NCBI RefSeq assembly: GCF_000382705.1
Contig: NZ_ARQE01000002.1
Coordinates: 434,001-498,000 of the forward strand
Source of the DNA: Aureimonas ureilytica DSM 18598 = NBRC 106430
GTDB taxonomy: Bacteria > Pseudomonadota > Alphaproteobacteria > Rhizobiales > Rhizobiaceae
Direction of reading: 5' to 3'
Length of the DNA: 64,000 nt
The notes under the pieces were generated by a model. The model did no database searches and was not told the origin of the DNA. It was given only the letters and a program-made list of their open reading frames with translations. Both the position numbers and the translations under genes were made by a program. Positions 1 through 64,000 of the stretch are shown one piece after another (position 1 is the first letter of the stretch; each line of letters opens with the position of its first letter).

Positions 1-573
1 GCGCAGAAGGGCGTCCACCTTTTCCGGCGTCGCGCGGCCCAGAGTGTCGCCGAGGCTGACCTCGTAGCAGCCGAGTTGCAGAAGGCTCGCGGCAATATCC
101 CGCACTGCGTCCGGCGCCACCGGCCCGTCATAGGGGCAATCCGTGATGCAGGACACATAGGCCCGCACGGAAACGCCCGCTTGGCCGGCCGCCACCACGA
201 CGGGCGCAAACCGCTCCAGGCTTTCGGCGATCGTGCAGTTGAGATTGGCGCGCGAGAACCCTTCCGAGGCGGAGGCGAAGACGGCGACTTCGTCCGCGCG
301 GCTGGCGAGCGCCCCTTCCAGCCCGCGCGAATTGGGCGTCAGCACGGTATAGCAGACGCCCGGCGCGCGGCGGATGCCGGCCATCACCTCGGCGGCGTCG
401 CCCATCTGCGGCACCCAACGCGGGCTGACGAAGCTCGTCGCCTCGATCCGGCGAAGCCCGGTCGCGGAAAGAAGGTCGATGAGATGGATCTTCTCGGCGG
501 TCGCGATCGGCTGGCGTTCGTTCTGCAGTCCGTCGCGCGGGCCGACCTCGGTGATCTCCACCCGCTCATGCAT
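1..573 (-). CDS. mvaB: Hydroxymethylglutaryl-CoA lyase, C-terminus cut off by the window edge
   Basis: Cleaves 3-hydroxy-3-methylglutaryl-CoA into acetoacetate and acetyl-CoA, the last step of leucine degradation. The 191 codons present open with MHERVEITEVGPRDGLQNE, the HMGL-like TIM-barrel start with the GPRDG substrate and metal motif. ATSFVSPRWVPQM and an SLGDTLGRATP stretch follow, both typical of the family. Family members are about 285-310 aa, so roughly the last third lies left of base 1. The ATG at 573 overlaps the liuD stop (TGA at 568-566) by eight bases, so the two are probably translationally coupled. It is the last visible gene of the liu operon. Identification is secure; only the C-terminus is unseen. 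Confidence 0.93.
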   Translation of the reverse strand, partial: MHERVEITEVGPRDGLQNERQPIATAEKIHLIDLLSATGLRRIEATSFVSPRWVPQMGDAAEVMAGIRRAPGVCYTVLTPNSRGLEGALASRADEVAVFASASEGFSRANLNCTIAESLERFAPVVVAAGQAGVSVRAYVSCITDCPYDGPVAPDAVRDIAASLLQLGCYEVSLGDTLGRATPEKVDALLR

Positions 574-2560
574 CGGCGGCCTCTTCCAGCGTCGCCAGAA
601 CGTCGCCGTCGCCGACCTGCCCGCCTTCGGCAACCAGAAGCTCGGCGATCACGCCATCGCGCGGTGCCAGAAGGGTGTTCTCCATCTTCATGGCTTCCAG
701 CACCAGCACCGGATCGCCGGCCGAGACCGGATCGCCCGCCCGCACCATGAGCCGCGTGACGAGGCCCGGCATGGGCGCGACGATCGCATCGCCCCCGCCC
801 GCGACGCTCGAAGCGCGGTCCAGCGGGTCCACCAGCGAGAAGCTGACGGAGCGGCCCGGCTCGAAGAGGGTCGCCTTTCCATCGCGAAGCGCGACCTCGA
901 TCCGACGGCTATGGCCGCCCCGTTCCACCAGAACCGCATCGCCGTCGCGTCGGATCGCAAGCGCGGTCCCATCGGCGAGACGCAAGGTGGTGCCGTCGAG
1001 TTCGGCCGAAACGCTTAGCCGTTCCGCGCCCTGCAACAGCGTCATGTCGAGCCGCGCCGGCCCCCAGGTGCGAAAGCCGCGAAGCTGGCTCCAGGGGTCG
1101 GCCTCTTCGGGCGGATCGAGAAGGCCGGCGAGCGCCATGGCGGCGACATAGGGCGCGTCTGGCGAGATGTCGGGCTCCTGTGCGAGCGCTTGGGCGTTGC
1201 GGGCGATCAGCCCCGTATCGACCTGCCCCGCCACGAAATCGGCTTGGCGCGCGAGGCGCGCGAGAAAGCCGACATTCGTCACCGTGCCGCCGACGCGGAT
1301 CTGGTCCAGGGCGTCGGCGAGCTGCGCCAGCGCCCGGGGGCGGTCCGCGTCGTGGACGATCACCTTCGCGATCATCGGATCGTACCAGGGCGTGATCTCG
1401 TCGCCTTCCTCGACGCCGCTATCGATGCGCAAGGGGCCGGGCGCGAAGCGCTGCGCGGGCGGAAATTGCAGATGCTCCAGCCGGCCGGTCGCCGGCAGGA
1501 AGCCCTTGGCGACATCCTCGGCATAGAGCCGGGCTTCCACCGCATGGCCCGTGATCCGCAGATCGCCCTGCGCGAAGGGCAACGGCTCGCCGGCGGCGAC
1601 GCGCAACTGCAGCTCCACGAAGTCGAGCCCCGTAATCGCCTCCGAGACGGGATGTTCGACCTGCAGCCGTGTGTTCATCTCCATGAACCAGAAACCGTCC
1701 AGCCGCAGCCCTTGGCTTCCATCGGCGATGAACTCCACCGTGCCCGCGCCGCGATAGCCGATCGCGCGCGCCGCTTCCACGGCGGCGCGGCCCATGGCCT
1801 CGCGCACCTCTTCGGTCATGCCGGGCGCGGGCGCTTCCTCGATCACCTTCTGATGGCGGCGCTGAAGCGAGCAGTCCCGCTCGAACAGATGGACGACCCC
1901 GCCCTGCCCATCGGCGAAGACCTGCATTTCCACATGGCGCGGCGCGGTGACGTAGCGCTCGATCAGAACGGCCGGATCGCCGAAGCTCGCCTGCCCCTCG
2001 CGCCGCGCGCCCTCGAGCGCTGCCGCGAAATCGGCGGGCCGTTCCACGAGGCGCATTCCCTTGCCCCCGCCGCCCGCGCGCGCCTTGATCAGGACGGGAT
2101 AGCCGATGCGCGCGGCCTCGGCTTCGAGATGCGCGGGGTCCTGGTCAGTCCCATGATAGCCGGGCACGACCGGAACGCCCGCCGCCTCCATCAGGCGCTT
2201 GGCGGCGTCCTTCAGACCCATGGCCCGGATCGCCTGGGCAGGCGGGCCGACGAAGACGAGGCCGGCGCGTTCCACGGCCTCCACGAAATCCGGGTTCTCC
2301 GACAGGAAGCCGTAGCCGGGATGAATGGCGTCAGCCCCCGTCTCCCGTGCCGCCTTCAGGATCGCATCGGCCCGCAGATAGCTGTCGGCCACGGCGGCCG
2401 GGCCGATCAGCACGGCCTCGTCGGCCGCGCGCACATGAAGGGCGTTGCGGTCCGCCTCGGAATAAACGGCCACGGTGCGGATGCCCAACCGGCGCGCGGT
2501 CGCCATGACGCGGAGCGCGATTTCGCCTCTGTTGGCGATGAGGAGCTTGTCGAACATCAT
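566..2560 (-). CDS. liuD: Methylcrotonyl-CoA carboxylase, biotin-containing alpha subunit
   Basis: The ATP-dependent biotin carboxylase and biotin carrier half of 3-methylcrotonyl-CoA carboxylase (leucine pathway, cytosol). About 664 aa, the normal length. The N-terminus MFDKLLIANRGEIALRV is the biotin carboxylase signature. An ATP-grasp glycine loop (GGGGKGMRLV) lies near residue 165, FMEMNTRLQVEHPVSE near 290, and the biotinylation site EAMKMEN near the C-terminus. Two adjacent ATGs (2560 and 2557) are possible starts; a GTG at 2569 overlapping the liuB stop also exists. I chose 2560, five bases after liuB. Its own stop overlaps the mvaB start. LiuD rather than acetyl- or propionyl-CoA carboxylase is supported by the liuA/liuB/mvaB neighbours. 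Confidence 0.94.
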   Translation of the reverse strand: MMFDKLLIANRGEIALRVMATARRLGIRTVAVYSEADRNALHVRAADEAVLIGPAAVADSYLRADAILKAARETGADAIHPGYGFLSENPDFVEAVERAGLVFVGPPAQAIRAMGLKDAAKRLMEAAGVPVVPGYHGTDQDPAHLEAEAARIGYPVLIKARAGGGGKGMRLVERPADFAAALEGARREGQASFGDPAVLIERYVTAPRHVEMQVFADGQGGVVHLFERDCSLQRRHQKVIEEAPAPGMTEEVREAMGRAAVEAARAIGYRGAGTVEFIADGSQGLRLDGFWFMEMNTRLQVEHPVSEAITGLDFVELQLRVAAGEPLPFAQGDLRITGHAVEARLYAEDVAKGFLPATGRLEHLQFPPAQRFAPGPLRIDSGVEEGDEITPWYDPMIAKVIVHDADRPRALAQLADALDQIRVGGTVTNVGFLARLARQADFVAGQVDTGLIARNAQALAQEPDISPDAPYVAAMALAGLLDPPEEADPWSQLRGFRTWGPARLDMTLLQGAERLSVSAELDGTTLRLADGTALAIRRDGDAVLVERGGHSRRIEVALRDGKATLFEPGRSVSFSLVDPLDRASSVAGGGDAIVAPMPGLVTRLMVRAGDPVSAGDPVLVLEAMKMENTLLAPRDGVIAELLVAEGGQVGDGDVLATLEEAADA

Positions 2561-2565
2561 CACCG

Positions 2566-4173
2566 TCACATCCGAAACAGGCCGAACCGCGTCGGCTCGA
2601 TGGGCGCGTTGAGCGCGGCCGAGAGCGAGAGCGCCAGCACCGCGCGGCTCTTTCGCGGGTCGATGATCCCGTCGTCCCAGAGCCGGGCCGAGGCGTAGAG
2701 CGGACGGGACTGCGCCTCGAAGCGCTCGACCATCGGCTGCTTGAACGCCGCTTCCTCCTCCGCCGTCCAGCTTCGACCGGCCTTTTCCAGCGCCGCGCCC
2801 CGGACGCTGGCGAGGACGCCCGCCGCCTGCTCGCCGCCCATCACGGAGATGCGGCTGTTCGGCCAGGTCCACAGGAAGCGGGGCGAATAGGCGCGCCCGC
2901 ACATGCCGTAATTGCCGGCACCGAAGGAGCCGCCGACGAGAAGCGTGATCTTGGGAACGGCGGTCGTGGCGACGGCGGCGACGAGCTTGGCACCGTCCTT
3001 GGCGATGCCGCCGGCCTCGTATTTTCGTCCCACCATGAAGCCGGTGATGTTCTGCAGGAAGACGAGCGGCACGCCGCGCTGCGAGCAGAGCTGCACGAAA
3101 TGCGCGCCCTTCAGCGCGCTTTCGGAAAAGAGAACGCCATTGTTGGCGACGATGCCGACGGGCATTCCCATCACATGGGCAAAGCCGCACACCAGGGTTT
3201 CGCCAAAACGCGCCTTGAACTCGTCGAAGCGCGAACCGTCCACCAGGCGCGCGATGACCTCGCGGATATCGTAGGGCGTGCGCAGGTCGCCCGGCACGAC
3301 GCCGAGAATCTCCTCGGGGTCGTAAAGCGGGTCCTCGGCCGGCTGGAGAACCACCGATGGGTGCTTCTCGCGATTGAGCCCGGCGACGGCCTGCCGCGCC
3401 AGCGCGAGCGCGTGGGCGTCGTCCTCGGCGAGATAGTCGGCAACGCCCGACAGGCGGGTGTGAACGTCGCCGCCGCCCAAATCCTCCGCCGTGACGATCT
3501 CGCCCGTCGCCGCCTTCACCAGAGGCGGGCCGGCGAGGAAGATCGTGCCCTGCTCGCGCACGATGATCGTCACGTCCGACATGGCCGGCACATAGGCGCC
3601 GCCCGCCGTGCAGGAGCCCATGACCACGGCGATCTGCGGCACGTTGTCGGCCGACATGCGCGCCTGGTTGAAGAAGATGCGGCCGAAATGGTCGCGGTCG
3701 GGAAAGACCTCGTCCTGGTTCGGCAGATTGGCCCCGCCCGAATCCACGAGATAGACGCAAGGAAGCCGGTTCTCGGCCGCGATCTCCTGCGCGCGCAGAT
3801 GCTTCTTCACGGTAAGCGGAAAGTAGGTGCCGCCCTTCACCGTCGCGTCGTTGGCGAGCACCATGACCTCACGCCCGCAGACGCGCCCGATGCCGGCGAT
3901 GGCGCCGGCCGAGGGCACGGCATCGTCATAAAGACCGTGAGCGGCGAAGGCGCCGATCTCCAGGAAGGGGGAGCCCGGATCGAGCAGCCGGGCGATGCGC
4001 TCGCGCGGCAGGAGCTTGCCGCGCTCGACATGCCGCCGGCGCGCGGCCTCGCCGCCTCCCCCTTGCGTGCGCTCGGCGACCTCGGCGACTTCCCCGATCA
4101 TCGCGAGATGCGCGGCGCGATTGGCCGCGAAGACGGCGGACCCCGCCACGGCTTTGGATCGCAGAACCGCCAT
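2566..4173 (-). CDS. liuB: Methylcrotonyl-CoA carboxylase, beta (carboxyltransferase) subunit
   Basis: Transfers CO2 from carboxybiotin on LiuD to 3-methylcrotonyl-CoA. 535 aa, the usual length. It shows the two-lobed carboxyltransferase fold: an N-lobe with the [22 protein letters not shown] start typical of this subunit, [11 protein letters not shown] near residue 145, and a C-lobe with [16 protein letters not shown] near 415. The first residues (MAVLRSKA) come from the ATG at 4173, which overlaps the liuA stop in an ATGA junction. It forms the liuA-liuB-liuD-mvaB run. No truncation is seen. Confidence 0.94.
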
Positions 4174-5345
4174 CAGCCCTGCGCTCCCACGAGTTCGCGG
4201 CCGATCAGCATGCGGCGGATTTCGCTGGTGCCCGCGCCGATCTCCATCAGCTTGGCGTCGCGGAACAGGCGCGACACCGGCGTCTCGTTCATGAAGCCGG
4301 TCCCGCCCATGGCCTGCACGGCCTGATGGGCGACCACCATCGCCTCCTCCGAGGCGTAGAGCACGCAGGCCGCCGCGTCCTGGCGCGTCACGCGGCCCCG
4401 GTCGCAGGCCCGCGCAACCTCGTAGACATAGGCGCGCGCGGTGTTCAGCTTGGTGTAGATGTCGGCGATCTTGGCCTGCATCAGCTGGAAGTCGCCGATG
4501 CGCGTGCCGAACTGCTTGCGCTGGACCATGTAGGGCATGATCTCGTCCATGCAGGCCGCCATGATGCCGAGCCCGATGCCGGACAGCACGACGCGCTCGT
4601 AGTCCAGTCCGGACATGAGAACGCGCACGCCGCGTCCTTCCTGCCCCAGCACGTTCGCGGCGGGCACCTCGACATTCTCGAACACGAGTTCGGCCGTGTT
4701 GGAGCCGCGCATGCCGAGCTTGTCGAAATGCGGCGAAGTCGAGAAGCCCGGCATTCCGCGCTCCACCAGAAAGGCCGTGATGCCCTTCGAGCCGGCCGCC
4801 GGGTCGGTCTTGGCGTAGACGACGAGCGTCTCGGCGTCCGGCCCGTTGGTGATCCAGTATTTGGTGCCGTTGAGAAGGAAGCGGTCGCCCCGCTTCTCGG
4901 CCCGCAGCGTCATCGACACGACGTCCGACCCCGCGCCCGCCTCCGACATGGCGAGTGCCCCGACATGCTCGCCCGAGACGAGTTTGGGCAGATAGGTCCG
5001 CTTCTGGTCGGGCGAGCCGTTCAGGCGGATCTGATTGACGCAAAGATTGGAATGCGCGCCGTAGGACAGGCTGACCGAGGCGCTCGCGCGGGCGATCTCC
5101 TCCACCGCGACGACATGGGCGAGATAGCCCATGGCCGCGCCGCCATAGTCTTCCTCGACGGTGATGCCGAGCAGCCCGAGTTCGCCCATCTCGCGCCAAA
5201 GCGCTGCGGGAAAGCTGTTCGTGCGGTCGATCTCGGCGGCCATCGGCTTCAGCCGCTCCTGCGCCCAGCCATGCACCATGTCGCGCAGCGCGTTCACCTC
5301 GTCGCCGAGGTCGAACACCATGGAATTGTTGAACACGTCCTTCAC
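4173..5345 (-). CDS. liuA: Isovaleryl-CoA dehydrogenase
   Basis: FAD enzyme that oxidises isovaleryl-CoA to 3-methylcrotonyl-CoA and passes electrons to ETF. About 390 aa, full length for the acyl-CoA dehydrogenase family. It has the MSEAGAGSD motif, WITNGPDA in the central beta domain, and [11 protein letters not shown], where the Glu is the isovaleryl-specific catalytic base position. The C-terminus carries [16 protein letters not shown]. The start is uncertain: the longest frame opens with GTG at 5345, but the SD-like AGGGGGA sits directly against it. That SD fits better with GTG 5336; ATG 5321 is a third choice. It begins only 13 bases after the upstream oxidoreductase stop, so one transcript is likely. 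Confidence 0.93.
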
Positions 5346-5358
5346 TCCCCCTGACGGT

Positions 5359-8300
5359 TCATTCGGCCGCGATGGCGACCGGCATGTGATCCCGGCTTTC
5401 GATCCGAGCCCGCAGCGCCTCCCGCTGCGCCATGGCCTTTTCGAACGCCTGTTCCTTGACCGGGCCGAAGCCGCGAATGTCCAGCGCGAGCGCCAGAAGC
5501 GCCTTGATCGACACGAGGTTCCGCTCGCTCAGATGCCGCTCGGCGAAGTCGAGATCGGCATCGTAGATCTCGATCAGGCGCCGTTCGAGCCTGCGGTCGG
5601 CAGTCCGGCCGAACGGGTCGAACGCCGTGCCGCGCAGCGCTTTCAGCCGGGCGAGAACGCCGAAGACCGGCAGCATCCAGGCGCCGAACTCGCGCTTCTT
5701 CGGCCGTCCGTTCGCGTCCTCGCCCGGCAGCATGGGCGGAGCGAGGTTGAAGGACAGGCGGAGCTCCCCGTCGAAGGCCTTGGCGAGGCTCTTGCGGAAG
5801 GCCGGCGCGCTGTAGAGCCGGGCGACCTCGTATTCGTCCTTGTAGGCCAGCACCTTGGCATAGCCGATCGCTACCGAGCGAAGAAGCTCGCCGCCCTTGT
5901 CGAGCGGGGCGACGACCTCCCCGAAGCGCTCGACCCGTGCCGCGTAGCGCCGGGCGAGGCTTGCGTTCTGGTAGGAGGTGAGATGGACCTTTCGATGCTC
6001 CACGATCTCGGCCGTCGACATTTCGGCGAGCGGCCGGGGGCGCTGTTCGTCGACGATGTTGCGCTCCAGCGCGGCCGGGTCGTGCGCCAGAAGCCGTCCC
6101 CAGTCGAAGGCGGCGAGATTGGCGGCGACCGCCATGTCGTTCAATTCGATCGCCGCCGCGACGGATTCGCGCCGCAGCGGAATCAGGCCCTTCTGCCAGG
6201 CATAGCCGAGCATCATGATGTTGGTCGCGATCTCGTCGCCGCAAACGGCGGCGGCCAGTTCGGCGAAGTTGCGGAAATGGTCGCGGTTGCGCACGGCCGC
6301 TTCCACGGAGCGCTCCACGGCGGCTTCCTTGAAGTCGAAGTCGCGAAGCCGGACAAAGTCCGACACCGGCGCGGTCTTGGTGTTGAGGACGGCATGGGTG
6401 CGCGCGGGGTCGCAGAGAAGAATGCTGTCCTTCGAGGCCGCGACGACCGAATCCGCCGCAAGCAGGAGATCGGCCCCGCCCGCCGCGATGCGCGGGGCGG
6501 CGACCGGCCGGTCGGCCCGCGCGATGCGCACATGGCTGAGCACCGCCCCGCCCTTCTGCGCCAGACCCGCCATGTCCAGGATCATCGGGATCTTGCCCTC
6601 GACATGGGCGGCCATGCCGAGCAGCGCGCCGATCGTGAGGACGCCGGTTCCGCCGACGCCGGTGACGGCGATATTCCAGGCGCGGTCGATCTGCGGCAGG
6701 TCTGGCTCCGGCAGCGCGGAAACGTCGGGCCGGCCGAGCGCGGCACGGCGCTTGAGCGAAGCGCCCCGCACCGTGACGAAGGACGGGCAGAAGCCCTTCT
6801 GGCAGGAATAATCCTTGTTGCAGGCCGACTGGTTGATGCGGCGCTTGCGCCCCATCTCGGTTTCCTCGGGCTCGACCGCGATGCAGTTCGATGTCTGCGA
6901 GCAGTCGCCGCAGCCTTCGCAGACGGCGGGGTTGATCCACAGGCGCTTGTCCGGGTCTTCGGCCTTGCCGCGCTTGCGGCGACGGCGCTTCTCGGCGGCG
7001 CAGGTCTGCTCGTAGACGATCACGGTGACGCCCGGCACCTCGCGCAGCTCGCGCATCGTCGCGTCGATCTCGTCGCGGTGGCGGATTTCGGTTCCGGGCG
7101 CGAGGTCGGCGGGGTCGTAGACGTCAGGGCGATCCGACATCAGCACGATCCGCGACACGCCCTCGAAGTGCATCTGATGGGTGATCTGCTGCGGCGTCAG
7201 AACGCCATCGATGGCCTGTCCGCCGGTCATGGCGACGGCGTCGTTGTAGAGGATCTTGTAGGTGATGTTCGCGCCGGCCGCGACGGATTGGCGGATCGCC
7301 AGATGCCCGGAGTGGAAATAGGTGCCGTCGCCGAGATTGACGAAGCGATGCATCTCGTCGGTAAAGTGCGAGATCGCCGTCCAGGGCACGCCCTCGGCGC
7401 CCATATTGGTGAAGGTCTCGGTGTTGCGGTCCATCCACTGGACCATGAAATGGCAGCCGATTCCCGCCATCGCCTTGGAGCCCTCGGGCACGCGGGTCGA
7501 GGTGTTGTGCGGGCAGCCCGGGCAATAGTGCGGCAGGCGGACCACCGGCGCGAGATGGCCGTTGCCGCGCGCATCCGCCGCCTCCACGACCCCGAGCCGC
7601 TCGCGGATGCGGGCGGCGAGATCGGCGGGCAGATCGAGGCGCAGGACGCGGTCGGCAATCGCCCGCGCCACGCTCGAGACGGTGAGACCCGCCGACAGGG
7701 ACAGGAAGGGGCGGTCCTCGTGGTCGAACTTGCCGATGATCCTCGGCCGGACGTCGGCGCGCCAGTTGAAGAGCTGCTGCTTGATCTGGTTCTCGATGAT
7801 CTCGCGGCGCTCCTCGACGATCAGCACCTCCTCCAGCCCTTCGGAGAAGGCGCGGATGCCCTGCGGCTCCAGGGGCCAGGGCATGCGCACCTTGTAGACG
7901 CGCAGGCCGATCGCCTCCCATTCGGGCTGGCGCAGGCCAAGCTCGGCGAGCGCCTGGCGCACGTCCTCGAAGGCCTTGCCCGAGGCGACGATGCCGAAGC
8001 GCGCATGGGGCGTGTCCACCACGACCTGATCGACGCGGTTGGCACGGGCGAAGGCGATGGCGGCATAGGCCTTGTGTTCCTGCAGCCGCTCGTCCTGCAC
8101 GAGCGGCGGATCGGGCCAGCGCAGGTTCAGCCCGCCCTCCGGCAGCTCGAAATCCTGAGGCAGAAGAAACTCGCGCTCTTCCTGCGAAAGGTCCACGACG
8201 GTGGTGGTCTCCACCGTTTCGGAAATGACCTTGAAGCCGACCCAGCATCCCGAATAGCGCGACATGGCGACGCCGAGGAGCCCGAGTTCCAGGAACTCGT

Positions 8301-8826
8301 GGACCGAGGACGGGTAGAGAACCGGCATCACGGCCGAGATGAAGGCATGGTCCGACTGGTGCGGGATCGAGGACGACTTGCAGGTGTGGTCGTCGCCCGC
8401 GATCGCCAGGACACCGCCATGGGCCGACGTGCCCGCTGCGTTGGCATGCTTGAACACGTCGCCGCAGCGATCGACGCCCGGCCCCTTGCCGTACCACATG
8501 CCGAGGATGCCATCCTTCCGGGCGCCCGGCGACAGGTGAAGCTGCTGACTGCCCCAGACGGCGGCGGCGGCGAGATCCTCGTTGAGGCCCGGTTGAAAGA
8601 CGATGTCATGCGCTTCGAGAAACCGGCGGGCTTTCAGAAGATGCTGGTCGTAGCCGCCGAGCGGCGAGCCGCGATAGCCCGAGATGAAGGCGCCGGTGTT
8701 CAGACCCCGTGCGCGATCCCGGCGCATCTGCGTCATGGGCAGGCGAACCAGCGCCTGAATCCCGGTCATGAACGCGGAGCCGCGCTCCGCCGTGTACTTG
8801 TCGTCGAGCGTCAGCGGTTTGGTCAT
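5359..8826 (-). CDS. Indolepyruvate ferredoxin oxidoreductase, fused alpha-gamma type
   Basis: Large 2-oxoacid:ferredoxin oxidoreductase (1155 aa) that decarboxylates aryl-pyruvates such as indolepyruvate to the acyl-CoA, using thiamine diphosphate and Fe-S clusters. The N-terminal half carries the pyrimidine-binding region ([11 protein letters not shown]) and a TPP-binding region with [13 protein letters not shown] Cys-rich Fe-S segment near residues 640-700 has CEGCGDC and, further on, CQKGFCPSF. The C-terminal gamma domain has [11 protein letters not shown]. The start is the ATG at 8826, preceded by GGGAGG at good spacing; the longer upstream in-frame start has no such site. It is co-oriented with liuA 13 bases away, so aromatic and branched-chain amino-acid breakdown appear to be expressed together. 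Exact substrate is inferred from the family. Confidence 0.9.
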
Positions 8827-9004
8827 GAGTGCCTCCCAGCCTTGCCAGAGTTGCACGAATGCGCCGGGCCACGGTCCCTATTTTAGAGCCGTTCCGAACT
8901 GATTTCGCAAAGCCATCCCTCTATCTTATGCTCTGGCAGGACGGGGTCCTCTTTCTCGCCATTCGAGGATGACGGAGCCCCGAGCGATTGGGAGGTCGCG
9001 CATC

Positions 9005-9469
9005 TTGAACATCGACATCGACGAGGCGGATCGGCGCATTCTCCGCATCATCCAGGAACAGCCGGGCCTCACCATGCGCGAGCTAGGCGAACTCACAGGC
9101 CTCAGCCACACGCCCTGCTGGCGGCGGCTGCAGCGGCTGCAGGACATCGGCGTCGTCAGCGAGAAACGCTATCTCGTGGACCCGGCGGCGGTCGGCTTCG
9201 ACATCGTGGCCTTCTGCTTCGTCAAGCTCGTGGAGCATGGGCGCGGCCGGCTGCAGGAATTCGAGAGGGCTGTGGCCGACGTTCCCGAAATCCTCCAATG
9301 CTATTCGCTGAGCGGCGATTCGGATTACCTGCTTCAGGTCGTATCGCGCAGCGTGCGGGACTACGAAGAGACGGTGAAGAACGCGCTCACCGAACTTCCG
9401 AACGTGCGGTCCATCAGCACGAGCTTCACGTTGAAGCGCGTGAAGGCGTCGACCTTCGTTCCGGTGTGA
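9005..9469 (+). CDS. Lrp/AsnC-family transcriptional regulator
   Basis: Winged-HTH plus RAM (AsnC) effector domain, 154 aa, the usual size. The N-terminal DEADRRILRIIQEQPGL with MRELGELTGLSHTPCWRRLQRL is the Lrp HTH. The C-terminal half (YSLSGDSDYLLQVVSRSVRDYE) is the ligand-binding RAM domain. I chose TTG 9005 because GGGAGG lies about ten bases upstream and the protein then begins NIDIDEADRR as family members do. The longer ATG start at 8969 is possible but its GAGG touches the start codon. The gene is divergent from the indolepyruvate oxidoreductase/liu operon. By analogy with Lrp family members it probably senses an amino acid and controls that operon (inference). Confidence 0.88.
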   Translation: MNIDIDEADRRILRIIQEQPGLTMRELGELTGLSHTPCWRRLQRLQDIGVVSEKRYLVDPAAVGFDIVAFCFVKLVEHGRGRLQEFERAVADVPEILQCYSLSGDSDYLLQVVSRSVRDYEETVKNALTELPNVRSISTSFTLKRVKASTFVPV

Positions 9470-9586
9470 CGTTAGGCGCAGGCGGCATCGCTCAAGACGC
9501 GGCGTACGTGACGGCGGGCGTTTCGTGCGATATCCCTCTGGCACAAATCAAGACCGGACCGCCGGCCGCACACCTCCGGAGCCCTC

Positions 9587-10771
9587 ATGACGACCGATCT
9601 CGCGACTGCCCGGCGGAACACGCGCGTTCTCATGGCGGCGCAGGCGCTCGGCGGCGCGACCGGACCGATCGTGATCTCGCTCGGCGGCCTCGTCGGCCAG
9701 GGATTGTCGCCCGATCCCGCTCTCGTCACGCTGCCCGTCAGCGCCTTCAATCTCGGCCTTGCCGTCGGTACGCTGCCGGCGGCCTTCGTGATGCGGCGTC
9801 TGGGGCGCCGGAGCGGCTACGTTCTGGGCGCCTGCATCGCCATGGCGTCCGGATTGACGGCGGCGCTCGGCATCGCGCTCGCGGGCTTCGCCCTGTTTTG
9901 CCTAGGCACCTTCGCGGCCGGCCTTTCCTCGGCCTATGTGCAGACCTATCGCTTCGCCGCGACGGATGCGGCGGAAGGCGCCTTGCGGGACAAGGCCATC
10001 GCGCGCGTCATGCTCGGCGGTCTCGCCGCCGCGATCATCGGCCCGCAGATCGTGATCTGGACGCGCGACGCGCTGCCGGGTGTGCCCTTCGCCGGAAGCT
10101 TTCTCGGCCTGTCGCTTCTGGCGCTGATCGCCATTCCGATCCTGCTTCGGCTTCGCGGCACGAAGCCGCCCCCGCGCCACGGCAGCGCCGTGGCGGGCGG
10201 GCGAAGCCTCAGCCAGATTCTCGCGACGCCGCGCTATCTCCTCGCGGTCGCCACCGGCATCGTCTCCTATGGTCTCATGACCTTCGTGATGACGGCGGCG
10301 CCGATCGCCATGGTCGGCCACGGACATTCCGTCGGCCATGCCGCGCTCGGCATCCAGTGGCATGTCCTCGCCATGTTCGGCCCGAGCTTCGTCACCGGCC
10401 ATCTCATGGCGCGCTTCGGCAAGGAGCGCGTGGCGGCGGTCGGCCTGTTTCTGATCGCGAGTTCGTCCGTCGTCGCGCTCGGCGGCTTCGACCTCGGGCA
10501 TTTCTGGATTTCGCTGGTGCTGCTCGGCATCGGCTGGAATTTCGGCTTCATCGGCGCGACCGCCATGGTGGCCGACTGTCACACGCCGGAGGAGCGGACC
10601 AAGGTTCAGGGCGCCAACGACTTCCTCGTCTTCGGAACCGTCGCGACCGCCTCGTTCTTCTCCGGTTCGCTGCTTCACGCGTCCGGCTGGGAAGCGATCA
10701 ACTGGCTGGTGTTTCCCGCCGTCGCGCTCGTGCTGGTGCCGCTGGTCTGGCGCGCGGCACGGGGGCGCTAG
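9587..10771 (+). CDS. Major facilitator superfamily transporter
   Basis: Inner-membrane secondary transporter of 394 aa, standard for a 12-TM MFS protein. Successive hydrophobic helices and the loop MRRLGRRSGYVLG between TM2 and TM3 give the MFS motif-A pattern. A second related loop, MARFGKERVAAVG, sits at the equivalent place in the C-terminal half. A longer soluble linker near residues 190-205 (GTKPPPRHGSAVAGG) separates the halves. The substrate cannot be read from sequence. It is a single gene between the Lrp regulator and a convergent GGDEF gene, with only nine bases to the latter, so they share the 3' region. Confidence 0.85.
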   Translation: MTTDLATARRNTRVLMAAQALGGATGPIVISLGGLVGQGLSPDPALVTLPVSAFNLGLAVGTLPAAFVMRRLGRRSGYVLGACIAMASGLTAALGIALAGFALFCLGTFAAGLSSAYVQTYRFAATDAAEGALRDKAIARVMLGGLAAAIIGPQIVIWTRDALPGVPFAGSFLGLSLLALIAIPILLRLRGTKPPPRHGSAVAGGRSLSQILATPRYLLAVATGIVSYGLMTFVMTAAPIAMVGHGHSVGHAALGIQWHVLAMFGPSFVTGHLMARFGKERVAAVGLFLIASSSVVALGGFDLGHFWISLVLLGIGWNFGFIGATAMVADCHTPEERTKVQGANDFLVFGTVATASFFSGSLLHASGWEAINWLVFPAVALVLVPLVWRAARGR

Positions 10772-10780
10772 GACTTTCGC

Positions 10781-11812
10781 TCAGGCCGCGACTTCGCCGT
10801 AGAAGGCGCGCTTCTCCTGATACATGCGCTGGTCGGCACGCACGAAGAGGCTTTCCATGCTCTCGCCGGGCCGCCGCCAGGCGGTGCCGAGCGAGAAGCT
10901 CAAGGGCGCGTCGGAGCGCCCCTCGCCTTCCGCCGCCGCGCGGCGCGGCAGCGCGCCGAGAAGCTCCAGCGTCGCGCTTTTTATAAGGCCCGGCATGACC
11001 ACCACGAACTCGTCGCCGCCCATGCGCACGACATGGCAGGGCGGCGGAAAGCTCGCGGACAGAACCCTCGCCATGCGGCGCAGAAGCTCGTCGCCCGCCC
11101 TGTGCCCCATCCGATCGTTCAGCGCCTTCAGCCCGTTCAGATCGATCACGGCCAGAGCGATCGGCTCGTCCGAGGTTTCGAGCCGGTCCATCTCCTCGCT
11201 GAGAAAACTGCGATTGTGGAGATCGGTCAGCCCGTCATGCGTGCGCGCGAATTCGAGCTGGCGCAGGGCGAGCTCGCGGGCCGTCACATCCTCTACCGAG
11301 ATGAGATAGCGCGCCCAGCTGGCCTCGTGGCCCGGCAGAAGCCGGCCGTGGTAACTGACGTCGAACCCGCGCCCCTTGGCGGTATAGTTGCGCGTGGTGA
11401 CGCTGGTGCGCAGCGCTCCGCTCCACAGCTGATCGATCACATCCACGAAGGCGGCGAGCTGATCGTCCTCGAAGATGACGCGGATATTGGAGAAGAGTTC
11501 GGCCTCGTCGGTCACCTCGTACATGCGAAGGGTTTCGCGGTTGACGGAAACGACCTGCACGAGCGCGACGAGTTCTTCGACGCGGGTCGGCTCGGCCGCA
11601 AGCCAGGGCCGCAGCTCCGCCAGTCCCTCCGCGCGCCACTCGTCGAGACGCGCCTTCAGGGCACCGAGATCCTGCATCCACATGGAGTTCGGAGCCGAGT
11701 CGAAAATCGCCGCGAGATCGTCCCAGCTGAGACGCGATCCGGGCGGATGGGTCCCACGGGACTCCAAGGTCTTCGTCATCACCAAGCGCCAATCTGCAAC
11801 CGACGAACTCAT
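10781..11812 (-). CDS. PAS-GGDEF diguanylate cyclase
   Basis: Predicted to make cyclic di-GMP from two GTP. 343 aa. An N-terminal PAS-like sensor (residues about 25-180; DDLAAIFDSAPNSMWMQDL, later VSVEDVTARELALRQLEFARTHDGLTDLHNRSFL linker in shorter pieces) leads into the GGDEF domain. The catalytic RMGGDEFVVVMP and the preceding VIDLNGLKALNDRMGHRAGD metal/GTP loop are intact. There is no RxxD five residues before GGDEF, so product inhibition through the I-site is probably absent. No transmembrane segment is seen, so it is likely cytosolic. Start ATG 11812 has a weak SD; a downstream ATG (11779) would remove eleven residues. Confidence 0.88.
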   Translation of the reverse strand: MSSSVADWRLVMTKTLESRGTHPPGSRLSWDDLAAIFDSAPNSMWMQDLGALKARLDEWRAEGLAELRPWLAAEPTRVEELVALVQVVSVNRETLRMYEVTDEAELFSNIRVIFEDDQLAAFVDVIDQLWSGALRTSVTTRNYTAKGRGFDVSYHGRLLPGHEASWARYLISVEDVTARELALRQLEFARTHDGLTDLHNRSFLSEEMDRLETSDEPIALAVIDLNGLKALNDRMGHRAGDELLRRMARVLSASFPPPCHVVRMGGDEFVVVMPGLIKSATLELLGALPRRAAAEGEGRSDAPLSFSLGTAWRRPGESMESLFVRADQRMYQEKRAFYGEVAA

Positions 11813-12009
11813 ACGTAAAACGTAGCAGTTAGGGAATCGAGACTCAAAACGGATCGAACTTTCGGAACCCTAAGATCGAGCCCTTCGCACAATCCATGCG
11901 TGTTGTACGATCGCGACGGCTTGGCGCAAGCCACGAAGCCGTGCACAAGAAGGCCGATCGCCCGTCCGCCTCGGGGCGAACCGAACGTCAGAGCGAACGG
12001 AGAGCAAGA

Positions 12010-12255
12010 ATGCCGGCCAAGACCCTCTTCATCGTCCAGCAGTTCGAAACGATGGGAAAGCGCCTCGTCGCCGGGCGGCAGATGGACTTCAAGACGGCCG
12101 AAGAAGCGGTCGGCCGGGCCGAGCGCGACGCGACGCGCGTCACCGGCGTCGTCGCGGTTCAACAGGTGGTGGACACCGACACCGGCGAGGTTCTGGAAGA
12201 GCCCATCATTCTGGCGCGGCACGGCCAGTTGCCGGCCGAGTTTTCCGAGGGCTGA
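12010..12255 (+). CDS. Conserved small protein of unknown function
   Basis: 81-aa soluble protein starting MPAKTLFIVQQFE and ending in an acidic, proline-containing tail. The ATG at 12010 has a GGAGAG site five bases upstream, which is why I prefer it over a longer upstream in-frame start with no RBS. The body alternates strand-like (FIVQQF, VVAVQQVVD) and helix-like (FKTAEEAVGRAERDATR) segments, a compact alpha/beta pattern. No catalytic motif, Cys pair or membrane segment is visible. It stands alone and its stop codon lies inside the stem-loop of a terminator-like repeat. I recognise it only as resembling small rhizobial hypotheticals. Confidence 0.72.
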   Translation: MPAKTLFIVQQFETMGKRLVAGRQMDFKTAEEAVGRAERDATRVTGVVAVQQVVDTDTGEVLEEPIILARHGQLPAEFSEG

Positions 12256-12292
12256 CCCGCCCTCGGCTTCGTTTCGAGCCTTTGCACTCGAA
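12245..12292 (+). terminator. Two tandem stem-loops after the small gene
   Basis: Perfect 8-bp arms CCGAGGGC (12245-12252) and GCCCTCGG (12259-12266) enclose the stop codon of the preceding gene and are followed by CTTCGTTTCG. A second stem, TTCGAG (12273-12278) with CTCGAA (12287-12292), follows at once. The placement between convergent genes suggests transcription termination, possibly in both directions; the T-tract is weak. Confidence 0.55.
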
Positions 12293-12313
12293 AGGCCTTA
12301 CTGACCGAGCCCT

Positions 12314-12751
12314 TTAGCGGACAACGATCTCGCCTTCGTCGCGACCGTCCCAGTAATGGACGCGCGAGGCGTGGACCTTGATCAGCACCATGCCCGGCGT
12401 GTCCACGCCGTTCTCGAACCAGTAGTCGAGATCCTTGGTCCAGTGCGCTTCGAACTCCGCCTTGTCGCGGATCAGTTCGGCATGGCCCTCGACCGAGATG
12501 AAGATCGGCGGCTTGCCGAGCAGGCCCTTCGAGCCGGTCATGGACAAGGAGACTTTCGGGTCGCGCTCGATGTCGGACACGGTGCGATAGGATTCGTAGG
12601 TGAAGAACCAGGAATCGCCGTCATACTCGACATCGCCATTGTTGCTCATCGGGCGGCTGGCGATCTCGCCGCCTTCCGTCTTCGTCGAGAACATCGCGAA
12701 ATCGATGCCCTTCATGCGTTTGGACAGGTCGTGCAGCGTGAGTTCGGCCAT
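12314..12751 (-). CDS. Pyridoxamine 5'-phosphate oxidase-like (general stress protein 26 type) flavoprotein
   Basis: 145-aa split-barrel protein of the PNPOx-like superfamily. The pattern FAMFSTKTEGGEIASRPMSNNGDVEYDGDSWFF, read in parts, matches the FMN-binding first half of general-stress-protein-26-like proteins. RDPKVSLSMTGSKGL, FISVEGHAEL and the C-terminal KVHASRVHYWDG follow the usual order. The start at ATG 12751 has GGAG six bases upstream; the 30 additional residues of the longer frame have no RBS and no family similarity. Such proteins bind flavin or F420 and reduce unknown substrates; this one's role is unknown. It is monocistronic, facing the small gene at 12010. Confidence 0.82.
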   Translation of the reverse strand: MAELTLHDLSKRMKGIDFAMFSTKTEGGEIASRPMSNNGDVEYDGDSWFFTYESYRTVSDIERDPKVSLSMTGSKGLLGKPPIFISVEGHAELIRDKAEFEAHWTKDLDYWFENGVDTPGMVLIKVHASRVHYWDGRDEGEIVVR

Positions 12752-12926
12752 GGTGGTCTCCGCGTCTGGCTTGGCCAGCCTGCCCCAGTCGTCCGCATGC
12801 TGGCCGGATTGTCTTGGGTTGGAAGCGGCATCGGGCGACATGGTTCCCGCCCATTCGTGCTAGAGGCTCCCTGACCTCAGCGCTTCGCGCCTCGCGCCAG
12901 CCTCTTTTTCCGGACCGAACCCGTTC

Positions 12927-14897
12927 ATGCAGCCGCCTTCCTACTACCCGATCTCGCTCCTGCCGTCCCTCACCGGCCGCTCCCTCGCGCGCTGTCTGGA
13001 GCTTGTCGAAGCCGGTCTCGTGCGCTCGCTGGAAGTGCCCTTCGGCGACAAGGCCAAGGACGATGGCGGGCGGCGCAAGGCCAAGCTCGTGCCGGCCGGG
13101 CGCGTTCGGGCGATCACGCAGATTCCCGAAGGCGAGATCGCACCCGACCCCGATGCCGACGATGCCGACCGCATCGCGCGCATCGTCTCGGCGCGGGCCG
13201 ACGAAGTGGTGCGCGTGCGGCGCATGAAGGACAGCTCCTTCGGCGGGTTCGAGGTCGAGGTTCCCTTCTTCACGGCGATCTTCCCGACCGAGCGCGAAAC
13301 GCTTTTGATGGCCTTCGTGCGCCTGCGCGCGCCCAAATCCATCCGCCAGCGACTGGCCGACGACGAAATCCTGAGCGAGAGCGACGTCGAGGCCACGGTG
13401 GAAGCCGTTGCGGAAAGCGCCGCCGAGACGGTCGCCGCGACGCGGGCGCTCCTCGCCTCGGTCGCCAGCGACTACGCCCGTCGCTTCGCCGAGGCGACGC
13501 GCGACCTGGAGGACCCGGCCGCCTTCCTGCGCGCGGCCACGCAGGCCGATCTCGAACGCTTCGTCTTCGCCCTTCAGGGTCCGGCCGAAGACGACATGCG
13601 CGGAGCCACCGACAAGTGGTTCGAGAAGGTGATCGGCTCGATCCACTCGCTGCGCCGCCAGAGCCGCCGGCGCGCGAGCTTTGCCGAGGCGTCCGGCTAC
13701 GATCGCTATCCCAACCTGTTTCCGCTCGCCCGTTCCGTGGAGCGCAAGCTCCTGTTCATCGCCGGGCCGACCAATTCCGGCAAGACCTATGAGGCGATGC
13801 GGCTGGCGATCGAGGCGCCGACGGCGGAAGTCCTTTCGCCGCTGCGGCTGCTGGCCCACGAGCACCGCGAAACGCTGGTTTCCGCTGGCGTGCGGGCCGG
13901 CCTCATCACCGGCGAGGAGCGCGACGAGGACGAGGACTTCACCCATTACGCCCGCACGATCGAGACGATCGATGTCGGCCGGCGCGTCGATGTCTGCGTG
14001 ATCGACGAAATCCAGATGCTGGCGGACGAGCAGCGCGGCTGGGCGTGGACGCAGGCGCTTTTCGCCGCCCCGGCCGATCTCGTGGTCATGACCGGCTCGC
14101 CCGACGCGATCCCGATGGTGGAGCGTCTGGCCAAGCTCCTCGGCGAACCGCTCGAAATCCGCACGCTCCAGCGCAAGAACGAACTCGAAGCCTGGCCGCG
14201 CCCGATCGGGCTCACCGATCTCCAGCGCGGCGACGCGGTGGTGGCCTTCTCGCGCGCGGCCGTGCACGAATTGCGCGAGGAGATCGTGCGGCTCGGCTTC
14301 AGCGTCGCGACCGTCTATGGCGCGCTCAGCCCCGAGGTGCGGCGGGCGGAAGCCGCCCGTTTCCGGCGCGGCGAGGCCGATATCGTGGTGGCGACCGACG
14401 CGATCGGCATGGGGCTGAACCTGCCCGTGTCGCGCGTCTTCCTGGCTGCGCTCGACAAGTTCGACGGCACCCGGCGGCGCGTCCTGTTCCATTCGGAAAT
14501 CCGGCAGATCGGCGGGCGGGCCGGCCGCTTCGGCATGTTCGAGAAGGGCTGGGTCGGCGTCATCGGCGGCGGCGCGCATGGCGTCGAGAAAATCCGCGCC
14601 GCGCTCGCCACGCCGCCGAAGGACCTGTCGGGCCGCGCCTTCGTGCGGCCCAACCGCGAAAGCGTCGCGCTCGCCGCCGAGTTTCTGGAAACCGACGATC
14701 TCGCGCAGATCCTGACCTTCCTGCGCTCGCGCATCGTCATGGATCACGCCGATCTCCAGATCGGCGACATGGACGAGGAAATCGACAAGGCACGCCGGCT
14801 CGGCGGGATCGGCATTCCGCTTCTCGACCGGCTGGCCTATGCGATCGTGCCCGTGTCGCTGCGCCATCCCTGGTTCATGGACGCGGTTCTGACCTAG
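12927..14897 (+). CDS. SUV3-like ATP-dependent RNA/DNA helicase, truncated by an in-frame amber codon
   Basis: Superfamily 2 helicase related to mitochondrial SUV3. Within 656 aa there is a variable N-terminal region (about 1-270). Then come Walker A FIAGPTNSGKTYEAM (near 278-292), Walker B VCVIDEIQML (DEIQ box, near 355), VVMTGSPD (motif III region) and the C-terminal helicase core with ATDAIGMGLNLPVSRVF and QIGGRAGRFG (motif VI). Family members usually continue beyond the point where this ORF stops. Here, TAG at 14895-14897 interrupts a frame that stays open for 102 further codons with fitting protein sequence (see next entry). The core motifs are intact, so a shortened active enzyme is possible. 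The start ATG 12927 is the first in frame; SD is weak. Confidence 0.85.
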   Translation: MQPPSYYPISLLPSLTGRSLARCLELVEAGLVRSLEVPFGDKAKDDGGRRKAKLVPAGRVRAITQIPEGEIAPDPDADDADRIARIVSARADEVVRVRRMKDSSFGGFEVEVPFFTAIFPTERETLLMAFVRLRAPKSIRQRLADDEILSESDVEATVEAVAESAAETVAATRALLASVASDYARRFAEATRDLEDPAAFLRAATQADLERFVFALQGPAEDDMRGATDKWFEKVIGSIHSLRRQSRRRASFAEASGYDRYPNLFPLARSVERKLLFIAGPTNSGKTYEAMRLAIEAPTAEVLSPLRLLAHEHRETLVSAGVRAGLITGEERDEDEDFTHYARTIETIDVGRRVDVCVIDEIQMLADEQRGWAWTQALFAAPADLVVMTGSPDAIPMVERLAKLLGEPLEIRTLQRKNELEAWPRPIGLTDLQRGDAVVAFSRAAVHELREEIVRLGFSVATVYGALSPEVRRAEAARFRRGEADIVVATDAIGMGLNLPVSRVFLAALDKFDGTRRRVLFHSEIRQIGGRAGRFGMFEKGWVGVIGGGAHGVEKIRAALATPPKDLSGRAFVRPNRESVALAAEFLETDDLAQILTFLRSRIVMDHADLQIGDMDEEIDKARRLGGIGIPLLDRLAYAIVPVSLRHPWFMDAVLT

Positions 14898-15206
14898 GCG
14901 CGCGCCCATGCGGCGGGCCGCCGGGCGCCCAAGCCCCCGCTTCGCTCCGGTGATCTCCAGCGCCTGGAGGACGGCGTCAATCTCGCCACCGCCTGGCTCT
15001 GGCTCGCGCAGCGCTTTCCCGACGTCTATCTCGACGCCGAGGAGGTGCGCGAGGGGATCGTCGCGCTGAACGGCGAGATCGAGCGCAATCTCGTCAAACT
15101 GTCCTCGACCCGCGCCAAGGGCAAGGGTGCCGGCGATGCGTCCCGCTCGCGGCGCGGGCGCAAGCCGCGCCCGAAATCATCCGGCGCACAACCGCGCCCC
15201 GCCTGA
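14898..15206 (+). pseudogene. C-terminal extension of the SUV3-like helicase, cut off by the amber codon
   Basis: In the same frame as the helicase and directly after its TAG, 102 open codons run to a TGA at 15204-15206. They read as a real C-terminal domain: LEDGVNLATAWLWLAQRFPD, then EEVREGIVALNGEIERNL and a basic tail (RSRRGRKPRPKSSG). The NLATAWLWLAQRFPD segment is the kind of helix expected in the SUV3 C-terminal region. A TGG to TAG change (Trp to stop) would explain the break. It has no RBS or plausible start of its own. It could be a recent nonsense mutation, a sequencing error, or low-level readthrough. Confidence 0.6.
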
Positions 15207-15353
15207 GCGCCCCATCCACCGTGGAAACCGTGAAGCCGCCCCGAGGCTGAGACCATAGGCCGCTTGCGAGAATCCTTGGCGATCCGTGCGGTTCGCGTTT
15301 GTGTCGGGCCGGAACTCTGGTAGGGGTGATCGGGCAGTTTCGAGGAGGCTCGT

Positions 15354-15740
15354 TTGAGAGCGACACGCGGCAGGTCGGGCGATTGGATGGGGCGCGTCGT
15401 CGCGTTCCTGTTCCTCGTCCATGCCGCGCTTCTCGGCTTCTCCCTCCCGGCCTCCGCCAGTCTCCTGCCGCGCGATCAGTTCGGCAACGTCCTCTGCACC
15501 ACGTTCGGTCAGGCGAGCGAGCACGGAAAGCACGAGCGGGACAAGGGCCATTCCGGCATGCCCGCCTGCTGCTCCCTGGGCTGCGCCATGCATGGCGGCC
15601 CGCTTCCGGCCCCATCGACCCTGTCGCGCCCGATCGTCCAGCCCATGGTGCTGGAGGTGCCCTTCGTTCTTTTCGAAGGCGTCGGCTCGGGAGCCGTGGA
15701 AACGCCCCGCAACACGCGCGGACCACCCCTTCTCGGCTGA
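15354..15740 (+). CDS. DUF2946-like secreted Cys-rich protein
   Basis: 128-aa protein with an N-terminal signal/anchor helix (VVAFLFLVHAALLGFSLPASA). A short mature part holds FGNVLCTTFG and PACCSLGCAMHGGP, the Cys/His pattern seen in DUF2946-type proteins next to copper genes. The start is a TTG at 15354 with GAGGAGG five bases before it; an internal ATG at 15387 lacks an RBS. It leads the run PepSY, PCu(A)C, CopC-CopD, Sco, all on the same strand, which points to a periplasmic metal role. Function is not established for this family. Confidence 0.75.
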   Translation: MRATRGRSGDWMGRVVAFLFLVHAALLGFSLPASASLLPRDQFGNVLCTTFGQASEHGKHERDKGHSGMPACCSLGCAMHGGPLPAPSTLSRPIVQPMVLEVPFVLFEGVGSGAVETPRNTRGPPLLG

Positions 15741-16044
15741 TCCATCGGGCTCGGTGCCTCCGCGCACGGCTTGAGCGGTCGATTTGCATCGTGCTTCAGG
15801 CCGCGCAGGATGCCCCGCGCGACGGCTCGCGACACGCGGCTCGTCCCTGTCGGAGTTCCCGCCTCTCTCCCGAGGGCGGTCGCGTCCGATCCCGGCTGAC
15901 GCCGTTGCGCACGTCGCCCTCGCCCAGCCCATCCGCGCGCCTGCCCGGCGTCCGCACCGTCTCATTCGAAGCGCCCTGCGAGTCCGGCCGCGCCCCAGCG
16001 CGACGACCCCGGCGCTTTCCATCTCCCTTTTTCGGAGCGTTCCG
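15741..16044 (+). other. Intergenic stretch without a convincing gene
   Basis: About 300 GC-rich bases between the DUF2946-like and PepSY genes. Frames open on both strands here but none shows protein-like composition or an RBS. I see no clear promoter, repeat or stem-loop. The only functional signal is the GGAG eight bases before the PepSY start. Confidence 0.5.
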
Positions 16045-17412
16045 ATGTCCGACATCATGGCCGAGCGAGCGGGCGATCTGCCCCGTTCCGCTTCCGCAAA
16101 CGATCTCTACCGCGCGGTCTGGCGATGGCATTTCTATGCCGGCCTCTTCGTGCTGCCCTTTCTCGTCAGCCTGTCCATCACAGGCGGGCTCTATCTCTTC
16201 CACAACGAAATCGACGCCTGGGTTCATTCCGATGTGAAAAGGGTTCAGGCGTCGGCCCATGATGCCAGCGTTCCGCCGAGCCGGATGGTGGAGGCCGCGC
16301 TTGCGGCCTATCCGGGCCGTGCGGTGAAGTTTACGCAGCCGGCCGACGCGACGGCTTCGGCCGAGATCACCGTCCGCACTGCTGAAGGCGCCAAGCAAGC
16401 CGTCTATGTCGACCCGCAGGATGGGCGCGTGCTCGGCGCGATGGCCGACCGGGGCTCGATCATGTGGACCGTGCGCACCCTGCACAGCCTCAAATATTTC
16501 GGCCCGGTCGCGCGCGGCGTCATCGAGATCGCGGCGGGCTGGTCGATCCTTCTGGTCGCGACCGGGCTCTATCTCTGGTGGCCGCGCGGCCAACGAGGCG
16601 GCGTCGTCACCGTTCGCGGGACGCCGCAAAAGCGCGTCTTCTGGCGCGATCTTCATGCCGTCTCGGGTCTCGCGCTCGGCGGCTTCATCCTCTTCCTCGC
16701 CGTCACCGGAATGCCCTGGTCGCAGGTCTGGGGCGGCCAGGTGAACCAATGGGCGAACGGGTCGAATTTCGGCTATCCCTCGGGCGTTCGCGTGAACATT
16801 CCGATGTCCGACCAGAAGCTCACCGAGGGCGGCCCGGTCAGCTGGTCGCTGGAACAGGCGGTCGTGCCGACCTCCGCGCCGCCTCCCGCCGCCGAGCCGA
16901 TCGGCCTCGACAAGGCCGTCGCGACCTTCGACGCGATGGGCCTGGCATCCGGCTATGCGGTCAACATTCCCACGAGCCGGACCGGCGTCTACACGGGCTC
17001 GGTCTACCCGGCCGATCTCGCGCAGCAGCGCGTCGTCCATCTCGACCAATATTCGGGCGAGCCGCTTCTCGACATGCGCTATGCCGATTACGGCCCGCTC
17101 GGGCGCGCGCTCGAATGGGGGATCAACGTCCATCTCGGGCAGGAATTCGGCCTCGCCAACAAATTGCTTCTGCTTCTCGTCTGCGCCGGAAACGTGATGC
17201 TCGCCGTTTCGGCCGGCGTGATGTGGTGGAAGCGGCGGCCGAGCCGCTCCATGGGCGTGCCGCCCCTGCCCAAGGACAAGGCTGTGTTTCGCGGGCTGAT
17301 CGCGCTTCTCTTCGTAGGCGGCGTCCTATTCCCCCTAGTCGGCGCCTCGCTCCTCGTCATGTTGCTTCTCGACTGGAGCTTTTCGCGTCTGCGAACCCTT
17401 CGCCCCGCCTGA
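16045..17412 (+). CDS. PepSY domain, multi-pass membrane protein (PepSY-TM family)
   Basis: 455 aa. TM1 (FYAGLFVLPFLVSLSITGGLYLF) begins near residue 32, followed by a periplasmic PepSY region with VKFTQPADATASAEI. TM2 (WSILLVATGLYLWWPRG), TM3 (GLALGGFILFLAVTGMPWS) and C-terminal helices (LLLLLVCAGNVMLAVSAG, LLFVGGVLFPLVG) follow. The WRDLHAVSG and PWSQVWGG pieces are typical of PepSY-TM proteins, which are often linked to iron or copper reductases. The ATG at 16045 has GGAG eight bases upstream. Neighbours are copper proteins, so electron transfer to a metal ion is a reasonable inference, not shown here. Confidence 0.87.
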   Translation: MSDIMAERAGDLPRSASANDLYRAVWRWHFYAGLFVLPFLVSLSITGGLYLFHNEIDAWVHSDVKRVQASAHDASVPPSRMVEAALAAYPGRAVKFTQPADATASAEITVRTAEGAKQAVYVDPQDGRVLGAMADRGSIMWTVRTLHSLKYFGPVARGVIEIAAGWSILLVATGLYLWWPRGQRGGVVTVRGTPQKRVFWRDLHAVSGLALGGFILFLAVTGMPWSQVWGGQVNQWANGSNFGYPSGVRVNIPMSDQKLTEGGPVSWSLEQAVVPTSAPPPAAEPIGLDKAVATFDAMGLASGYAVNIPTSRTGVYTGSVYPADLAQQRVVHLDQYSGEPLLDMRYADYGPLGRALEWGINVHLGQEFGLANKLLLLLVCAGNVMLAVSAGVMWWKRRPSRSMGVPPLPKDKAVFRGLIALLFVGGVLFPLVGASLLVMLLLDWSFSRLRTLRPA

Positions 17413-17456
17413 GCTATCAACGACTTCCTCACGATCTCCGAAAGGATGCTCCAACC

Positions 17457-17975
17457 ATGTTCTCCTTCCCGCTCCGCACCGCCACTTTGGCGCTCGCCGC
17501 CGGCCTCGCGCTCGGTGCCCTTTCGTCCCCCGTTCTCGCCCATGGCTTCAAGGCCGGCTCGATCGAGATCGGCCATCCCTGGAGCCGCGCGACGCCGCCG
17601 GGTGCCAGAACGGGCGCGGGCTATTTCGTGCTGACCAATACCGGGTCGGCCGACGACAAGCTCGTTTCCGCGAGTTCCCCGGCGGCCGAAAAGGTCGAGG
17701 TCCACGAGATGTCGATCCAGGACGGCATCATGAACATGCGCCGCGTGGACGAGCTGACCATTCCGGCCGGGGGCACGGCCTCGCTTTCGCCGGGTGGCTA
17801 CCACCTCATGCTGATGGGTCTGAAGGCGCCCTTCAAGGAAGGGCAGATGATCCCGGTCACGCTCACCTTCGAGAAGGGCGGGCCGGTCGAGGTCGAGCTA
17901 CAGGTGGACAAGATGGGCGCGACCGGCCCGGCGCATGGCGCGGGCGAAGCGGGCGAGGAAGGCCACGCGCATTGA
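17457..17975 (+). CDS. PCu(A)C periplasmic copper chaperone (chromosomal copy)
   Basis: 172 aa with a Sec signal (MFSFPLRTATLALAAGLALG... cleaved near VLAHG). The mature protein has HPWSRATPPGA, VEVHEMSIQDGIMNMRRV and GYHLMLMGL. These supply the H-x10-M-x21-H-x-M Cu(I) site of PCu(A)C. The His/Met-rich tail ends in AHGAGEAGEEGHAH. It delivers Cu(I), with Sco, to the CuA or CuB site of cytochrome oxidase in related bacteria. RBS AAGGA precedes the ATG at 17457. A second PCu(A)C lies in the island at 42274. Confidence 0.92.
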   Translation: MFSFPLRTATLALAAGLALGALSSPVLAHGFKAGSIEIGHPWSRATPPGARTGAGYFVLTNTGSADDKLVSASSPAAEKVEVHEMSIQDGIMNMRRVDELTIPAGGTASLSPGGYHLMLMGLKAPFKEGQMIPVTLTFEKGGPVEVELQVDKMGATGPAHGAGEAGEEGHAH

Positions 17976-18178
17976 CCGAAGGCCGGAACCGAAGCGGCTC
18001 GGCATGGCCTCTCCTCGCATCGCGCGAGGCGAGCGCCTTGTCGCGCCGGGTCGCCGGCGGTGATCGAACCGCCGGTCCCTCCGGCTGGCGTCGGTTCCAC
18101 GCCGCCCGCTTCGTGTCCGGCTCTTCCGTTTCGCGGCCATGGCAGCGAGCCGCTCGATCCAGCGGACCAAGACCGCGC

Positions 18179-19930
18179 TTGGCCATCGACCTTCTCCTGC
18201 GGGTCCTTGCCCTCCTCTGGTTCGCCATGGCTCTCGTTCCGCTCGGAGCCGGTGCCGCCTTCGCCCATGCGGGGCTCGTCGCCACGAACCCGGAGAGCGA
18301 TGCGGTGCTGCCCCGCGCGCCGGCCCGCTTCGAGCTGACCTTCAGCGAACCCGTCTCGCCGCTTCGCATGACACTGGTGGACCCGAGCGGTGCGGCCGAG
18401 GATCTGCAGGGCGCAGCCATTGCCGGCAATCGGCTCTCGATCCCCGCGCCTGCCTCAATGGCGGACGGCACGTATCGCCTCGGCTGGCGCGTCGTCTCGG
18501 TGGATGGGCATCCCGTGGCGGGCTCGCTTCTCTTCTCGGTCGGCGCAGCGAGCACACCGGCGCCGGCTCTGCCCGAGGAAGCCGATCGGGCGACACGCGG
18601 CTTCGTCTGGCTGTCCCGCCTGCTTCTCTATCTCGGCCTCGGCTTCGGGATCGGCGGCGCGGCGAGCCGCCTTCTGACCGGCGGGCCGCTCTCTGCGGGT
18701 CTTCCTTGGGTCCGCTCGGCCCTCGTGCTCGGCCTCGCGGCGGTTCCCCTCGCGATCGCCGCGCAAGGGCTCGATGCGCTCGGCGCGCCCTTGCGCGCCC
18801 TTGCCAGCCCCGCGGTCTGGCAGGCCGGCCGGGACACCGGCTTCGGGCAGACGGCCCTGATCGCCGTTCTCTCCTTCGCGCTCGCGATTGCCGGGACCTT
18901 CCTGCGCGGCGGCCTTGCATCGAAGTTGCTCGCAACGATCGCCGTTCTCGGCGCCGGCGCGGCACTCGCCTCGACGGGACATGCCGCCAACGCACCGCCC
19001 GAACTTGTGGCGCGACCCGCTGTCGCCCTTCATACGATCGCCGCCGCGCTTTGGGTCGGAGCCCTGCTGCCGCTGGCGCTGGCGCTGCGCCAGCCGGACG
19101 CCTCGGGGCTCGACGCGCTCCGGCGCTTTTCGGCCCGCATCACACCGCTTGTCGTGCTGCTGCTTCTCTCCGGCGGCGTGCTGGCGGTGATTCAGGTCGA
19201 AACACCTGCCGCCCTCTGGCGAACCGATTACGGGCGGGTTCTTCTCGCCAAGCTCACCCTCATCGCGCTTCTCTTTGCGCTGGCGGCCGACAATCGCTGG
19301 CGCCTCACCCGGCTGGCTCTCGCCGACGCGCCCGAAGCGCGGCGGGCGATGGTGCGGCAGATCGGCTTCGAAATCGCGCTCGCGGTCGCCATTCTCGGCA
19401 CGGTCGCGCTTTGGCGCTTCACCCCGCCGCCCCGCATCGACGCGGCCATCGCGGCCGAGCCGGCGCGCATTCACGTCACGGGCGAGCGTCTGATGGGCGA
19501 CATCCTCGTCTTGCCCGGCCATGCCGGCGAGGTCGAAGCCTCCGCCATGCTCATGACCATCGACTATGGTCCGGTAAACCCGGAATGGGTGGGCTTCGCC
19601 TTCTCGAAGCCGGACGGGATCGGCGCGCCGATCGTCAGCCCGGCCCAGAACCGGGGCGACGGGGTCTGGCGCGCGGAGGTGACGCTGCCGACGCCCGGCG
19701 TCTGGCGAATGCAGATAGATGTGCGGATCGACGCAGACAGCTTGGATCGCCTGAGCGGCGATATCACTCTAAGAGCACCTAACGATACCTCCGGGCGGAG
19801 GATGGTCGAGGGATTTTCGTCGGACCGCGCGGAACATAGCGCAGTCGATGCGAGGTCAGCATCGGCGAGCATTTGCGACAAAGCGGCTGGCGAAAAGAAC
19901 CGACCAGCCGACCCCACGAGGTATTGTTAG
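18179..19930 (+). CDS. CopC-CopD fusion copper import/resistance protein, tail provided by a repeat element
   Basis: Fusion of a periplasmic CopC domain and a multi-pass CopD membrane domain (YcnJ-like). After the signal helix the mature N-terminus is HAGLVATNPESDAVLP; the His is the CopC N-terminal copper ligand. VVSVDGHPVAGSLLF closes the CopC domain. Eight or so TM helices follow, with ALASTGHAANAP and AVALHTIAAALWVGALLPL. The reading frame is open from a TTG at 17972 that overlaps the chaperone stop. That would place 69 residues before the signal peptide, so I prefer TTG 18179; neither has a good RBS. The last 50 or so codons, including the stop, are inside an inverted-repeat element, so the native C-terminus was replaced. 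Confidence 0.82.
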   Translation: MAIDLLLRVLALLWFAMALVPLGAGAAFAHAGLVATNPESDAVLPRAPARFELTFSEPVSPLRMTLVDPSGAAEDLQGAAIAGNRLSIPAPASMADGTYRLGWRVVSVDGHPVAGSLLFSVGAASTPAPALPEEADRATRGFVWLSRLLLYLGLGFGIGGAASRLLTGGPLSAGLPWVRSALVLGLAAVPLAIAAQGLDALGAPLRALASPAVWQAGRDTGFGQTALIAVLSFALAIAGTFLRGGLASKLLATIAVLGAGAALASTGHAANAPPELVARPAVALHTIAAALWVGALLPLALALRQPDASGLDALRRFSARITPLVVLLLLSGGVLAVIQVETPAALWRTDYGRVLLAKLTLIALLFALAADNRWRLTRLALADAPEARRAMVRQIGFEIALAVAILGTVALWRFTPPPRIDAAIAAEPARIHVTGERLMGDILVLPGHAGEVEASAMLMTIDYGPVNPEWVGFAFSKPDGIGAPIVSPAQNRGDGVWRAEVTLPTPGVWRMQIDVRIDADSLDRLSGDITLRAPNDTSGRRMVEGFSSDRAEHSAVDARSASASICDKAAGEKNRPADPTRYC

Positions 19931-19940
19931 GTGCTCTAAG
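19769..19940. repeat. MITE-like element with 23-bp imperfect terminal inverted repeats
   Basis: Left end 19769-19791 (CTAAGAGCACCTAACGATAC and CTC) and right end 19918-19940 are inverted copies with two mismatches in 23. The 172-bp unit encodes no protein of its own. It holds a small inner inverted repeat (CCTCC GGGC GGAGG). It starts inside the copCD frame and supplies that ORF's stop. No clear target-site duplication is visible. A non-autonomous mobile element is my reading; a structured terminator is the alternative. Confidence 0.6.
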
Positions 19941-19993
19941 ACCATGAGCGACGGACAGGCTTCGGCCGGCGCTTGGAAACGAAAGGACGGATC

Positions 19994-20638
19994 ATGGCAT
20001 CGGGAAACGCCAATCGACTTCTGGCGCTCGGCGGCGCGGGGGTTCTGGTCATTGCGCTTGTCGGCGTGATCAGCTGGATGGCGTTCAACCAACCGGCGCG
20101 CGGCGCGCCGGAACAGCCCTTTTCCTTGAGCGACACGCGCGGCGGCACGGTCGATCAAAACGTGTTCCACGGCCGTCCGTCGCTCGTCTATTTCGGCTAC
20201 ACGAACTGCCCGGATGTCTGCCCGACGACGCTGATCGAAATGGCGGACTGGCTGAACGATCTCGGGCCCGAGGCGAAGGACGTGCAGGCGCTGTTCTTCT
20301 CGGTCGATCCCGAGCGCGACACGCTCGATGTGCTCCAGCCCTATGTCGCCTCGATCTCGGACCGGATCGTCGGCGTGACGGGCAGCTCGGCCGAGATGGA
20401 AAAGGCTGCCAAGGCCTGGCTCGTCTATGCGCGCAAGGCCGGCGAGGGCGCGGACTACCATATGCGCCATTCGACCTCGCTTCTGATGATCGGCGCGAAC
20501 GGCCGCCTTCAAGGGCTGATCCCCTATGGAACGCCGAAGGACGAGGCGATGCAGAAGATCCGCAGCGTACTTCTGAAGAACGCCCCGCCGGCTCGCTCAA
20601 CCGAGGCGCGCGAGACCACGGCCCCGCACGCGGGCTGA
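19994..20638 (+). CDS. Sco1/SenC/PrrC-family copper chaperone (chromosomal copy)
   Basis: 214-aa membrane-anchored thioredoxin-fold protein. The N-terminal anchor (LLALGGAGVLVIALVGVISW) is followed by the Cu site YTNCPDVCPTTL (CxxxC) and the distal His in DYHMRHSTSLL. FSVDPERDTLDVL is the usual Sco strand. It helps to assemble the CuA centre of cytochrome oxidase together with PCu(A)C. The ATG at 19994 has AAGGACGG just upstream. It is the last gene of the chromosomal copper set, downstream of the repeat element that ends copCD. A second Sco is found at 42759. Confidence 0.92.
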   Translation: MASGNANRLLALGGAGVLVIALVGVISWMAFNQPARGAPEQPFSLSDTRGGTVDQNVFHGRPSLVYFGYTNCPDVCPTTLIEMADWLNDLGPEAKDVQALFFSVDPERDTLDVLQPYVASISDRIVGVTGSSAEMEKAAKAWLVYARKAGEGADYHMRHSTSLLMIGANGRLQGLIPYGTPKDEAMQKIRSVLLKNAPPARSTEARETTAPHAG

Positions 20639-20649
20639 CGGCGCGGGCG

Positions 20650-22029
20650 TCAGCCGGCCGGCATCTGGAGCAGGCGCTTCAGAGCGTCGAAGGCGGCCGG
20701 CGGCATCTGGGTCACGTTGAAACGCATCAGATCGCCTGCCGTCTGCGAAACGCTGAAGACATTGCCCGGCGCCAGAACCAGCTTTTCGGAGAGGGCCGCC
20801 TTGGCGAGATCGGCCGCATCCCGTCCGTCCGGCAGCCGGCACCAGAGCGTGAAGCCGCCGCGCGGCTCCGCCCAGACGCGCAGGCCGAGACCCTCCAGCC
20901 GCGCCTCAGCCTCCTTGCGGCGCTTGGCGAGCCGGGTGCGCAGGGCGCCGAGATGGCGTCGATAGCTGCCATCGCCGAGAACGCCGAGAACGAGTTCGGC
21001 CGCGTGTGGGCTCGGGCCGCCGAAATTCGTCGCGACTTGCAAGTCGATCAGCCCGTCGATCCATTCCGGCTTGGCCGCGATATAGCCGCAGCGCATCGAG
21101 GCCGAGAGCGTCTTGGAAAAGCTGCCGATGCGGATGACCCGGTCGAGCCCGTCGAGCGCGGCGAGGCGCGGGCTCGGCTCCGGCTCGAAATCGGCGAAGA
21201 TGTCGTCCTCAACGATCGTCACGTCATAGGCCGCTGCCGCCAGCAGAACCCGGTGCGCGACGGCGGGTGAAAGCGAGGCGCCGGTCGGGTTCTGGATGGC
21301 GGAATTGGTGATGTAGAGCTTGGGCGAATGCGTGCGCACGAGCTCGGCGAAGCGCTCCGGGTCCGGCCCGGCGGGTGTGTAGGGCACGCCGACGATCTTC
21401 ACCCGGTGCGCGCGCAGGAGCGCCTGGAAGTTGAAATAGCCGGGATCGTCGATCAGCACCGTGTCGCCGGGCTGGAGAAGGAATCGCCCGATCAGGTCGA
21501 GCGCCTGCGTGCCGGAGGCGGTCAGGAGAATCTGATCCGGCGGACAGGCAAGCCCTTCCGAAGCGAAGCGCCGCGCCAGCGCGCCGCGCAGCGCCGGCGA
21601 GCCCTGCGTCTCGCCATAATCGGCGAGGCTCCCGTCCTCCCCCTTGGCGAGCTTTCGCAAGGTGCGGCGGATCGCGTCCTGCGGCATCCAGTCGGCCGGG
21701 AGCCATCCGCATCCGGGGCGCAGAACGTTCGCGCCGGTGTCGAGCGACTGGCGCGAGACCCAGAGCGGATCGATCTCCCGATCGATCTTCGGCGCCGTCT
21801 CGTTGGCGGTGAGCGCCAGCGGCACCCCGGCGACATAGAAGCCCGAGCCCGGCCGCGAGCGGATCGCCCCTTCCGCCGTCAGCCGCTCGTAGGCCTCGAC
21901 GACGGTGGATGGCGACACGCCCATGGCGCTCGCATAACGCCGGATGGAAGGCAGGCGCTCGCCCGGCATGAGGCTGCGCGACGCCAGCCTTCGGCGGATG
22001 TCCTCGACCAGATCCCTCGTGCGCGACAT
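20650..22029 (-). CDS. MocR-type regulator (GntR HTH fused to an aminotransferase-like domain)
   Basis: 459 aa. The N-terminal GntR winged helix (residues about 5-75: LMPGERLPSIRRYASAMGVS, TVVEAYERLTAEGAI) is joined to a fold-type I PLP domain. The PLP lysine is in SFSKTLSASMR near residue 306, and NPTGASLS gives the second PLP contact. The start is the ATG at 22029; a longer frame to 22158 runs into the operator region and lacks family similarity. It is divergent from an EamA-type permease, a very common MocR arrangement, so it probably controls that gene. The effector is not readable. It converges with sco, leaving 11 bases. Confidence 0.9.
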   Translation of the reverse strand: MSRTRDLVEDIRRRLASRSLMPGERLPSIRRYASAMGVSPSTVVEAYERLTAEGAIRSRPGSGFYVAGVPLALTANETAPKIDREIDPLWVSRQSLDTGANVLRPGCGWLPADWMPQDAIRRTLRKLAKGEDGSLADYGETQGSPALRGALARRFASEGLACPPDQILLTASGTQALDLIGRFLLQPGDTVLIDDPGYFNFQALLRAHRVKIVGVPYTPAGPDPERFAELVRTHSPKLYITNSAIQNPTGASLSPAVAHRVLLAAAAYDVTIVEDDIFADFEPEPSPRLAALDGLDRVIRIGSFSKTLSASMRCGYIAAKPEWIDGLIDLQVATNFGGPSPHAAELVLGVLGDGSYRRHLGALRTRLAKRRKEAEARLEGLGLRVWAEPRGGFTLWCRLPDGRDAADLAKAALSEKLVLAPGNVFSVSQTAGDLMRFNVTQMPPAAFDALKRLLQMPAG

Positions 22030-22074
22030 TCCATCCCCGCCAACCGTATCGAACCCTTTCCTAGCACAGTTTGG

Positions 22075-22130
22075 CATAATCCATACAAACCGTATCTCGA
22101 ACGATTTCGCACGGATGCGATACATCCGTG
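22075..22130. promoter_or_regulatory. Divergent control region of the MocR/EamA pair, with dyad
   Basis: The 120 bases between the two starts hold a perfect 8-bp dyad CACGGATG (22110-22117) / CATCCGTG (22123-22130) with five bases between. An ATAC-containing tract (CCATACAAACCGTAT, 22081-22095) lies next to it. MocR proteins bind repeated ATAC-like half-sites, so this is a good operator candidate; binding is inferred. Confidence 0.5.
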
Positions 22131-22149
22131 TGGTAAATGAGAGGGTATT

Positions 22150-23010
22150 ATGGAACATCGTTCAACAGGATGGGGAAGCGGACTCCTGGGCGTCGCGATC
22201 TTCAGCGGCTCGCTGCCGGCGACGCGCGTGGCCGTCGCCGGCTTCTCGCCGCTCTTCCTCACCTCGGCGCGGGCGGTGATCGCGGCGGCGCTCGGCGCGC
22301 TTCTGCTCGGAGCCTTCCGAGCCCGTCGGCCTGAGAAGGCCGACCTCGTTTCGCTCCTTGTCGTGGCACTCGGCGTCGTTCTCGGCTTCCCGCTCCTGAC
22401 GGCCTTGGCGCTCCAGCACCTCACTTCCGCGCATTCGATCGTCTTCATCGGCCTTCTGCCGCTCTCGACGGCTCTGTTCGGCGTCCTGCGCGGCGGCGAG
22501 CGGCCCAAACCCGCCTTCTGGCTTTTCTCCTCGCTCGGCGCGGCCTGCGTCGCCGGCTTCGCTCTCGGCCAGGGCGGAGACGGCTCGGCCACGGGCGATC
22601 TTCTGATGCTCGCCGCGATCCTCGTCTGCGGCCTCGGCTATGCGGAAGGCGCCGTCCTGTCGCGAAGGCTCGGCGGATGGCAGGTGATTTCTTGGGCGCT
22701 TCTCCTCGCCCTCCCCGCCATGCTCGCGCTGGCTCTCGCGACCTGGCCCGACGCGCTGCCGCCCGCATCGGCGCCGGCCTGGCTCGGGCTCGCCTATGTC
22801 GCGGTCTTCAGCATGCTGATCGGCTTCGTCTTCTGGTATCGCGGGCTGGCGCTCGGCGGCATCGCGGGCGTCGGCCAGCTTCAATTGCTTCAGCCCTTTC
22901 TCGGACTGGCTCTCGCCGCCGCGCTCCTCGGCGAGCCCGTGGCGTGGACCATGGTCGCGGCGACGTCCCTAGTCGTCGCCTGCGTCGCCGGTGCGAAGCG
23001 CTATGCCTGA
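22150..23010 (+). CDS. EamA-family (drug/metabolite transporter) permease
   Basis: 286-aa inner-membrane protein of about ten TM helices arranged as two EamA repeats. The first repeat runs from GLLGVAIFSGSLPATRVAV to LIFIGLLPLSTALFG-like helices. The second starts at GDLLMLAAILVCGLGYAEG and ends with LGLALAAALLGEPVAW and a C-terminal CVAGAKRYA. Such proteins export small metabolites such as amino acids or pyridoxal-type compounds; the substrate is unknown. It is divergent from, and probably under control of, the MocR protein. It is followed by the interrupted dinB. Confidence 0.86.
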   Translation: MEHRSTGWGSGLLGVAIFSGSLPATRVAVAGFSPLFLTSARAVIAAALGALLLGAFRARRPEKADLVSLLVVALGVVLGFPLLTALALQHLTSAHSIVFIGLLPLSTALFGVLRGGERPKPAFWLFSSLGAACVAGFALGQGGDGSATGDLLMLAAILVCGLGYAEGAVLSRRLGGWQVISWALLLALPAMLALALATWPDALPPASAPAWLGLAYVAVFSMLIGFVFWYRGLALGGIAGVGQLQLLQPFLGLALAAALLGEPVAWTMVAATSLVVACVAGAKRYA

Positions 23011-23124
23011 CACCGAATAGTTCCGTCTTTGTTCTCCCTTCGAAACCGGCTATCCTCCCGGGCGCGGCGAGAATCGCGGTGCGCCCTGGACGCTCCGCGC
23101 TCAGACGAATTCGAAGGTGCTCCC

Positions 23125-23655
23125 TTGCGACAAGCGGACCGGGACGAAGAGGAAGCGGAGATCGGCGAGGAGCTCGCCGAGCACACGACCGCGCCCGTCG
23201 CCCCCCACGCACCCTCGCGCAAGATCATCCATATCGACATGGACGCCTTCTATGCCTCGGTGGAGCAGCGGGACGACCCCTCGCTTCGCGGCCGGCCGGT
23301 GGCCGTCGGCGGCTCGCGCGAGCGCGGCGTGGTCGCAGCCGCGAGCTACGAGGCGCGGACCTTCGGCGTGCGCTCGGCCATGCCCTCGGTCACGGCGCGG
23401 CGCAAATGTCCCGACCTCGTCTTCGTCAAACCGCGCTTCGACGTCTACAAGGCGATCTCCGGCGAAATCCGCGCCGTCTTCGCCGAGCACACGGACCTGA
23501 TCGAGCCCCTGTCGCTGGACGAGGCCTATCTCGACGTGTCCCTCAACAAGCAGAACATCGCCTCGGCCACCGCGATCGCCGAGGCGATCCGCGAGCGCAT
23601 TCGCGAGGTGACGGGCCTCACCGCCTCGGCCGGTGTGTCCTACAACAAGTTTTAA
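23125..23655 (+). pseudogene. dinB: DNA polymerase IV (DinB), 5' part, disrupted by the island
   Basis: The first part of a Y-family translesion polymerase: [23 protein letters not shown] (catalytic Asp), [19 protein letters not shown], and SLDEAYLDV with the second catalytic acidic pair. The reading ends at SAGVSYNKF then TAA (23653-23655). In intact DinB proteins SYNKF is followed by LAKIASD and roughly 200 more residues of thumb and little finger. The break coincides with the start of the island, so the gene is disrupted and its 3' part is outside the window. The start could be TTG 23125 (GAAGG six bases upstream) or TTG 23029; no ATG fits. A truncated protein would not be an active polymerase. 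Confidence 0.9.
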
Positions 23656-23679
23656 CGCACACCCACAGGCGTTTCTTGT
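23645..23679. other. Probable left attachment site (attL) of the island
   Basis: The junction between dinB and the island carries half-sites ACAAG (23645-23649, still within dinB codons) and inverted CTTGT (23675-23679) with 25 bases between. This pattern is suitable for a tyrosine recombinase. The sequence is AT-richer than both sides. Exact core limits need the right junction, which is not in the window. Confidence 0.45.
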
Positions 23680-23724
23680 CAACAATTAGGGGCAAGCCGC
23701 TGTAAAACATTGCAAAATGCGCGT

Positions 23725-23753
23725 TTGACATAGTTTCTTCCCTGGGGTAACTG
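23725..23753 (+). promoter_or_regulatory. Likely sigma-70 promoter of the recombinase operon
   Basis: TTGACA (23725-23730), a 17-base spacer, then TAACTG (23748-23753), ten bases before the ATG at 23764. The leader is so short that the first gene may be translated from an almost leaderless mRNA; no SD is visible. Confidence 0.5.
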
Positions 23754-23763
23754 CCTCCGCCCT

Positions 23764-25149
23764 ATGAAGCATCTGTTGAAGTCCGAAGGCATCGCCGAAC
23801 TCAAGGTCGCTTTGGTCGTCTTTTCTGATGGCGAGCGATGCCCAATGCTCGTGGCGAGCGACGGCATCCCCCTGTTTGACCCGACAGTCTGGTCGCTCAC
23901 GAAGTATCGGAGGAGGAGTGCATCCACCTTGGAGCAAGCCCTCCGCGGGGCCATGCTCATCCACCTGTTCTGCTGGCGCCAAGGCATCGACCTGGCCGAA
24001 CGCATCAGGAGCGGCGCGTTCTTCGACGTCGGAGAGCTGGATGCCCTCGCATCGGACGCCTCAAAACCGTTCGCCCGGCTGCGGGGAACTTTGAAGATGG
24101 TTCCCGAAGCTGCGGTCGCCAGGAGACGCCGTCGCTCCGTTGCAAGAATGCATCGAAGGCTTCCTTCGACGGCCCGCGTGCAAGTGGTCACTCCCGCCAC
24201 TGCGATGATCAGACTGCATTACGCCGCGAGCTACCTCAAGTGGCTCGGAGAACGACAGCGACCCCGTTTCCCCACCGGGGCCATGAGCACCGACGAGGCG
24301 TTCGCGAGGATGCGGGAATACGGGGCGAGGCTGCTGGAAGTAGTCGGACAGATCGAGGAACGGATGCCGTCCGCCACCGACTCGGACCGCACGAGCCTTG
24401 AGCCCGAACAGCGGACCCGCCTTCTCGCGGTCGCCCACCCGGACAGCCTGGACAATCCATGGAGCGATCCGTTCGTGCGTCGGCGGAACTGGGTGATCGT
24501 GCGCTGGCTCCTGGCCACCGGGATGCGACGGGGTGAACTGCTCGGCCTCCGAGTGCGGGACTTCAATCGGGGCCAAGCCTATTGCGAGATCAAACGCCGC
24601 CATGACGACAAGCGCGACCGTAGACGTAGGCAGCCGAACGCAAAGACATTGGAGCGCTTCGCCCCTTTGGACGAGGACCTGACCGAGCTCGGGGAGGAGT
24701 ACCTCGAAGCCCGCAACCGGATCGAGGCCGCGCGCAAGCACGGCTTCCTCTTCGTCGCGCAAGACGGCAAAGCCCTTTCGGAGAGCGCGATCACGGGATT
24801 GTTCGCGTTGCTGCGCGAGAAGCATCCGGACGTCGGCCCGGTGAGCGCTCACGTCCTCCGGCATCAGTGGAACGAGGACTTCTCTGCCTACGCCGACGCG
24901 ATCAATTTGAGCGCCGAAGAAGAAGTCCGTGAACGCCGCTTGCTGATGGGGTGGTCCCGGACGTCCAAGATGCCGGGCCACTACTTGAAGCGCCGGACGA
25001 AGGTCAAAGCCGACGAACACAGCAGGGACATGCAGCGCCGGCTGATGAAGCACGGGTCCGCGATCCGGCAACGGATGCAGGACATGGAACGGGCAACCAA
25101 GGCGTTGCAGGACGACAGGGCATGGCTCGGGGAGGTGATCGGTGCGTAA
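23764..25149 (+). CDS. ginA: Tyrosine recombinase 1 of the island (GinA-like)
   Basis: 461-aa site-specific integrase. The catalytic domain spans about residues 230-420: TGMRRGELLGL gives Arg255, HVLRHQW gives His363 and Arg366, and GHYLKRR gives the nucleophile Tyr407. A Trp (LMGWSR) takes the H/W position. The N-terminal 220 residues form the core-binding part. The ATG at 23764 has no SD but lies ten bases from a good promoter. It overlaps the next recombinase by eight bases. The trio resembles the GInt ginABC set rather than shorter RIT-type trios. All catalytic residues are present, so it should be active. Confidence 0.85.
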   Translation: MKHLLKSEGIAELKVALVVFSDGERCPMLVASDGIPLFDPTVWSLTKYRRRSASTLEQALRGAMLIHLFCWRQGIDLAERIRSGAFFDVGELDALASDASKPFARLRGTLKMVPEAAVARRRRRSVARMHRRLPSTARVQVVTPATAMIRLHYAASYLKWLGERQRPRFPTGAMSTDEAFARMREYGARLLEVVGQIEERMPSATDSDRTSLEPEQRTRLLAVAHPDSLDNPWSDPFVRRRNWVIVRWLLATGMRRGELLGLRVRDFNRGQAYCEIKRRHDDKRDRRRRQPNAKTLERFAPLDEDLTELGEEYLEARNRIEAARKHGFLFVAQDGKALSESAITGLFALLREKHPDVGPVSAHVLRHQWNEDFSAYADAINLSAEEEVRERRLLMGWSRTSKMPGHYLKRRTKVKADEHSRDMQRRLMKHGSAIRQRMQDMERATKALQDDRAWLGEVIGA

Positions 25150-26698
25150 ACCACCCGTCGGCAAGCCGCCACACGCGGAGGCGGCCTACGAGCTTCCGGA
25201 CCAAGCCGAGACCCGCGACGGATACGTCTACCGTCCCTGCGACGATGATTGGCCCATCGTCACCGAAACCGGTCGGCTGAACTTCCACTTCGGCGATCTT
25301 GGTGTCGCTTACACGCTGAAGACCGGGTTCAAGGGGTTCGTCACGGCGCGACTGCGCAGCGAGAACCCTAAGTCGGCGTATGCGAATTACCAGTGGGTCC
25401 GAGGACTGGTCCTTCACATCGCGACCTACGACCCAAACGCACGTGCGATCTCATCCGCCCACCTGATGAATTATTCCGCTTCGCTCGAAGAGGGCCAAGG
25501 CTACCGTTCGACCGACGCCAACAGCGCTGTACGAACGTGGGCGCGCCTCGGCATCCCCGGTGTCTCGAGGGAAGCGTTCGTCACCGCCACTGACATGCCG
25601 AAGCAATCTAGGAAGCGAGCGCTCGCTGTCCGGTTGCGGTGCCCAGTCCAAGGTGCGTACACGAACCTCGAGTATGACGGACTGTACAAGGCCCTGCATT
25701 CGGCTTTCGCCGGGGGCAAAATCGCCATCGACAACTACGGTCTCTGCCTTCTCAGCGGAGCGATCGGGCCCAGGCCCGTTCAGATCGCCAGCCTTACGGT
25801 CGGCGATTTGACGGTCACGATGGGCCCCGCGGGAAAAACGTACGTCCTATCGATCCCCCGGGCGAAGCAAAGGGGCGCACGATACCGGACACAGTTCACC
25901 GAACGCCCGCTCATCGAAGAGATCGGAATGGTCATCGAGGCGCAATCCCTGTTGGTTCGCGAGCAGGCGCGGCTCTGCGGGATGCCCGTCCCCGACCAGG
26001 CACCCCTGTTCCCGGCAGTTCACGCGAGCGGTACATTCTATGACGGTAAGAAAACCCCTGCCCGCCCGACGTCAGCTTCAATAACGATGAGGATCATCAA
26101 CGTGATGGAGGGATTGGGCGTTAATTCCGAACGAACCGGAGAGGCGATCAACGTGAACGCCACACGCGCGCGACGCACGGTCGGTACGCGGGCGGCACAG
26201 GAGGGCAGATCCCTAGACGAGATCATGGTGATCCTCGACCATACGTCACGTACCGCAGCTCAAAGTTACATCGAGGTTCGTTCCGAGCTTCTCCAGCGCC
26301 TCGACAAGAAGCTTGCCATGTTGCTGGCACCCATGGCGCAGCGCTTTGCGGGAACCCTTGCGGCGCGTGGAAACGACGTCGGGCAAGGCATCGAGCGGCA
26401 CATCCTTGGATCCGTTGATGAAAGCGAAGGGCCCGTGGCCTTGGGCGGATGCGGGAAGCACGGCTTCTGTGGCCTCGGGAAACCGATTGCCTGCTACACG
26501 TGCCGGCTGTTCCATCCATGGTTGGATGGACCGCATGAAGAGATCCTCGACTGGCTTCTCGGTAGGCGCAGGGAGATGGCCGAGGACGGATCCATGGCCG
26601 TCGCCGCCACACTTGACGACACGATCGTCGCGTGTGCCGAGGTGGTCCGCCAATGCCAAGCGAGGGCGGCATCGCTGGAAAACGACCGAAATGGCTGA
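25142..26698 (+). CDS. ginB: Tyrosine recombinase 2 of the island (GinB-like), HxxR changed to NxxR
   Basis: 518 aa starting at GTG 25142. The catalytic domain shows GPRPVQIASL (Arg211), VNATRARRTVGTR (Asn339 and Arg342 where His-x-x-Arg is usual), ILDHTSRTAAQSY with His367 and Tyr376. Thus one of the canonical residues is Asn. The C-terminal region adds a Cys cluster CGKHGFCGLGKPIACYTC followed by FHPW, probably a zinc site. Overlaps of eight bases with both neighbours imply translational coupling. It may be active with a changed active site, or act as an accessory subunit; in GInts all gin genes are reported as needed for integration and excision. Confidence 0.83.
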   Translation: MRKPPVGKPPHAEAAYELPDQAETRDGYVYRPCDDDWPIVTETGRLNFHFGDLGVAYTLKTGFKGFVTARLRSENPKSAYANYQWVRGLVLHIATYDPNARAISSAHLMNYSASLEEGQGYRSTDANSAVRTWARLGIPGVSREAFVTATDMPKQSRKRALAVRLRCPVQGAYTNLEYDGLYKALHSAFAGGKIAIDNYGLCLLSGAIGPRPVQIASLTVGDLTVTMGPAGKTYVLSIPRAKQRGARYRTQFTERPLIEEIGMVIEAQSLLVREQARLCGMPVPDQAPLFPAVHASGTFYDGKKTPARPTSASITMRIINVMEGLGVNSERTGEAINVNATRARRTVGTRAAQEGRSLDEIMVILDHTSRTAAQSYIEVRSELLQRLDKKLAMLLAPMAQRFAGTLAARGNDVGQGIERHILGSVDESEGPVALGGCGKHGFCGLGKPIACYTCRLFHPWLDGPHEEILDWLLGRRREMAEDGSMAVAATLDDTIVACAEVVRQCQARAASLENDRNG

Positions 26699-28730
26699 CG
26701 TCATCCCGTTCGTGCCGAAAGCCCATCTCGCCGCCTTGGCGAACATGGAAGAGTTCGTACGGTTTTGCCGCGAAGAACTCACCGTGTTCGGCGCCGATCT
26801 CGAGTTCACCTCATCTTCCTGGAACGTCACGAAATCCTACCATATCCGTGGCAAGTCCCATAAGCACATCCTGAACTTCACCATGAACGCACCGCGGCGG
26901 GGGCAACTGGGTGCCGCTATGCCGGAGCCGTTCGCGGGTCAGGTGAAGGCCTACATCCGTTACCAGGTAGGTCGAGGTCCGGCGAAGGCTCCTCCACAGA
27001 ATGAAATCCTCGCTTTCAGGGCGTTGCTCGCGGCGTTCCTCGACAAAGCAGTGGCGCCGGACTTGGGTTCGGTGGATGCCCATCTCCTCGACCATGCCGT
27101 CCAACTTGCCGCCGCAAGGAGACCCGGCAACCATGCAGCGAGCATCGGCGTTCTTTTGACGCCGATCTCGCAGTTCCTCAGAGAGAACAATCTCGCAGCG
27201 AACGCCCCGATCGACTGGAAGCACGGCCAAGAGTGGGAACTGTACAACAAGCGCTCGAGAGACGAGCGCCGTGCGGCACTGATGCCTTCAGACGAGGCGC
27301 TCCAAGCGCTCCCACGGAGTTTTCGCAAAGCGACGGAACCCCGAGACGTGATCGCCACGTCGGTGATGGCGCTGCTGGCGTGCGCCCCGAGTCGCATAAA
27401 CGAGCTCTTCGCACTCCACCACGACTGCGAGATCAAGCCCCTGACGGATGGCGACGAGGGTTACATGCTGCGGTGGGCGGGCTCGAAGGGCCACCACGAC
27501 TTCGTAAAGGGCATCCCCGCAGTGATGGCCGATGTCGCCAGGGAGGCGCTCGCTCGGCTGAAGAAGCATACGGCGGAAGCACGACGCATCGCGGCTTGGT
27601 ATGAGCATCATCCCGATCGTCTCTATTTGCCGGACGACTGCGTTCACCTGCGGGGCAAGGACCTCTCCGGGGCGGACATCGCGCGTATCATCGGCTTCAA
27701 CGAAGCTGCCAACGGACGAGACTGGGCAATCGACCGCAAGCTCAAGCCGATCGAAGGGATGCGATCCTCTGGCGGGCGAAGGATCTTTGCGTTCCGCTTC
27801 TCGGACGTCGAAAGCGCCATCCTGTCCGAGTTGCCGCATGGCTTCCCGATCTTCGACAAGCAAACGGGCCTCCGCTACAGCGAAGCGCTGATGCTGGTGC
27901 GCCGGCAGGAATTCGCCGACCGCGGACGCGGACGATGGCGCTGCATGGTCGCCCCCGTTTCCTATGGCAACATCATGCACAGCTTCCACAGGCCCGACGG
28001 CGTCTTCGCGCGTCTTGGACTGTCGACGCCCGAGCATCCGATCGTCCTGAAGACCCACCAACTGAGACATTGGCTCAACACGCTGGCACAGCGGGGCGGC
28101 CTGACGGAGGCGGAGACCGCGGCCTGGAGCGGCCGCTTGGACCCCCGGCAGAACGAACCCTACGACCACCGGACGCCCGAGGAGATGCTGCAAGCGATGC
28201 GCCGCCGGGACAAGGAGGTGGCCACCATCAAGGGTACGGCGGTGAGCGTGAACCCACCGGTCGCGCGGAACGAGGCTGCGGCGCGCGCCGTCCACGGGCA
28301 TGCGACCGACATCGGCTTCTGCGGGCACGACTTCGCCTCGTCCCCCTGCATGATGTTCATGCAGTGCCTGCACTGCACCAAGCACACGTGCGTCAAGGGC
28401 CATGATCCGCGACACCTCGAAAGGGTGGAGCTCGGCTTGGAGCGCGCTCGGCAAAGCCTCGTGGAGGCAGAGGTGGCGCTGGCGAAGGAGTACGAGGGTG
28501 CCGACGACTGGGTCCGAGCCCATCGCGAGACGATCGAGCGCCTCGAGCAATTGCACGGCATCCTGTCCGACCCGACCGTGCCGGACGGTTCGGTGATCCG
28601 GCTCGCCAAGTCCGGCCGTTACTCCCTGGTCGAACAGGCCATGCGCGACAACGAGGTGGTCACGGGCGTCCTGCTGCCGCGGAACGTCGACGGCATGCGG
28701 GGGATCGGTGCAGGGACTGCCGGTGCCTAG
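26691..28730 (+). CDS. ginC: Tyrosine recombinase 3 of the island (GinC-like)
   Basis: 679 aa from ATG 26691 (eight-base overlap with ginB; the longer in-frame start lies inside ginB). Catalytic residues: APSRINELF (Arg235), THQLRHWLNT (His456, Arg459) and NEPYDH (Tyr491). A large insert of about 220 residues separates the Arg and the HxxR. The C-terminal third has a Cys/His cluster (CGHDF, CMMFMQCLHCTKHTC) followed by coiled-coil-like helices. This Cys-rich tail parallels the one in GinB. Length and position fit the largest recombinase of GInt islands. Complete catalytic set, so likely active. Confidence 0.84.
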   Translation: MADVIPFVPKAHLAALANMEEFVRFCREELTVFGADLEFTSSSWNVTKSYHIRGKSHKHILNFTMNAPRRGQLGAAMPEPFAGQVKAYIRYQVGRGPAKAPPQNEILAFRALLAAFLDKAVAPDLGSVDAHLLDHAVQLAAARRPGNHAASIGVLLTPISQFLRENNLAANAPIDWKHGQEWELYNKRSRDERRAALMPSDEALQALPRSFRKATEPRDVIATSVMALLACAPSRINELFALHHDCEIKPLTDGDEGYMLRWAGSKGHHDFVKGIPAVMADVAREALARLKKHTAEARRIAAWYEHHPDRLYLPDDCVHLRGKDLSGADIARIIGFNEAANGRDWAIDRKLKPIEGMRSSGGRRIFAFRFSDVESAILSELPHGFPIFDKQTGLRYSEALMLVRRQEFADRGRGRWRCMVAPVSYGNIMHSFHRPDGVFARLGLSTPEHPIVLKTHQLRHWLNTLAQRGGLTEAETAAWSGRLDPRQNEPYDHRTPEEMLQAMRRRDKEVATIKGTAVSVNPPVARNEAAARAVHGHATDIGFCGHDFASSPCMMFMQCLHCTKHTCVKGHDPRHLERVELGLERARQSLVEAEVALAKEYEGADDWVRAHRETIERLEQLHGILSDPTVPDGSVIRLAKSGRYSLVEQAMRDNEVVTGVLLPRNVDGMRGIGAGTAGA

Positions 28731-29181
28731 GGGCGTACGCAGGAAGCCCCCTGCCCGCCGTCCCCGCGCGCCGCCCATGACCCCGGAGCGCATCGCCCGC
28801 ATCGTTGCCCTGATCGACGGATGGACGGGTCGCCTCACGTGGGATGCGCTCTGCGAAGCGGTCGCGCGCGAGACCGGCGCAAGCTACAGGCGCGCGTCGC
28901 TCAACAACTACCTTCAGATCAAGGCTGCCTACAAGGCCTACGTCGAGAAGCCCACCCAAGCACCCGGCGGGAATGCGACCCCGGCACCCAAACAAAAAGG
29001 ACCGAGCAGGACGCAGAAGAAGATCATCAGCCTCGAAAGGAAGGTCGCCGAGCTGACGACCGTGAACGACGCCCTGCTGGAGAAGTTCGCCCGTTGGGCG
29101 GTGAACGCCAGCTCGCGCGGCCTCGACGAAGCGTTCCTGGATCAGCCCCTGGTACAGATCAAGCGATCCGAGAACCGATGA
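28708..29181 (+). CDS. Small HTH/coiled-coil protein of the recombinase operon, first of two
   Basis: 157 aa from GTG 28708 (GGGGGA just upstream), overlapping the ginC end by 23 bases. GTG 28723 or ATG 28777 are alternative starts; the first 23 residues are only basic (VRRKPPARRPRAPP). From MTPERIARIVALIDG a helix-rich segment with LTWDALCEAVARETGASYR looks like a DNA-binding helical bundle. A coiled coil (IISLERKVAELTTVNDALLEKF) follows. Position after ginC fits the small GinD protein of GInts or the small TnpC-type accessory protein of Tn554-like elements. I cannot decide between this and the next gene. Confidence 0.68.
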   Translation: MQGLPVPRGVRRKPPARRPRAPPMTPERIARIVALIDGWTGRLTWDALCEAVARETGASYRRASLNNYLQIKAAYKAYVEKPTQAPGGNATPAPKQKGPSRTQKKIISLERKVAELTTVNDALLEKFARWAVNASSRGLDEAFLDQPLVQIKRSENR

Positions 29182-29579
29182 TGGCGCAGAAGTCGTTCCT
29201 AGAGGTGAGCGAGGAGAACCATGCCAAGCTTGTCGAGTTCGTGGAGCGCTTACGCGCTTCCGGCCTGAAACTCCCCGGGCGTCTGGGCAAGGTCAACAAG
29301 ACCGCCGTCGCGAGGGCGTGCGGCTTTGCGCGTGAGGTTTTCCAGCAGAACTCCCGCTTCGCCCGCACCCTGGAAGAGGCCGTCGCGGAGCTAGGCATCG
29401 ACGTGCCGCAGGCGGAGGAGCCGGAGCCGCGGGACAGCGGGGACAAGTCCAGGATCATGCGTCTTGAGCAACAGCTCGCCGCCGTCCGCAGCGAGAACCA
29501 TGAGTTGAGGCGGCGCTTGCGCCGCTACGAGGCCATCGTGGACCACGTGGCGGTGTCGGGGCGGAGGGTGATACCATGA
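29178..29579 (+). CDS. Small HTH/coiled-coil protein of the recombinase operon, second of two
   Basis: 133 aa. ATG 29178 overlaps the previous stop (ATGA); ATG 29181 is the next codon and could be used instead. The N-terminal half has a helix-turn-helix-like segment, NKTAVARACGFAREVFQQN. The C-terminal third is a strong leucine-zipper-like coil (IMRLEQQLAAVRSENHELRR). The same two-part design is seen in the preceding gene, though they are not obviously similar. Its stop overlaps the helicase start by four bases. It may be the GinD equivalent or an extra subunit; no enzymatic motif is visible. Confidence 0.7.
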   Translation: MMAQKSFLEVSEENHAKLVEFVERLRASGLKLPGRLGKVNKTAVARACGFAREVFQQNSRFARTLEEAVAELGIDVPQAEEPEPRDSGDKSRIMRLEQQLAAVRSENHELRRRLRRYEAIVDHVAVSGRRVIP

Positions 29580-31468
29580 GTTCCTCCCCGATGGCGGCAT
29601 GGAGAACGGAGCTGCCGCGCGGCTACCATGTCGTCCGGTTCCTGGCGGGACGACCGGAGTTCGTCGGCGTGGGTCCCGCTACGGCCCAGCGGATGTGGGA
29701 TGTCTTCGGGGAAAGCCTTGACGACATCCTCGCCGAAGGCGACGTCGAGCGCCTGACGAAGGTCCTGCCGCGGACGCAGGCCGAGATCGTCTGCGATGCG
29801 TGGCGGAACCAAAGGACCATCACGAAAGCGGTCGCGTTCTTCGACCGGCACGGCATCGACATCCGTTACGCCCGGAAGGCCGTCGAGCTGTGGGGCGACG
29901 AAGCCATCGCCAAGCTCCAGGAGAACCCCTACCGCCTGTTGACGCTGTGCACCTGGAGAGAGGTGGATCGGGCCGCGAGGCGGCTCGGGGTCGGAGCTGA
30001 CGACCCGCGACGGCAGGTCGGGGCGGTGGAGGCGGCGCTCTACGAGCGGCTCGACGGGAAACACACGGTCACGTCCCGGGAGAAGCTCGTCCGCCATGCC
30101 TGCACGCTGCTCGGAGCGACGCCTGCGGATGCGGAACGCGCCGTGGCCATCGCGGTGGACGACGGTGCGGCCGTCCCTTGTCCCGGTGGCTACCAGCCCG
30201 CGGGCGCCGCTTACGCCGAGCGGTTCATCGAGACCCGCATCCGTGCGGCGCTGGCCGATGACGGACAGCCGAGGGATCTGCTGGCGAGCCGACCCACCCC
30301 AGTTGCGATGTCGACCTTCCTGGAACGTTATAACAGTCTCGCCTCCCAGCGACTGACGAGCGAGCAGGCAGACGCGGTGACGATGGCGTTGAACCATCGG
30401 TTCGCGATCCTCGTCGGCGGCGCGGGGGTCGGCAAGACCACGACGCTCCGCGCCATAAACGAGGCCGCCGAACACTTCGGATTCCACGTGCACCAGCTCG
30501 CGCTCGCAGGGAGGGCCGCGCAGCGAGTGGCGGACGCCACCGGCCGGGCGGCCCGTACGATCGCCTCCTGGCTTTGGGATGCCTCGAAAGGCCGCGCGGA
30601 AACGGGAGCGCACACGCTCGTCGTCGTCGACGAAGCGAGCATGCTGGACCTACCCACGCTCTACCGCATCCTGTTCCATCTCCACCAGGATGCGAGGCTG
30701 CTGCTGGTCGGGGACGTCGCCCAGCTCGCCCCGATCGGATACGGCCTCACCTTGCACCGTCTTGTTTCCAGTCCCCGGATCCCCCGTGTCGAGCTGACCC
30801 GCATCATGCGGGCCGACGAGGCGACGGGAATTCCGGCGGTGTCCCGAGCCGTACGTGAAGGCAAGTTGCCCGAGCTACCGACCTACGGGGACGGTCGCAC
30901 CGGGTGCAGCGTCGTCGGATGCGGGCCGGAAAGCGTCATCGACGAGATCGAGCGGATCCGCGACGACCTCCGCGGCGAGGAAGTGCAGGTCGTGGGAGCG
31001 ACCTATGCCGGCCCCGCCGGGATCGACGCGATCAACACGCACTTCCACCGCTACAACGCCCATGGTCGCCTGCGGCTCAAGCGCTTCGCCGAGGGTGACC
31101 CGGTCATCTGGACGAAGAACGACCACGAGCGCGGCCTTTGGAACGGAACCATGGGGCATGTCCTCGTCGTGAAGGAAGACCGCCTTACGGTCCGGCTCGA
31201 CGGTCGGACCTTCGACCTCCTGGCTGCCGACCTGTCCGGCCGGATCGACCTCGCCTACGCGATCAGCACGCACAAGGCGCAGGGGTCGCAGTGGGGCACG
31301 ATCATCGTGCCGCTGAGTTCCAGCCGTCTCTTCGATCGGGCCCTCCTCTACACGGCGCTGACACGAGCCGAGCGACGCGTGGTCCTGGTCGGCGACCTCG
31401 GGCATCTGCACCGTGTGGTTACACAGCAACCGAGTTCGCTTGCGCGCGACGTCGCGCTTGCCGTCTGA
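29576..31468 (+). CDS. RecD2-like superfamily 1B helicase/ATPase encoded in the recombinase operon
   Basis: 630-aa DNA helicase. The N-terminus contains a helix-hairpin-helix segment (GVGPATAQRMWDVFG) as in RecD2. Walker A GGAGVGKTTTL lies near residue 282, Walker B VVVDEASMLDLP near 350, and GDVAQLAPIG next. The C-terminal motifs AYAISTHKAQGSQW and LLYTALTRAERR are the SF1 motifs V and VI. About 100 residues shorter than typical RecD2. The ATG at 29576 overlaps the previous stop (ATGA), so it belongs to the recombinase operon rather than to the metal cargo. A role in processing the island DNA during excision or establishment is inferred. Such a helicase is not part of the described four-gene gin operon. 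Confidence 0.86.
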   Translation: MSSSPMAAWRTELPRGYHVVRFLAGRPEFVGVGPATAQRMWDVFGESLDDILAEGDVERLTKVLPRTQAEIVCDAWRNQRTITKAVAFFDRHGIDIRYARKAVELWGDEAIAKLQENPYRLLTLCTWREVDRAARRLGVGADDPRRQVGAVEAALYERLDGKHTVTSREKLVRHACTLLGATPADAERAVAIAVDDGAAVPCPGGYQPAGAAYAERFIETRIRAALADDGQPRDLLASRPTPVAMSTFLERYNSLASQRLTSEQADAVTMALNHRFAILVGGAGVGKTTTLRAINEAAEHFGFHVHQLALAGRAAQRVADATGRAARTIASWLWDASKGRAETGAHTLVVVDEASMLDLPTLYRILFHLHQDARLLLVGDVAQLAPIGYGLTLHRLVSSPRIPRVELTRIMRADEATGIPAVSRAVREGKLPELPTYGDGRTGCSVVGCGPESVIDEIERIRDDLRGEEVQVVGATYAGPAGIDAINTHFHRYNAHGRLRLKRFAEGDPVIWTKNDHERGLWNGTMGHVLVVKEDRLTVRLDGRTFDLLAADLSGRIDLAYAISTHKAQGSQWGTIIVPLSSSRLFDRALLYTALTRAERRVVLVGDLGHLHRVVTQQPSSLARDVALAV

Positions 31469-31822
31469 TGGATCGCACCTCGTCGAATGGGCGGATGATC
31501 GCGCGGAGCCAGGACCCCGGATCCACGGTCCTGCCAGCATTCGCGCCGTTCCAGAATACCCTCAGGGCGGACGCGGCCCGGTCCGGCGCGCTCCCCATAG
31601 CGCCGTAGCTGGACCGGGCCGCGTCCGCCCGTCCCCGTGCCCAGCACCTCGCAGCGGCGGCGCCGGAGTCGACCGGCATCCCGGTAGTGAGCGACCGGAT
31701 GCCGGCCAGCCTTCAAGACACGCATCGGGACAAGCTTCGTCAGGAGCCGGCCGACGCGTCCCGGTCGCTTCATGCACAAGAGCGTCCAGCACTGCATCGG
31801 CAAGCATTTCGCGGGAGGAGCC
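31469..31822. other. Non-coding junction between recombinase operon and cargo
   Basis: About 350 bases with no convincing gene. Frames open on both strands but are low-complexity GC-rich shadows. Its main content is the long hairpin at 31565-31630. The right end holds the stop of the DsbA-like gene, which reads leftwards into it, so the two operons converge here. Confidence 0.55.
31565..31630. repeat. Perfect 20-bp inverted repeat forming a long hairpin
   Basis: Left arm GGGCGGACGCGGCCCGGTCC (31565-31584) and right arm 31611-31630 are exact inverted copies. The 26-base loop has its own small stem, GGCGC (31585-31589) with GCGCC (31600-31604). It lies between converging operons. A bidirectional terminator without a T-tract, or a recognition site of the element, are both possible. 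Confidence 0.7.
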
Positions 31823-32572
31823 TTACCTTGCCGCCGCGTCGAGGATCGCCGCGAACTGCTCGGGCGGCAGCGCCCCGCGGTACTTCTTGCCGTCGACGAA
31901 GAAGGTCGGCGTGGAGTCGACGCCGAACTCGCTCGCACCGCGGTCCTTCGTCGCGACGACCTTGGCCTGTAAGTCGGCGTCGGAGAGGCATGCCCTGAAG
32001 CTTTCCTCCGTGAAGCCCGCCATGCGCGCGATCGACATCAACCTGCTGGCCGCGTCGTCCGCGTGCGCCCAGCTTTCGGACTGCTCGAACAGGGCGTCGA
32101 CCATCGCCGTCCGCCCGTTCTCGCCAGGGGTGCAGCGCGCCAGCATGGAGGCGGCGACCGCGCGCGGGTCGAACGGGAACTCGCGCACGATCAGCTTGGC
32201 CTTCCCCGTGTCGAGGTAGTCCCGCTTCAGGGTCGGGTAGGTGTTGGCGTGGAAGGCCGCGCAGTGGTCGCAGGTCATCGAGGCGTACTCGACGATGGTG
32301 ATCGGCGCGTCCGCGCGTCCGATAACCACGTCGGGCAGTACCTGCCCGGACATGAGGGCAGCGACGTCGACCTCGCCGTCCGGCACGGGCGCGGCAGCGA
32401 CCGGGGCCGCGGGCGCGGACGTCGCCGCCGGGGCCGGCGACGTGTTCTCCGCGACGGCAGCGGGCGGAGCGCCCTCGTCCGAGCATCCAGCGAGCGCGAG
32501 AAGGACGATGCCGAGGGCGGGCACGAGGGATCGGTGCGCGCGCCGACGGGCGCCGCGAACGGTTCGGGTCAT
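31823..32572 (-). CDS. DsbA-family thioredoxin-fold lipoprotein
   Basis: 249 aa. The signal ends in a lipobox (LLALAGCSD), so it is probably a lipoprotein. A Pro/Ala-rich linker to about residue 65 precedes the thioredoxin fold with active site MTCDHCAAFH and the cis-Pro region DSTPTFFVDGKKY. It resembles the BdbD/DsbA-like group often used as oxidase or isomerase in the periplasm. The role here may be to keep the many Cys-containing periplasmic metal proteins of the island folded. Start ATG 32572 is the first in frame. It appears to be cotranscribed with the small gene at 32660 (87-base gap). Confidence 0.85.
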   Translation of the reverse strand: MTRTVRGARRRAHRSLVPALGIVLLALAGCSDEGAPPAAVAENTSPAPAATSAPAAPVAAAPVPDGEVDVAALMSGQVLPDVVIGRADAPITIVEYASMTCDHCAAFHANTYPTLKRDYLDTGKAKLIVREFPFDPRAVAASMLARCTPGENGRTAMVDALFEQSESWAHADDAASRLMSIARMAGFTEESFRACLSDADLQAKVVATKDRGASEFGVDSTPTFFVDGKKYRGALPPEQFAAILDAAAR

Positions 32573-32659
32573 TGGAATGGTCCTGGATGCGCGCGGGCGG
32601 CCCTCGGGCGGCGGCGCGGGGAGACGGAAACGGTGACGGTCCGGCCGCGGGGGCCGGGT

Positions 32660-32992
32660 TCAGGCCCGCGTCCGGTCCGGCGGGCGCTCGTCGGGCATCC
32701 GGTCGCGGCCGAGGAGGAGGTCGGCCGGCAGGGGGCCGACGCGCGCTGCCGAGAACACGCGCGATCCGAGATCCGGACGGACGTCCGTCACGAGACCGAC
32801 GCCGCAGTGCACGTCGTCCGGCGACGCGGTTCCGTCCGATCCGCCTGCCGCGTCGGCATCGTGCGCCCCGGCCTCGAACGAGACCGTCACCGTCTCGGCG
32901 CAGCCGGGCACCGCCGCCATCCCATGGGCGAGGGAGGCGAACAGGGAGGCCAGCAGGACGAGCGCGAGCGCGGCGAACTTCATGCGCCCCAT
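32660..32992 (-). CDS. Small secreted protein, unknown
   Basis: 110 aa from ATG 32992 (or 107 from ATG 32983). An N-terminal signal (MKFAALALVLLASLFASLAHG) is followed by a short mature part with two Cys (VPGCAETV and DVHCGVG) and a charged, Pro/Arg-rich tail. The longer upstream frame to 33202 is ignored because the signal would be internal. It lies just upstream of, and co-oriented with, the DsbA-like gene, its possible redox partner. The Cys pair and secretion resemble other small metal-cluster proteins in this island; no family is recognised. Confidence 0.62.
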   Translation of the reverse strand: MGRMKFAALALVLLASLFASLAHGMAAVPGCAETVTVSFEAGAHDADAAGGSDGTASPDDVHCGVGLVTDVRPDLGSRVFSAARVGPLPADLLLGRDRMPDERPPDRTRA

Positions 32993-33204
32993 GATCCCGA
33001 CCGGGGCCGCCCAGTCAACATGCGACCCGACCGATACGGGCGCGCCAGCGTCGCCGCCTTTTGCCCACGTGCGCCGGCCGCGGCCCTTTACCCGTCCGAC
33101 CCGATCGGGCACCGTCCTCGGGTCGCCCGCGCCAGCGCGCATGCCCCCGCTCGGATGCCCGTCCATCCGTTCCGGGTAAAACGCATGTCCGGCACGGAAC
33201 ATTG

Positions 33205-33245
33205 TTCCCCTTAAGGGAATTTCGGCATTGTGCCCTGTGGGGGAA
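33205..33245 (+). promoter_or_regulatory. Palindromic operator candidate before the HigBA pair
   Basis: A CCCTTAAGGG palindrome (33208-33217) lies within TTCCCC (33205-33210). An inverted GGGGAA copy (33240-33245) lies about 13 bases before the toxin start. Antitoxins of HigA type autorepress by binding such palindromes; binding is inferred. Confidence 0.5.
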
Positions 33246-33257
33246 CCCTATATCGAT

Positions 33258-33569
33258 ATGCGTGTCCTCTCCAAGAAGACGCTGAGGGAGTTCTGGGAGT
33301 CGGAGCGCAAGCACGCCGTCTCGCAGGGGCCGCTCGAGGCATGGCACCAGGAGGCGCTGGCCGCGAGCTGGCAGAACCCGAACGACCTGAAGGCCACCTA
33401 CAAGAACGCGAGCGTCCTCAAGGGCGGCCGGGTCGTCTTCAACATCAAGGGGAACGACTACCGCCTGATCGTCAGCATCAACTACGCGGCACAGATCGTG
33501 TTCGTATGCTGGGTCGGGACGCACGAAGACTACGACGAGATCGACGCGGAGACGGTCAGATGCACGTGA
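33258..33569 (+). CDS. higB: HigB-type mRNA interferase toxin
   Basis: 103-aa RelE/HigB-fold toxin. The sequence has MRVLSKKTLREFWES at the N-terminus, KATYKNASVLKGGRVVFNIKGNDYRLIV in the middle and VCWVGTHEDYDEIDAETV at the end. This is the layout of the HigB family that cleaves mRNA in ribosomes. The ATG at 33258 is chosen over an upstream in-frame ATG (33228) because the family begins MRV. It overlaps the antitoxin start by ten bases, with the toxin gene first, as in typical higBA. Probably stabilises the island in its host. Confidence 0.9.
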   Translation: MRVLSKKTLREFWESERKHAVSQGPLEAWHQEALAASWQNPNDLKATYKNASVLKGGRVVFNIKGNDYRLIVSINYAAQIVFVCWVGTHEDYDEIDAETVRCT

Positions 33570-34759
33570 GGCCCATCAAGTCCGAGAGCGACTACGAGAC
33601 CGCGCTGGCGCGGGTCGGCGACCTCATGGCGGCGGAGCCGGGCTCGCCGGAGTTCGACGAGCTTGAGGTGCTGTCCACGCTGGTCGAGTCGTGGGAGGCG
33701 AAACACCACGCCATCGCGCATCCCGACCCGATCGACGCCATCGCGTTCCGGATGGAACAGGCGGGCCTGCGCCAGCGGGACCTCGTCCCGTTCATCGGCA
33801 GCGCGAGCAAGGTGTCCGAGGTCATGAAGCGCCAGCGGCCGCTGACGCTCGCCATGATCAAGAACCTGCACTCGGGGCTCGGCATCCCGGCCGAGGTGCT
33901 GCTGCGCGAGCCCGCGCGCGGCCCCCGCAAGGATGCCCTCGACGCCGAGCGCCTGCCGTGGGGCGAGATCGTGAAGCGGGGATGGATCCCGGGCTTCGCC
34001 GGCACCGCGCGCGAGGCGAGGTCGCGTTGCCATGAACTCGTGGCCTCGCTCGTCCCGCAGTCGGCCGGCTCCTGCCTCCAGCCCGCCCTGTACCGCAGGT
34101 CGATCCGCGGCGGGGCCGCCATGGACGACCATGCCGTCACGGCGTGGACGTCGCGGGTCGTGTCGCTGGCCTGCGCCCAGGCGCTCCCCGGCCGGTACGA
34201 GCGGGGCGTCGTCGACGACGCGTTCGTGTCCGGCCTCGTGCGCCTCAGCTTCCTCGACGACGGGCCACGTCTCGCCCGCGAGTACCTCGCCAAGCACGGC
34301 ATCCACCTCGTCGTCGAGAGGCACCTCCCGAAGACGAGGGTCGACGGCGCCGCCACCGTGCTGCCCGACGGCTCCCCGGTGATCGGCCTGTCGCTCCGGT
34401 TCGACCGCCTCGACAATTTCTGGTTCTGCCTCGCCCACGAGCTGGGGCACGTCGCCCTGCACCTCGGCGATGGCGGGGACGAGTGGTTCGTGGACGACCT
34501 GGAGTCCGACGCCGAGGGCGGGGAGACGTCACGCGAGGCCGAGGCCGACGCTTGGGCCCTCGAGGCGCTGTTGCCCGCCGACGCCTGGGCCGGCGCCGGA
34601 CCCGTCCGGCGGGAGGCGGAGGTTCGGGCGCTCGCCCGCAAGCTGTCCGTCAGCCCCGCCATCATCGCGGGACGCATCCGCTTCGAGCAGCGGAACTACA
34701 GGCTGCTCAACGACCTGATCGGCCAGGGAGAGGTGCGCCGCCAGTTCGGCGTCGCATGA
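33560..34759 (+). CDS. higA: HigA-type antitoxin fused to an ImmA/IrrE metallopeptidase
   Basis: 399 aa. Residues about 1-120 match HigA: MHVRPIKSESDYETAL, a helix-turn-helix from DAIAFRMEQAGLRQRDLVPFIGSASKVSEVM to RRPLTLAMIKNLHSGLGIPAE. After a linker, the C-terminal half is an ImmA/IrrE (DUF955) domain with the zinc motif LAHELGHVALH near residue 295 and a downstream acidic residue in EAEADAWALEALLP. ImmA proteins cleave repressors, so this antitoxin may couple repression to proteolysis. Starts at ATG 33560 within the toxin gene. The TGA is followed by an open frame that leads to the GNAT coding region. Confidence 0.85.
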   Translation: MHVRPIKSESDYETALARVGDLMAAEPGSPEFDELEVLSTLVESWEAKHHAIAHPDPIDAIAFRMEQAGLRQRDLVPFIGSASKVSEVMKRQRPLTLAMIKNLHSGLGIPAEVLLREPARGPRKDALDAERLPWGEIVKRGWIPGFAGTAREARSRCHELVASLVPQSAGSCLQPALYRRSIRGGAAMDDHAVTAWTSRVVSLACAQALPGRYERGVVDDAFVSGLVRLSFLDDGPRLAREYLAKHGIHLVVERHLPKTRVDGAATVLPDGSPVIGLSLRFDRLDNFWFCLAHELGHVALHLGDGGDEWFVDDLESDAEGGETSREAEADAWALEALLPADAWAGAGPVRREAEVRALARKLSVSPAIIAGRIRFEQRNYRLLNDLIGQGEVRRQFGVA

Positions 34760-34927
34760 GGCGGCCGGCAACGGTCACCGACAGAGACTGACGGGGCGCC
34801 GATACGCGGCGGAAACGGGAGCCGACCGATCCAGACGGAGCGGCTGCGCCTGAGGAACTTCCGGGCCGTCGACGCCGAAGGGCTCCTTGCATACCTGCGC
34901 GAGCCGCGGGCACGGTGCTTCCTGTCC

Positions 34928-35383
34928 ATGAAGCTTGCCGACCTCGCGGCCGCCGGGACGGAGGCGGCGCGAGGCGGCTCGTCCGACGAGCACGCGGCGA
35001 TCGCCCTTGCCGGGACCGACAACCTGATCGGCGACCTCTTCGCCGCGCGCGAGGAACCGGACACCCACTCCGTCGGCTGGAACCTCAACGCGGACCATGC
35101 TGGCGCCGGGTTCGCGCTCGAGGCGGCGCGGGCGCTCTTCCGGCACATCTTCGACGATCGGGGAGCACGGCGCCTCCATGCCTACGTCGAGGTCGACAAC
35201 GCGTCGTCCCGCCGCCTCTGCGAGAGGCTCGGCATGCGGGTCGAGGGCACGTTCGTCGAGTTCGTCACCTTCACCGGCGACCCCGACGGCATGCCCGTCC
35301 GCGAGGACACGATGCAGTACGCGATCCTGCGTCGGGAGTGGAATGCCGCCGGTCGAGCTCGGGCTGCGGCGCGGGTTGCCTGA
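34928..35383 (+). CDS. GNAT-family N-acetyltransferase with no standard start for its N-terminus
   Basis: From ATG 34928 there are 151 aa including LNADHAGAGFALEAARALFRHIF, the acetyl-CoA pyrophosphate region, and LHAYVEVDNASSRRLCERLGMRVEG, typical of RimJ/RimL-like GNATs. The family N-terminus is clearly encoded upstream in the same frame from about 34829: IQTERLRLRNFRAVDAEGLL. The frame back to the higA stop (34757-34759) has no ATG, GTG or TTG. The true start may be a rare codon, a read-through product of higA, or the gene may have lost its 5' end. Substrate unknown; antitoxin-linked and alone on the plus strand before the convergent mntH. Confidence 0.7.
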   Translation: MKLADLAAAGTEAARGGSSDEHAAIALAGTDNLIGDLFAAREEPDTHSVGWNLNADHAGAGFALEAARALFRHIFDDRGARRLHAYVEVDNASSRRLCERLGMRVEGTFVEFVTFTGDPDGMPVREDTMQYAILRREWNAAGRARAAARVA

Positions 35384-35405
35384 CGGAGGGTCGCCCGGCG
35401 GACAC

Positions 35406-36761
35406 TCAGTGCGACAACGTTCCGGCGACGAAATCGAACAGCAGCTTCACGTTCAGGATCGCGATGGCCACGGCGATCGCCAACGCCACACCAGCCAACC
35501 AGCGCGGGGCGACGAGCTCGCCCATCTTCCGGCGGTCCATCGTGAAGAGCACCAGCGGGAACACGGCAAAGGAAAGCTGAAGGCTGAGGACCACCTGCGT
35601 GAGGATCAGCAGCCGTGCTGTGCCCGCATCCCCGAACCAGATCGTCACCGATGCCGCCGGCACGATGGCGATGATCCGCGTGATCAGACGGCGCAGCCAC
35701 GGCGCGAGCCGGATGTTGAGGAAACCCTCCATCACGATCTGCCCGGCCAGCGTCGCCGTGACCGTGGAGTTGATGCCGCAGCACAGGAGGGCGACGCCGA
35801 AGAGGATCGGCGCGACGGCGGCACCGAGGATCGGCGCCAGCAGGCTGTGCGCTTCGCCCAGTTCGGCGATCCCCGTGCGGCCCGACGTGTGGAAGGCCCC
35901 GGCCGCCAGGATCAGGATCGACGCGTTCACGAGGAGCGCGAAGCAGAGCGCGACGGTGGAGTCGATCGTCGCGAAGCGCAGCGCCTGGCGTTTCTCCGGC
36001 AGGCTCGTGCCGTAGTCTCGGGTCTGCACGATGCCCGAGTGGAGGTAGAGGTTGTGAGGCATGACCGTCGCGCCGAGGATGCCGAGCGCGAGGTACAGCA
36101 TCTCCGGGTTCGACACGATCTCGGTGGTCGGTGCGAACCCGCGGATCACGTCGCCCCAGTTCGGGTCGACCATGGCGATCTGGACGGCGAAGCACACCGC
36201 GATGACGCCGAGCAGCGTCACGATCAGCGCCTCGACCCACCTGAAGCCTAGCCTTTGCAACCAGAGGATCAGGAACACGTCGACGGCGGTGATCAGGACG
36301 CCGATCTCGAGCGGGATACCGAACAGGAGGTTGAGGCCGATTGCCGTGCCGATGACCTCGGCGATGTCGGTCGCCACGATGGCGATCTCGGCCAGGAACC
36401 AAAGCGGCAGCGCCACGTAGCCGGGATAGGCGTCGCGGCAGGCCTGCGCGAGGTCGCGTCCGGAAGCGATGGCCAGCCTTGCGCAGAGCGACTGGAGCAC
36501 GATCGCCATGACGTTGGACAGGAGCGCGACGAAGAGCAGCGTGTAGCCGAAGGCCGATCCTCCGGCGATCGACGTCGCCCAGTTGCCCGGGTCCATGTAG
36601 CCGACGGCGACGAGATAGCCGGGGCCGAGGAAGGCGGCTGCCTTGCGCCAGGGCGGGGCGTTCCGGTCGACGCGGACGGTGCGGTGAACGTCGAGGAGCG
36701 ACCCGTCCCCGCGGTCCCGCTTCCATCCGGCATCGTCCACGCCTTCGTTCGAACCGGTCAT
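35406..36761 (-). CDS. mntH: Nramp-type Mn(II)/H+ symporter
   Basis: 451 aa from ATG 36761 (an upstream ATG 36788 has no RBS). It has 11 or so TM helices with the TM1 metal motif MDPGNWATS and the TM6 motif [10 protein letters not shown], both diagnostic of MntH/Nramp transporters. Imports manganese, and often iron or cadmium, into the cytoplasm. The N-terminal tail is hydrophilic. Divergent from mntR, with an inverted repeat between them, so Mn-dependent repression is probable. Mn uptake can protect against oxidative and metal stress, consistent with the island's other cargo. Confidence 0.93.
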
Positions 36762-36809
36762 CGTTCCGTGCCTCGCCCGCGATCGCATAGATTTGTTTCA
36801 CGACACATG

Positions 36810-36827
36810 GTTTGTCCAGTGACAAAC
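36810..36827. promoter_or_regulatory. MntR operator candidate
   Basis: GTTTGTC (36810-36816), CAGT, GACAAAC (36821-36827): a perfect 7-bp inverted repeat between mntH and mntR. Another related TTTGTTTC lies at 36792. The dyad is AT-rich in an otherwise GC-rich intergenic region. The size and position suit a DtxR-family (MntR) dimer. Confidence 0.6.
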
Positions 36828-36880
36828 TTTGTGCGTGAGGCTGCATCCTGCTACCGTGCCGCCATGCAAGGGAACACGAG

Positions 36881-37309
36881 ATGACGGCCGAGCGAGACGA
36901 ACCCGGGGCCGCCCCCATCGCCGCGCGCTTCGCCCGCGTGCGCAAGGCGAACCAGTCCGAGCTGTCGGAGGACTACGTCGAGATGATCGACGACCTGATC
37001 GGCGAGTTCGGGGAGGCGCGGGCGACCGACCTCGCGGAACGCTTCGGCGTGTCCTCGGGCACCGTCGCGCGCACCGTCCAGCGCCTCGCTCGCGATGGTC
37101 TCGTGGAGTCCAAGCCCTACCGGGCGATCTTCCTGACGGCCGAGGGCAAGGAACTCGCCGAACGCGTCAGGGAACGGCACCGCGTGGTCGTCGACTTCCT
37201 CGTCGCGGTCGGCGTCGCGCCCGACGCGGCCGAGATGGATGCCGAGGGGATCGAGCACCATGTCGGAAAGGACACCCTGGAGGCCTTCCGCAGGTTCCTG
37301 GCCCGCTGA
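36881..37309 (+). CDS. mntR: DtxR-family manganese-responsive repressor MntR
   Basis: 142 aa. The N-terminal winged helix (ATDLAERFGVSSGTVARTVQRLARDGLVESKPYRAIFLTAEG, read in parts) is joined to a dimerisation domain ending HHVGKDTLEAFRRFL. The metal-binding His/Glu set (EDYVEMI, ERHRVVVDFL, EGIEHHVG) is present. It represses Mn import when Mn is sufficient. The ATG at 36881 has AAGGGAA upstream. Divergent from mntH. Its stop lies within a stem-loop shared with the next convergent gene. Confidence 0.92.
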   Translation: MTAERDEPGAAPIAARFARVRKANQSELSEDYVEMIDDLIGEFGEARATDLAERFGVSSGTVARTVQRLARDGLVESKPYRAIFLTAEGKELAERVRERHRVVVDFLVAVGVAPDAAEMDAEGIEHHVGKDTLEAFRRFLAR

Positions 37310-37329
37310 CGGCGGTGCGTCGGTCAGCG
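37304..37329. terminator. Bidirectional stem-loop between convergent genes
   Basis: CGCTGAC (37304-37310) and GTCAGCG (37323-37329) form a 7-bp stem around a 12-base loop. The arms contain both stop codons, that of mntR and that of the L,D-transpeptidase. No T-tract; termination is inferred. Confidence 0.4.
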
Positions 37330-38340
37330 CTCGGCGTCGGCGGGATCGTCGACCAAGGCGTCCGGCCGGCTGACCTGGACGGCGGTCATGGACGTCTTCA
37401 CCGCGAGTTCCTTGGTGCCGAGCCGCTTCAGCATGTCGCGGAACCGCGGGTGCATGCCCCCGTCGACGTAGGCCATCGGCATGCCCGCACGCCCCTCGGA
37501 CAAGAGGGACTGGAGCAGCTTGTCGTCACGCTCCCGCTTGGCGGCCACCTCGGGCGCGACGCGCGCCTCGAGCGGCGGGCAGGACGCGGCTGGATCGAGC
37601 GGCTGGCCGTCCTTGCGGCGTGAGTCGAACACGTAACGGCCTCCGCAGGCCGCGACGTCGGGCTCCTTCCGCGTCACCTCGAAGATGTCGTAGCCGAGCT
37701 TGAGGTTGCGCCAGAAGGCGATGTTCGGGTCGCTCCTGTGGCGCGCCATCTGCTCCGCCGTCATCCGGAACGGGAAGGACTGGACCTGGAAGTCGCCCTG
37801 TCCGATCGAGAAGGCCTTCTCCGCGTCCGCGTACACCTCGCCGACGCCCTCGTCGGTCATCGCGAAACATCCCGACGACGAGCAGGCCCCGTGGACCATC
37901 AGCGAGTCGCCCGTGTAGCCGAGCGACTTCTCCAGCGGGTTCGGGTAGCCGAGGTTGAAGGACCGATGGTACTTCGAGTTCGGGTTCATCAGCGCCCGGG
38001 TGACCCGGTAGAAGCCCTCGGGGGCCTGGCGGTCGCCGTTCGTCTTCTTCGGCCCGAGCTTGCCGGACCAACGGCATAGGGGGTGCGTCTTGTGGAGGGC
38101 GTAGCGTCCGTCCGCCCCGAGCTTCCAGACCTCGAGCTCGCTCTCCTCCTTGAAGATGCGAACCAGGATCGACCCCTGCGGCCTGGCCTTCGTCTCGGCA
38201 TGGACCGTCGGCACGAGGTCCTTGTAGGTCTCGTCCGACATCGACATGCAGCCGCCCGCGGACGCGAGACCGAGAAGGGCGGCCGCCAGCGCGGCTCGGC
38301 GCGTGGCGGTGCGGGCGCTTGGTCGTGCGGGAAGGTGCAT
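37324..38340 (-). CDS. L,D-transpeptidase (YkuD/YafK-like) lipoprotein
   Basis: 338 aa from ATG 38340. A signal with lipobox (LLGLASAGGCMSM) suggests a lipoprotein facing the periplasm. The catalytic YkuD region has VHGACSSSGCFAMTDEGV with His and the nucleophilic Cys, near residues 155-175. DTG-type and basic segments (EVWKLGADGRYALHKT) precede it, as in YafK-like proteins. It would cross-link or anchor peptidoglycan, or act as a hydrolase. No operon partner is seen (mntR converges, MerR co-oriented 147 bases upstream). A role in envelope protection is inferred. Confidence 0.86.
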   Translation of the reverse strand: MHLPARPSARTATRRAALAAALLGLASAGGCMSMSDETYKDLVPTVHAETKARPQGSILVRIFKEESELEVWKLGADGRYALHKTHPLCRWSGKLGPKKTNGDRQAPEGFYRVTRALMNPNSKYHRSFNLGYPNPLEKSLGYTGDSLMVHGACSSSGCFAMTDEGVGEVYADAEKAFSIGQGDFQVQSFPFRMTAEQMARHRSDPNIAFWRNLKLGYDIFEVTRKEPDVAACGGRYVFDSRRKDGQPLDPAASCPPLEARVAPEVAAKRERDDKLLQSLLSEGRAGMPMAYVDGGMHPRFRDMLKRLGTKELAVKTSMTAVQVSRPDALVDDPADAER

Positions 38341-38487
38341 CTCGATCCGAGGGTTGGACGTGGCCGATCTCCGTCCATCATCGACGGTCGGGCTGTCGCG
38401 GGGGTGACCCGGAGGGTGCAACCGTCGCGACAGCCGACAGGAGACGTCTCGATCCGGCGGAAGTGAGGCGGACGCGTCCGTCGGTCG

Positions 38488-38910
38488 TCAGTGCGTCTCG
38501 TGCAGGCACTCGCCATGGTCGCCGAGGACCTCGATCACCCGGCACTCCGCCACCGAGTGGTTCGAGCAGTCCGTCATGCGGGCGACCTCGGCCCTGAGCG
38601 CCGTCAGCCGGGCGATCTTGTGGTCGATGTCCGCCAGGTGCGCCGCCGCGATGCGGTCGGCGCTCTCGCAGGGACGGTCCGGCTCGCCGGCCAGCGCCAG
38701 CAGTTCGCGGATCGGCTCGATCTCGAAGCCGAGCTCGCGTGCGTGCCGGATGAAACGCAGTCGCCGCAGGTCGGCCGCATCGTAGAGGCGGCGGTTGCCT
38801 TCCGTCCTCGGCGGAGACGGCAGGAGGCCGATCTGCTCGTAGTAGCGGATCGTCGGCACCTTGATGCCGCTCGCCCGCGAGGCCTCGCCGATGGACACGC
38901 CGCCCGTCAT
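38488..38910 (-). CDS. MerR-family metal-responsive regulator (Zn/Cd/Pb type)
   Basis: 140 aa from ATG 38910. The HTH (SIGEASRASGIKVPTIRYYEQIGLLPSPPRTEGNRRLY) is followed by the long dimerisation helix. The metal-binding C-terminus contains CESADRI, MTDCSNHSVAEC and GECLHETH. This Cys and His arrangement matches the CadR/PbrR/ZntR group rather than CueR or MerR. It is divergent from the P-type ATPase gene, 68 bases apart, and sits over an operator-like dyad. It should activate the ATPase when Zn, Cd or Pb is in excess. Confidence 0.88.
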   Translation of the reverse strand: MTGGVSIGEASRASGIKVPTIRYYEQIGLLPSPPRTEGNRRLYDAADLRRLRFIRHARELGFEIEPIRELLALAGEPDRPCESADRIAAAHLADIDHKIARLTALRAEVARMTDCSNHSVAECRVIEVLGDHGECLHETH

Positions 38911-38918
38911 TTTTCCGC

Positions 38919-38949
38919 TTGCTCCTCTAGCCACTAGAGGAGGTAGGCC
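38919..38949 (+). promoter_or_regulatory. MerR-type promoter of the Zn/Cd/Pb ATPase
   Basis: TTGCTC (38919-38924), a 19-base spacer, then TAGGCC (38944-38949). Centred in the spacer is a 9-bp perfect dyad CTCCTCTAG / CTAGAGGAG (38922-38942). A 19-bp spacer with a central dyad is the hallmark of MerR-family activation. Confidence 0.65.
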
Positions 38950-38978
38950 TCTCCTGAGAACGATGCAAGGAGAGCGCC

Positions 38979-41216
38979 ATGAGCGCCACGACGGGCGAGA
39001 GCCGCTTCCGGGTCACTGGCATGGACTGCGCGGCCTGCGGCAACAAGGTCGACACCGCGATCCGGCGGCTGCCGGGCGTGGAGGACGTCACCGTCTCCGT
39101 GTCGACGGGCACGGTGAAGGTGCGCCACGCGGATGGTTTCGATGCGAACGCGGTGACGCGGCAGGTGCGCAACCTCGGCTATGGTGCGGAGGCGGCGAAC
39201 GGGCCGAGCCCCTCGGCAACCGCGACCCCGGCCAAGTATCACGACCACGCCGACCACGACCACGAAGGTCACGACCACGGCGACCACGATCACGGGAGGC
39301 CGGCCGCCCACGACCCTGCGGGCCACACGCACGACGACCCGGCGGAAGCGGGCCTGCCCTGGTGGCGCACGAAGAAGGCGAAGCTGACGGCCGCTTGCGG
39401 CGTCGCGCTCCTCGCGGCCTATGTCCTCGGCCACCTCGCGCCCTCGCTTGAGCGTCCGGCGTTCCTCGCCGCACTCGCGGTTGGCCTCGTTCCGGTCGCC
39501 TGGCGCGCGATCACGGCCGCCCGGTTCGGCACCCCGTTCTCGATCGAGACCTTGATGTCGATCGCCGCCATCGGCGCCGTCTTCATCGGGGCTGAGGAGG
39601 AGGCCGCGACGGTCGTGCTCCTGTTCCTCGTCGGCGAGATGCTGGAGGGGCTGGCGGCCAGCCGCGCACGGGCGAGCATCCAGGGCCTGTCCTCGCTCGT
39701 CCCAAAGACGGCCTTCCTTGAGAAGGACGGCGAGACGACCGAAGTCCCGGCGGAGAGCCTCGCGGTCGGCGCGACCATCCTCGTGCGTCCCGGCGACCGC
39801 ATCCCGGCCGACGGCTCGGTCGTCGAGGGCTCGGGCGAGGTCGACGAGGCTCCGGTGACGGGCGAGAGCGTGCCGAAGCGCAAGGGTGTCGGCGACCCCG
39901 TCTTCGCGGGCACGGTCAACGCGGGCTCCGTCCTCAGGGTGCGCGTCACCGCCGCCGCCGCCGACAACACGATCGCCCGCGTCGTCCGTCTCGTGGAGGA
40001 GGCGCAGGAGTCGAAGTCGCCGACCGAGCGCTTCATCGACCGCTTCTCGAAGGTCTACACGCCCGCCGTCCTCGTGGTCGGCTTCCTCGTCGCCGTCGTG
40101 CCCCCGCTGCTCTTCGGCGCGGACTGGAGCGAGTGGATCTACAAGGGCCTCGCCATCCTCCTGATCGGTTGCCCCTGCGCGTTGGTGATTTCAACGCCCG
40201 CCGCCATCGCGGCCGGCCTGTCGGCGGGCGCGCGCCGCGGGCTGCTGATGAAGGGCGGCGTGGTGCTGGAGACGCTCGGCAAGATCACGGCCATCGCCCT
40301 CGACAAGACGGGGACGCTGACCGCGGGCAAGCCCGTCGTGACCGACGTCGTCGCGGTCGGCCGTCCGGTGCGGGACGTCCTGTCCCTCGCGGCCGCCCTC
40401 GAGAAGGGATCGAGCCACCCGCTCGCCCTCGCCATCCTCGACCGCGCCAAGGCCGACAACGCTCCCGTTCCGCCCGCCTTCGATGCCAACGCCGTCCCGG
40501 GAGAGGGCGTCGAGGGCAAGGTCGGCGGCGAACCCGTGTTCCTCGGCTCGCCTCAGGCCGCCGGGCGCCGCGTGCCTCTCGGCGACGAGCAGACGGCCGC
40601 GATCGCCGCGCTGAACGCCGAGGGCAAGACCGTGTCGGTCGTCCTCGCTCGGAACGGGATCGCGGGCTACATCGCCATGCGCGACGAGGCACGTCCGGAC
40701 GCACGCGATGCCCTCGCGGCCATGAAGGCGGACGGCATCCGCGCGGTCATGCTGACGGGCGACAACCGCACGACGGCCGAGGCGGTCGCGGCGGGCCTCG
40801 GCATCGAGGCGCGCGCCGAGCTCCTGCCGCAGGACAAGCAGCGCATCGTGCGAGAGCTCCAGTCCGAGGGGTTCAAGGTCGCGAAGGTCGGCGACGGCAT
40901 CAACGACGCCCCGGCGCTTGCCGCGGCCGACATCGGGATCGCCATGGGCGGGGGGACGGACGTCGCGCTGGAGACGGCGGACGCGGCGGTGCTGCATGGG
41001 CGCGTCCGCGACGTTCCGGACATGATCGCGCTGTCGAAGGCGACCATGGGCAACATCCGCGCGAACATCGCGATCGCGCTCGGGCTGAAGGCGGTGTTCC
41101 TCGTGACCACCGTCCTTGGTATCACGGGCCTCTGGCCTGCCATCCTCGCCGACACGGGCGCGACCGTCCTCGTGACCGCGAACGCCATGCGGCTCCTCGG
41201 CTGGAGGCCAAGGTGA
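38979..41216 (+). CDS. Zn/Cd/Pb-exporting P1B-type ATPase
   Basis: 745 aa. The N-terminal HMA domain has GMDCAAC (Cys17, Cys20). A His/Asp-rich stretch (HDHADHDHEGHDHGDHDH) follows near residues 88-110. TM metal site is CPC (Cys398, Cys400), and the phosphorylation Asp is 442 in DKTGTLT. The final TM segments have GLKAVFLV and ADTGATVLVTANAM; the Lys and Asp there are the P1B-2 (ZntA-like) signature that separates it from copper pumps. Exports Zn, Cd or Pb from the cytoplasm. GTGA overlap with the next gene. Confidence 0.94.
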   Translation: MSATTGESRFRVTGMDCAACGNKVDTAIRRLPGVEDVTVSVSTGTVKVRHADGFDANAVTRQVRNLGYGAEAANGPSPSATATPAKYHDHADHDHEGHDHGDHDHGRPAAHDPAGHTHDDPAEAGLPWWRTKKAKLTAACGVALLAAYVLGHLAPSLERPAFLAALAVGLVPVAWRAITAARFGTPFSIETLMSIAAIGAVFIGAEEEAATVVLLFLVGEMLEGLAASRARASIQGLSSLVPKTAFLEKDGETTEVPAESLAVGATILVRPGDRIPADGSVVEGSGEVDEAPVTGESVPKRKGVGDPVFAGTVNAGSVLRVRVTAAAADNTIARVVRLVEEAQESKSPTERFIDRFSKVYTPAVLVVGFLVAVVPPLLFGADWSEWIYKGLAILLIGCPCALVISTPAAIAAGLSAGARRGLLMKGGVVLETLGKITAIALDKTGTLTAGKPVVTDVVAVGRPVRDVLSLAAALEKGSSHPLALAILDRAKADNAPVPPAFDANAVPGEGVEGKVGGEPVFLGSPQAAGRRVPLGDEQTAAIAALNAEGKTVSVVLARNGIAGYIAMRDEARPDARDALAAMKADGIRAVMLTGDNRTTAEAVAAGLGIEARAELLPQDKQRIVRELQSEGFKVAKVGDGINDAPALAAADIGIAMGGGTDVALETADAAVLHGRVRDVPDMIALSKATMGNIRANIAIALGLKAVFLVTTVLGITGLWPAILADTGATVLVTANAMRLLGWRPR

Positions 41217-41815
41217 GCGCCGCCGTCGACGACATCCTGCGGTTCGGGCCGGCGATCGTGCTGGCGGTCACCGCGGCATGGCTTGCGCTCGCCACCCGCC
41301 GCACGTCGCGGGAGATTGGGGGACGTGCTTACGGCTTCGGAAGGAGCCTCCGGCAGACGCTGGCCCGCGTCCTGTTCGCTGCTGCCGTCGTCGGTGCCCT
41401 TGCGGCCCTGGGTTTGCACGCTGCGGGAAGTGCGTGGAGCGTCCTCACGCCGATCGCGGGCGAGGCTTCAGCCGTTCGTTTGGCCGGGCTGGCGCTCGCC
41501 GTCGCGGGGCAGGTCCTGACGGTCGTGGCCCGGAGCGAGATGGGTCGACGGTGGCGGATCGGCATACCCGACAGGGCCCCCGACGCCTTGGTCACGACGG
41601 GTTTATTTGGCCTGAGCCGCAACCCCGTGTTCCTCGGGATGCTCGCGATGGCGTCCGGCCTTGCGGTCGCGGTGCCGTCCCTAGCGGTGATCGCCTGCGC
41701 GTTCGCCTTTTGGGTCGCCTGCGAGGTCCAAGTGCGGGACGAGGAGCGCTTCCTCGAACGCTCGTTCGGGGCTGCGTACGTCACCTACCGGAGCGCCGTC
41801 AGGCGCTGGATCTGA
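41213..41815 (+). CDS. Isoprenylcysteine carboxyl methyltransferase-like membrane protein
   Basis: 200 aa from GTG 41213, overlapping the ATPase stop (GTGA). Four or five TM helices; the C-terminal half has TTGLFGLSRNPVFLGML and RDEERFLERSFGAAYVTYR, the conserved PEMT/ICMT family pattern (SAM-binding RNP, ERxF). The family includes small membrane methyltransferases often found next to metal pumps in rhizobia. Enzymatic substrate unknown. Transcribed with the pump, so a role in Zn/Cd/Pb tolerance is possible. Confidence 0.82.
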   Translation: MSAAVDDILRFGPAIVLAVTAAWLALATRRTSREIGGRAYGFGRSLRQTLARVLFAAAVVGALAALGLHAAGSAWSVLTPIAGEASAVRLAGLALAVAGQVLTVVARSEMGRRWRIGIPDRAPDALVTTGLFGLSRNPVFLGMLAMASGLAVAVPSLAVIACAFAFWVACEVQVRDEERFLERSFGAAYVTYRSAVRRWI

Positions 41816-41833
41816 CATCGAAAGGACCGATCC

Positions 41834-42277
41834 ATGGGAAGCAAGCGGAAGACGTTGTTGGCCGGGGCGCTCGCCCTCCTCTCCGTGCCCGCGCTCGCGG
41901 CCGAGACCGTCGAGGTGTTCTCGACCTCGGGCTGCGGCTGCTGCATCGGCTGGATCAGGCACCTGGAGGAAGCGGGGTTCGAGGTCACGAACGAGAACCT
42001 CGCCATGGCGGACCTCCATGCCAAGAAGACGGGTGCCGGACTGAAGCCCGGGCAGACCTCGTGCCACACGGGCTTCGTCGGCGGCTACGTCGTCGAGGGC
42101 CACGTCCCAGCGGCCGAGGTGAAGCGGCTCCTCGCCGAGCGCCCGGACGCGGCCGGCCTCGCGGTTCCCGACATGCCCGCGGGAAGCCCCGGCATGGGGA
42201 CGGGCGACGAGCCCTACGAGGTGCTCCTCGTGGCGCGCGACGGGACGTCGACGGTCTTCGCGAGGTACCCGAAGTGA
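41834..42277 (+). CDS. DUF411 periplasmic metal-binding protein
   Basis: 147 aa with a signal (LLAGALALLSVPALAAE). The DUF411 features are VFSTSGCGCCIGWIRHL with a CxCC cluster, SCHTGFVGGYVVEGHVPAAEV, and AVPDMPAGSPGMG. This family binds copper and is typically linked to copper and silver resistance operons. ATG 41834. It heads a run with PCu(A)C and Sco, joined by GTGA overlaps, so the three are probably coupled. A second DUF411 lies at 53157. Confidence 0.88.
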   Translation: MGSKRKTLLAGALALLSVPALAAETVEVFSTSGCGCCIGWIRHLEEAGFEVTNENLAMADLHAKKTGAGLKPGQTSCHTGFVGGYVVEGHVPAAEVKRLLAERPDAAGLAVPDMPAGSPGMGTGDEPYEVLLVARDGTSTVFARYPK

Positions 42278-42762
42278 GGGCCTCGATCCTCGCGGCGGCT
42301 GTCGTCGCCTGCATCGCTGTCTCCGGTACCGCTGTGGCGCACGAGTTCAAGGCCGGGGACCTGACGATCGACCATCCCTCGTCCCGGCCCACGCCGCCGG
42401 GCGCCAAGGTCGGCGTCGGATACATCTCGATCCGCAACGACGGGACGGAGCCCGACCGGTTGGTCGGCGGCTCGGCCACCGTCGCCGGCCGCTTCGAGGT
42501 CCATGCCTCCACAATCGAGGACGGCGTCGCGCGCATGCGTCGCGTCGAGGACGGGATCGCGCTGGAGCCGGGAGCGACCGTCACGCTCGCTTCGGGCGGC
42601 ACCCACGTCATGCTTCTCGACCTCAAGGAGCCGATCGTGAAGGGCCAGTCGTTCGACGGCACCCTCGTGTTCGAGCGTGCCGGAACCGTGCCGGTCCGCT
42701 TCTCGGTCGAGGACTTCGGCGCCACTGCGTCTGCCCCCTCCCACGAAGGACACCGGCCGTGA
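42274..42762 (+). CDS. PCu(A)C periplasmic copper chaperone (island copy)
   Basis: 162 aa from GTG 42274 (GTGA overlap with DUF411). A signal peptide (ILAAAVVACIAVSGTAVAHE) is followed by FEVHASTIEDGVARMRRV and GTHVMLLDL, giving the H-x10-M-x21-H-x-M copper site. The His-containing end SHEGHRP is shorter than in the chromosomal copy at 17457. Partners with the Sco protein that follows. The two PCu(A)C copies share DLTIDHP/IEIGHPWSR-type starts but are clearly diverged. Confidence 0.9.
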   Translation: MRASILAAAVVACIAVSGTAVAHEFKAGDLTIDHPSSRPTPPGAKVGVGYISIRNDGTEPDRLVGGSATVAGRFEVHASTIEDGVARMRRVEDGIALEPGATVTLASGGTHVMLLDLKEPIVKGQSFDGTLVFERAGTVPVRFSVEDFGATASAPSHEGHRP

Positions 42763-43373
42763 ACCTGCGCACCGTTCGGATCGCGCTCTGGGGCGCGGTC
42801 GTCGTCGCCGCGGGCGCGCTCGTAGGCGCGGCATGGACCCTTCCGGGCGGCCCGTCGGCTCCTGCCGCCGGAACCTCCGCGGCCGTACCGATCGGCGGCG
42901 AGTTCGCCCTGGTCGACGAGGACAGCAAGCCAAGGACGTGGGCAAGCTTCCGCGGCAAGCCGGTCGCCGTGTTCTTCGGCTTCACGCACTGCCCGGACAT
43001 TTGCCCGACGACGCTGGGCGAGCTTTCGGTCCTACTCGCGGACCTCGGCCGTCGTTCCGACGACCTTCAGGTCGTGCTCGTCAGCGGGGATCCGGAGCGG
43101 GACACGCCGGAGGTCCTCAATGCCTATCTCCAGTCCTTCGACCCGAGGATCGTCGGACTGACGGGGCCGGAGGCGGAGGTCGACCGGGCCTTCGCCGCCT
43201 TCAAGGCCTACCGCCGGAAGGTGCCGACGGAGGGCGGCGACTACACGGTCGACCACTCGGCGGGAGTCTACCTCTACGACCGCGACGGCGGCTTCGTGGG
43301 CACCCTCGACATGCACGAGGACATGGAGGTGCGGCGGGAGAAGGTGGAGCGGCTGCTCTCGGTCGGCGCCTGA
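42759..43373 (+). CDS. Sco1/SenC-family copper chaperone (island copy)
   Basis: 204 aa from GTG 42759 (GTGA overlap). An N-terminal membrane anchor (IALWGAVVVAAGALVGAAW) is followed by the thioredoxin fold with FTHCPDICPTTLG (CxxxC) and the copper His in DYTVDHSAGVYLYD. It should form a copper relay with the PCu(A)C protein just before it. A strong hairpin directly after the stop marks the operon end. Confidence 0.91.
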   Translation: MNLRTVRIALWGAVVVAAGALVGAAWTLPGGPSAPAAGTSAAVPIGGEFALVDEDSKPRTWASFRGKPVAVFFGFTHCPDICPTTLGELSVLLADLGRRSDDLQVVLVSGDPERDTPEVLNAYLQSFDPRIVGLTGPEAEVDRAFAAFKAYRRKVPTEGGDYTVDHSAGVYLYDRDGGFVGTLDMHEDMEVRREKVERLLSVGA

Positions 43374-43375
43374 AG

Positions 43376-43412
43376 CCTCCGCACCCCGGTTCTGTTCCCC
43401 GGGGCGCGGAGG
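43376..43412 (+). terminator. Strong stem-loop directly after the Sco gene
   Basis: Left arm CCTCCGC, A, CCCCGG (43376-43389) pairs with CCGGGG, C, GCGGAGG (43399-43412). This makes a 13-pair stem with one mismatch and a nine-base loop, three bases after the TGA. No T-tract follows, as is common in high-GC genomes. Confidence 0.6.
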
Positions 43413-43458
43413 GTGCACCTTCACGGTCGGCGAGATCGCAACGGCTCGCGCGAGCGCG

Positions 43459-43923
43459 TCACGCCGACCTGGCGACTGCCTCGGTGAAGAGCGGCGAGAA
43501 CGGCCGCGCCGCCGCCGCGGCCGAGGGCGGGGGATCGTCGTCCCGATCCGTCCACGGCGCCGGACCACGGCGCACGAGCCTCCCGAGGAGACGGTTCGTC
43601 CGCCGCGGCGCGAACCCGCCGCCCGTCACGCTTCGAACGGGCTCCCCATGTCCGTCGAGCGCCGTCATGGCCTCGAGTATGTCGTCGATCGAGACCACGG
43701 CACCGCTGTCGAGCCGACGGAGCGAGGGCGCGTCCTCGACGGCCCGGAGGTCCGAAGCCCAGGAAGCCAGAAGCATGCGCTTCTGGCCCTTCGTGAGCCC
43801 GGCCGCCGAGACGACCTGATCGGGATGGTTGAAGGTGTCCGCGCCGGGCACGGGGGACCCTTCCGCGTTCGAGGGCAGCCCCGCTAGGGTCTGGCCGGGT
43901 TCTGTTCCGTATGGGGTTTGCAT
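43459..43923 (-). CDS. Conserved hypothetical protein (alphaproteobacterial small protein)
   Basis: 154 aa from ATG 43923, which has GGAGG eight bases upstream; a further upstream ATG (43938) has no RBS. The centre is conserved in style: LTKGQKRMLLASWASDLRAVE, then APSLRRLDSGAVVSIDDILEAM. This resembles small rhizobial proteins of unknown role that share the KRxLLASWASDxxAVE and DDILxAL patterns. The C-terminus is Arg/Pro-rich and probably disordered. No signal, membrane or Cys motif. Not evidently part of the metal genes around it. Confidence 0.7.
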   Translation of the reverse strand: MQTPYGTEPGQTLAGLPSNAEGSPVPGADTFNHPDQVVSAAGLTKGQKRMLLASWASDLRAVEDAPSLRRLDSGAVVSIDDILEAMTALDGHGEPVRSVTGGGFAPRRTNRLLGRLVRRGPAPWTDRDDDPPPSAAAAARPFSPLFTEAVARSA

Positions 43924-44103
43924 AGCCACATCCTCCATTGAGCAACATGGATACGCTGTGCCGCCGCGCGACGTGCCGGAGGCACAGGTCCGGCTCCCGC
44001 GAGCCGGGCGACGATCGATGTGGAAACCGTCGGTGGCGCCGTCAAGAAGGGCGCCGGTCCGGGAAGCGGCCCGTCGGCCGCTCCCGAAGCGCCCCGGCGC
44101 GGT
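43924..44103. other. Short intergenic stretch, nothing clear
   Basis: About 180 bases. Beyond the RBS of the gene at 43923, no promoter, repeat or gene is evident. A frame that crosses it on the plus strand lacks protein-like composition. Confidence 0.4.
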
Positions 44104-44412
44104 TTACCGACCGCCGGCCGGGGGCGTCGCGGGCATGTCCATGCCGGGCATGGCCTCGCCCTTCGGCTCGGGCATCTTCATCGACGCCATCTTCGCGCAG
44201 CAGGGGCACCCGCCCGCGGCCTCGGCGGACTGGCCGGGGGCGGACTGCGGGGCCGCCGTCGCGGGCTTGCCGCACATCATCCCTTCGCTGGCCGGCGCGG
44301 ATTGGGACATGCCCGGCGCCGCCGCCTGCTCCATCATGCCGCATCCGGCGGCAGCGGCCGGAAAGGTGCCGATCGCGGTGAATGCGGCGGCGGCGAACAC
44401 TAGGTTTCTCAT
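44104..44412 (-). CDS. Secreted Met/Cys-rich small protein, likely metal-binding
   Basis: 102 aa from ATG 44412 (GAGAGGGC seven bases upstream). The signal peptide (LVFAAAAFTAIGTFPAAAAG) is followed by a low-complexity Ala/Pro mature part. It carries repeated Met and Cys clusters: CGMMEQ, EGMMCGKP, GGCPCCAKMASMKM and MPGMDMPA. Such sequences bind Cu(I) or similar soft metals in the periplasm. No known family. It stands between the Sco gene group and the arsenic operon. Confidence 0.68.
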   Translation of the reverse strand: MRNLVFAAAAFTAIGTFPAAAAGCGMMEQAAAPGMSQSAPASEGMMCGKPATAAPQSAPGQSAEAAGGCPCCAKMASMKMPEPKGEAMPGMDMPATPPAGGR

Positions 44413-44537
44413 GCGTATGCCCTCTCGTTCCGGTCGCGCGACCATGACGACAATCGTCGGCATGCGCCAGCGTCCTCGATGACGCGGAAGGTGCCGCGGG
44501 GAAGACGGGCGCATTCGACGTACGGTTCGGTGTGAGC

Positions 44538-45719
44538 CTAGATGGGCCTCCGGCCGTCGGGGTCGCCCCCGCGCTCTTGTAGAAGCAGCACGACGCCCGC
44601 GGCGGCCATCGACAGCGCAGCCAAGGTCACCAGCGTCGCATGGGATCCCACGCGGGCGAGGAGCACCGCCCCGGCGGTCGGCGCCAGTGCCTGCGCGACC
44701 TGCGCCGGGCGTGCCAGCCGACCCATGACGCTCGCGTAGCCGCCCGGCCCGAACAGGGCCAGCGGCACCGTCCCGCGGGCGATGGACAGGATGCCGTTGC
44801 CCGCCCCGTAGAACACCATGGCGGCGGCGATCGGCAGGACGTCGAAGGCGAGCGCGCATACGCCGACGGCGGTGAGCGCGACGGCGGCCCGCATCGTCCA
44901 CAGCGGGTGGTGCCGCCCGCGGCCCGCCATCTCGAGGACGCGGGCGCCCACCTGCGAGGGGCCGACCATCGCGCCGAACGCCACGGCCGCGGCGAGCGTC
45001 TCGCCGCGGGCCTGAAGGAGCGTGAGCAGGTGGACGGAGACCAGCCCGAAGATCGTGCTGCACAGGACGATGACCCCGACGAGCAGCAGGAAGTCCCGGC
45101 GTTCCCCGACAGACGGGGCGAGGTGTTCGTCACGCCGCGTCGACACAGTGGCCGATCCCGTAACGGCAGGTATGAAGAACAGCGCCAACGGAAGCGAGAC
45201 GCAGACATGGAGCGCGGCGTAGGCGAGGCAGGCGCCGCGCCAGCCGACGTGCTCGGCCATGAACGCCGACAGCGGCCAGCAGACCGTGCTGGCGAAGCCG
45301 CCCCAAAGGGTCAGCGTCGTGATGGCGGAGCGCGCATCCGACCCGTAAAGCCGCCCGAGCGTCGCGAAGGCCGGGTCGTAGAGCCCCATGCCCATTCCGA
45401 GGCCGATGATGACCCATCCGGCGAGGAAGGTCGGCAGGTTTGGCGACAGGGCGAGGACGGCAAGGCCGAGCGCCAGCAGCACGGCGCCCAGCGCCAGCAC
45501 GGGCCGGCCGCCGCGCGCCGCGATGGTCGCGCCGACCCGGGGCGAGGCCGCGGCCGAGACAAGAAGGCCGACGCTGACCCCGCCGACGACCCATGGAAGG
45601 GGCCAGCCCGTGTCACGCGAGGTCGGGAGCGCGAGCACGGCCGGGAGGTAGACCGAGGAGCCCCAAGCCAGGATCTCGAAGACCCCGAGCGCCGAGATCA
45701 CCTGCCAGCGCGGCCTCAT
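44538..45719 (-). CDS. MFS transporter at the end of the arsenic operon
   Basis: 393 aa with 12 predicted TM helices ([26 protein letters not shown] start). The MFS pattern includes a loop with [15 protein letters not shown] between early helices. ATG 45719 overlaps the arsB stop in ATGA, so it is the last gene of the ars operon. MFS proteins in ars operons include ArsJ and related exporters, but there is no neighbouring GAPDH here, so ArsJ is not indicated. The exported arsenical, if any, is unknown. Confidence 0.82.
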
Positions 45720-47026
45720 TGAGGCGAGACGATCGGCAGCCACACCCAGAGGGCGACGAGCGTCGCCAGCAGCACGGGCGGGGTGAGGACGAGGCCGACC
45801 CGCATGTACTGGCCCCAGGTGATCCGCTGTCCCCTGCCCGCGAGGACGTGGAGCCACAAGAGGGTCGCGAGCGAGCCGATCGGCGTGAACTTCGGCCCGA
45901 GGTCGTTGCCGACGACATTGGCGTAGACCATGAGCTCGTGGGTCAGGGGAGCCACGCCGGCCCGGTCGATGGCGAGCGCCCCGACGAGGGTCGCGGGCAT
46001 GTTGTTCATGATGGAGGCGAGCGCCGCCACTACGAAGCCCGTGCCGACGGTGGCGACGAACGTCCCCTTGTTGGCAAGCCACCGCAGGACGCCTGCCGCG
46101 ATGTCGGTCAGCCCGGCGTTCCCGAGTCCGTAGACGACGAGGTACATGCCGATCGAGAACAGGACGATCTGCCATGGCGCGCCGCGCAGGACCTTCGGCA
46201 GGTCGACCACCGCACCGCGTCCACTGGTGAACCAGCGCCCCGCGACTGCCATGAGGACGAGGGCAGCGGCACCGGTGACGAGGGCGATCGGCACGCCGAG
46301 CGGCCCGGTCACGAAGTAGGCGACGAGCAGGATCCCGAGGAGAGGAAACGCGGCGCGGAACACGGCCGGGTCGCGGACCGCGCTGCCGGGGGCTTCAAGC
46401 CGGCCGACGTCGTAGGTCGCCGGGATGCCCCTTCGGAAGTACGCCCACAGGACGAGGAGCGTCGCCGCCAGCGAGACAAGGTTCACCGGCACCATGACCG
46501 CGGCGTAGCGTCCGAAGGACACGTCGAAGAAGTTCGCGGTGACGATGTTCACGAGGTTCGACACCACGAGCGGCAGGCTGGTCGTGTCGGCGACGAAGCC
46601 GCAGGCAACGACGAAGGCGAGCGCCCCGGCGGGCGGGAAGTCGAGGCGCAGGAGGATGGCGAGCACGATCGGGGTGAGAAGCAGCGCCGCCCCGTCGTTC
46701 GCAAAGACGGCGGCGATCGCCGCACCCAGCAGAACGACGAGCGGGAACAGCCGCCGCCCGTTGCCTCCGCCCCAGCGGGCGACGTGGAGCGCGGCCCAGG
46801 CGAAGAACCCGGCCTCGTCGAGAACGAGCGAGATAACGATCAGCGCGACGAAGGTGAACGTCGCGTCCCAGACGATCTCCCAGACCGTCCCGACGTCGCC
46901 CCAGCCGACGACGCCGGTCGCCAATGCAACCGCGGCGCCGGCAAGCGCCGACCATCCGATGCCGAGGCCCCGGGGCTGCCAGATGACGAGGACGAGGGTG
47001 GCGACGAAGATCGCGAGGGCGAGCAT
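45716..47026 (-). CDS. arsB: Arsenite efflux permease ArsB
   Basis: 436 aa, the usual ArsB length, with about 12 TM helices. Recognisable pieces are [19 protein letters not shown], the second repeat [16 protein letters not shown], and [19 protein letters not shown], which are characteristic of ArsB/NhaD permeases. It exports As(III) and Sb(III). There is no ArsA ATPase, so it should run on the membrane potential. ATG 47026; a 22-base gap from arsH. Confidence 0.93.
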
Positions 47027-47048
47027 GGAGGGTCCGCGGGCGTGAGGA

Positions 47049-47774
47049 TCAGAGGGTGCGCTGGTTCACGCGCTCGGACAGCTTCTCGGCGCTCTCGACG
47101 CGCTCGGAGTAGCGGTCCGTCAGATAGTCTGACCGCCCGCGAACCAGCCAAGTGAACTTCACCAGTTCCTCGCAGACGTCGACGACTCGGCTGTAGAGGG
47201 CCGACGGCTTCATGCGCCCGGCCTCGTCGAACTCGAGGAACGCCTTCGGGACCGATGACTGGTTGGGGATCGTGACCATGCGCATCCAGCGGCCGAGGAT
47301 GCGCATCTGGTTCACGGCGTTGAAGGACTGCGAGCCGCCCGACACCTCCATGACGGCCAGCGTCTTGCCCTGCGTCGGACGCTTGGCGCCGAGGGCAAGG
47401 GGTATCCAGTCGATCTGCGCCTTCATGATCCCGGTCATGGCCCCGTGGCGCTCCGGGCTGACCCAGACCATGCCCTCGCACCAGTCGGCGAGGTCGCGGA
47501 GCTCCGTGACCTTCGGGTGGTCGGGCTCCGCCCCGTCTGGGAGCGGCAGGCCGCGGGGGTCGAAGGTGCGCACCTCGCAGCCGAACCAGCGGAGCAGGCG
47601 ACCGGCCTCCTCGGACAGGAAGCGGGAATAGGACCGCTCGCGGATCGAGCCGTGGAGGACGAGGATGCGCGGCGGATGCATCGGGGCGCCGGGGCCGGCG
47701 AGCGCGTTCCCGTTGATCGGGCGAAGCTGGTCTAGGTCGACGGAGGGCAGGTCGAGAGCGGCAGGGTCCGTCAT
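47049..47774 (-). CDS. arsH: ArsH NADPH-dependent FMN reductase / methylarsenite oxidase
   Basis: 241 aa. The flavodoxin-like domain has [17 protein letters not shown] (FMN phosphate loop), [21 protein letters not shown] and [19 protein letters not shown]. Extended N- and C-termini are as in ArsH. It oxidises trivalent organoarsenicals to less toxic forms. Start ATG 47774 has AAGGAGA eight bases upstream and overlaps the arsN2 stop (ATGA). Confidence 0.93.
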
Positions 47775-48214
47775 CGTACAGTCTCCTTCCGCCACAAGAC
47801 GGCCGAGACCGAACACAGGCCCATGGCCTGCCGGGTCGCCAGCACCGCAGCGGGTGCCTCCGCCCTTTCGGCCCGTCGGAAGCCGAGCGCCGCGAGGAAG
47901 GTCGGCTCCCCTGTCGTGAAGGCGAAAGCGTCGGCCGCACCCTGCTCGCGGCCGCGGCGCATCAGGTCTGCCGTGACAGCGCCGCCGACGCCGTACCCAC
48001 GATAGCTGGGCACGACGACGATGGACCGCAGGAGGACGGCGGCGCCGAGCGGCTCGAAGCCGCCGATCGCGACGAACTCGCCGCCCTCGGTGGCATAGCG
48101 TAGGAACACCCGGCCGGGCTCCGCCACGTCCTCCGTCGGCAGCCCCGCCTCGGACAGGAGACCGACGAGGCCGACCGGATCGGCGACCGCGGTCGCGACG
48201 AGCGGAAGGGTCAT
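47771..48214 (-). CDS. arsN2: ArsN2-type GNAT acetyltransferase
   Basis: 147 aa. A GNAT fold with [45 protein letters not shown] in pieces; PSYRGYGVG is the acetyl-CoA loop. The end [19 protein letters not shown] is typical. In ars operons such proteins are named ArsN2; the related ArsN1 acetylates phosphinothricin-like arsenicals. Precise substrate unknown. ATGA overlaps with both arsC and arsH indicate tight coupling. Confidence 0.82.
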
Positions 48215-48618
48215 GCTGGGGAGCCTCCGACGGTCTCCCCGTCCTCCTTGGTGAAGGTGGCGACGGGGTTGTCGAGGAGTGGCAGAACCTTCTCCGACGG
48301 GCGGCAGAGCGCGGCGCCCTTGTCCGTCACGACGATCGGGCGGTTGATGAGGATCGGGTGCGCCATCATGGCGTCGAGGAGTGCGTCGTCGGACAGCGTC
48401 TGGTCCCCGAGGCCGAGTTCGGCGTAGGGCGTGCCCTTCTCGCGAAGGAGGTCGCGCGGGCGGATGCCCATGGCGTCGATCAGTTCGACCAGCCGCTCGC
48501 GGCTCGGCGGATTCTTCAGATATTCGACGACCTCCGGCTCCTCGCCGGACTGGCGGATCATCTCCAGCGTGTTGCGGGACGTGCCGCAGGTGGGGTTGTG
48601 GTAGATAGTGACGGTCAT
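48211..48618 (-). CDS. arsC: Glutaredoxin-coupled arsenate reductase
   Basis: 135 aa. ITYHNPTC-type start ([17 protein letters not shown]) carries the catalytic Cys and the Arg-Asn environment of the E. coli-type Ars[21 protein letters not shown] is the other conserved end. It reduces As(V) to As(III) with glutathione and glutaredoxin. The ATG is 48618. It lies between the thioredoxin-type reductase and arsN2. The operon thus has two unrelated arsenate reductases. Confidence 0.93.
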
Positions 48619-48626
48619 GATGGTCC

Positions 48627-49154
48627 TCAGGCGACGTCGGGCGTGCGTAACGAGGCGCCCTCGAGCTGGCCGATCTCGCGCACCTTGGTGGCGAGCCGGG
48701 TGCGCTCCAGGCTCTCGACGGGCAACGCCGTGAAGGCGGAGATGCGGTTCTTCATGTAGCGGAAGGCCTGCGTGAAGGCGGCGCGCTTCCACATGTCGCC
48801 GCGGTCCTCGTGGCTCGGGTCCTCGATGCCCCAGTGGGCGGTCATCGGCTGGCCCGGCCATACTGGGCACGCCTCGCCCGCGGCTTGGTCGCAGACGGTG
48901 AAGACGAAGTCCATGACGGGCGCCTCGGGTGTCGCGAACTCGTCCCATGGTTTCGAGCGCATGCCGTCGGTCGGGTAGCCGAACTCCCGAAGCACCTCCA
49001 GCGCCATCGGGTTCACCTCGCCTTTCGGCTGGCTTCCGGCCGAGAAGGCGTTGAAGCGGCCCGCGCCGTCCTTGCGCAGGATGCTCTCGGCCAGGATCGA
49101 GCGGGCGGAGTTGCCCAGGCAGAGGAACAGGACGTTGAAGGGCTGGGCACTCAT
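48627..49154 (-). CDS. arsC: Low-molecular-weight phosphatase-type arsenate reductase
   Basis: 175 aa. Catalytic P-loop FLCLGNSARSILAE (Cys-x5-Arg), then GSQPKGEVNPMALEVL and a C-terminal Asp loop with FVFTVCDQAAGEACPVWPG. This is the LMWPTP fold of thioredoxin-type ArsC, with the extra Cys residues (CDQAAGEAC) needed for the disulfide cascade. ATG 49154 overlaps arsR's stop (ATGA). The extended C-terminus is of unknown function. Confidence 0.9.
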   Translation of the reverse strand: MSAQPFNVLFLCLGNSARSILAESILRKDGAGRFNAFSAGSQPKGEVNPMALEVLREFGYPTDGMRSKPWDEFATPEAPVMDFVFTVCDQAAGEACPVWPGQPMTAHWGIEDPSHEDRGDMWKRAAFTQAFRYMKNRISAFTALPVESLERTRLATKVREIGQLEGASLRTPDVA

Positions 49155-49501
49155 CGGCAGGTCTCCGGGGCGCAGGTGGAAGCGAAGGCGTCGCCGAGGT
49201 TCCCGCAGATCTCCGGGTTCCCCGAGCAGCAGTCCTCGGTGAGGAAGGCGAGGAGCTGGCGCATGTCGTCGTAGCTCGCGGCGTAGAGGATGCGCCGCCC
49301 GTCGCGCCACGAGCGCAGGAGCTTGGCGCGCTCCAACGTCGCGAGGTGAAAGCTCATGCGCGTCGGCGGGATGGACAGGGCCTCGGCGATCTCCCCCGAC
49401 GCCATGCCGTTCGGGCCGGCCCGGACGAGCATCCGGAAGGCCGCGAGGCGGTCGGCGTGGGCAAGGGCGGACAGGGCGGCAACGGCTGAGACGTCGTTCA
49501 T
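49151..49501 (-). CDS. arsR: ArsR-family arsenic-responsive repressor
   Basis: 116 aa, winged HTH. ALAHADRLAAFRMLVRAGPNGM, EIAEALSIPPTRMSFHLATLERAKLLRSWRDGRRILY is the DNA-binding core. A C-terminal Cys set (TEDCCSGNPEIC, STCAPETC) can bind As(III), unlike the classical CVC site in the recognition helix; this matches the variant ArsR group found in many proteobacteria. ATG 49501 is the first gene of the operon. It should repress this operon until arsenite binds. Confidence 0.92.
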   Translation of the reverse strand: MNDVSAVAALSALAHADRLAAFRMLVRAGPNGMASGEIAEALSIPPTRMSFHLATLERAKLLRSWRDGRRILYAASYDDMRQLLAFLTEDCCSGNPEICGNLGDAFASTCAPETCR

Positions 49502-49821
49502 CCCTGCTACATTGCAAACATAGTTGTAGAATTCAAGTGGCCGATGCGTGGGAAGGACAGCGCATTGTCAAAACGATGCCCGTACCCGTTTCAGGATGGC
49601 CACGATCATCCTTCCGATCGGTGCCTCTGCCTTCCGCCTCGGAGGGAACGCTGGAACGACGCCGAGGCGGATGGGGAAGCCGGACGATCGTGACCGCGAC
49701 GAAACGAGCGAGGGCAACGGGTCGACCACGTCCGTTCAAATGCGAACGGTTTCCTCCATCGGAACCCAATCCTCCGCCCGCATCCTGCCGCGGCTTGAAC
49801 GGAAGGGACCGGAGCGATCGC
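49502..49821. other. Control region of the ars operon and spacer to the next gene
   Basis: About 320 bases. Near the arsR start (49505-49540) it is AT-rich with GAATTC and ACATTGCAAACATAG, a reasonable site for the ars promoter and ArsR. On the right side a short inverted repeat CCGTTC/GAACGG (49732-49749) is seen. Otherwise no gene; frames crossing it do not look coding. Confidence 0.4.
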
Positions 49822-50232
49822 ATGGCTGAGGAGGTGGTGGCTGAACCGGAACGCCGGAAGGGGAAGCTCCCCGCGTGGATGGTCTCGAAGGGCGGTCTGG
49901 CGGCGATCGCCGGCGGGACACTGCTTCTCGCCTGCTGCGGGGCATACGCCGCCCTGCGCAGCGACGGCGGGGACACGCCCGCGGTGGCGGAGGAGAAGGC
50001 CGAGATCCGCGTCCCGATGCCCGTGGCGAGCAAGCCGCAGGCGCTCAAGGCCGACGCCTACTCGATCGTCTCCGTCTTCGACGGCGAGGCGTTCCTGGCG
50101 ACCCCGAACGACCTCGTCCGCGTCGTTGTGGGGGCTGTCGTGCCGGGCCTCGGCACGATCACCTCCGTCGAGGCGTTCCCGAACGGCGGCGGCACCGTCG
50201 CCGGCACGGAGGCGGTCCTGCGCACGCGCTGA
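49822..50232 (+). CDS. Membrane-anchored small protein, unknown
   Basis: 136 aa from ATG 49822 (GGAG eight bases upstream). A charged N-terminus (EEVVAEPERRKGK) precedes one TM helix (GGLAAIAGGTLLLACCGAYAAL) and an extra-cytoplasmic domain of about 85 residues. This domain is rich in Val and Gly, with SVFDGEAFLATPNDLVRVVVG and VPGLGTITSVEAFPNGGG, suggesting a small beta-rich fold. It resembles a membrane-fused adaptor but no family is recognised. Alone on the plus strand between ars and the Grx-MauE gene. Confidence 0.62.
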   Translation: MAEEVVAEPERRKGKLPAWMVSKGGLAAIAGGTLLLACCGAYAALRSDGGDTPAVAEEKAEIRVPMPVASKPQALKADAYSIVSVFDGEAFLATPNDLVRVVVGAVVPGLGTITSVEAFPNGGGTVAGTEAVLRTR

Positions 50233-50256
50233 GCCGACGACGATCCGGCGGTTCCG

Positions 50257-51045
50257 TCACGCGAAGATGCGGGCCGCCATCCAGAGCGCCATGCCCACCA
50301 TCATGAGGTTCTCGGTGAGGGACACGAAGCCTAGGGGCACATTGGAGTCCCCGCCGACGCACGCGCACTTCAGCTCGCGCCTGTCGACATAGACCGCCTT
50401 GAACACCGAGATGGCCCCGACCGTGCCGATAAAGAGCGCGACGGGAACGGACAGCCACATCGCGGCACCCGCCAACATGAGCACGCCCGCCAGCGCCTCG
50501 CCGAAGGGGTAGAGGTAGGCGTAGCGCACCCAGTGCTGAGCGAGGAGGTCGTAGCCGAGGAACATCGTGGCGAAGCCCTCCACGTCCCGCAGCTTCTGCA
50601 CGGCGAGGAGGCACATCGCGATCGAGATGAACCACTCTACGGTTCGCACCGTCAGCAGGGTTCCGAGAAGCGCCCAGGTCACCGCCGCCGCCATCAGGGC
50701 GGCCATGGCGAAGATGGCGACGACGGGCTTGTAGGTGACCGCCTTGGGATCGGCGACGGTCTTGCCAAGGAAGCGCCGGAGGTCGTCGTACCCGCCGACG
50801 CGCTTCCCGTCGACGAACGTCTGGGGCGTCGTCGAAACCCCATGCTCGGCCTTGAAGGCGTCGGTCTCCTCGCGGGTCGTCAGCCAGCGGTCGTCGACCT
50901 CGAAGCCCTCGCGCTTCAAGAGGTCGACGGCGCGCAGGCCCCAGGGGCAGATGTGCTTGGGCATGACCATTCGGTAGATGGTCGCTCGCTTGGCCTCCAC
51001 CGCGCTCGATGGGGCCGTGCCCCCACCTGCGATCGTCGTGGACAT
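50257..51045 (-). CDS. Glutaredoxin-MauE/DoxX-like fusion membrane protein
   Basis: 262 aa. The N-terminal thioredoxin-like domain has MPKHICPWGLRAVDLL (CPWG, a single active Cys) and TTPQTFVDGKRVGGYDDL, a glutaredoxin pattern. After residue 105 four TM helices follow, with MauE/DoxX-like features, ending in a loop RRELKCACVGGDSN. MauE-type proteins take part in disulfide handling. Start ATG 51045 has AAGGAAAC upstream. It appears to form a unit with the two DUF305 genes. A redox protein for metal or Cys maturation in the envelope is inferred. Confidence 0.82.
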   Translation of the reverse strand: MSTTIAGGGTAPSSAVEAKRATIYRMVMPKHICPWGLRAVDLLKREGFEVDDRWLTTREETDAFKAEHGVSTTPQTFVDGKRVGGYDDLRRFLGKTVADPKAVTYKPVVAIFAMAALMAAAVTWALLGTLLTVRTVEWFISIAMCLLAVQKLRDVEGFATMFLGYDLLAQHWVRYAYLYPFGEALAGVLMLAGAAMWLSVPVALFIGTVGAISVFKAVYVDRRELKCACVGGDSNVPLGFVSLTENLMMVGMALWMAARIFA

Positions 51046-51064
51046 GTCCGTTTCCTTTCCCCGG

Positions 51065-51577
51065 TCAGTTGCCGGCCGCGATGGCGGCCTCGGGCATGCG
51101 CGGCGGCAGGTCCGGAGCGCCGTCGGCGGGCGGGTTGGCCTCGAGGTCGGCGATGAGCCGCTTCATCTCCCCGATCTCGCGGACCTGCGCCTCGACGATG
51201 CCGTCGGCGAGTTCGCGGACCCGCGGGTCGCGGATGTGCGCCCGCTCGCTGGTCATGATCGCGATGGAGTGGTGGGGGATCATCGCCTTCATGTAGGCGA
51301 CGTCGTGTACGGTCTCCTGGCTGCGCACGAGCCACAGGGCCCCGGCGAACACGACGACGCCCGCCGCGACGATGGCCGCGTTGGTGCCCTTCCTGGGGTA
51401 CATCCCCCACATGAAGCCGATCATGATCAGCGCCATGGCGGCGCCCATCACCACGGCCATCCACGTCCGCGTCTGGCTGTAGAAGACGTGGTCGAGCGCG
51501 TAGGTGTTCAGGTACATCAAGCCGAACATCACGACCGTCGAGGTCGCGATCATCGCGGCGAAGCGTCCGTAGCCCAT
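51065..51577 (-). CDS. DUF305 protein with N-terminal membrane region
   Basis: 170 aa. Three TM helices (FAAMIATSTVVMFGLMYLN, WMAVVMGAAMALIMIGFMW, AAIVAAGVVVFAGALWLV) precede a DUF305 four-helix domain with YMKAMIPHHSIAIMTS and EAQVREIGEMKRLIADL. DUF305 domains carry His/Met clusters and occur next to copper genes. Function unknown. ATG 51577 with a GGAGCAGGA site. 20 bases upstream of the Grx-MauE gene, same strand. Confidence 0.84.
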   Translation of the reverse strand: MGYGRFAAMIATSTVVMFGLMYLNTYALDHVFYSQTRTWMAVVMGAAMALIMIGFMWGMYPRKGTNAAIVAAGVVVFAGALWLVRSQETVHDVAYMKAMIPHHSIAIMTSERAHIRDPRVRELADGIVEAQVREIGEMKRLIADLEANPPADGAPDLPPRMPEAAIAAGN

Positions 51578-51649
51578 GGGTCCTGCTCCCGTTCGTCGGG
51601 GTGTCGGGATGCCCCGGAGGCGACCGCCCCCGGGGCACGGGTCCGTCGC

Positions 51650-52102
51650 TTACTTGGCGAGCGCCTCGACGCGGGCCGTCATCTCCTCGATCTCCTTCCG
51701 CTGCGCGTCGATGATCATCTGCGCCATCTCCTTGGACTTCTCGTCCTTGCCGAGCTTGAGCTCGACCTCGGACATGGCGATGGCGCCCTGGTGATGGGCG
51801 ATCATCCCGCAGTTGAAGGCGAGGTCCGGGTCCTTGATCATCGCGGCCTTCATCATGGGGCCGTGCATCTTCATCATCGCGTCCATGTTGCCCTTCTGGA
51901 CGTCGTTCATCTGACCGCCGGACATCGCGTTCTGCATGCCGCCCATCATGGACGACATGTCCATGGACCCGGCGGCGGCCTCGCAGGCAGCCGGGAGGGT
52001 CACCTGCTCGGAGGACATCGCCTTGCCGTGCTGGTCCTGCGCCGAGGCGTGGGAGACGGCGGCGGCGAGGAGGGCGGCGGACAGGATCGTGATCTTGCGC
52101 AT
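51650..52102 (-). CDS. DUF305 secreted protein, Met-rich
   Basis: 150 aa. A signal peptide (KITILSAALLAAAVSHASAQ) is followed by a Met/His-rich region (SMDMSSMMGGMQNAMSGGQM) and the DUF305 helix pair with CGMIAHHQGAIAMSEVEL and EMTARVEALAK. The many Met suggests Cu(I) binding in the periplasm. ATG 52102; 72 bases from the previous DUF305 gene, same strand. Two DUF305 proteins side by side, one membrane-fused and one soluble, suggest a functional pair. Confidence 0.84.
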   Translation of the reverse strand: MRKITILSAALLAAAVSHASAQDQHGKAMSSEQVTLPAACEAAAGSMDMSSMMGGMQNAMSGGQMNDVQKGNMDAMMKMHGPMMKAAMIKDPDLAFNCGMIAHHQGAIAMSEVELKLGKDEKSKEMAQMIIDAQRKEIEEMTARVEALAK

Positions 52103-52193
52103 GGTCTCATTCCTTGTGGATAGGTCCCTCGGGACCGTTCGTTGATTTTGGTGGTGACGCGGCGGGAAGCCGCGGAATGCGCGTCCGACGGCG

Positions 52194-52526
52194 TCAGGCC
52201 GCCATCTTGCGGCAGCTTTCGGCGCACTTGCGGCAAGCCTCGACGCACTCCTGCATGCCGCCGACGCGCTCGCAGTCGGCAGCGCAGGCCTCGCAGATCT
52301 CTGCGCAGGCGCGGCAGGTCAGCTTGTGGTGCTCCGACCCGACGAGCATGAGGTGCGCGGAGGTACGGCAGATCTCGGCACATGCCGACATGAGCGTGAA
52401 GTGCCGCTTTTCTACGTGCTCGCCGCCCATCTCGAGGCAGTGGTTCATGGCCATGGACAGGCAGGTCTGGTAGCAGCGCAGGCATTCGTCGATGCAGGAC
52501 TGCATCTCGGGGGACATGTGGTTCAT
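52194..52526 (-). CDS. Four-helix-bundle copper-storage protein (Csp-like), Cys-rich
   Basis: 110 aa from ATG 52526, which has AAGGAGAAGG upstream. The sequence is a repeating Cys/His helix pattern: MQSCIDECLRCYQTC, MSACAEICRTSAHLM, CRACAEICEACAADCERV, CVEACRKCAESCRKM. The Cys residues line the core of a four-helix bundle and bind many Cu(I) ions in Csp1/Csp3 proteins. No signal peptide is visible, so it is the cytosolic Csp3 type. Stores copper. Same strand as the DUF305 genes. Confidence 0.88.
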   Translation of the reverse strand: MNHMSPEMQSCIDECLRCYQTCLSMAMNHCLEMGGEHVEKRHFTLMSACAEICRTSAHLMLVGSEHHKLTCRACAEICEACAADCERVGGMQECVEACRKCAESCRKMAA

Positions 52527-52681
52527 GTCGCCTTCTCCTTGTGGGACAGGCATGACGCGACGACGGGTCGTTGGCCCTCGTCCGTCGCAGGTTGTGTTCG
52601 GATGGGTAGTGGCAGGCGGGCGCGCCGATGCAGGCGGCTTCGGCCCCGACCGTGCCGCCGGCCTCAGGCCGGCGGGTAGCG

Positions 52682-53026
52682 TCAGGCCAACTTGGGCGGA
52701 CGCTTCAGGCCGGGCGGAAGGATGCCTTCCTCCTCCAAGTGGAGGACCGAGTCGGGCTTCGCAGGATGGGCGTCGCGCGATACGCCCGACGGTGCTGGGA
52801 ACGGCAGGATGCTGGTGCAGGACTTCCCGCAGCAGGACATAGTAGACATGCCGCCGTCCGTCTTGTGCGCCTCGCCGTGGGCGTGCGCCGACTGGGTCGA
52901 GGGGGAATGGGCAACCGGGTGGTCGTGGACGCTCATGCCGGCCATCGCCGTCCCATGCCCGGCAAACGCGGCGACCGCGACCAGGGACAGGATGACGACG
53001 AGACTACGCAGGCATGCGGCGAGCAT
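52682..53026 (-). CDS. Small secreted Cys/His-rich protein
   Basis: 114 aa from ATG 53026. A signal peptide (LVVILSLVAVAAFAGHGTAMAG) is followed by a His-rich mature part (VHDHPVAHS, HAHGEAHKT), a Cys triplet STMSCCGKSC and a basic C-terminal end (GLKRPPKLA). The His and Cys clusters suggest metal binding, comparable to DUF2946-like proteins of copper operons. The longer frame to 53293 has no family-like upstream part. Same strand as DUF411 at 53157, with 130 bases between. Confidence 0.7.
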   Translation of the reverse strand: MLAACLRSLVVILSLVAVAAFAGHGTAMAGMSVHDHPVAHSPSTQSAHAHGEAHKTDGGMSTMSCCGKSCTSILPFPAPSGVSRDAHPAKPDSVLHLEEEGILPPGLKRPPKLA

Positions 53027-53089
53027 GGGGATTTCCGGTTGCCGATCCGTCAAGAACCGACGGCTGGCTACGGAGTTCCATCCACCAGG

Positions 53090-53101
53090 TCCGTAGACGG
53101 A
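53090..53101. promoter_or_regulatory. Possible MerR-type operator before the small secreted gene
   Basis: TCCGTAGACGGA is a 5-bp dyad about 65 bases upstream of the gene at 53026, with a GACT-like -35 element on its minus-strand side. It is weaker than the two dyads at 53781 and 56847 and lacks the flanking -35/-10 spacing precision. Confidence 0.3.
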
Positions 53102-53126
53102 AAGTCTATGGGTCCCCTTGCGATAC

Positions 53127-53144
53127 CCCTGCCTCCTGGCAGGG
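53127..53144 (-). terminator. Stem-loop after the DUF411 gene
   Basis: CCCTGCC (53127-53133), TCCT, GGCAGGG (53138-53144): a perfect 7-bp stem with a four-base loop, located 13 bases after the DUF411 stop on the minus strand. No T-tract; probable transcription stop. Confidence 0.5.
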
Positions 53145-53156
53145 TTGCCGTGGCTT

Positions 53157-53612
53157 TCACTCCCTCCCGGCCCGGTAGAAGACCTTCGGGCTCGCCGACG
53201 CGTCTCCGAACGAAAGGACGTCGAACTCGGCCTTCGGGTCGTCTCCCATGCCGGGCGATCCCATGGGCATGCCCGGTGCCGCGATCCCCGCAACCCTGGG
53301 CTTCTCCGAAAGGAGCCTGTCGACGGCCTCCATCGGCACGTGGCCCTCCACGACGTAACCGCCGACCTTCGCCGTGTGGCAGGACTCGACGGGTTCGGAG
53401 ACGCCGAGAAGGCGCTTCAGCCCCGCCATGTCGTCGCGGTCCTCGACCGTCACCTGGAACCCGTGCTTGCGGGCGATCTCGACCCACGCCCCGCAGCAGC
53501 CGCAGTCGGGCGACTTGTAGACGTGCATGTGGTTCGGGGCGTGTTCGGCGACCGCGGGGGCGGCCAGCGTGAGAAAGGCGATGGCGGCGAGGAGCGGCTT
53601 CGTCGGCAGCAT
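53157..53612 (-). CDS. DUF411 periplasmic metal-binding protein, second copy
   Basis: 151 aa from ATG 53612 (GGAG eight bases upstream). The signal (LLAAIAFLTLAAPAVAEHA) precedes HVYKSPDCGCCGAWVEIA (CxCC), SCHTAKVGGYVVEGHVPMEAV and AAPGMPMGSPGMG. It is the same family as 41834 but is diverged. Located back to back with copA, 231 bases apart, which points to a copper role. Function not known in detail. Confidence 0.88.
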   Translation of the reverse strand: MLPTKPLLAAIAFLTLAAPAVAEHAPNHMHVYKSPDCGCCGAWVEIARKHGFQVTVEDRDDMAGLKRLLGVSEPVESCHTAKVGGYVVEGHVPMEAVDRLLSEKPRVAGIAAPGMPMGSPGMGDDPKAEFDVLSFGDASASPKVFYRAGRE

Positions 53613-53780
53613 GTCGGAACTCCGTGAGATGTCCGGCCGACCCTGCCCGCAGTCGGGTCCGCTTCGCAAGCCCGCTGGGGGCAGGGTCGGCAGACGCCCC
53701 GTTCACTTGTCCGTTCGCCGGGGCGCGAACCGAGCCGCATGCCACGGGCCGGGCGCATGCGAAGCTTCATCTCGCGCCCC

Positions 53781-53811
53781 TTGACCTTCCCATGATGGGA
53801 AGCCCCATCTT
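53781..53811 (+). promoter_or_regulatory. CueR-type promoter of copA
   Basis: TTGACC (53781-53786), a 19-base spacer, then CATCTT (53806-53811). The spacer carries a 7-bp dyad CTTCCCA TGA TGGGAAG (53786-53802), very close to the known copper-regulator operators of proteobacteria (for example that of E. coli copA). It lies 33 bases before the copA ATG. Confidence 0.75.
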
Positions 53812-53843
53812 CCGGCAAGTCACTGATTTCGGGAACGAAGCCG

Positions 53844-56372
53844 ATGAACCAGATCCTTCCGTCGGAGAGGGTCGAGGGCGCCGCAAAAGTCCTCCGCCTC
53901 GACATCGAGGGCATGAGCTGCGCGTCGTGTGTTGGCCGCGTCGAGCGCGCCATCGCGGCGGTGCCGGGGGTCTCCTCCGCATCCGTGAACCTCGTCGCCG
54001 AGCGTGCCGACGTGACCTTCGCGGGTCCCGTCGACGGCGCCGCCGTCCTGCATGCCGTCGAGGAGGCTGGCTACGAGGTCCGCCAGGAGACGCGTGAGCT
54101 CGGCATCGAGGGCATGACCTGCGCGTCCTGCGTCGGTCGCGTCGAGCGGGCGATCGCCGCCGTTCCCGGCGTCTCCTCGGTCGCCGTGAACCTCGCGACG
54201 GAGCGCGCCACGGTGCGTGCGCTTCCTTCCGTGGACATGCGCTCGATCGAGGCCGCCGTGCGCGACGCCGGGTACGAGCCGCGCGCCCTTGCGATGCGCG
54301 GCGCCGCGGACACCGAGGATCTTCGCCGGGCTACGAAGGAGGCGGAGTACGCGCGGCTGCGGCGCGACCTCCTGGTCGCGGCCGTCCTCACCGCCCCGCT
54401 CTTCGTCCTCGAGATGGGCTCGCACCTCGTTCCCGCCTTCCACGACCTCGTCATGAACGGGATCGGGATGCGGGAAAGCCGCGTCCTCCAGTTCGTCCTC
54501 GCCTCGCTCGTGCTGTTCGGCCCCGGCCTGCGCTTCCTGCGCAAGGGGCTTCCGGCACTGGCCCGGTTTGCGCCCGACATGAACTCGCTCGTGGCCGTGG
54601 GCACGCTCGCGGCCTGGGGATACTCCGTGGTCGCCACCTTCCTGCCGGCCTGGCTGCCCGCCGGCACGGCGAACGTCTACTTCGAGGCGGCCGCCGTCAT
54701 CGTCACGCTGATTCTCCTCGGACGCCTCCTCGAGGCGCGGGCCAAGGGCCGGACGGGCGAGGCCATCAAGCGCCTTGTCGGGCTGCGCACCAAGACGGCG
54801 CGGGTCGCACGCGGCGGGGGCTTCGCCGAGGTGCCGCTCGACGAGGTCGCTGTCGGCGATACCGTCGAGGTGCGCCCCGGGGAACGGATCCCGGTGGACG
54901 GAACGGTCCTGTCGGGCTCGTCCTTCGTCGACGAGTCCATGATCACGGGCGAGCCCGTTCCCGTCGCCAAGGAACGCGGCGCGACCGTGGTCGGGGGCAC
55001 GATCAACGAGACCGGCAGCTTCACCTACCGCGCCGACCGCGTCGGCGCGGACACGGTGCTGGCGCAGATCATCCGCATGGTCGAGGAAGCGCAGGGCGGC
55101 AAGCTGCCGATCCAGGCGCTCGTCGACCGCGTGACGCGCTGGTTCGTTCCCGCGGTGATGGCCGCGGCCGCGCTGACCTTCGTCGTCTGGATGGTATTCG
55201 GACCCGGCCCGGCGCTCGGCTTCGCCCTCGTCAACGCCGTCGCCGTCCTCATCATCGCCTGCCCCTGCGCCATGGGCCTCGCGACCCCGACCTCGGTCAT
55301 GGTCGGCACGGGACGCGCGGCCGAGCTCGGCGTCCTCTTCCGTCGCGGCGAGGCCTTGCAGTCCCTGCGCGACGTCGACGTGGTGGCCCTCGACAAGACG
55401 GGGACGCTGACGGAAGGCCGACCCGAACTGACGGACCTCGTCCTCGCGGACGGTTTCGACCGTCATGACGTGCTGGGGCTCGTCTCCTCCGTCGAGGCGA
55501 AGTCGGAGCACCCGATCGCCGCCGCCATCGTCGCCGCCGCCAAGGCCGAGGGGCTGCCCGCCGCAGCCGTCGACCGCTTCGAGGCGTTCCCCGGGTTCGG
55601 CGTGGAGGCCATCGTCGGCGGGCGTTCCGTCGCGATCGGGGCGGACCGACTCATGACGCGGCTCGGCCTCGACCCGTCCACCTTCGCCGGGGACGCGGAG
55701 CGGTTGGCCGTCGAGGGCAAGTCGCCCCTCTACGCCGCCGTCGACGGACGCCTCGCGGCGCTGGTCGTTGTCTCGGATCCCGTGAAGGCGACGAGCGCAG
55801 CCGCGATCGCGGCGCTCCACGGGCTTGGTCTGCGCGTCGCGATGGTCACGGGCGACAACGAGCGGACCGCAAAGGCCGTCGCCGCCAGCCTCGGCATCGA
55901 CGAGGTGTTCGCCGAGGTCCTGCCGGAGGGCAAGGTCGCTGCCGTCCGGAGCCTCGGCCTGTCGGGCAAGGTCGCCTTCGTCGGCGACGGCATCAACGAT
56001 GCCCCGGCGCTGGCCGCGGCCGACGTCGGCCTCGCCGTCGGCACGGGAACCGACGTCGCGATCGAGAGCGCTGACGTGGTCCTGATGTCCGGCGACCTCA
56101 ACGCCGTCGTCACGGCCGTCGCCGTGTCGAGGGCGACGATCCGGAACATCCGCCAGAACCTGTTCTGGGCCTTCGCCTACAACGTCGTCCTCGTCCCCGT
56201 CGCGGCCGGCTTGCTCTACCCGCTGAACGGCACGCTCCTGTCGCCGGCGCTGGCGGCGGGCGCCATGGCGCTGTCCAGCGTCTTCGTGCTCGGCAATGCG
56301 CTGCGTCTGCGGCGGCTCTCCCCCGGGGCCGTGGTGCAGGGCCGCTTGTCGACCCCTCAACCCGCGAGGTGA
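53844..56372 (+). CDS. copA: Cu(I)-exporting P1B-type ATPase
   Basis: 842 aa. Two HMA domains with GMSCASC (Cys26/Cys29) and GMTCASC (Cys93/Cys96), the CPC membrane site (Cys473, Cys475), DKTGTLTEG with phosphoryl Asp517, and the C-terminal TM segment with [14 protein letters not shown]. The last TM helices have the P1B-1 (copper) type and [18 protein letters not shown]. Exports Cu(I) from the cytoplasm, taking it from CopZ. Its regulator follows four bases after the stop, so copA and the regulator are cotranscribed. Confidence 0.95.
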
Positions 56373-56375
56373 CCC

Positions 56376-56837
56376 ATGAACATCGGTGAAGCCGCCAAGG
56401 CCTCGGGCGTCAGCGCCAAGATGATCCGCCACTACGAGGCGGCCGGGCTCATCCCGGCGGCCGAGCGCGCCGAGTCCGGTTACCGCGTGTACTCCGCAGC
56501 CGACGTGTCGACGCTGCGCTTCATCCGCCGGGCGCGGGACCTGAATTTCTCGATGGAGAGGATCGGGCACCTGCTGGCCCTGTGGCGCGACCGCGGGCGG
56601 GCGAGCGCCGACGTGAAGCGCATCGCCCTGGAGCAGGTCGAGATGCTCGAGGCCCGCATGCGCGAGCTGGAGGAGATGGCGGGCACGCTCCGCCACCTCG
56701 CCCGCAACTGCCACGGGGACGGCCGGCCCGACTGCCCGATCATCGGCAGCCTCGCGGACGGGGCGGCTGCGGAACCCGTTCCCCCGCCTCGCCGCCGCCC
56801 CACGAGGGCACTGACAAAGGTCGGGGGCATCCGGTGA
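56376..56837 (+). CDS. cueR: CueR/HmrR-type copper-responsive MerR regulator
   Basis: 153 aa. MNIGEAAKASGVSAKMIRHYEAAGLI is the MerR HTH; the C-terminal metal loop NCHGDGRPDCPII holds the two Cys (C-x7-C pattern) that bind Cu(I) linearly. This arrangement is the CueR/HmrR signature. It ends with a Pro/Arg-rich tail. It is the second gene after copA, and two promoters with its expected dyads lie before copA and copZ. Probably activates both. Confidence 0.92.
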   Translation: MNIGEAAKASGVSAKMIRHYEAAGLIPAAERAESGYRVYSAADVSTLRFIRRARDLNFSMERIGHLLALWRDRGRASADVKRIALEQVEMLEARMRELEEMAGTLRHLARNCHGDGRPDCPIIGSLADGAAAEPVPPPRRRPTRALTKVGGIR

Positions 56838-56846
56838 ACCGAACCC

Positions 56847-56877
56847 TTGACCTTCCAACGATGGAAAGCCCCATCTC
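56847..56877 (+). promoter_or_regulatory. CueR-type promoter of copZ
   Basis: TTGACC (56847-56852), a 19-base spacer, CATCTC (56872-56877). The spacer has TTCCA ACGA TGGAA and the same CCTTCC...GGAAAG-like layout as the copA promoter. It lies 20 bases before the copZ ATG, within the spacer after the regulator stop. Confidence 0.75.
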
Positions 56878-56896
56878 TGCTCGAAAGGAGACCACC

Positions 56897-57097
56897 ATGC
56901 TCAAGCTGAACGTCCAGGACATGAGTTGCGGGCATTGCGCCGCATCCGTCACGAAGGCGGTCAAGGCCGTCGATCCCTCCGCCGACGTGCGCGTCGACCT
57001 CGGCTCGAAGCTCGTGACGGTGGAGACGACGGTCGCGCCGGACGCGATCAGGTCGGCCATCGGCGAAGCCGGATACGCCAGCGAACTGGCCGCCTGA
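56897..57097 (+). CDS. copZ: CopZ copper chaperone (single HMA domain)
   Basis: 66 aa, one HMA fold. MLKLNVQDMSCGHCAASVTKAV carries the CxxC pair that binds Cu(I); RSAIGEAGYASEL closes the fold. It shuttles copper in the cytosol to CopA and the regulator. The ATG at 56897 has AAAGGAG seven bases upstream. Independently controlled by the CueR-type promoter just upstream. Confidence 0.93.
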   Translation: MLKLNVQDMSCGHCAASVTKAVKAVDPSADVRVDLGSKLVTVETTVAPDAIRSAIGEAGYASELAA

Positions 57098-57218
57098 CGG
57101 CAGAGGATTCGTTTCTCCAAGTCGCGGGGTCCTCACGGGATCCCGGGCGCTGAAGCGAGGCTGGAGACCGCGTTCGCCCCGAGTGGACGCCACCCCGAAA
57201 CCACGATATGGATCGAGC

Positions 57219-57620
57219 ATGCTGAACGGGATCGACACGACGGGAATTACGAGGAGGCTGCTCGCTGCGGTCTTTCTCTGCCTGTCGGTCGTCCTGTCGC
57301 AGATGGCCCATGCGAGCATGCCCTCCATCCCGGCGCACGACACCCGGGCGTCGCAGGGCGTCGCCGCCGATGCGTCGGCAACCGTGGAACACGCGGCGGC
57401 CGGCCACTCGCACGGCGACCGCAAGGACGACCCGTCCAAGGCTGGCGACCACACCGGACCGTCCGATTTGAAGTGCGCCAGCCACTGCCCGTCCGTGTTC
57501 GTTCCGGCGGGTGCCGATGTCGGTCACGCGGCCGTCGTCCGCTCGGCGACCGCCCCCTCCTTCCATGCGGCCTTCGCGGGCCGCCACGTCGACACGGCCG
57601 ACAGACCTCCCAGAACCTGA
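57219..57620 (+). CDS. DUF2946-like secreted His-rich protein
   Basis: 133 aa from ATG 57219; a GTG at 57183 would give twelve more residues. A signal helix (LLAAVFLCLSVVLSQMAHA) is followed by HDTRASQGVAADASATVEHAAAGHSHGDRKDD and KCASHCPSV with two Cys, read in shorter pieces. The His and Cys resemble other small metal-associated secreted proteins. Plus strand between copZ and the TolC group. Function unknown. Confidence 0.68.
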   Translation: MLNGIDTTGITRRLLAAVFLCLSVVLSQMAHASMPSIPAHDTRASQGVAADASATVEHAAAGHSHGDRKDDPSKAGDHTGPSDLKCASHCPSVFVPAGADVGHAAVVRSATAPSFHAAFAGRHVDTADRPPRT

Positions 57621-57806
57621 CCTGACGGGCGCCGCATGGCGGTGCCCGGCTTCCGCGCGTCCATTCGCCCGAATGGTGCCCGGAGGCGTCGTGCTGCGTC
57701 CCCCGCCCTCGCGGCACCACGGACGCATGTTTCGGCTCGCGCATGACCCCGCATCCCGTGGCGACAGGCCACGGCCGGACGGTCATGCCGACGATAGGTC
57801 ACCTCC

Positions 57807-58049
57807 ATGTTCCGCTTCGCATTCTTGTGCGCGGCAGCCCTGCTGACGGCAGGCTGCACCGCCACGGGCCCCCTCGGCCTGTCCGATCTCGGTACGTCCA
57901 CCCCTGAGGCCGACGCTTCCGTCGGCGCCGCCCCGGTCCGCTACGGCTCCGTCGTCGGCTCCTACACCCACCGCATGCCGAGGGCGCCGGGCAACTGGCG
58001 CGGGACGGGCGTCGAGATGGCCCCGGTGGGACCGGAGGCTTCCCAGTGA
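57807..58049 (+). CDS. Small lipoprotein before the TolC-like gene
   Basis: 80 aa. FLCAAALLTAGCTATG gives a clear lipobox. The short mature part is SVVGSYTHRMPRAPGNWRG with no domain recognised. GTGA-overlap coupling with the TolC-like gene (58046) shows that they are cotranslated, so it is probably a partner in that outer-membrane system. ATG 57807. Confidence 0.72.
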   Translation: MFRFAFLCAAALLTAGCTATGPLGLSDLGTSTPEADASVGAAPVRYGSVVGSYTHRMPRAPGNWRGTGVEMAPVGPEASQ

Positions 58050-59503
58050 GCCCGATCGTCTTCAAGGCCTCCGTCATCCTCGCTCCCCTGTTCCTCGGCG
58101 GGTGCCTGGCTTCGGGCGACGCGTTCCTGCGGCAGGACGGGTTCGAGACGGTCGCCCTGCGCTCGGGCCAGGCGATCGGCAAGGAAACGGCCTGGGTCCA
58201 GGACCGTCAGCAGGCCGCCGCCGTCGACGCCAAGGTGCGCGCGCTGCTGGCCACCAAGACCGTCGGGGCGGACGCGGCCGTGCAGGTCGCGCTGCTGAAC
58301 AACAAGGGCCTCCAAGCCTCCTACGCCGACATCGGCGTGGCGGTCGCCGACCTCTGGCAGGAGACGCTGCCGCCGGCGAACATCCGGTTGGGCCTCAGCT
58401 ACGGGACCGTCGACTTCACGAGGACCGTCGAGGGCCTCGTCGTCTCCAACATCATGGCGCTCATCACGCGCGAAAGGCGCCTCGACGTCGCGACGAGCCA
58501 GGTCCACGCCGTCCAGCTCGAGGCCGTCCTGCGCACGCTCGAGGTCGCCTCGCAGACCCGCAGGGCTTGGATCGAGGCGGTCGCCGCTTGGGAGAACGTC
58601 GCGCTCCTGAACCGGGCCAAGGTCGCGGCCGACGCGGCCGCCGAGCTCGCTGCCGGCCTCGGCGGCACGGGCGCGATGACCAAGGCCGACCAAGCACGCG
58701 AGCAGGTGTTCTACGCGGAGCTCGCCGGACGCACCGCGACGGCCCGGCTCGAGGCGCGGCTCGCAAAGGAGCGCCTCGTCCGCGTCATGGGCCTCTACGG
58801 CAGGGACATCGACTTCGAGGTGCCGAACGCACTGCCGCGGCTGCCGAGGGCGGCCGCCAAGCGCGAGGGGATCGAGGTCGAGGCGCTGCGCAACCGCGTC
58901 GACATCCAGTTGGCGAAGCTGCGCCTCGAGGCTCTCGCGAAGTCCTACGGGCTGACGCAGGCGACACGGTTCGTGTCCGACCTAGAGCTCGGCGCCGGCA
59001 TCGAGGCCGAGGAGGAGGTCGAGGAGTCCGAGGACGGCCACAAGGAGCGCAAGACGACCTTCGCTCCCGCCGTCGAGGCGGGCATCACGATCCCGATCTT
59101 CGACAGCGGGCAGGCGCGCCTGAGGAAGGCCGAGTTCGAGTACCTGCGGGCCGCAAACCTTCTCGCCGAGCGCGGCGTCAACGTTCGGTCGGAAGCCCGT
59201 TCGGCCTACCAGGCCTACCGCTCGGGCTTCGACATCGCCCGGCACTACCAGAACAGCGTGCTGCCCCTGCGCACCACGCTCGAGAAGGAGGCGGTGCTCA
59301 CCTACAACGGGATGATCACCTCCACCTTCGAGCTCATCACCGACACCCGCGAGCGGATCGAGGCGAACATCGCCGCCCTCGAGGCCAGGAAGAACTTCTG
59401 GCTCGCGGACGAGGGACTGACCAGCGCCGTCCACGGCGGCGGCGAAACGGATGGCGGCGAGGCCGCCGAGGTCGAGACGGCCGCGGCCGGCGACGACGAC
59501 TGA
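58046..59503 (+). CDS. TolC-like outer-membrane efflux lipoprotein
   Basis: 485 aa from GTG 58046. LAPLFLGGCLASG is a lipobox, so the protein is acylated like CusC/NodT-type outer-membrane factors. Two repeats of the OEP fold are suggested by long helices (RRLDVATSQVHAVQLEAVL, LANKG-type helices) and an ALNNKGL-like strand at VQVALLNNKGLQASYADIGV. A Glu/Asp-rich insert (EAEEEVEESEDGHKER) is unusual. No inner-membrane RND or adaptor gene is next to it. It probably serves export of copper or other metal with partners elsewhere. Confidence 0.86.
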   Translation: MSPIVFKASVILAPLFLGGCLASGDAFLRQDGFETVALRSGQAIGKETAWVQDRQQAAAVDAKVRALLATKTVGADAAVQVALLNNKGLQASYADIGVAVADLWQETLPPANIRLGLSYGTVDFTRTVEGLVVSNIMALITRERRLDVATSQVHAVQLEAVLRTLEVASQTRRAWIEAVAAWENVALLNRAKVAADAAAELAAGLGGTGAMTKADQAREQVFYAELAGRTATARLEARLAKERLVRVMGLYGRDIDFEVPNALPRLPRAAAKREGIEVEALRNRVDIQLAKLRLEALAKSYGLTQATRFVSDLELGAGIEAEEEVEESEDGHKERKTTFAPAVEAGITIPIFDSGQARLRKAEFEYLRAANLLAERGVNVRSEARSAYQAYRSGFDIARHYQNSVLPLRTTLEKEAVLTYNGMITSTFELITDTRERIEANIAALEARKNFWLADEGLTSAVHGGGETDGGEAAEVETAAAGDDD

Positions 59504-59517
59504 TCGGAGAGACTGAG

Positions 59518-60903
59518 ATGGTTTCGAGAAGAGGTTTCATCGGCGCCGGCGCGGCGCTCGTGGGTGCGGCCGCGTGGTCCCGCACGTCCGCGATGGGGTT
59601 GCCCGAGGCACCCGTCATGGAGAGCGCCGCGACGCAGGTCCCGCCCGTCCCGTCGGAGGGGCCGCACTACAACCCCGTCGTCACGCTGAACGGCTGGTCG
59701 CTGCCCTTCCGCATGAACAACGGCGTGAAGGAGTTCCACCTCGTGGCGGAGCCCGTCGAGCGCGAGATGGGCGAGGGCATGACCGCGTACCTGTGGGGCT
59801 ACAACGGCCAGTCCCCGGGCCCGACGATCGAGTGCGTCGAGGGCGACCGGGTCCGCATCTTCGTCTCCAACAAGCTGCCCGAGCACACCAGCGTCCATTG
59901 GCACGGCATGATCCTGCCCTGCGGCATGGACGGCGTGGCCGGGCTCACCCAGCCGCCGATCCCGGCGGGCAAGACCTTCGTCTACGAGTTCGAGGCGAAG
60001 AAGAGCGGGACGTTCATGTACCACCCGCACGCCGACGAGATGGTCCAGATGGCCATGGGCATGATGGGCTTCTTCGTGATCCACCCGAAGGATCCGAACT
60101 TCATGCCGGTCGACCGGGACTTCGTGTTCCTGCTCTCGGCCTACGACATCGACCCCGGCACCTACATCCCGCGGGTCATGGAGATGACCGACTTCAACCT
60201 GTGGGCCATCAACAGCCGCGTCTTCCCCGACGTCGCCCCGCTAGTGGTGAGGAAGGACGACCGCGTGCGCGTGCGGGTCGGCAACCTCACCATGACCAAC
60301 CACCCCATCCACATGCACGGCTACGACTTCGAGGTGACGTGCACGGACGGCGGCTGGGTGAGGCCCGAGGCGCGCTGGCCGGAGGTGACGATCGACATCC
60401 CCGTCGGGGCGATGCGCGCCTACGAGTTCGACGCGATCTACGAGGGCGACTGGGCGCTCCACTGCCACAAGTCGCACCACACGATGAACGCCATGGGCCA
60501 CGAGATCCCGACCTTCATCGGCGTCGACAAGACCAAGGTCGCCAAGAAGATCCGCCAGGTGCAGCCCGACTACATGCCGATGGGCACGAAGGGCATGGCC
60601 GACATGGCGGAGATGTCGATGCCGCTTCCCGACAACACCATCCCGATGATGACGGGCTGGGGCCAGTTCGGCTCCCTCGAGATGGGCGGCATGTTCACCG
60701 TCGTGAAGGTGCGCGAGGGCATCGAGAAGGGGTCCTACGCGGATCCCGGCGACTACGAGCACCCTCCCGGCACCGTCGCGTACGAGTGGACGGGATCGCT
60801 TCCCGACGCCCCGTCCGCCCCCGCCGGCAGCCAGGACGGCAGCAGCCTCAGGCCCGCGGGCAAGACCGCCGCCGCCGACCCGGCAGACCATTCCGGCCAC
60901 TGA
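59518..60903 (+). CDS. Multicopper oxidase with twin-arginine signal
   Basis: 461 aa. SRRGFIGAGAAL is a Tat signal, as needed for folded copper enzymes. The copper ligands are in HWHGM (T2/T3), MYHPHADEM, the HPIHMHGYDF set and HCHKSHHTMNAMGHE near the C-terminus. Numerous Met (MAMGMMGFF, MGTKGMADMAEMSM) could bind Cu(I). It oxidises Cu(I) to the less toxic Cu(II) in the periplasm (PcoA/CopA-like role). RBS GGAGAG before ATG 59518. Cotranscribed with the TolC-like gene. Confidence 0.93.
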   Translation: MVSRRGFIGAGAALVGAAAWSRTSAMGLPEAPVMESAATQVPPVPSEGPHYNPVVTLNGWSLPFRMNNGVKEFHLVAEPVEREMGEGMTAYLWGYNGQSPGPTIECVEGDRVRIFVSNKLPEHTSVHWHGMILPCGMDGVAGLTQPPIPAGKTFVYEFEAKKSGTFMYHPHADEMVQMAMGMMGFFVIHPKDPNFMPVDRDFVFLLSAYDIDPGTYIPRVMEMTDFNLWAINSRVFPDVAPLVVRKDDRVRVRVGNLTMTNHPIHMHGYDFEVTCTDGGWVRPEARWPEVTIDIPVGAMRAYEFDAIYEGDWALHCHKSHHTMNAMGHEIPTFIGVDKTKVAKKIRQVQPDYMPMGTKGMADMAEMSMPLPDNTIPMMTGWGQFGSLEMGGMFTVVKVREGIEKGSYADPGDYEHPPGTVAYEWTGSLPDAPSAPAGSQDGSSLRPAGKTAAADPADHSGH

Positions 60904-60946
60904 CCGCGGCCGCGAAACCACCAACCCCACCAGAGGAACGAACACC

Positions 60947-61438
60947 ATGAAGTTCACCCACATGGCCTTCGCCGCGGCAACCGCCGCGATCGCCGGCTTC
61001 GTGTCCGCGCCGGCGTCCGCGTCGGGCACCCATGCCGGCGGGCACGACGAGCTCGCGGTCGGCAAGGCCGCCGAGAAGGGCGCCAGCGCCCGCGTCCTGA
61101 AGGTCACCATGAAGGAGACCCCGGACGGCAAGATGCTGTTCCAGCCCGCGAAGATCCAGGTCCGCCAAGGCGAGACGGTCCGCCTTCAGTTCACGAACTC
61201 GGGCCAGAGCGCCCACGAGTTCGTCATGGACGAGCCCGCCAAGAACGCCGAGCACAAGGCGCTCATGCAGAAGTTCCCCGAGATGGAGCACGACGACCCG
61301 AACGCGATCCGCCTCGAGCCGGGCGCCAAGGGCGAGATCGTCTGGACCTTCTCGAAGGCCGGCAACTTCGAGTTCGCCTGCCTGATCCCCGGCCACTACG
61401 AGGCCGGCATGCACGGCCCCCTCGTGGTCATGAAGTGA
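60947..61438 (+). CDS. Cupredoxin (plastocyanin-like) periplasmic copper protein
   Basis: 163 aa with a signal (MAFAAATAAIAGFVSAPASA). The cupredoxin fold shows RLQFTNSGQSAHEFVMD (first His ligand) and the type-1 site FACLIPGHYEAGMHG (Cys, His, Met). It could be the electron or copper partner of the multicopper oxidase. ATG 60947. Followed by cusF-like gene on the same strand. Confidence 0.9.
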   Translation: MKFTHMAFAAATAAIAGFVSAPASASGTHAGGHDELAVGKAAEKGASARVLKVTMKETPDGKMLFQPAKIQVRQGETVRLQFTNSGQSAHEFVMDEPAKNAEHKALMQKFPEMEHDDPNAIRLEPGAKGEIVWTFSKAGNFEFACLIPGHYEAGMHGPLVVMK

Positions 61439-61470
61439 ACCCCCGACCGAACCCCGACAGGAGACAGACG

Positions 61471-61755
61471 ATGAAGACGTACGCCAAGCTGACCCTCGCG
61501 GCCCTCGTCGCATGCGCGACCGCGCTTCCCGCCGTGGCCGCCGAGTACACCAAGGGCGAGGTCACCAAGGTCGACGAGAAGGCCAAGAAGGTCACGATCA
61601 AGCACGAGGAGCTCAAGGAGCTCGAGATGCCGGCCATGACCATGGTGTTCGCCGTGCCCGATGAGGCGACCCTGAAGAAGGCCGCCGTCGGCAAGCGGAT
61701 CGAGTTCGTCGCCGAGAAGGTCCGCGGCAAGCTGACCGTCACCGACATCAAGTGA
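61471..61755 (+). CDS. CusF-like periplasmic copper-binding protein
   Basis: 94 aa with a signal (LTLAALVACATALPAVAAE). The small OB-fold has TIKHEELKELEMPAMTMVF, with the His and Met ligands of CusF; the Trp that stacks on Cu in E. coli CusF is not conserved (Glu/Met region). It binds Cu(I) or Ag(I). Same strand as the cupredoxin; no cusA/cusB nearby. Confidence 0.87.
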   Translation: MKTYAKLTLAALVACATALPAVAAEYTKGEVTKVDEKAKKVTIKHEELKELEMPAMTMVFAVPDEATLKKAAVGKRIEFVAEKVRGKLTVTDIK

Positions 61756-61813
61756 CGATGTCGATGCGGCGGGTGCCCTCGCATCCGCCGCATCGCCGGA
61801 GACGCTCCTTCCC

Positions 61814-62122
61814 ATGCGATCCCTCATCCTGCTCCTGATGCTGGTGGCCGCCGCCCTGTCGCCGGGTGGCGCGTCGGCAGCGCACGGCGCCGCACGAACG
61901 GTCCCGACATTGTCCGCGCAGACCGATGTCCATCGGGCCGGAGCCACGGCGCTTCCGGCTCCGAGCTGCGACCAACGATGCCCGGCGGTCCTTCCCGACC
62001 ACGGCGAGGCGACAACCGTCGGGTACGGCGGAGCGCAGACGTTCGCCGTCGATCGCGAACGGCTGGCCTGGAGCTACGAGCCACCCGTTCCCAGCGGCGT
62101 GCCGAGAGACGGACGGACCTGA
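61814..62122 (+). CDS. Small secreted protein, unknown
   Basis: 102 aa from ATG 61814. A signal helix (LILLLMLVAAALSPGGASA) is followed by a mature part with a Cys pair (PSCDQRCPAV) and SYEPPVPSG near the end. There is no clear RBS. It resembles the other short Cys-containing proteins in this cargo. No family recognised. Confidence 0.6.
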   Translation: MRSLILLLMLVAAALSPGGASAAHGAARTVPTLSAQTDVHRAGATALPAPSCDQRCPAVLPDHGEATTVGYGGAQTFAVDRERLAWSYEPPVPSGVPRDGRT

Positions 62123-62260
62123 CCGCCGGGCGGGCCGCGCCGGATCGCTGACCGATCCACGCTCACGGCCACGTAGCCGACGACCGTCACGACCCCTTGC
62201 CACGACCCCAAGACCAAACATCGCCGTTCCGCAACCGGACGGCAAACGGAGACCCATGTC

Positions 62261-62632
62261 ATGAAGCTTACCCTTGCCCTCGCGCTCCTGTCGCTGACCA
62301 CCCCCGCGGCGTCCGCCCAGTCCCTCGTGCCGGGATCGGACTACTTCCTCGACCAGGCCGACGGGATCCAGACGCACCGGGTGGCCACCGACGACCACCA
62401 TGGCGGCGATCCGTCGGCCAGCAACCTGACCCACGAGTTCCGCCAGTATGGCTACCCCCTGCCCCGGAACGAGGCATTCATCCCCGGGCTGATTGCCTCC
62501 TCGCACGCGACCAAGGCCGAGCAGGCGGTGGCCCTGAAGTCGGTCGTCGAGGGGACGTCCCATGTCCCCGTCGCGACGACCGAGGTCGCGCCCTCGTTCC
62601 TCGTGCCCGGATCGAGCTACGGCCGTCGCTGA
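62261..62632 (+). CDS. Secreted protein of unknown function
   Basis: 123 aa from ATG 62261 (GGAG about ten bases upstream). The signal (LTLALALLSLTTPAASAQ) precedes SLVPGSDYFLDQADGIQ, a Gly/Ser/His stretch (DDHHGGDPSAS) and SFLVPGSSYGRR, with a repeated LVPGSxY motif at both ends of the mature protein. No catalytic motif. Unknown function; last gene before the DmeRF pair. Confidence 0.65.
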   Translation: MKLTLALALLSLTTPAASAQSLVPGSDYFLDQADGIQTHRVATDDHHGGDPSASNLTHEFRQYGYPLPRNEAFIPGLIASSHATKAEQAVALKSVVEGTSHVPVATTEVAPSFLVPGSSYGRR

Positions 62633-62793
62633 CGTCGCAGCACTGGTCGGGCCGTCTGGAGGCGGCCCGACCTGATCAAGCAGTCCTCCGTTCGAGTATC
62701 GCATGAATTCAATCGACCGGGCCGCCCGCGACCAAGCGTCGACGAGCGATCGCTCCGTCCGGCCGCGTAGAAAGCCGTGGCCACCGTTACCCA

Positions 62794-62810
62794 TATAGCG
62801 TAGGGGGGTA
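62794..62810 (+). promoter_or_regulatory. RcnR/DmeR-type operator over the dmeRF promoter
   Basis: TATAGC (62794-62799) followed by TAGGGGGGTA (62801-62810), five bases before the dmeR ATG. A G-tract flanked by AT-rich TA ends is the known binding pattern of RcnR-like nickel/cobalt repressors. Confidence 0.55.
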
Positions 62811-62814
62811 TGCC

Positions 62815-63093
62815 ATGGGACACCTCATCAAAGACAAGACCAAGCTCATTGCCCGCGTCCGCCGGCTTCAGGGCCAGCTCGAAGCCGTTGCCCGAAGCCT
62901 CGACGAGGAGGCCCCCTGCGGGGACATCCTCCAGCTCGTCGCCTCCGTCCGCGGCGCCCTCAACGGGCTAACGGTCGAGCTGATCGAGGAGCACGTGCGC
63001 AACCACGTCGTGGACCCCGAGCACGAGCCGGACCCCGAGCGGGCGAAGGGCGCGGCCGACCTTCTCGCGGTCGTCCGGACCTACCTGAAGTGA
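62815..63093 (+). CDS. dmeR: DmeR, RcnR/CsoR-family Ni/Co-responsive repressor
   Basis: 92 aa, all-helical. MGHLIKDKTKLIARVRRLQGQLE is the DUF156 start. The ligand set His3, Cys35, His60, His64 is exactly that of RcnR, and differs from CsoR (Cys-His-Cys). It should repress itself and the following CDF transporter until Ni or Co binds. ATG 62815. DmeR/DmeF is the rhizobial name for this pair. Confidence 0.88.
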   Translation: MGHLIKDKTKLIARVRRLQGQLEAVARSLDEEAPCGDILQLVASVRGALNGLTVELIEEHVRNHVVDPEHEPDPERAKGAADLLAVVRTYLK

Positions 63094-63107
63094 CGGAGAC
63101 GCAGACG

Positions 63108-64000
63108 ATGTCGACGACGAACCACGCGGCGGGGCATGCCCACGTCTTCCTCGGCGACGGGCACGCCCGCAACGAACGCAAGGTGTGGGCGGTGATTGCC
63201 CTGACGGTTGCCATGATGGCGATCGAGATCGTGGCCGGCACGGTCTACGGCTCCATGGCGCTCATCGCCGATGGGCTGCACATGTCGACGCACGCCGCCG
63301 CCATGCTGATCGCGGCGGGGGCCTACTACTTCGCCCGCAAACATGCCCGGAACCCGCGCTTCACCTTCGGGACGGGCAAGCTCGGCGACCTCGCCGCCTT
63401 CGCCAGCGCCGTTATCCTGGCGCTGATCGCTCTGTTCATCGCCTACGAGAGCGCCCTGCGGCTTGCCTCGCCCGTGCCGATCTCGTTCGGGCAGGCGATC
63501 GGCGTCGCCGCGGTCGGGCTCGTCGTCAACCTCGTCAGCGCGTGGCTCCTGAAGGACGACCACCACCATCACGGTCACGGGCACCATCACGGCCACGGCC
63601 ACGGCCATCACGACCACGCCCACGACGACCACCATGACCACGGTGACGCGGGTCACGCCGGCGGGCGGGACAACAACCTCCGAGCCGCCTACCTCCACGT
63701 CCTCGCGGACGCGCTGACCTCCGTGCTGGCGATCGCCGCACTCGCGCTCGGCAGCCTCTACGGCTGGGTGTGGCTCGATCCCGTCATGGGGATCGTCGGC
63801 GCTCTCGTGATCGCCCGCTGGTCGTGGGGCCTCGTCCGCGACGCCGGGGCGGTGCTGCTCGACTACGTCCCGGAGGGCGAGGATCTACCGCAGGAGATCC
63901 GTGTGGCGATCGAGGCCGACGGGGACCGGATCACCGACCTCCACGTCTGGCAGGTCGGCCCCGGGCACCACGCGGCCATCGTCTCGATCGCGACGGAGAG
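63108..64000 (+). CDS. dmeF: DmeF, cation-diffusion facilitator for Co/Ni, cut off by the window end
   Basis: 297 codons visible of the usual 310-330. TM2 site ALIADGLHMSTHAAAML and TM5 HVLADALTSVLAI (HxxxD) form the CDF metal centre. Between them, near residues 146-180, is a long His-rich loop (HHHHGHGHHHGHGHGHHDHAH). The DmeF group exports Co(II) and Ni(II). The C-terminal cytoplasmic part begins GLVRDAGAVLLDYVPE. ATG 63108 has GGAG nine bases upstream. Directly follows dmeR. Confidence 0.9.
   Translation, partial: MSTTNHAAGHAHVFLGDGHARNERKVWAVIALTVAMMAIEIVAGTVYGSMALIADGLHMSTHAAAMLIAAGAYYFARKHARNPRFTFGTGKLGDLAAFASAVILALIALFIAYESALRLASPVPISFGQAIGVAAVGLVVNLVSAWLLKDDHHHHGHGHHHGHGHGHHDHAHDDHHDHGDAGHAGGRDNNLRAAYLHVLADALTSVLAIAALALGSLYGWVWLDPVMGIVGALVIARWSWGLVRDAGAVLLDYVPEGEDLPQEIRVAIEADGDRITDLHVWQVGPGHHAAIVSIATE

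Follow-up and report, generated by a model that had tools for sequence, protein, structure and literature searches.

The GInt islands are the described elements closest to the locus analysed here. In PMC5385486 they are described with ginABCD at the left end, followed by 2.5 to at least 70 kb of cargo, and with imperfect direct repeats of 10-17 nt on either side and a short AT-rich 3' end. Excision of a GInt as a circle depends on all four gin genes, four-gene GInts have been shown experimentally to circularise and integrate, and several leave no detectable empty site (PMC5385486). For the SE elements, whose proteins are reported to form clusters separate from those of GInts and which are reported only from Gammaproteobacteria, a copy-out-like movement has been proposed, apparently through a replication step (PMC10214605). 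RIT elements combine 34-bp terminal inverted repeats with three recombinases, each 315-410 aa long; this identity was rejected for our locus, where the recombinases are of 461, 518 and 679 aa, beyond that range.

The window, a stretch of 64,000 nucleotides from Aureimonas ureilytica, was analysed for gene content, homology, gene-pair recurrence, insertion site, empty sites and a second dinB, all of which were read from sequence. At 23764-31468 it holds six plus-strand open reading frames in which every neighbouring pair overlaps, by 8, 8, 23, 4 and 4 nt between successive genes; the original prediction of six overlapping genes was thus borne out (overlaps of 4-23 nt). The starts of gene 3 (26691) and gene 5 (29178) were our picks within longer open frames. 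The genes are as follows.

Gene 1, 23764-25149, plus strand: ginA-like tyrosine recombinase, 461 aa (PF00589, 3.8e-13; alignment with nine other trios)
Gene 2, 25142-26698, plus strand: ginB-like tyrosine recombinase, 518 aa (NF041502; alignment with other trios)
Gene 3, 26691-28730, plus strand: ginC-like recombinase-fold protein, 679 aa (alignment; weak fold match to XerH/Cre)
Gene 4, 28708-29181, plus strand: ginD-like small HTH/coiled-coil protein, 157 aa (identity to GinD-position genes)
Gene 5, 29178-29579, plus strand: sm2, distant GinD homologue accompanying the helicase, 133 aa (hhalign to GinD profile)
Gene 6, 29576-31468, plus strand: RecD2-like SF1B helicase, 630 aa (AAA_30, HHH_RecD2, UvrD_C_2)

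Genes 1-4 match, in order, plasmid trios located after ssb, a published GInt site, and on this homology we read them as ginA, ginB, ginC and ginD of a gin operon, in agreement with the proposal of a gin operon with its four described genes and two extra. Of the three genes taken there for tyrosine recombinases, gene 1 matched PF00589, and gene 2 fell just under the cut-off of the NCBIfam site-specific integrase family NF041502 over its full length (340 bits, cut-off 350) and matched PF00589 weakly (0.0057). Gene 3 matched no family in Pfam or NCBIfam; it shares 29-46% identity with the third-position genes of ten other trios and 90% with that of A. phyllosphaerae. Its structural model was of low confidence (pLDDT 60.6); of the 50 fold matches listed for it, 45 were to tyrosine recombinases or integrases, though no match reached E <= 0.001, and the model weakly suggests a recombinase fold. 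Gene 4 is 27-50% identical to GinD-position genes of other trios and 91% to that of A. phyllosphaerae.

Two small HTH/coiled-coil proteins had also been predicted. For gene 4 this reading has weak HTH_32 and bZIP matches under cut-off behind it, whereas for sm2, with weak, sub-threshold matches to DUF6262 and the VPA1267 family, the HTH reading comes by way of GinD homology, since its structural model (pLDDT 77.3; helices followed by a 41-residue helix) gave no good PDB match (best E 0.83). The sm2 profile aligned to that of GinD by hhalign at 94.9% probability (E 4.5e-8), identifying sm2 by sequence as a distant GinD homologue. The gene 6 family profile matched the D. radiodurans RecD2 structure 3e1s at 3.7e-84, with the helix-hairpin-helix and SF1B motor regions aligning. 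Unlike a RecD2 equivalog, however, gene 6 scored 343 bits against the 500-bit cut-off of TIGR01448, and in our tree the trio-linked helicases form a branch separate from chromosomal RecD2.

The operon lies in an island of about 48.7 kb, which extends beyond the window end and splits the host dinB (polymerase IV) after codon NKF. The features concerned are listed below, those outside the window by their contig coordinates.

23029-23655, plus strand: 5' portion of the split host dinB (PF00817, 163 bits), ending GVSYNKF with the stop in island DNA
23644-23763, no strand: left junction and leader before ginA, AACAAGTT joined to TTAACGC, crossover at about 23652
31469-64000, no strand: rest of the island inside the window, cargo including metal transporters and a HigB toxin
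L011:14966-16165, minus strand: the island's complete dinB, adjoining the island right end
G000:C2 about 506376-507017 (L011:16377-17017): 3' part of the host dinB

Conservation of the host DinB protein begins at about 23218, and the island right end falls at about G000:C2:506376. The left junction recurs unchanged in A. phyllosphaerae and in two further genomes; the NKF codon is thus occupied in four genomes, ours included, and intact in six dinB loci of the same genus. Insertion at this codon is site-specific. The island ends share AAGTT exactly within CTACAACAAGTT and CTATAAAAGTT, an imperfect repeat with a short exact core, and a repeat search across the window part of the island returned nothing usable at the ends. 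Neither the dinB insertion nor the island dinB copy featured in the original prediction.

The island dinB is the sole intact dinB found in the genome and probably works as a polymerase IV. A similar layout was seen in Cohaesibacter, where dut is split and the sole intact dut found sits inside the recombinase operon. At the position of the insertion site the island dinB differs from the host site at 6 of 15 nt in both island copies. A recoded site was nevertheless rejected as an explanation, 10 of 103 other 15-nt windows diverging equally, and if local GC3 stands out at all, it does so in our copy alone (7%, 13% and 4% of windows were equally low there, against 34%, 43% and 53% in Aureimonas).

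Our preferred reading, to which we give a probability of about 0.55, is that of a GInt-type island whose recombination operon has been extended by sm2 and a helicase that unwinds recombination intermediates, and which retains its own dinB. GinA-D would perform the site-specific strand exchange, both at the ends of the island and at its target. We infer that sm2 is likely to contact DNA or the recombination complex and to bring in the helicase. The latter would most probably open the DNA of an intermediate that is nicked or contains a Holliday junction, allowing the element to be circularised or copied out, as has been proposed for the related SE elements. Insertion at the NKF codon breaks the host dinB; the island copy should preserve polymerase IV and thereby make loss of the island costly to the cell.

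The association of sm2 with the helicase is strict. Of 21 trio-linked loci, 18 have sm2 upstream of the helicase, against none of 178 other helicase loci (0/26, 0/72 and 0/80 in three control sets). The pair turns up in Alphaproteobacteria, Betaproteobacteria and other Pseudomonadota genomes, so that the helicase and second small protein, described as extras in the original prediction, do lie beyond the four-gene gin operon but are no one-off. The search it had suggested, for recombinase trios followed by a RecD2-like gene, found them in several genera, and the identical six-gene order turned up again in other genera, which places the arrangement beyond chance. As the pair also adjoins recombinase modules missed by the gin profiles, and thus accompanies trios of other kinds, it could be envisaged as acting after transfer, protecting, repairing or recombining incoming DNA or countering host nucleases and so aiding establishment, the second role put forward in the original prediction. 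RecD2 proteins are linked to repair, and such a helicase could work on linear or nicked incoming DNA. Nevertheless, the tight overlap with the recombination genes and the GinD-family origin of sm2 both point to a recombination complex, and we consider a post-transfer role unlikely.

For the GInt class as a whole, the pair is optional. Islands with no linked helicase had been named beforehand as evidence against a role for it, and among the GinC-bearing genomes (13 in a sample of 398) such islands made up part of the set: the helicase was absent from eight, as judged from 5-7.5 kb of downstream sequence, present in four and cut off by a contig end in one. These absences, together with the circularisation and integration of four-gene GInts, indicate that the class does not need it. 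Helicase presence requires at least six changes on the GinC tree and four on the GinB tree (at least three and two when only well supported branches were counted), both trees excluding L013 as too divergent and L141 as cut; a single gain was thereby not supported, and the pattern would also fit an exchangeable accessory. It counts further against our preferred reading that the operon contains no recognisable relaxase, primase or origin and that the island dinB shows no exceptional divergence at the insertion site. Repeated gain or loss and absence from most sampled GInts would likewise suit stable cargo that has no part in movement and is kept beside ginD by position, as would G629, where ginC and ginD, and likewise sm2 and the helicase, are separated by other genes. 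In contrast, a six-gene element of about 8.3 kb in Paraburkholderia elongata is apparently cargo-free and retains the pair, which therefore looks like core rather than cargo; its boundaries are drawn from end motifs, since a comparison of the two Paraburkholderia elements found no right flank common to both. Unchanged position in divergent trios, the strict sm2-helicase association and purifying selection (dN/dS 0.10-0.35 across all six operon genes and the island dinB) also speak against cargo, which we hold to be somewhat less probable still than a post-transfer role.

That the helicase is a remnant of a conjugative relaxase-helicase, making the island mobilisable, is very improbable: TraA/TraI models do match its motor domain, but a relaxase domain is missing, HHH_RecD2 and the RecD2 model are the better matches, and the TrwC relaxase-helicase near trio L142, rejected as unrelated to ours, scored no higher than 132 bits against the helicase profile. 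A phage origin was also discarded: when viral contigs were scanned with the GinB alignment, none of the 16 pattern matches proved to be a relative. Of 482 viral helicase relatives the best 80 were kept, being 22-36% identical, and none of these 80 was accompanied by sm2. One of them (L230) had a GinA/GinB-profile match. In Rhodovastum (L096) a helicase and a weak sm2 are preceded by a RepB primase, and the two large proteins encoded further upstream had no family match.

Returning to the extended gin operon, a helicase locked to recombinases offers a concrete candidate for the copy-out step. A replacement arrangement would explain how an island persists in an important gene, as it would hold the only working dinB or dut. 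It is tempting, though distinctly more doubtful than the reading for our island, to extend this to trio islands of several kinds, sharing a dedicated two-gene unwinding module (GinD-like adaptor and RecD2-like helicase) that would drive copy-out. Insertions inside an important DNA-metabolism gene would then bring a diverged working replacement (dinB here, dut in Cohaesibacter), host dependence and a poor target for re-insertion, which, if true, would be a natural insert-and-replace addiction strategy. Among the listings of an open-access literature search, none reported the sm2-helicase pair or a dinB or dut replacement.

Among other trio systems, the Gamma-mobile-trio shows limited likeness: sm2 scored 50 bits against the VPA1267 family (NF040697), below the cut-off of 90, and no GmtY match was among the families listed for genes 1-3. 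The sm2 counterpart at L261, at 193 bits a full VPA1267 member, has as its neighbour a recombinase that matches GmtY weakly (32 bits, cut-off 340). In Vibrio, VPA1267 adjoins the trio. The SE elements, intA-tfp-intB-srap, similarly combine three recombinase-type genes with a small protein, a likeness of gene layout taken from the descriptions in PMC10214605. On the same footing, the integron-like elements in rulB carry three recombinases and a small regulator-like gene in a Y-family polymerase gene, and the ORF listed last for ILE-FH4 is a reversed, rulB-like one of 160 aa, an arrangement that our island shows with a complete dinB; in contrast to our island, the ILE-FH4 target is rulB, its repeat is GAT, its rulB-like ORF is short and its gene table contains no helicase (gene layouts as described in PMC4542609). 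The likeness to GInts goes furthest: at the left end they share the order of three recombinase-type genes and one for a small HTH-type protein (PMC5385486), and they have large cargo, here preceded by sm2 and the helicase, and site-specific insertion, the plasmid trios matching ours following ssb, a published GInt site. In its main text, PMC5385486 does not contain the words helicase, RecD, dinB or umuC, and has rulB once, in the reference list. Unlike the described GInts, our island has two genes added after ginD, lies inside dinB and not at a gene end, and carries a second complete dinB.

The six genes predicted at window positions 23764-31468 (plus strand), here ginA, ginB, ginC, ginD, sm2 and the helicase gene, were present there with overlaps of 8, 8, 23, 4 and 4 nt. 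Of the three tyrosine recombinases claimed in the original prediction, family-model searches clearly bore out gene 1 and matched gene 2 to the integrase model NF041502 at a score slightly under its cut-off, but gene 3 matched none of the family models. As read from alignments only, all three carry conserved R, K, HxxR(H) and Y positions; published GinC, by contrast, is described in two reports as lacking part of the catalytic motif (PMC5385486, PMC10214605). The predicted structure model of GinC was of poor quality. In the alignments of GinB and GinC, the C-termini showed invariant clusters of cysteine, together with histidine, resembling metal-binding sites. Genes 4 and 5 gave weak matches only, to HTH, coiled-coil, DUF6262 and VPA1267-family entries, and gene 6 was identified as an SF1B helicase of RecD2-like type. 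Its family profile matched the D. radiodurans RecD2 structures at 3.7e-84 and the motifs GGAGVGKTT and DEASM are retained in the alignment, while its score against the RecD2 model, 343 bits, lies below the 500-bit cut-off.

A tblastn search of plasmids with gene 3 returned 74 records, 48 of them covering at least 80% of the query, and six of these 48 loci were opened (L092, L093, L094, L097, L098 and L099; L093 is rearranged and ginA is interrupted in L098). In pTROUS1, an E. coli plasmid and pPAD8, ssb is followed in the annotation by three recombinase-type genes, a single small gene and cargo, and our genes 1-4 matched the plasmid genes in order. On sequence and gene order, genes 1-4 are the gin operon of GInt islands, of which six of the 11 selected in the original paper lie within the same ssb homologue (PMC5385486). 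The helicase and second small protein had been proposed as additions to this operon, and both were indeed absent from all six opened plasmid loci by tblastn, with profiles giving no meaningful score. The small protein, sm2, is homologous to GinD (hhalign 94.9%, E 4.5e-8).

In the window, which covers G000:C2:434001-498000, the host dinB preceding gene 1 was found interrupted after GVSYNKF, with its remaining part ~48.7 kb distant and outside the window; the operon thus forms the left end of an island extending from about C2:457652 to 506376, the left junction reading AACAAGTT|TTAACGC and the right one TATAAAAGTT|CCTCGCC. The host dinB part was matched in 15 of 21 related genomes. At the nine loci read at the insertion site, which are the stronger matches, the site was intact (YNKFLAK) in six and interrupted at the same codon in three, namely our own genome and two others (G754 and G749) that carry a second dinB ~55 kb off on the opposite strand. 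The dinB of A. phyllosphaerae is likewise interrupted at that codon. Left-junction identity was 95.6-96.9% among the three other occupied genomes and 88.7-89.7% between these and ours. The A. phyllosphaerae island could be aligned with ours over ~9.4 kb of the left end, where the six genes lie, and over ~5.4 kb of the right end, which holds a dinB; the cargo between is partly common to both in a different order. Cargo in our island includes a HigB-type toxin gene (PF09907) and, after it, an ORF resembling, by eye, its antitoxin fused to a peptidase-like part (window 33228-34759), and metal-related genes for an NRAMP transporter, two heavy-metal P-type ATPases and an MFS transporter (window 35406-61000). 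Near the right end (L011:9597-12795) lie genes for a nucleoid-associated protein of NA37 type and for an AAA protein that has a weak M41 peptidase part and falls within the right block common to both islands.

Adjoining the right end of the island is a complete dinB encoded on the minus strand (399 aa), whose identity is ~71% with the 5' part of the host gene and 57% with its 3' part. No other intact dinB was found in the genome, where the remaining matches were a protein of 549 aa and two weak ones, and A. phyllosphaerae is arranged alike, its dinB being 91% identical to ours. An island of the same six-gene layout in Cohaesibacter haloalkalitolerans (L013; G745:C11:210201-237386) splits dut into two parts:

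G745:C11:237084-237386, dut 5' part
G745:C11:210201-210380, dut 3' part

A complete dUTPase gene (PF00692, 3.8e-31; L013:8938-9390) lies inside the Cohaesibacter operon between gene 4 and sm2, and no intact dut besides this island copy was found in that genome. Both interior targets seen here, dinB and dut, are accompanied by a complete copy, although the cases are few (n=2). A precedent is the integron-like element ILE-FH4, inserted in rulB and carrying a reversed 160-aa rulB-like ORF (PMC4542609). Elsewhere, insertions were seen at gene ends, at ssb in several loci (by eye and from plasmid annotation), at a ribonucleotide reductase gene (L263) and at an endonuclease III gene (L262).

A search of genome contigs with the helicase, from which the best 80 of 315 relatives were kept, gave eight leading loci (L012-L019) at 34-95% identity, the remainder of the 80 being 27-32% identical, mostly over the motor domain. 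The six-gene order was present in all five loci reaching far enough upstream (L012-L016), twice in L015, with the recombinases of L013 too divergent for a Gin call; L017-L019 begin close to the helicase. With one genome per species, GinC was detected in 4 of 385 alphaproteobacterial genomes (our own, G361, G028 and G175), and in all but G175 the helicase followed ~1-1.8 kb downstream (463-1009 bits), while 25 further alphaproteobacterial genomes gave only RecD2-type helicase matches of at most 398 bits. Among 398 Pseudomonadota genomes, again one per species, 13 carried GinC. The helicase was present in four of the 13 (our own, G361, G629 and G028), none was found in the 5-7.5 kb fetched downstream in eight, and the last locus is truncated where its contig ends. 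Scanning these 398 genomes for the helicase (E <= 1e-118) recovered those four and seven more, 11 in all. In six of the seven, sm2 immediately precedes the helicase; the seventh, G731, has a broken helicase frame and showed no sm2. In G721, G587 and G715 the pair is preceded by GinA, B and C, trios missed by the GinC scan at 1e-30, which therefore undercounts, and in G442, G701 and G645 by large proteins of other kinds, at least one of them a tyrosine recombinase. In G629 (L137:9672-14400) ginC and ginD are separated by other genes, as are sm2 and the helicase, so the operon can be broken up. On a Rhodovastum atsumiense plasmid (L096:10491-14067), two large proteins without a recognised family precede a row of RepB-type primase, sm2-like gene and trio-type helicase.

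As a control for linkage, sm2 was sought on the same strand within 1.6 kb upstream of the helicase. It was present in 18 of 21 trio-linked loci, compared with 0/26 ordinary RecD2 loci (covered with 1.5 kb of flank), 0/72 other genome loci and 0/80 viral loci. The sm2 profile was built from six sequences from five of the 21 loci, without which the count was 13/16. The 18 include weak matches of 31-33 bits (L017, L096 and L263) and one locus, L137, with a gap of 1.4 kb, while the three misses were cut by a contig end (L019) or degenerate (L095 and L265). A single viral helicase locus of the 80, on IMG/VR contig L230, matched the GinA/GinB profiles. In a quick helicase tree, the trio-linked, Rhodovastum, Thioclava and three contig-end helicases formed one group (SH-aLRT 93) and 25 of 26 ordinary RecD2 rows a separate one (92), with the long row L126 outside both. 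Helicase presence required six changes on the GinC tree and four on the GinB tree.

Two tandem six-gene modules follow ssb in Paraburkholderia elongata (L015:3963-20141). In the first, ssb is followed by the six genes and, 28 nt past the helicase, the motif CACTCACTCACA, with no visible cargo, and the left end coming next resembles that at ssb in P. oxyphila; CACTCACTCACA lies 271 nt past the helicase in P. oxyphila and 108 nt past it in the second P. elongata module. Flank comparison in Paraburkholderia gave no help and the module boundaries are based on motifs. This apparently cargo-free module argues for counting the pair as part of the mobile core. For our island compared with the A. phyllosphaerae one, dN/dS was 0.16 for ginA, 0.19 for ginB and ginC, 0.35 for ginD, 0.10 for sm2, 0.17 for the helicase and 0.11 for the island dinB.

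The anatomy, homology, insertion site and recurrence of the operon are established by these observations, and the likely mechanism is one in which GinABCD would recombine the island ends, sm2, GinD-like in build, would bring the helicase to the GinABCD complex, and the helicase would open DNA from the exchanged strand, allowing circle formation or copying. The direction of unwinding is presumed to be that of the RecD family. For the intA-tfp-intB-srap elements (SEs), a double-stranded circle carrying a nick and a copy-out-like route are reported, the replication step being left unresolved there (PMC10214605). GInts with four genes, which bring no helicase themselves, circularise and integrate (PMC5385486), and a host helicase may thus do the equivalent work in them.
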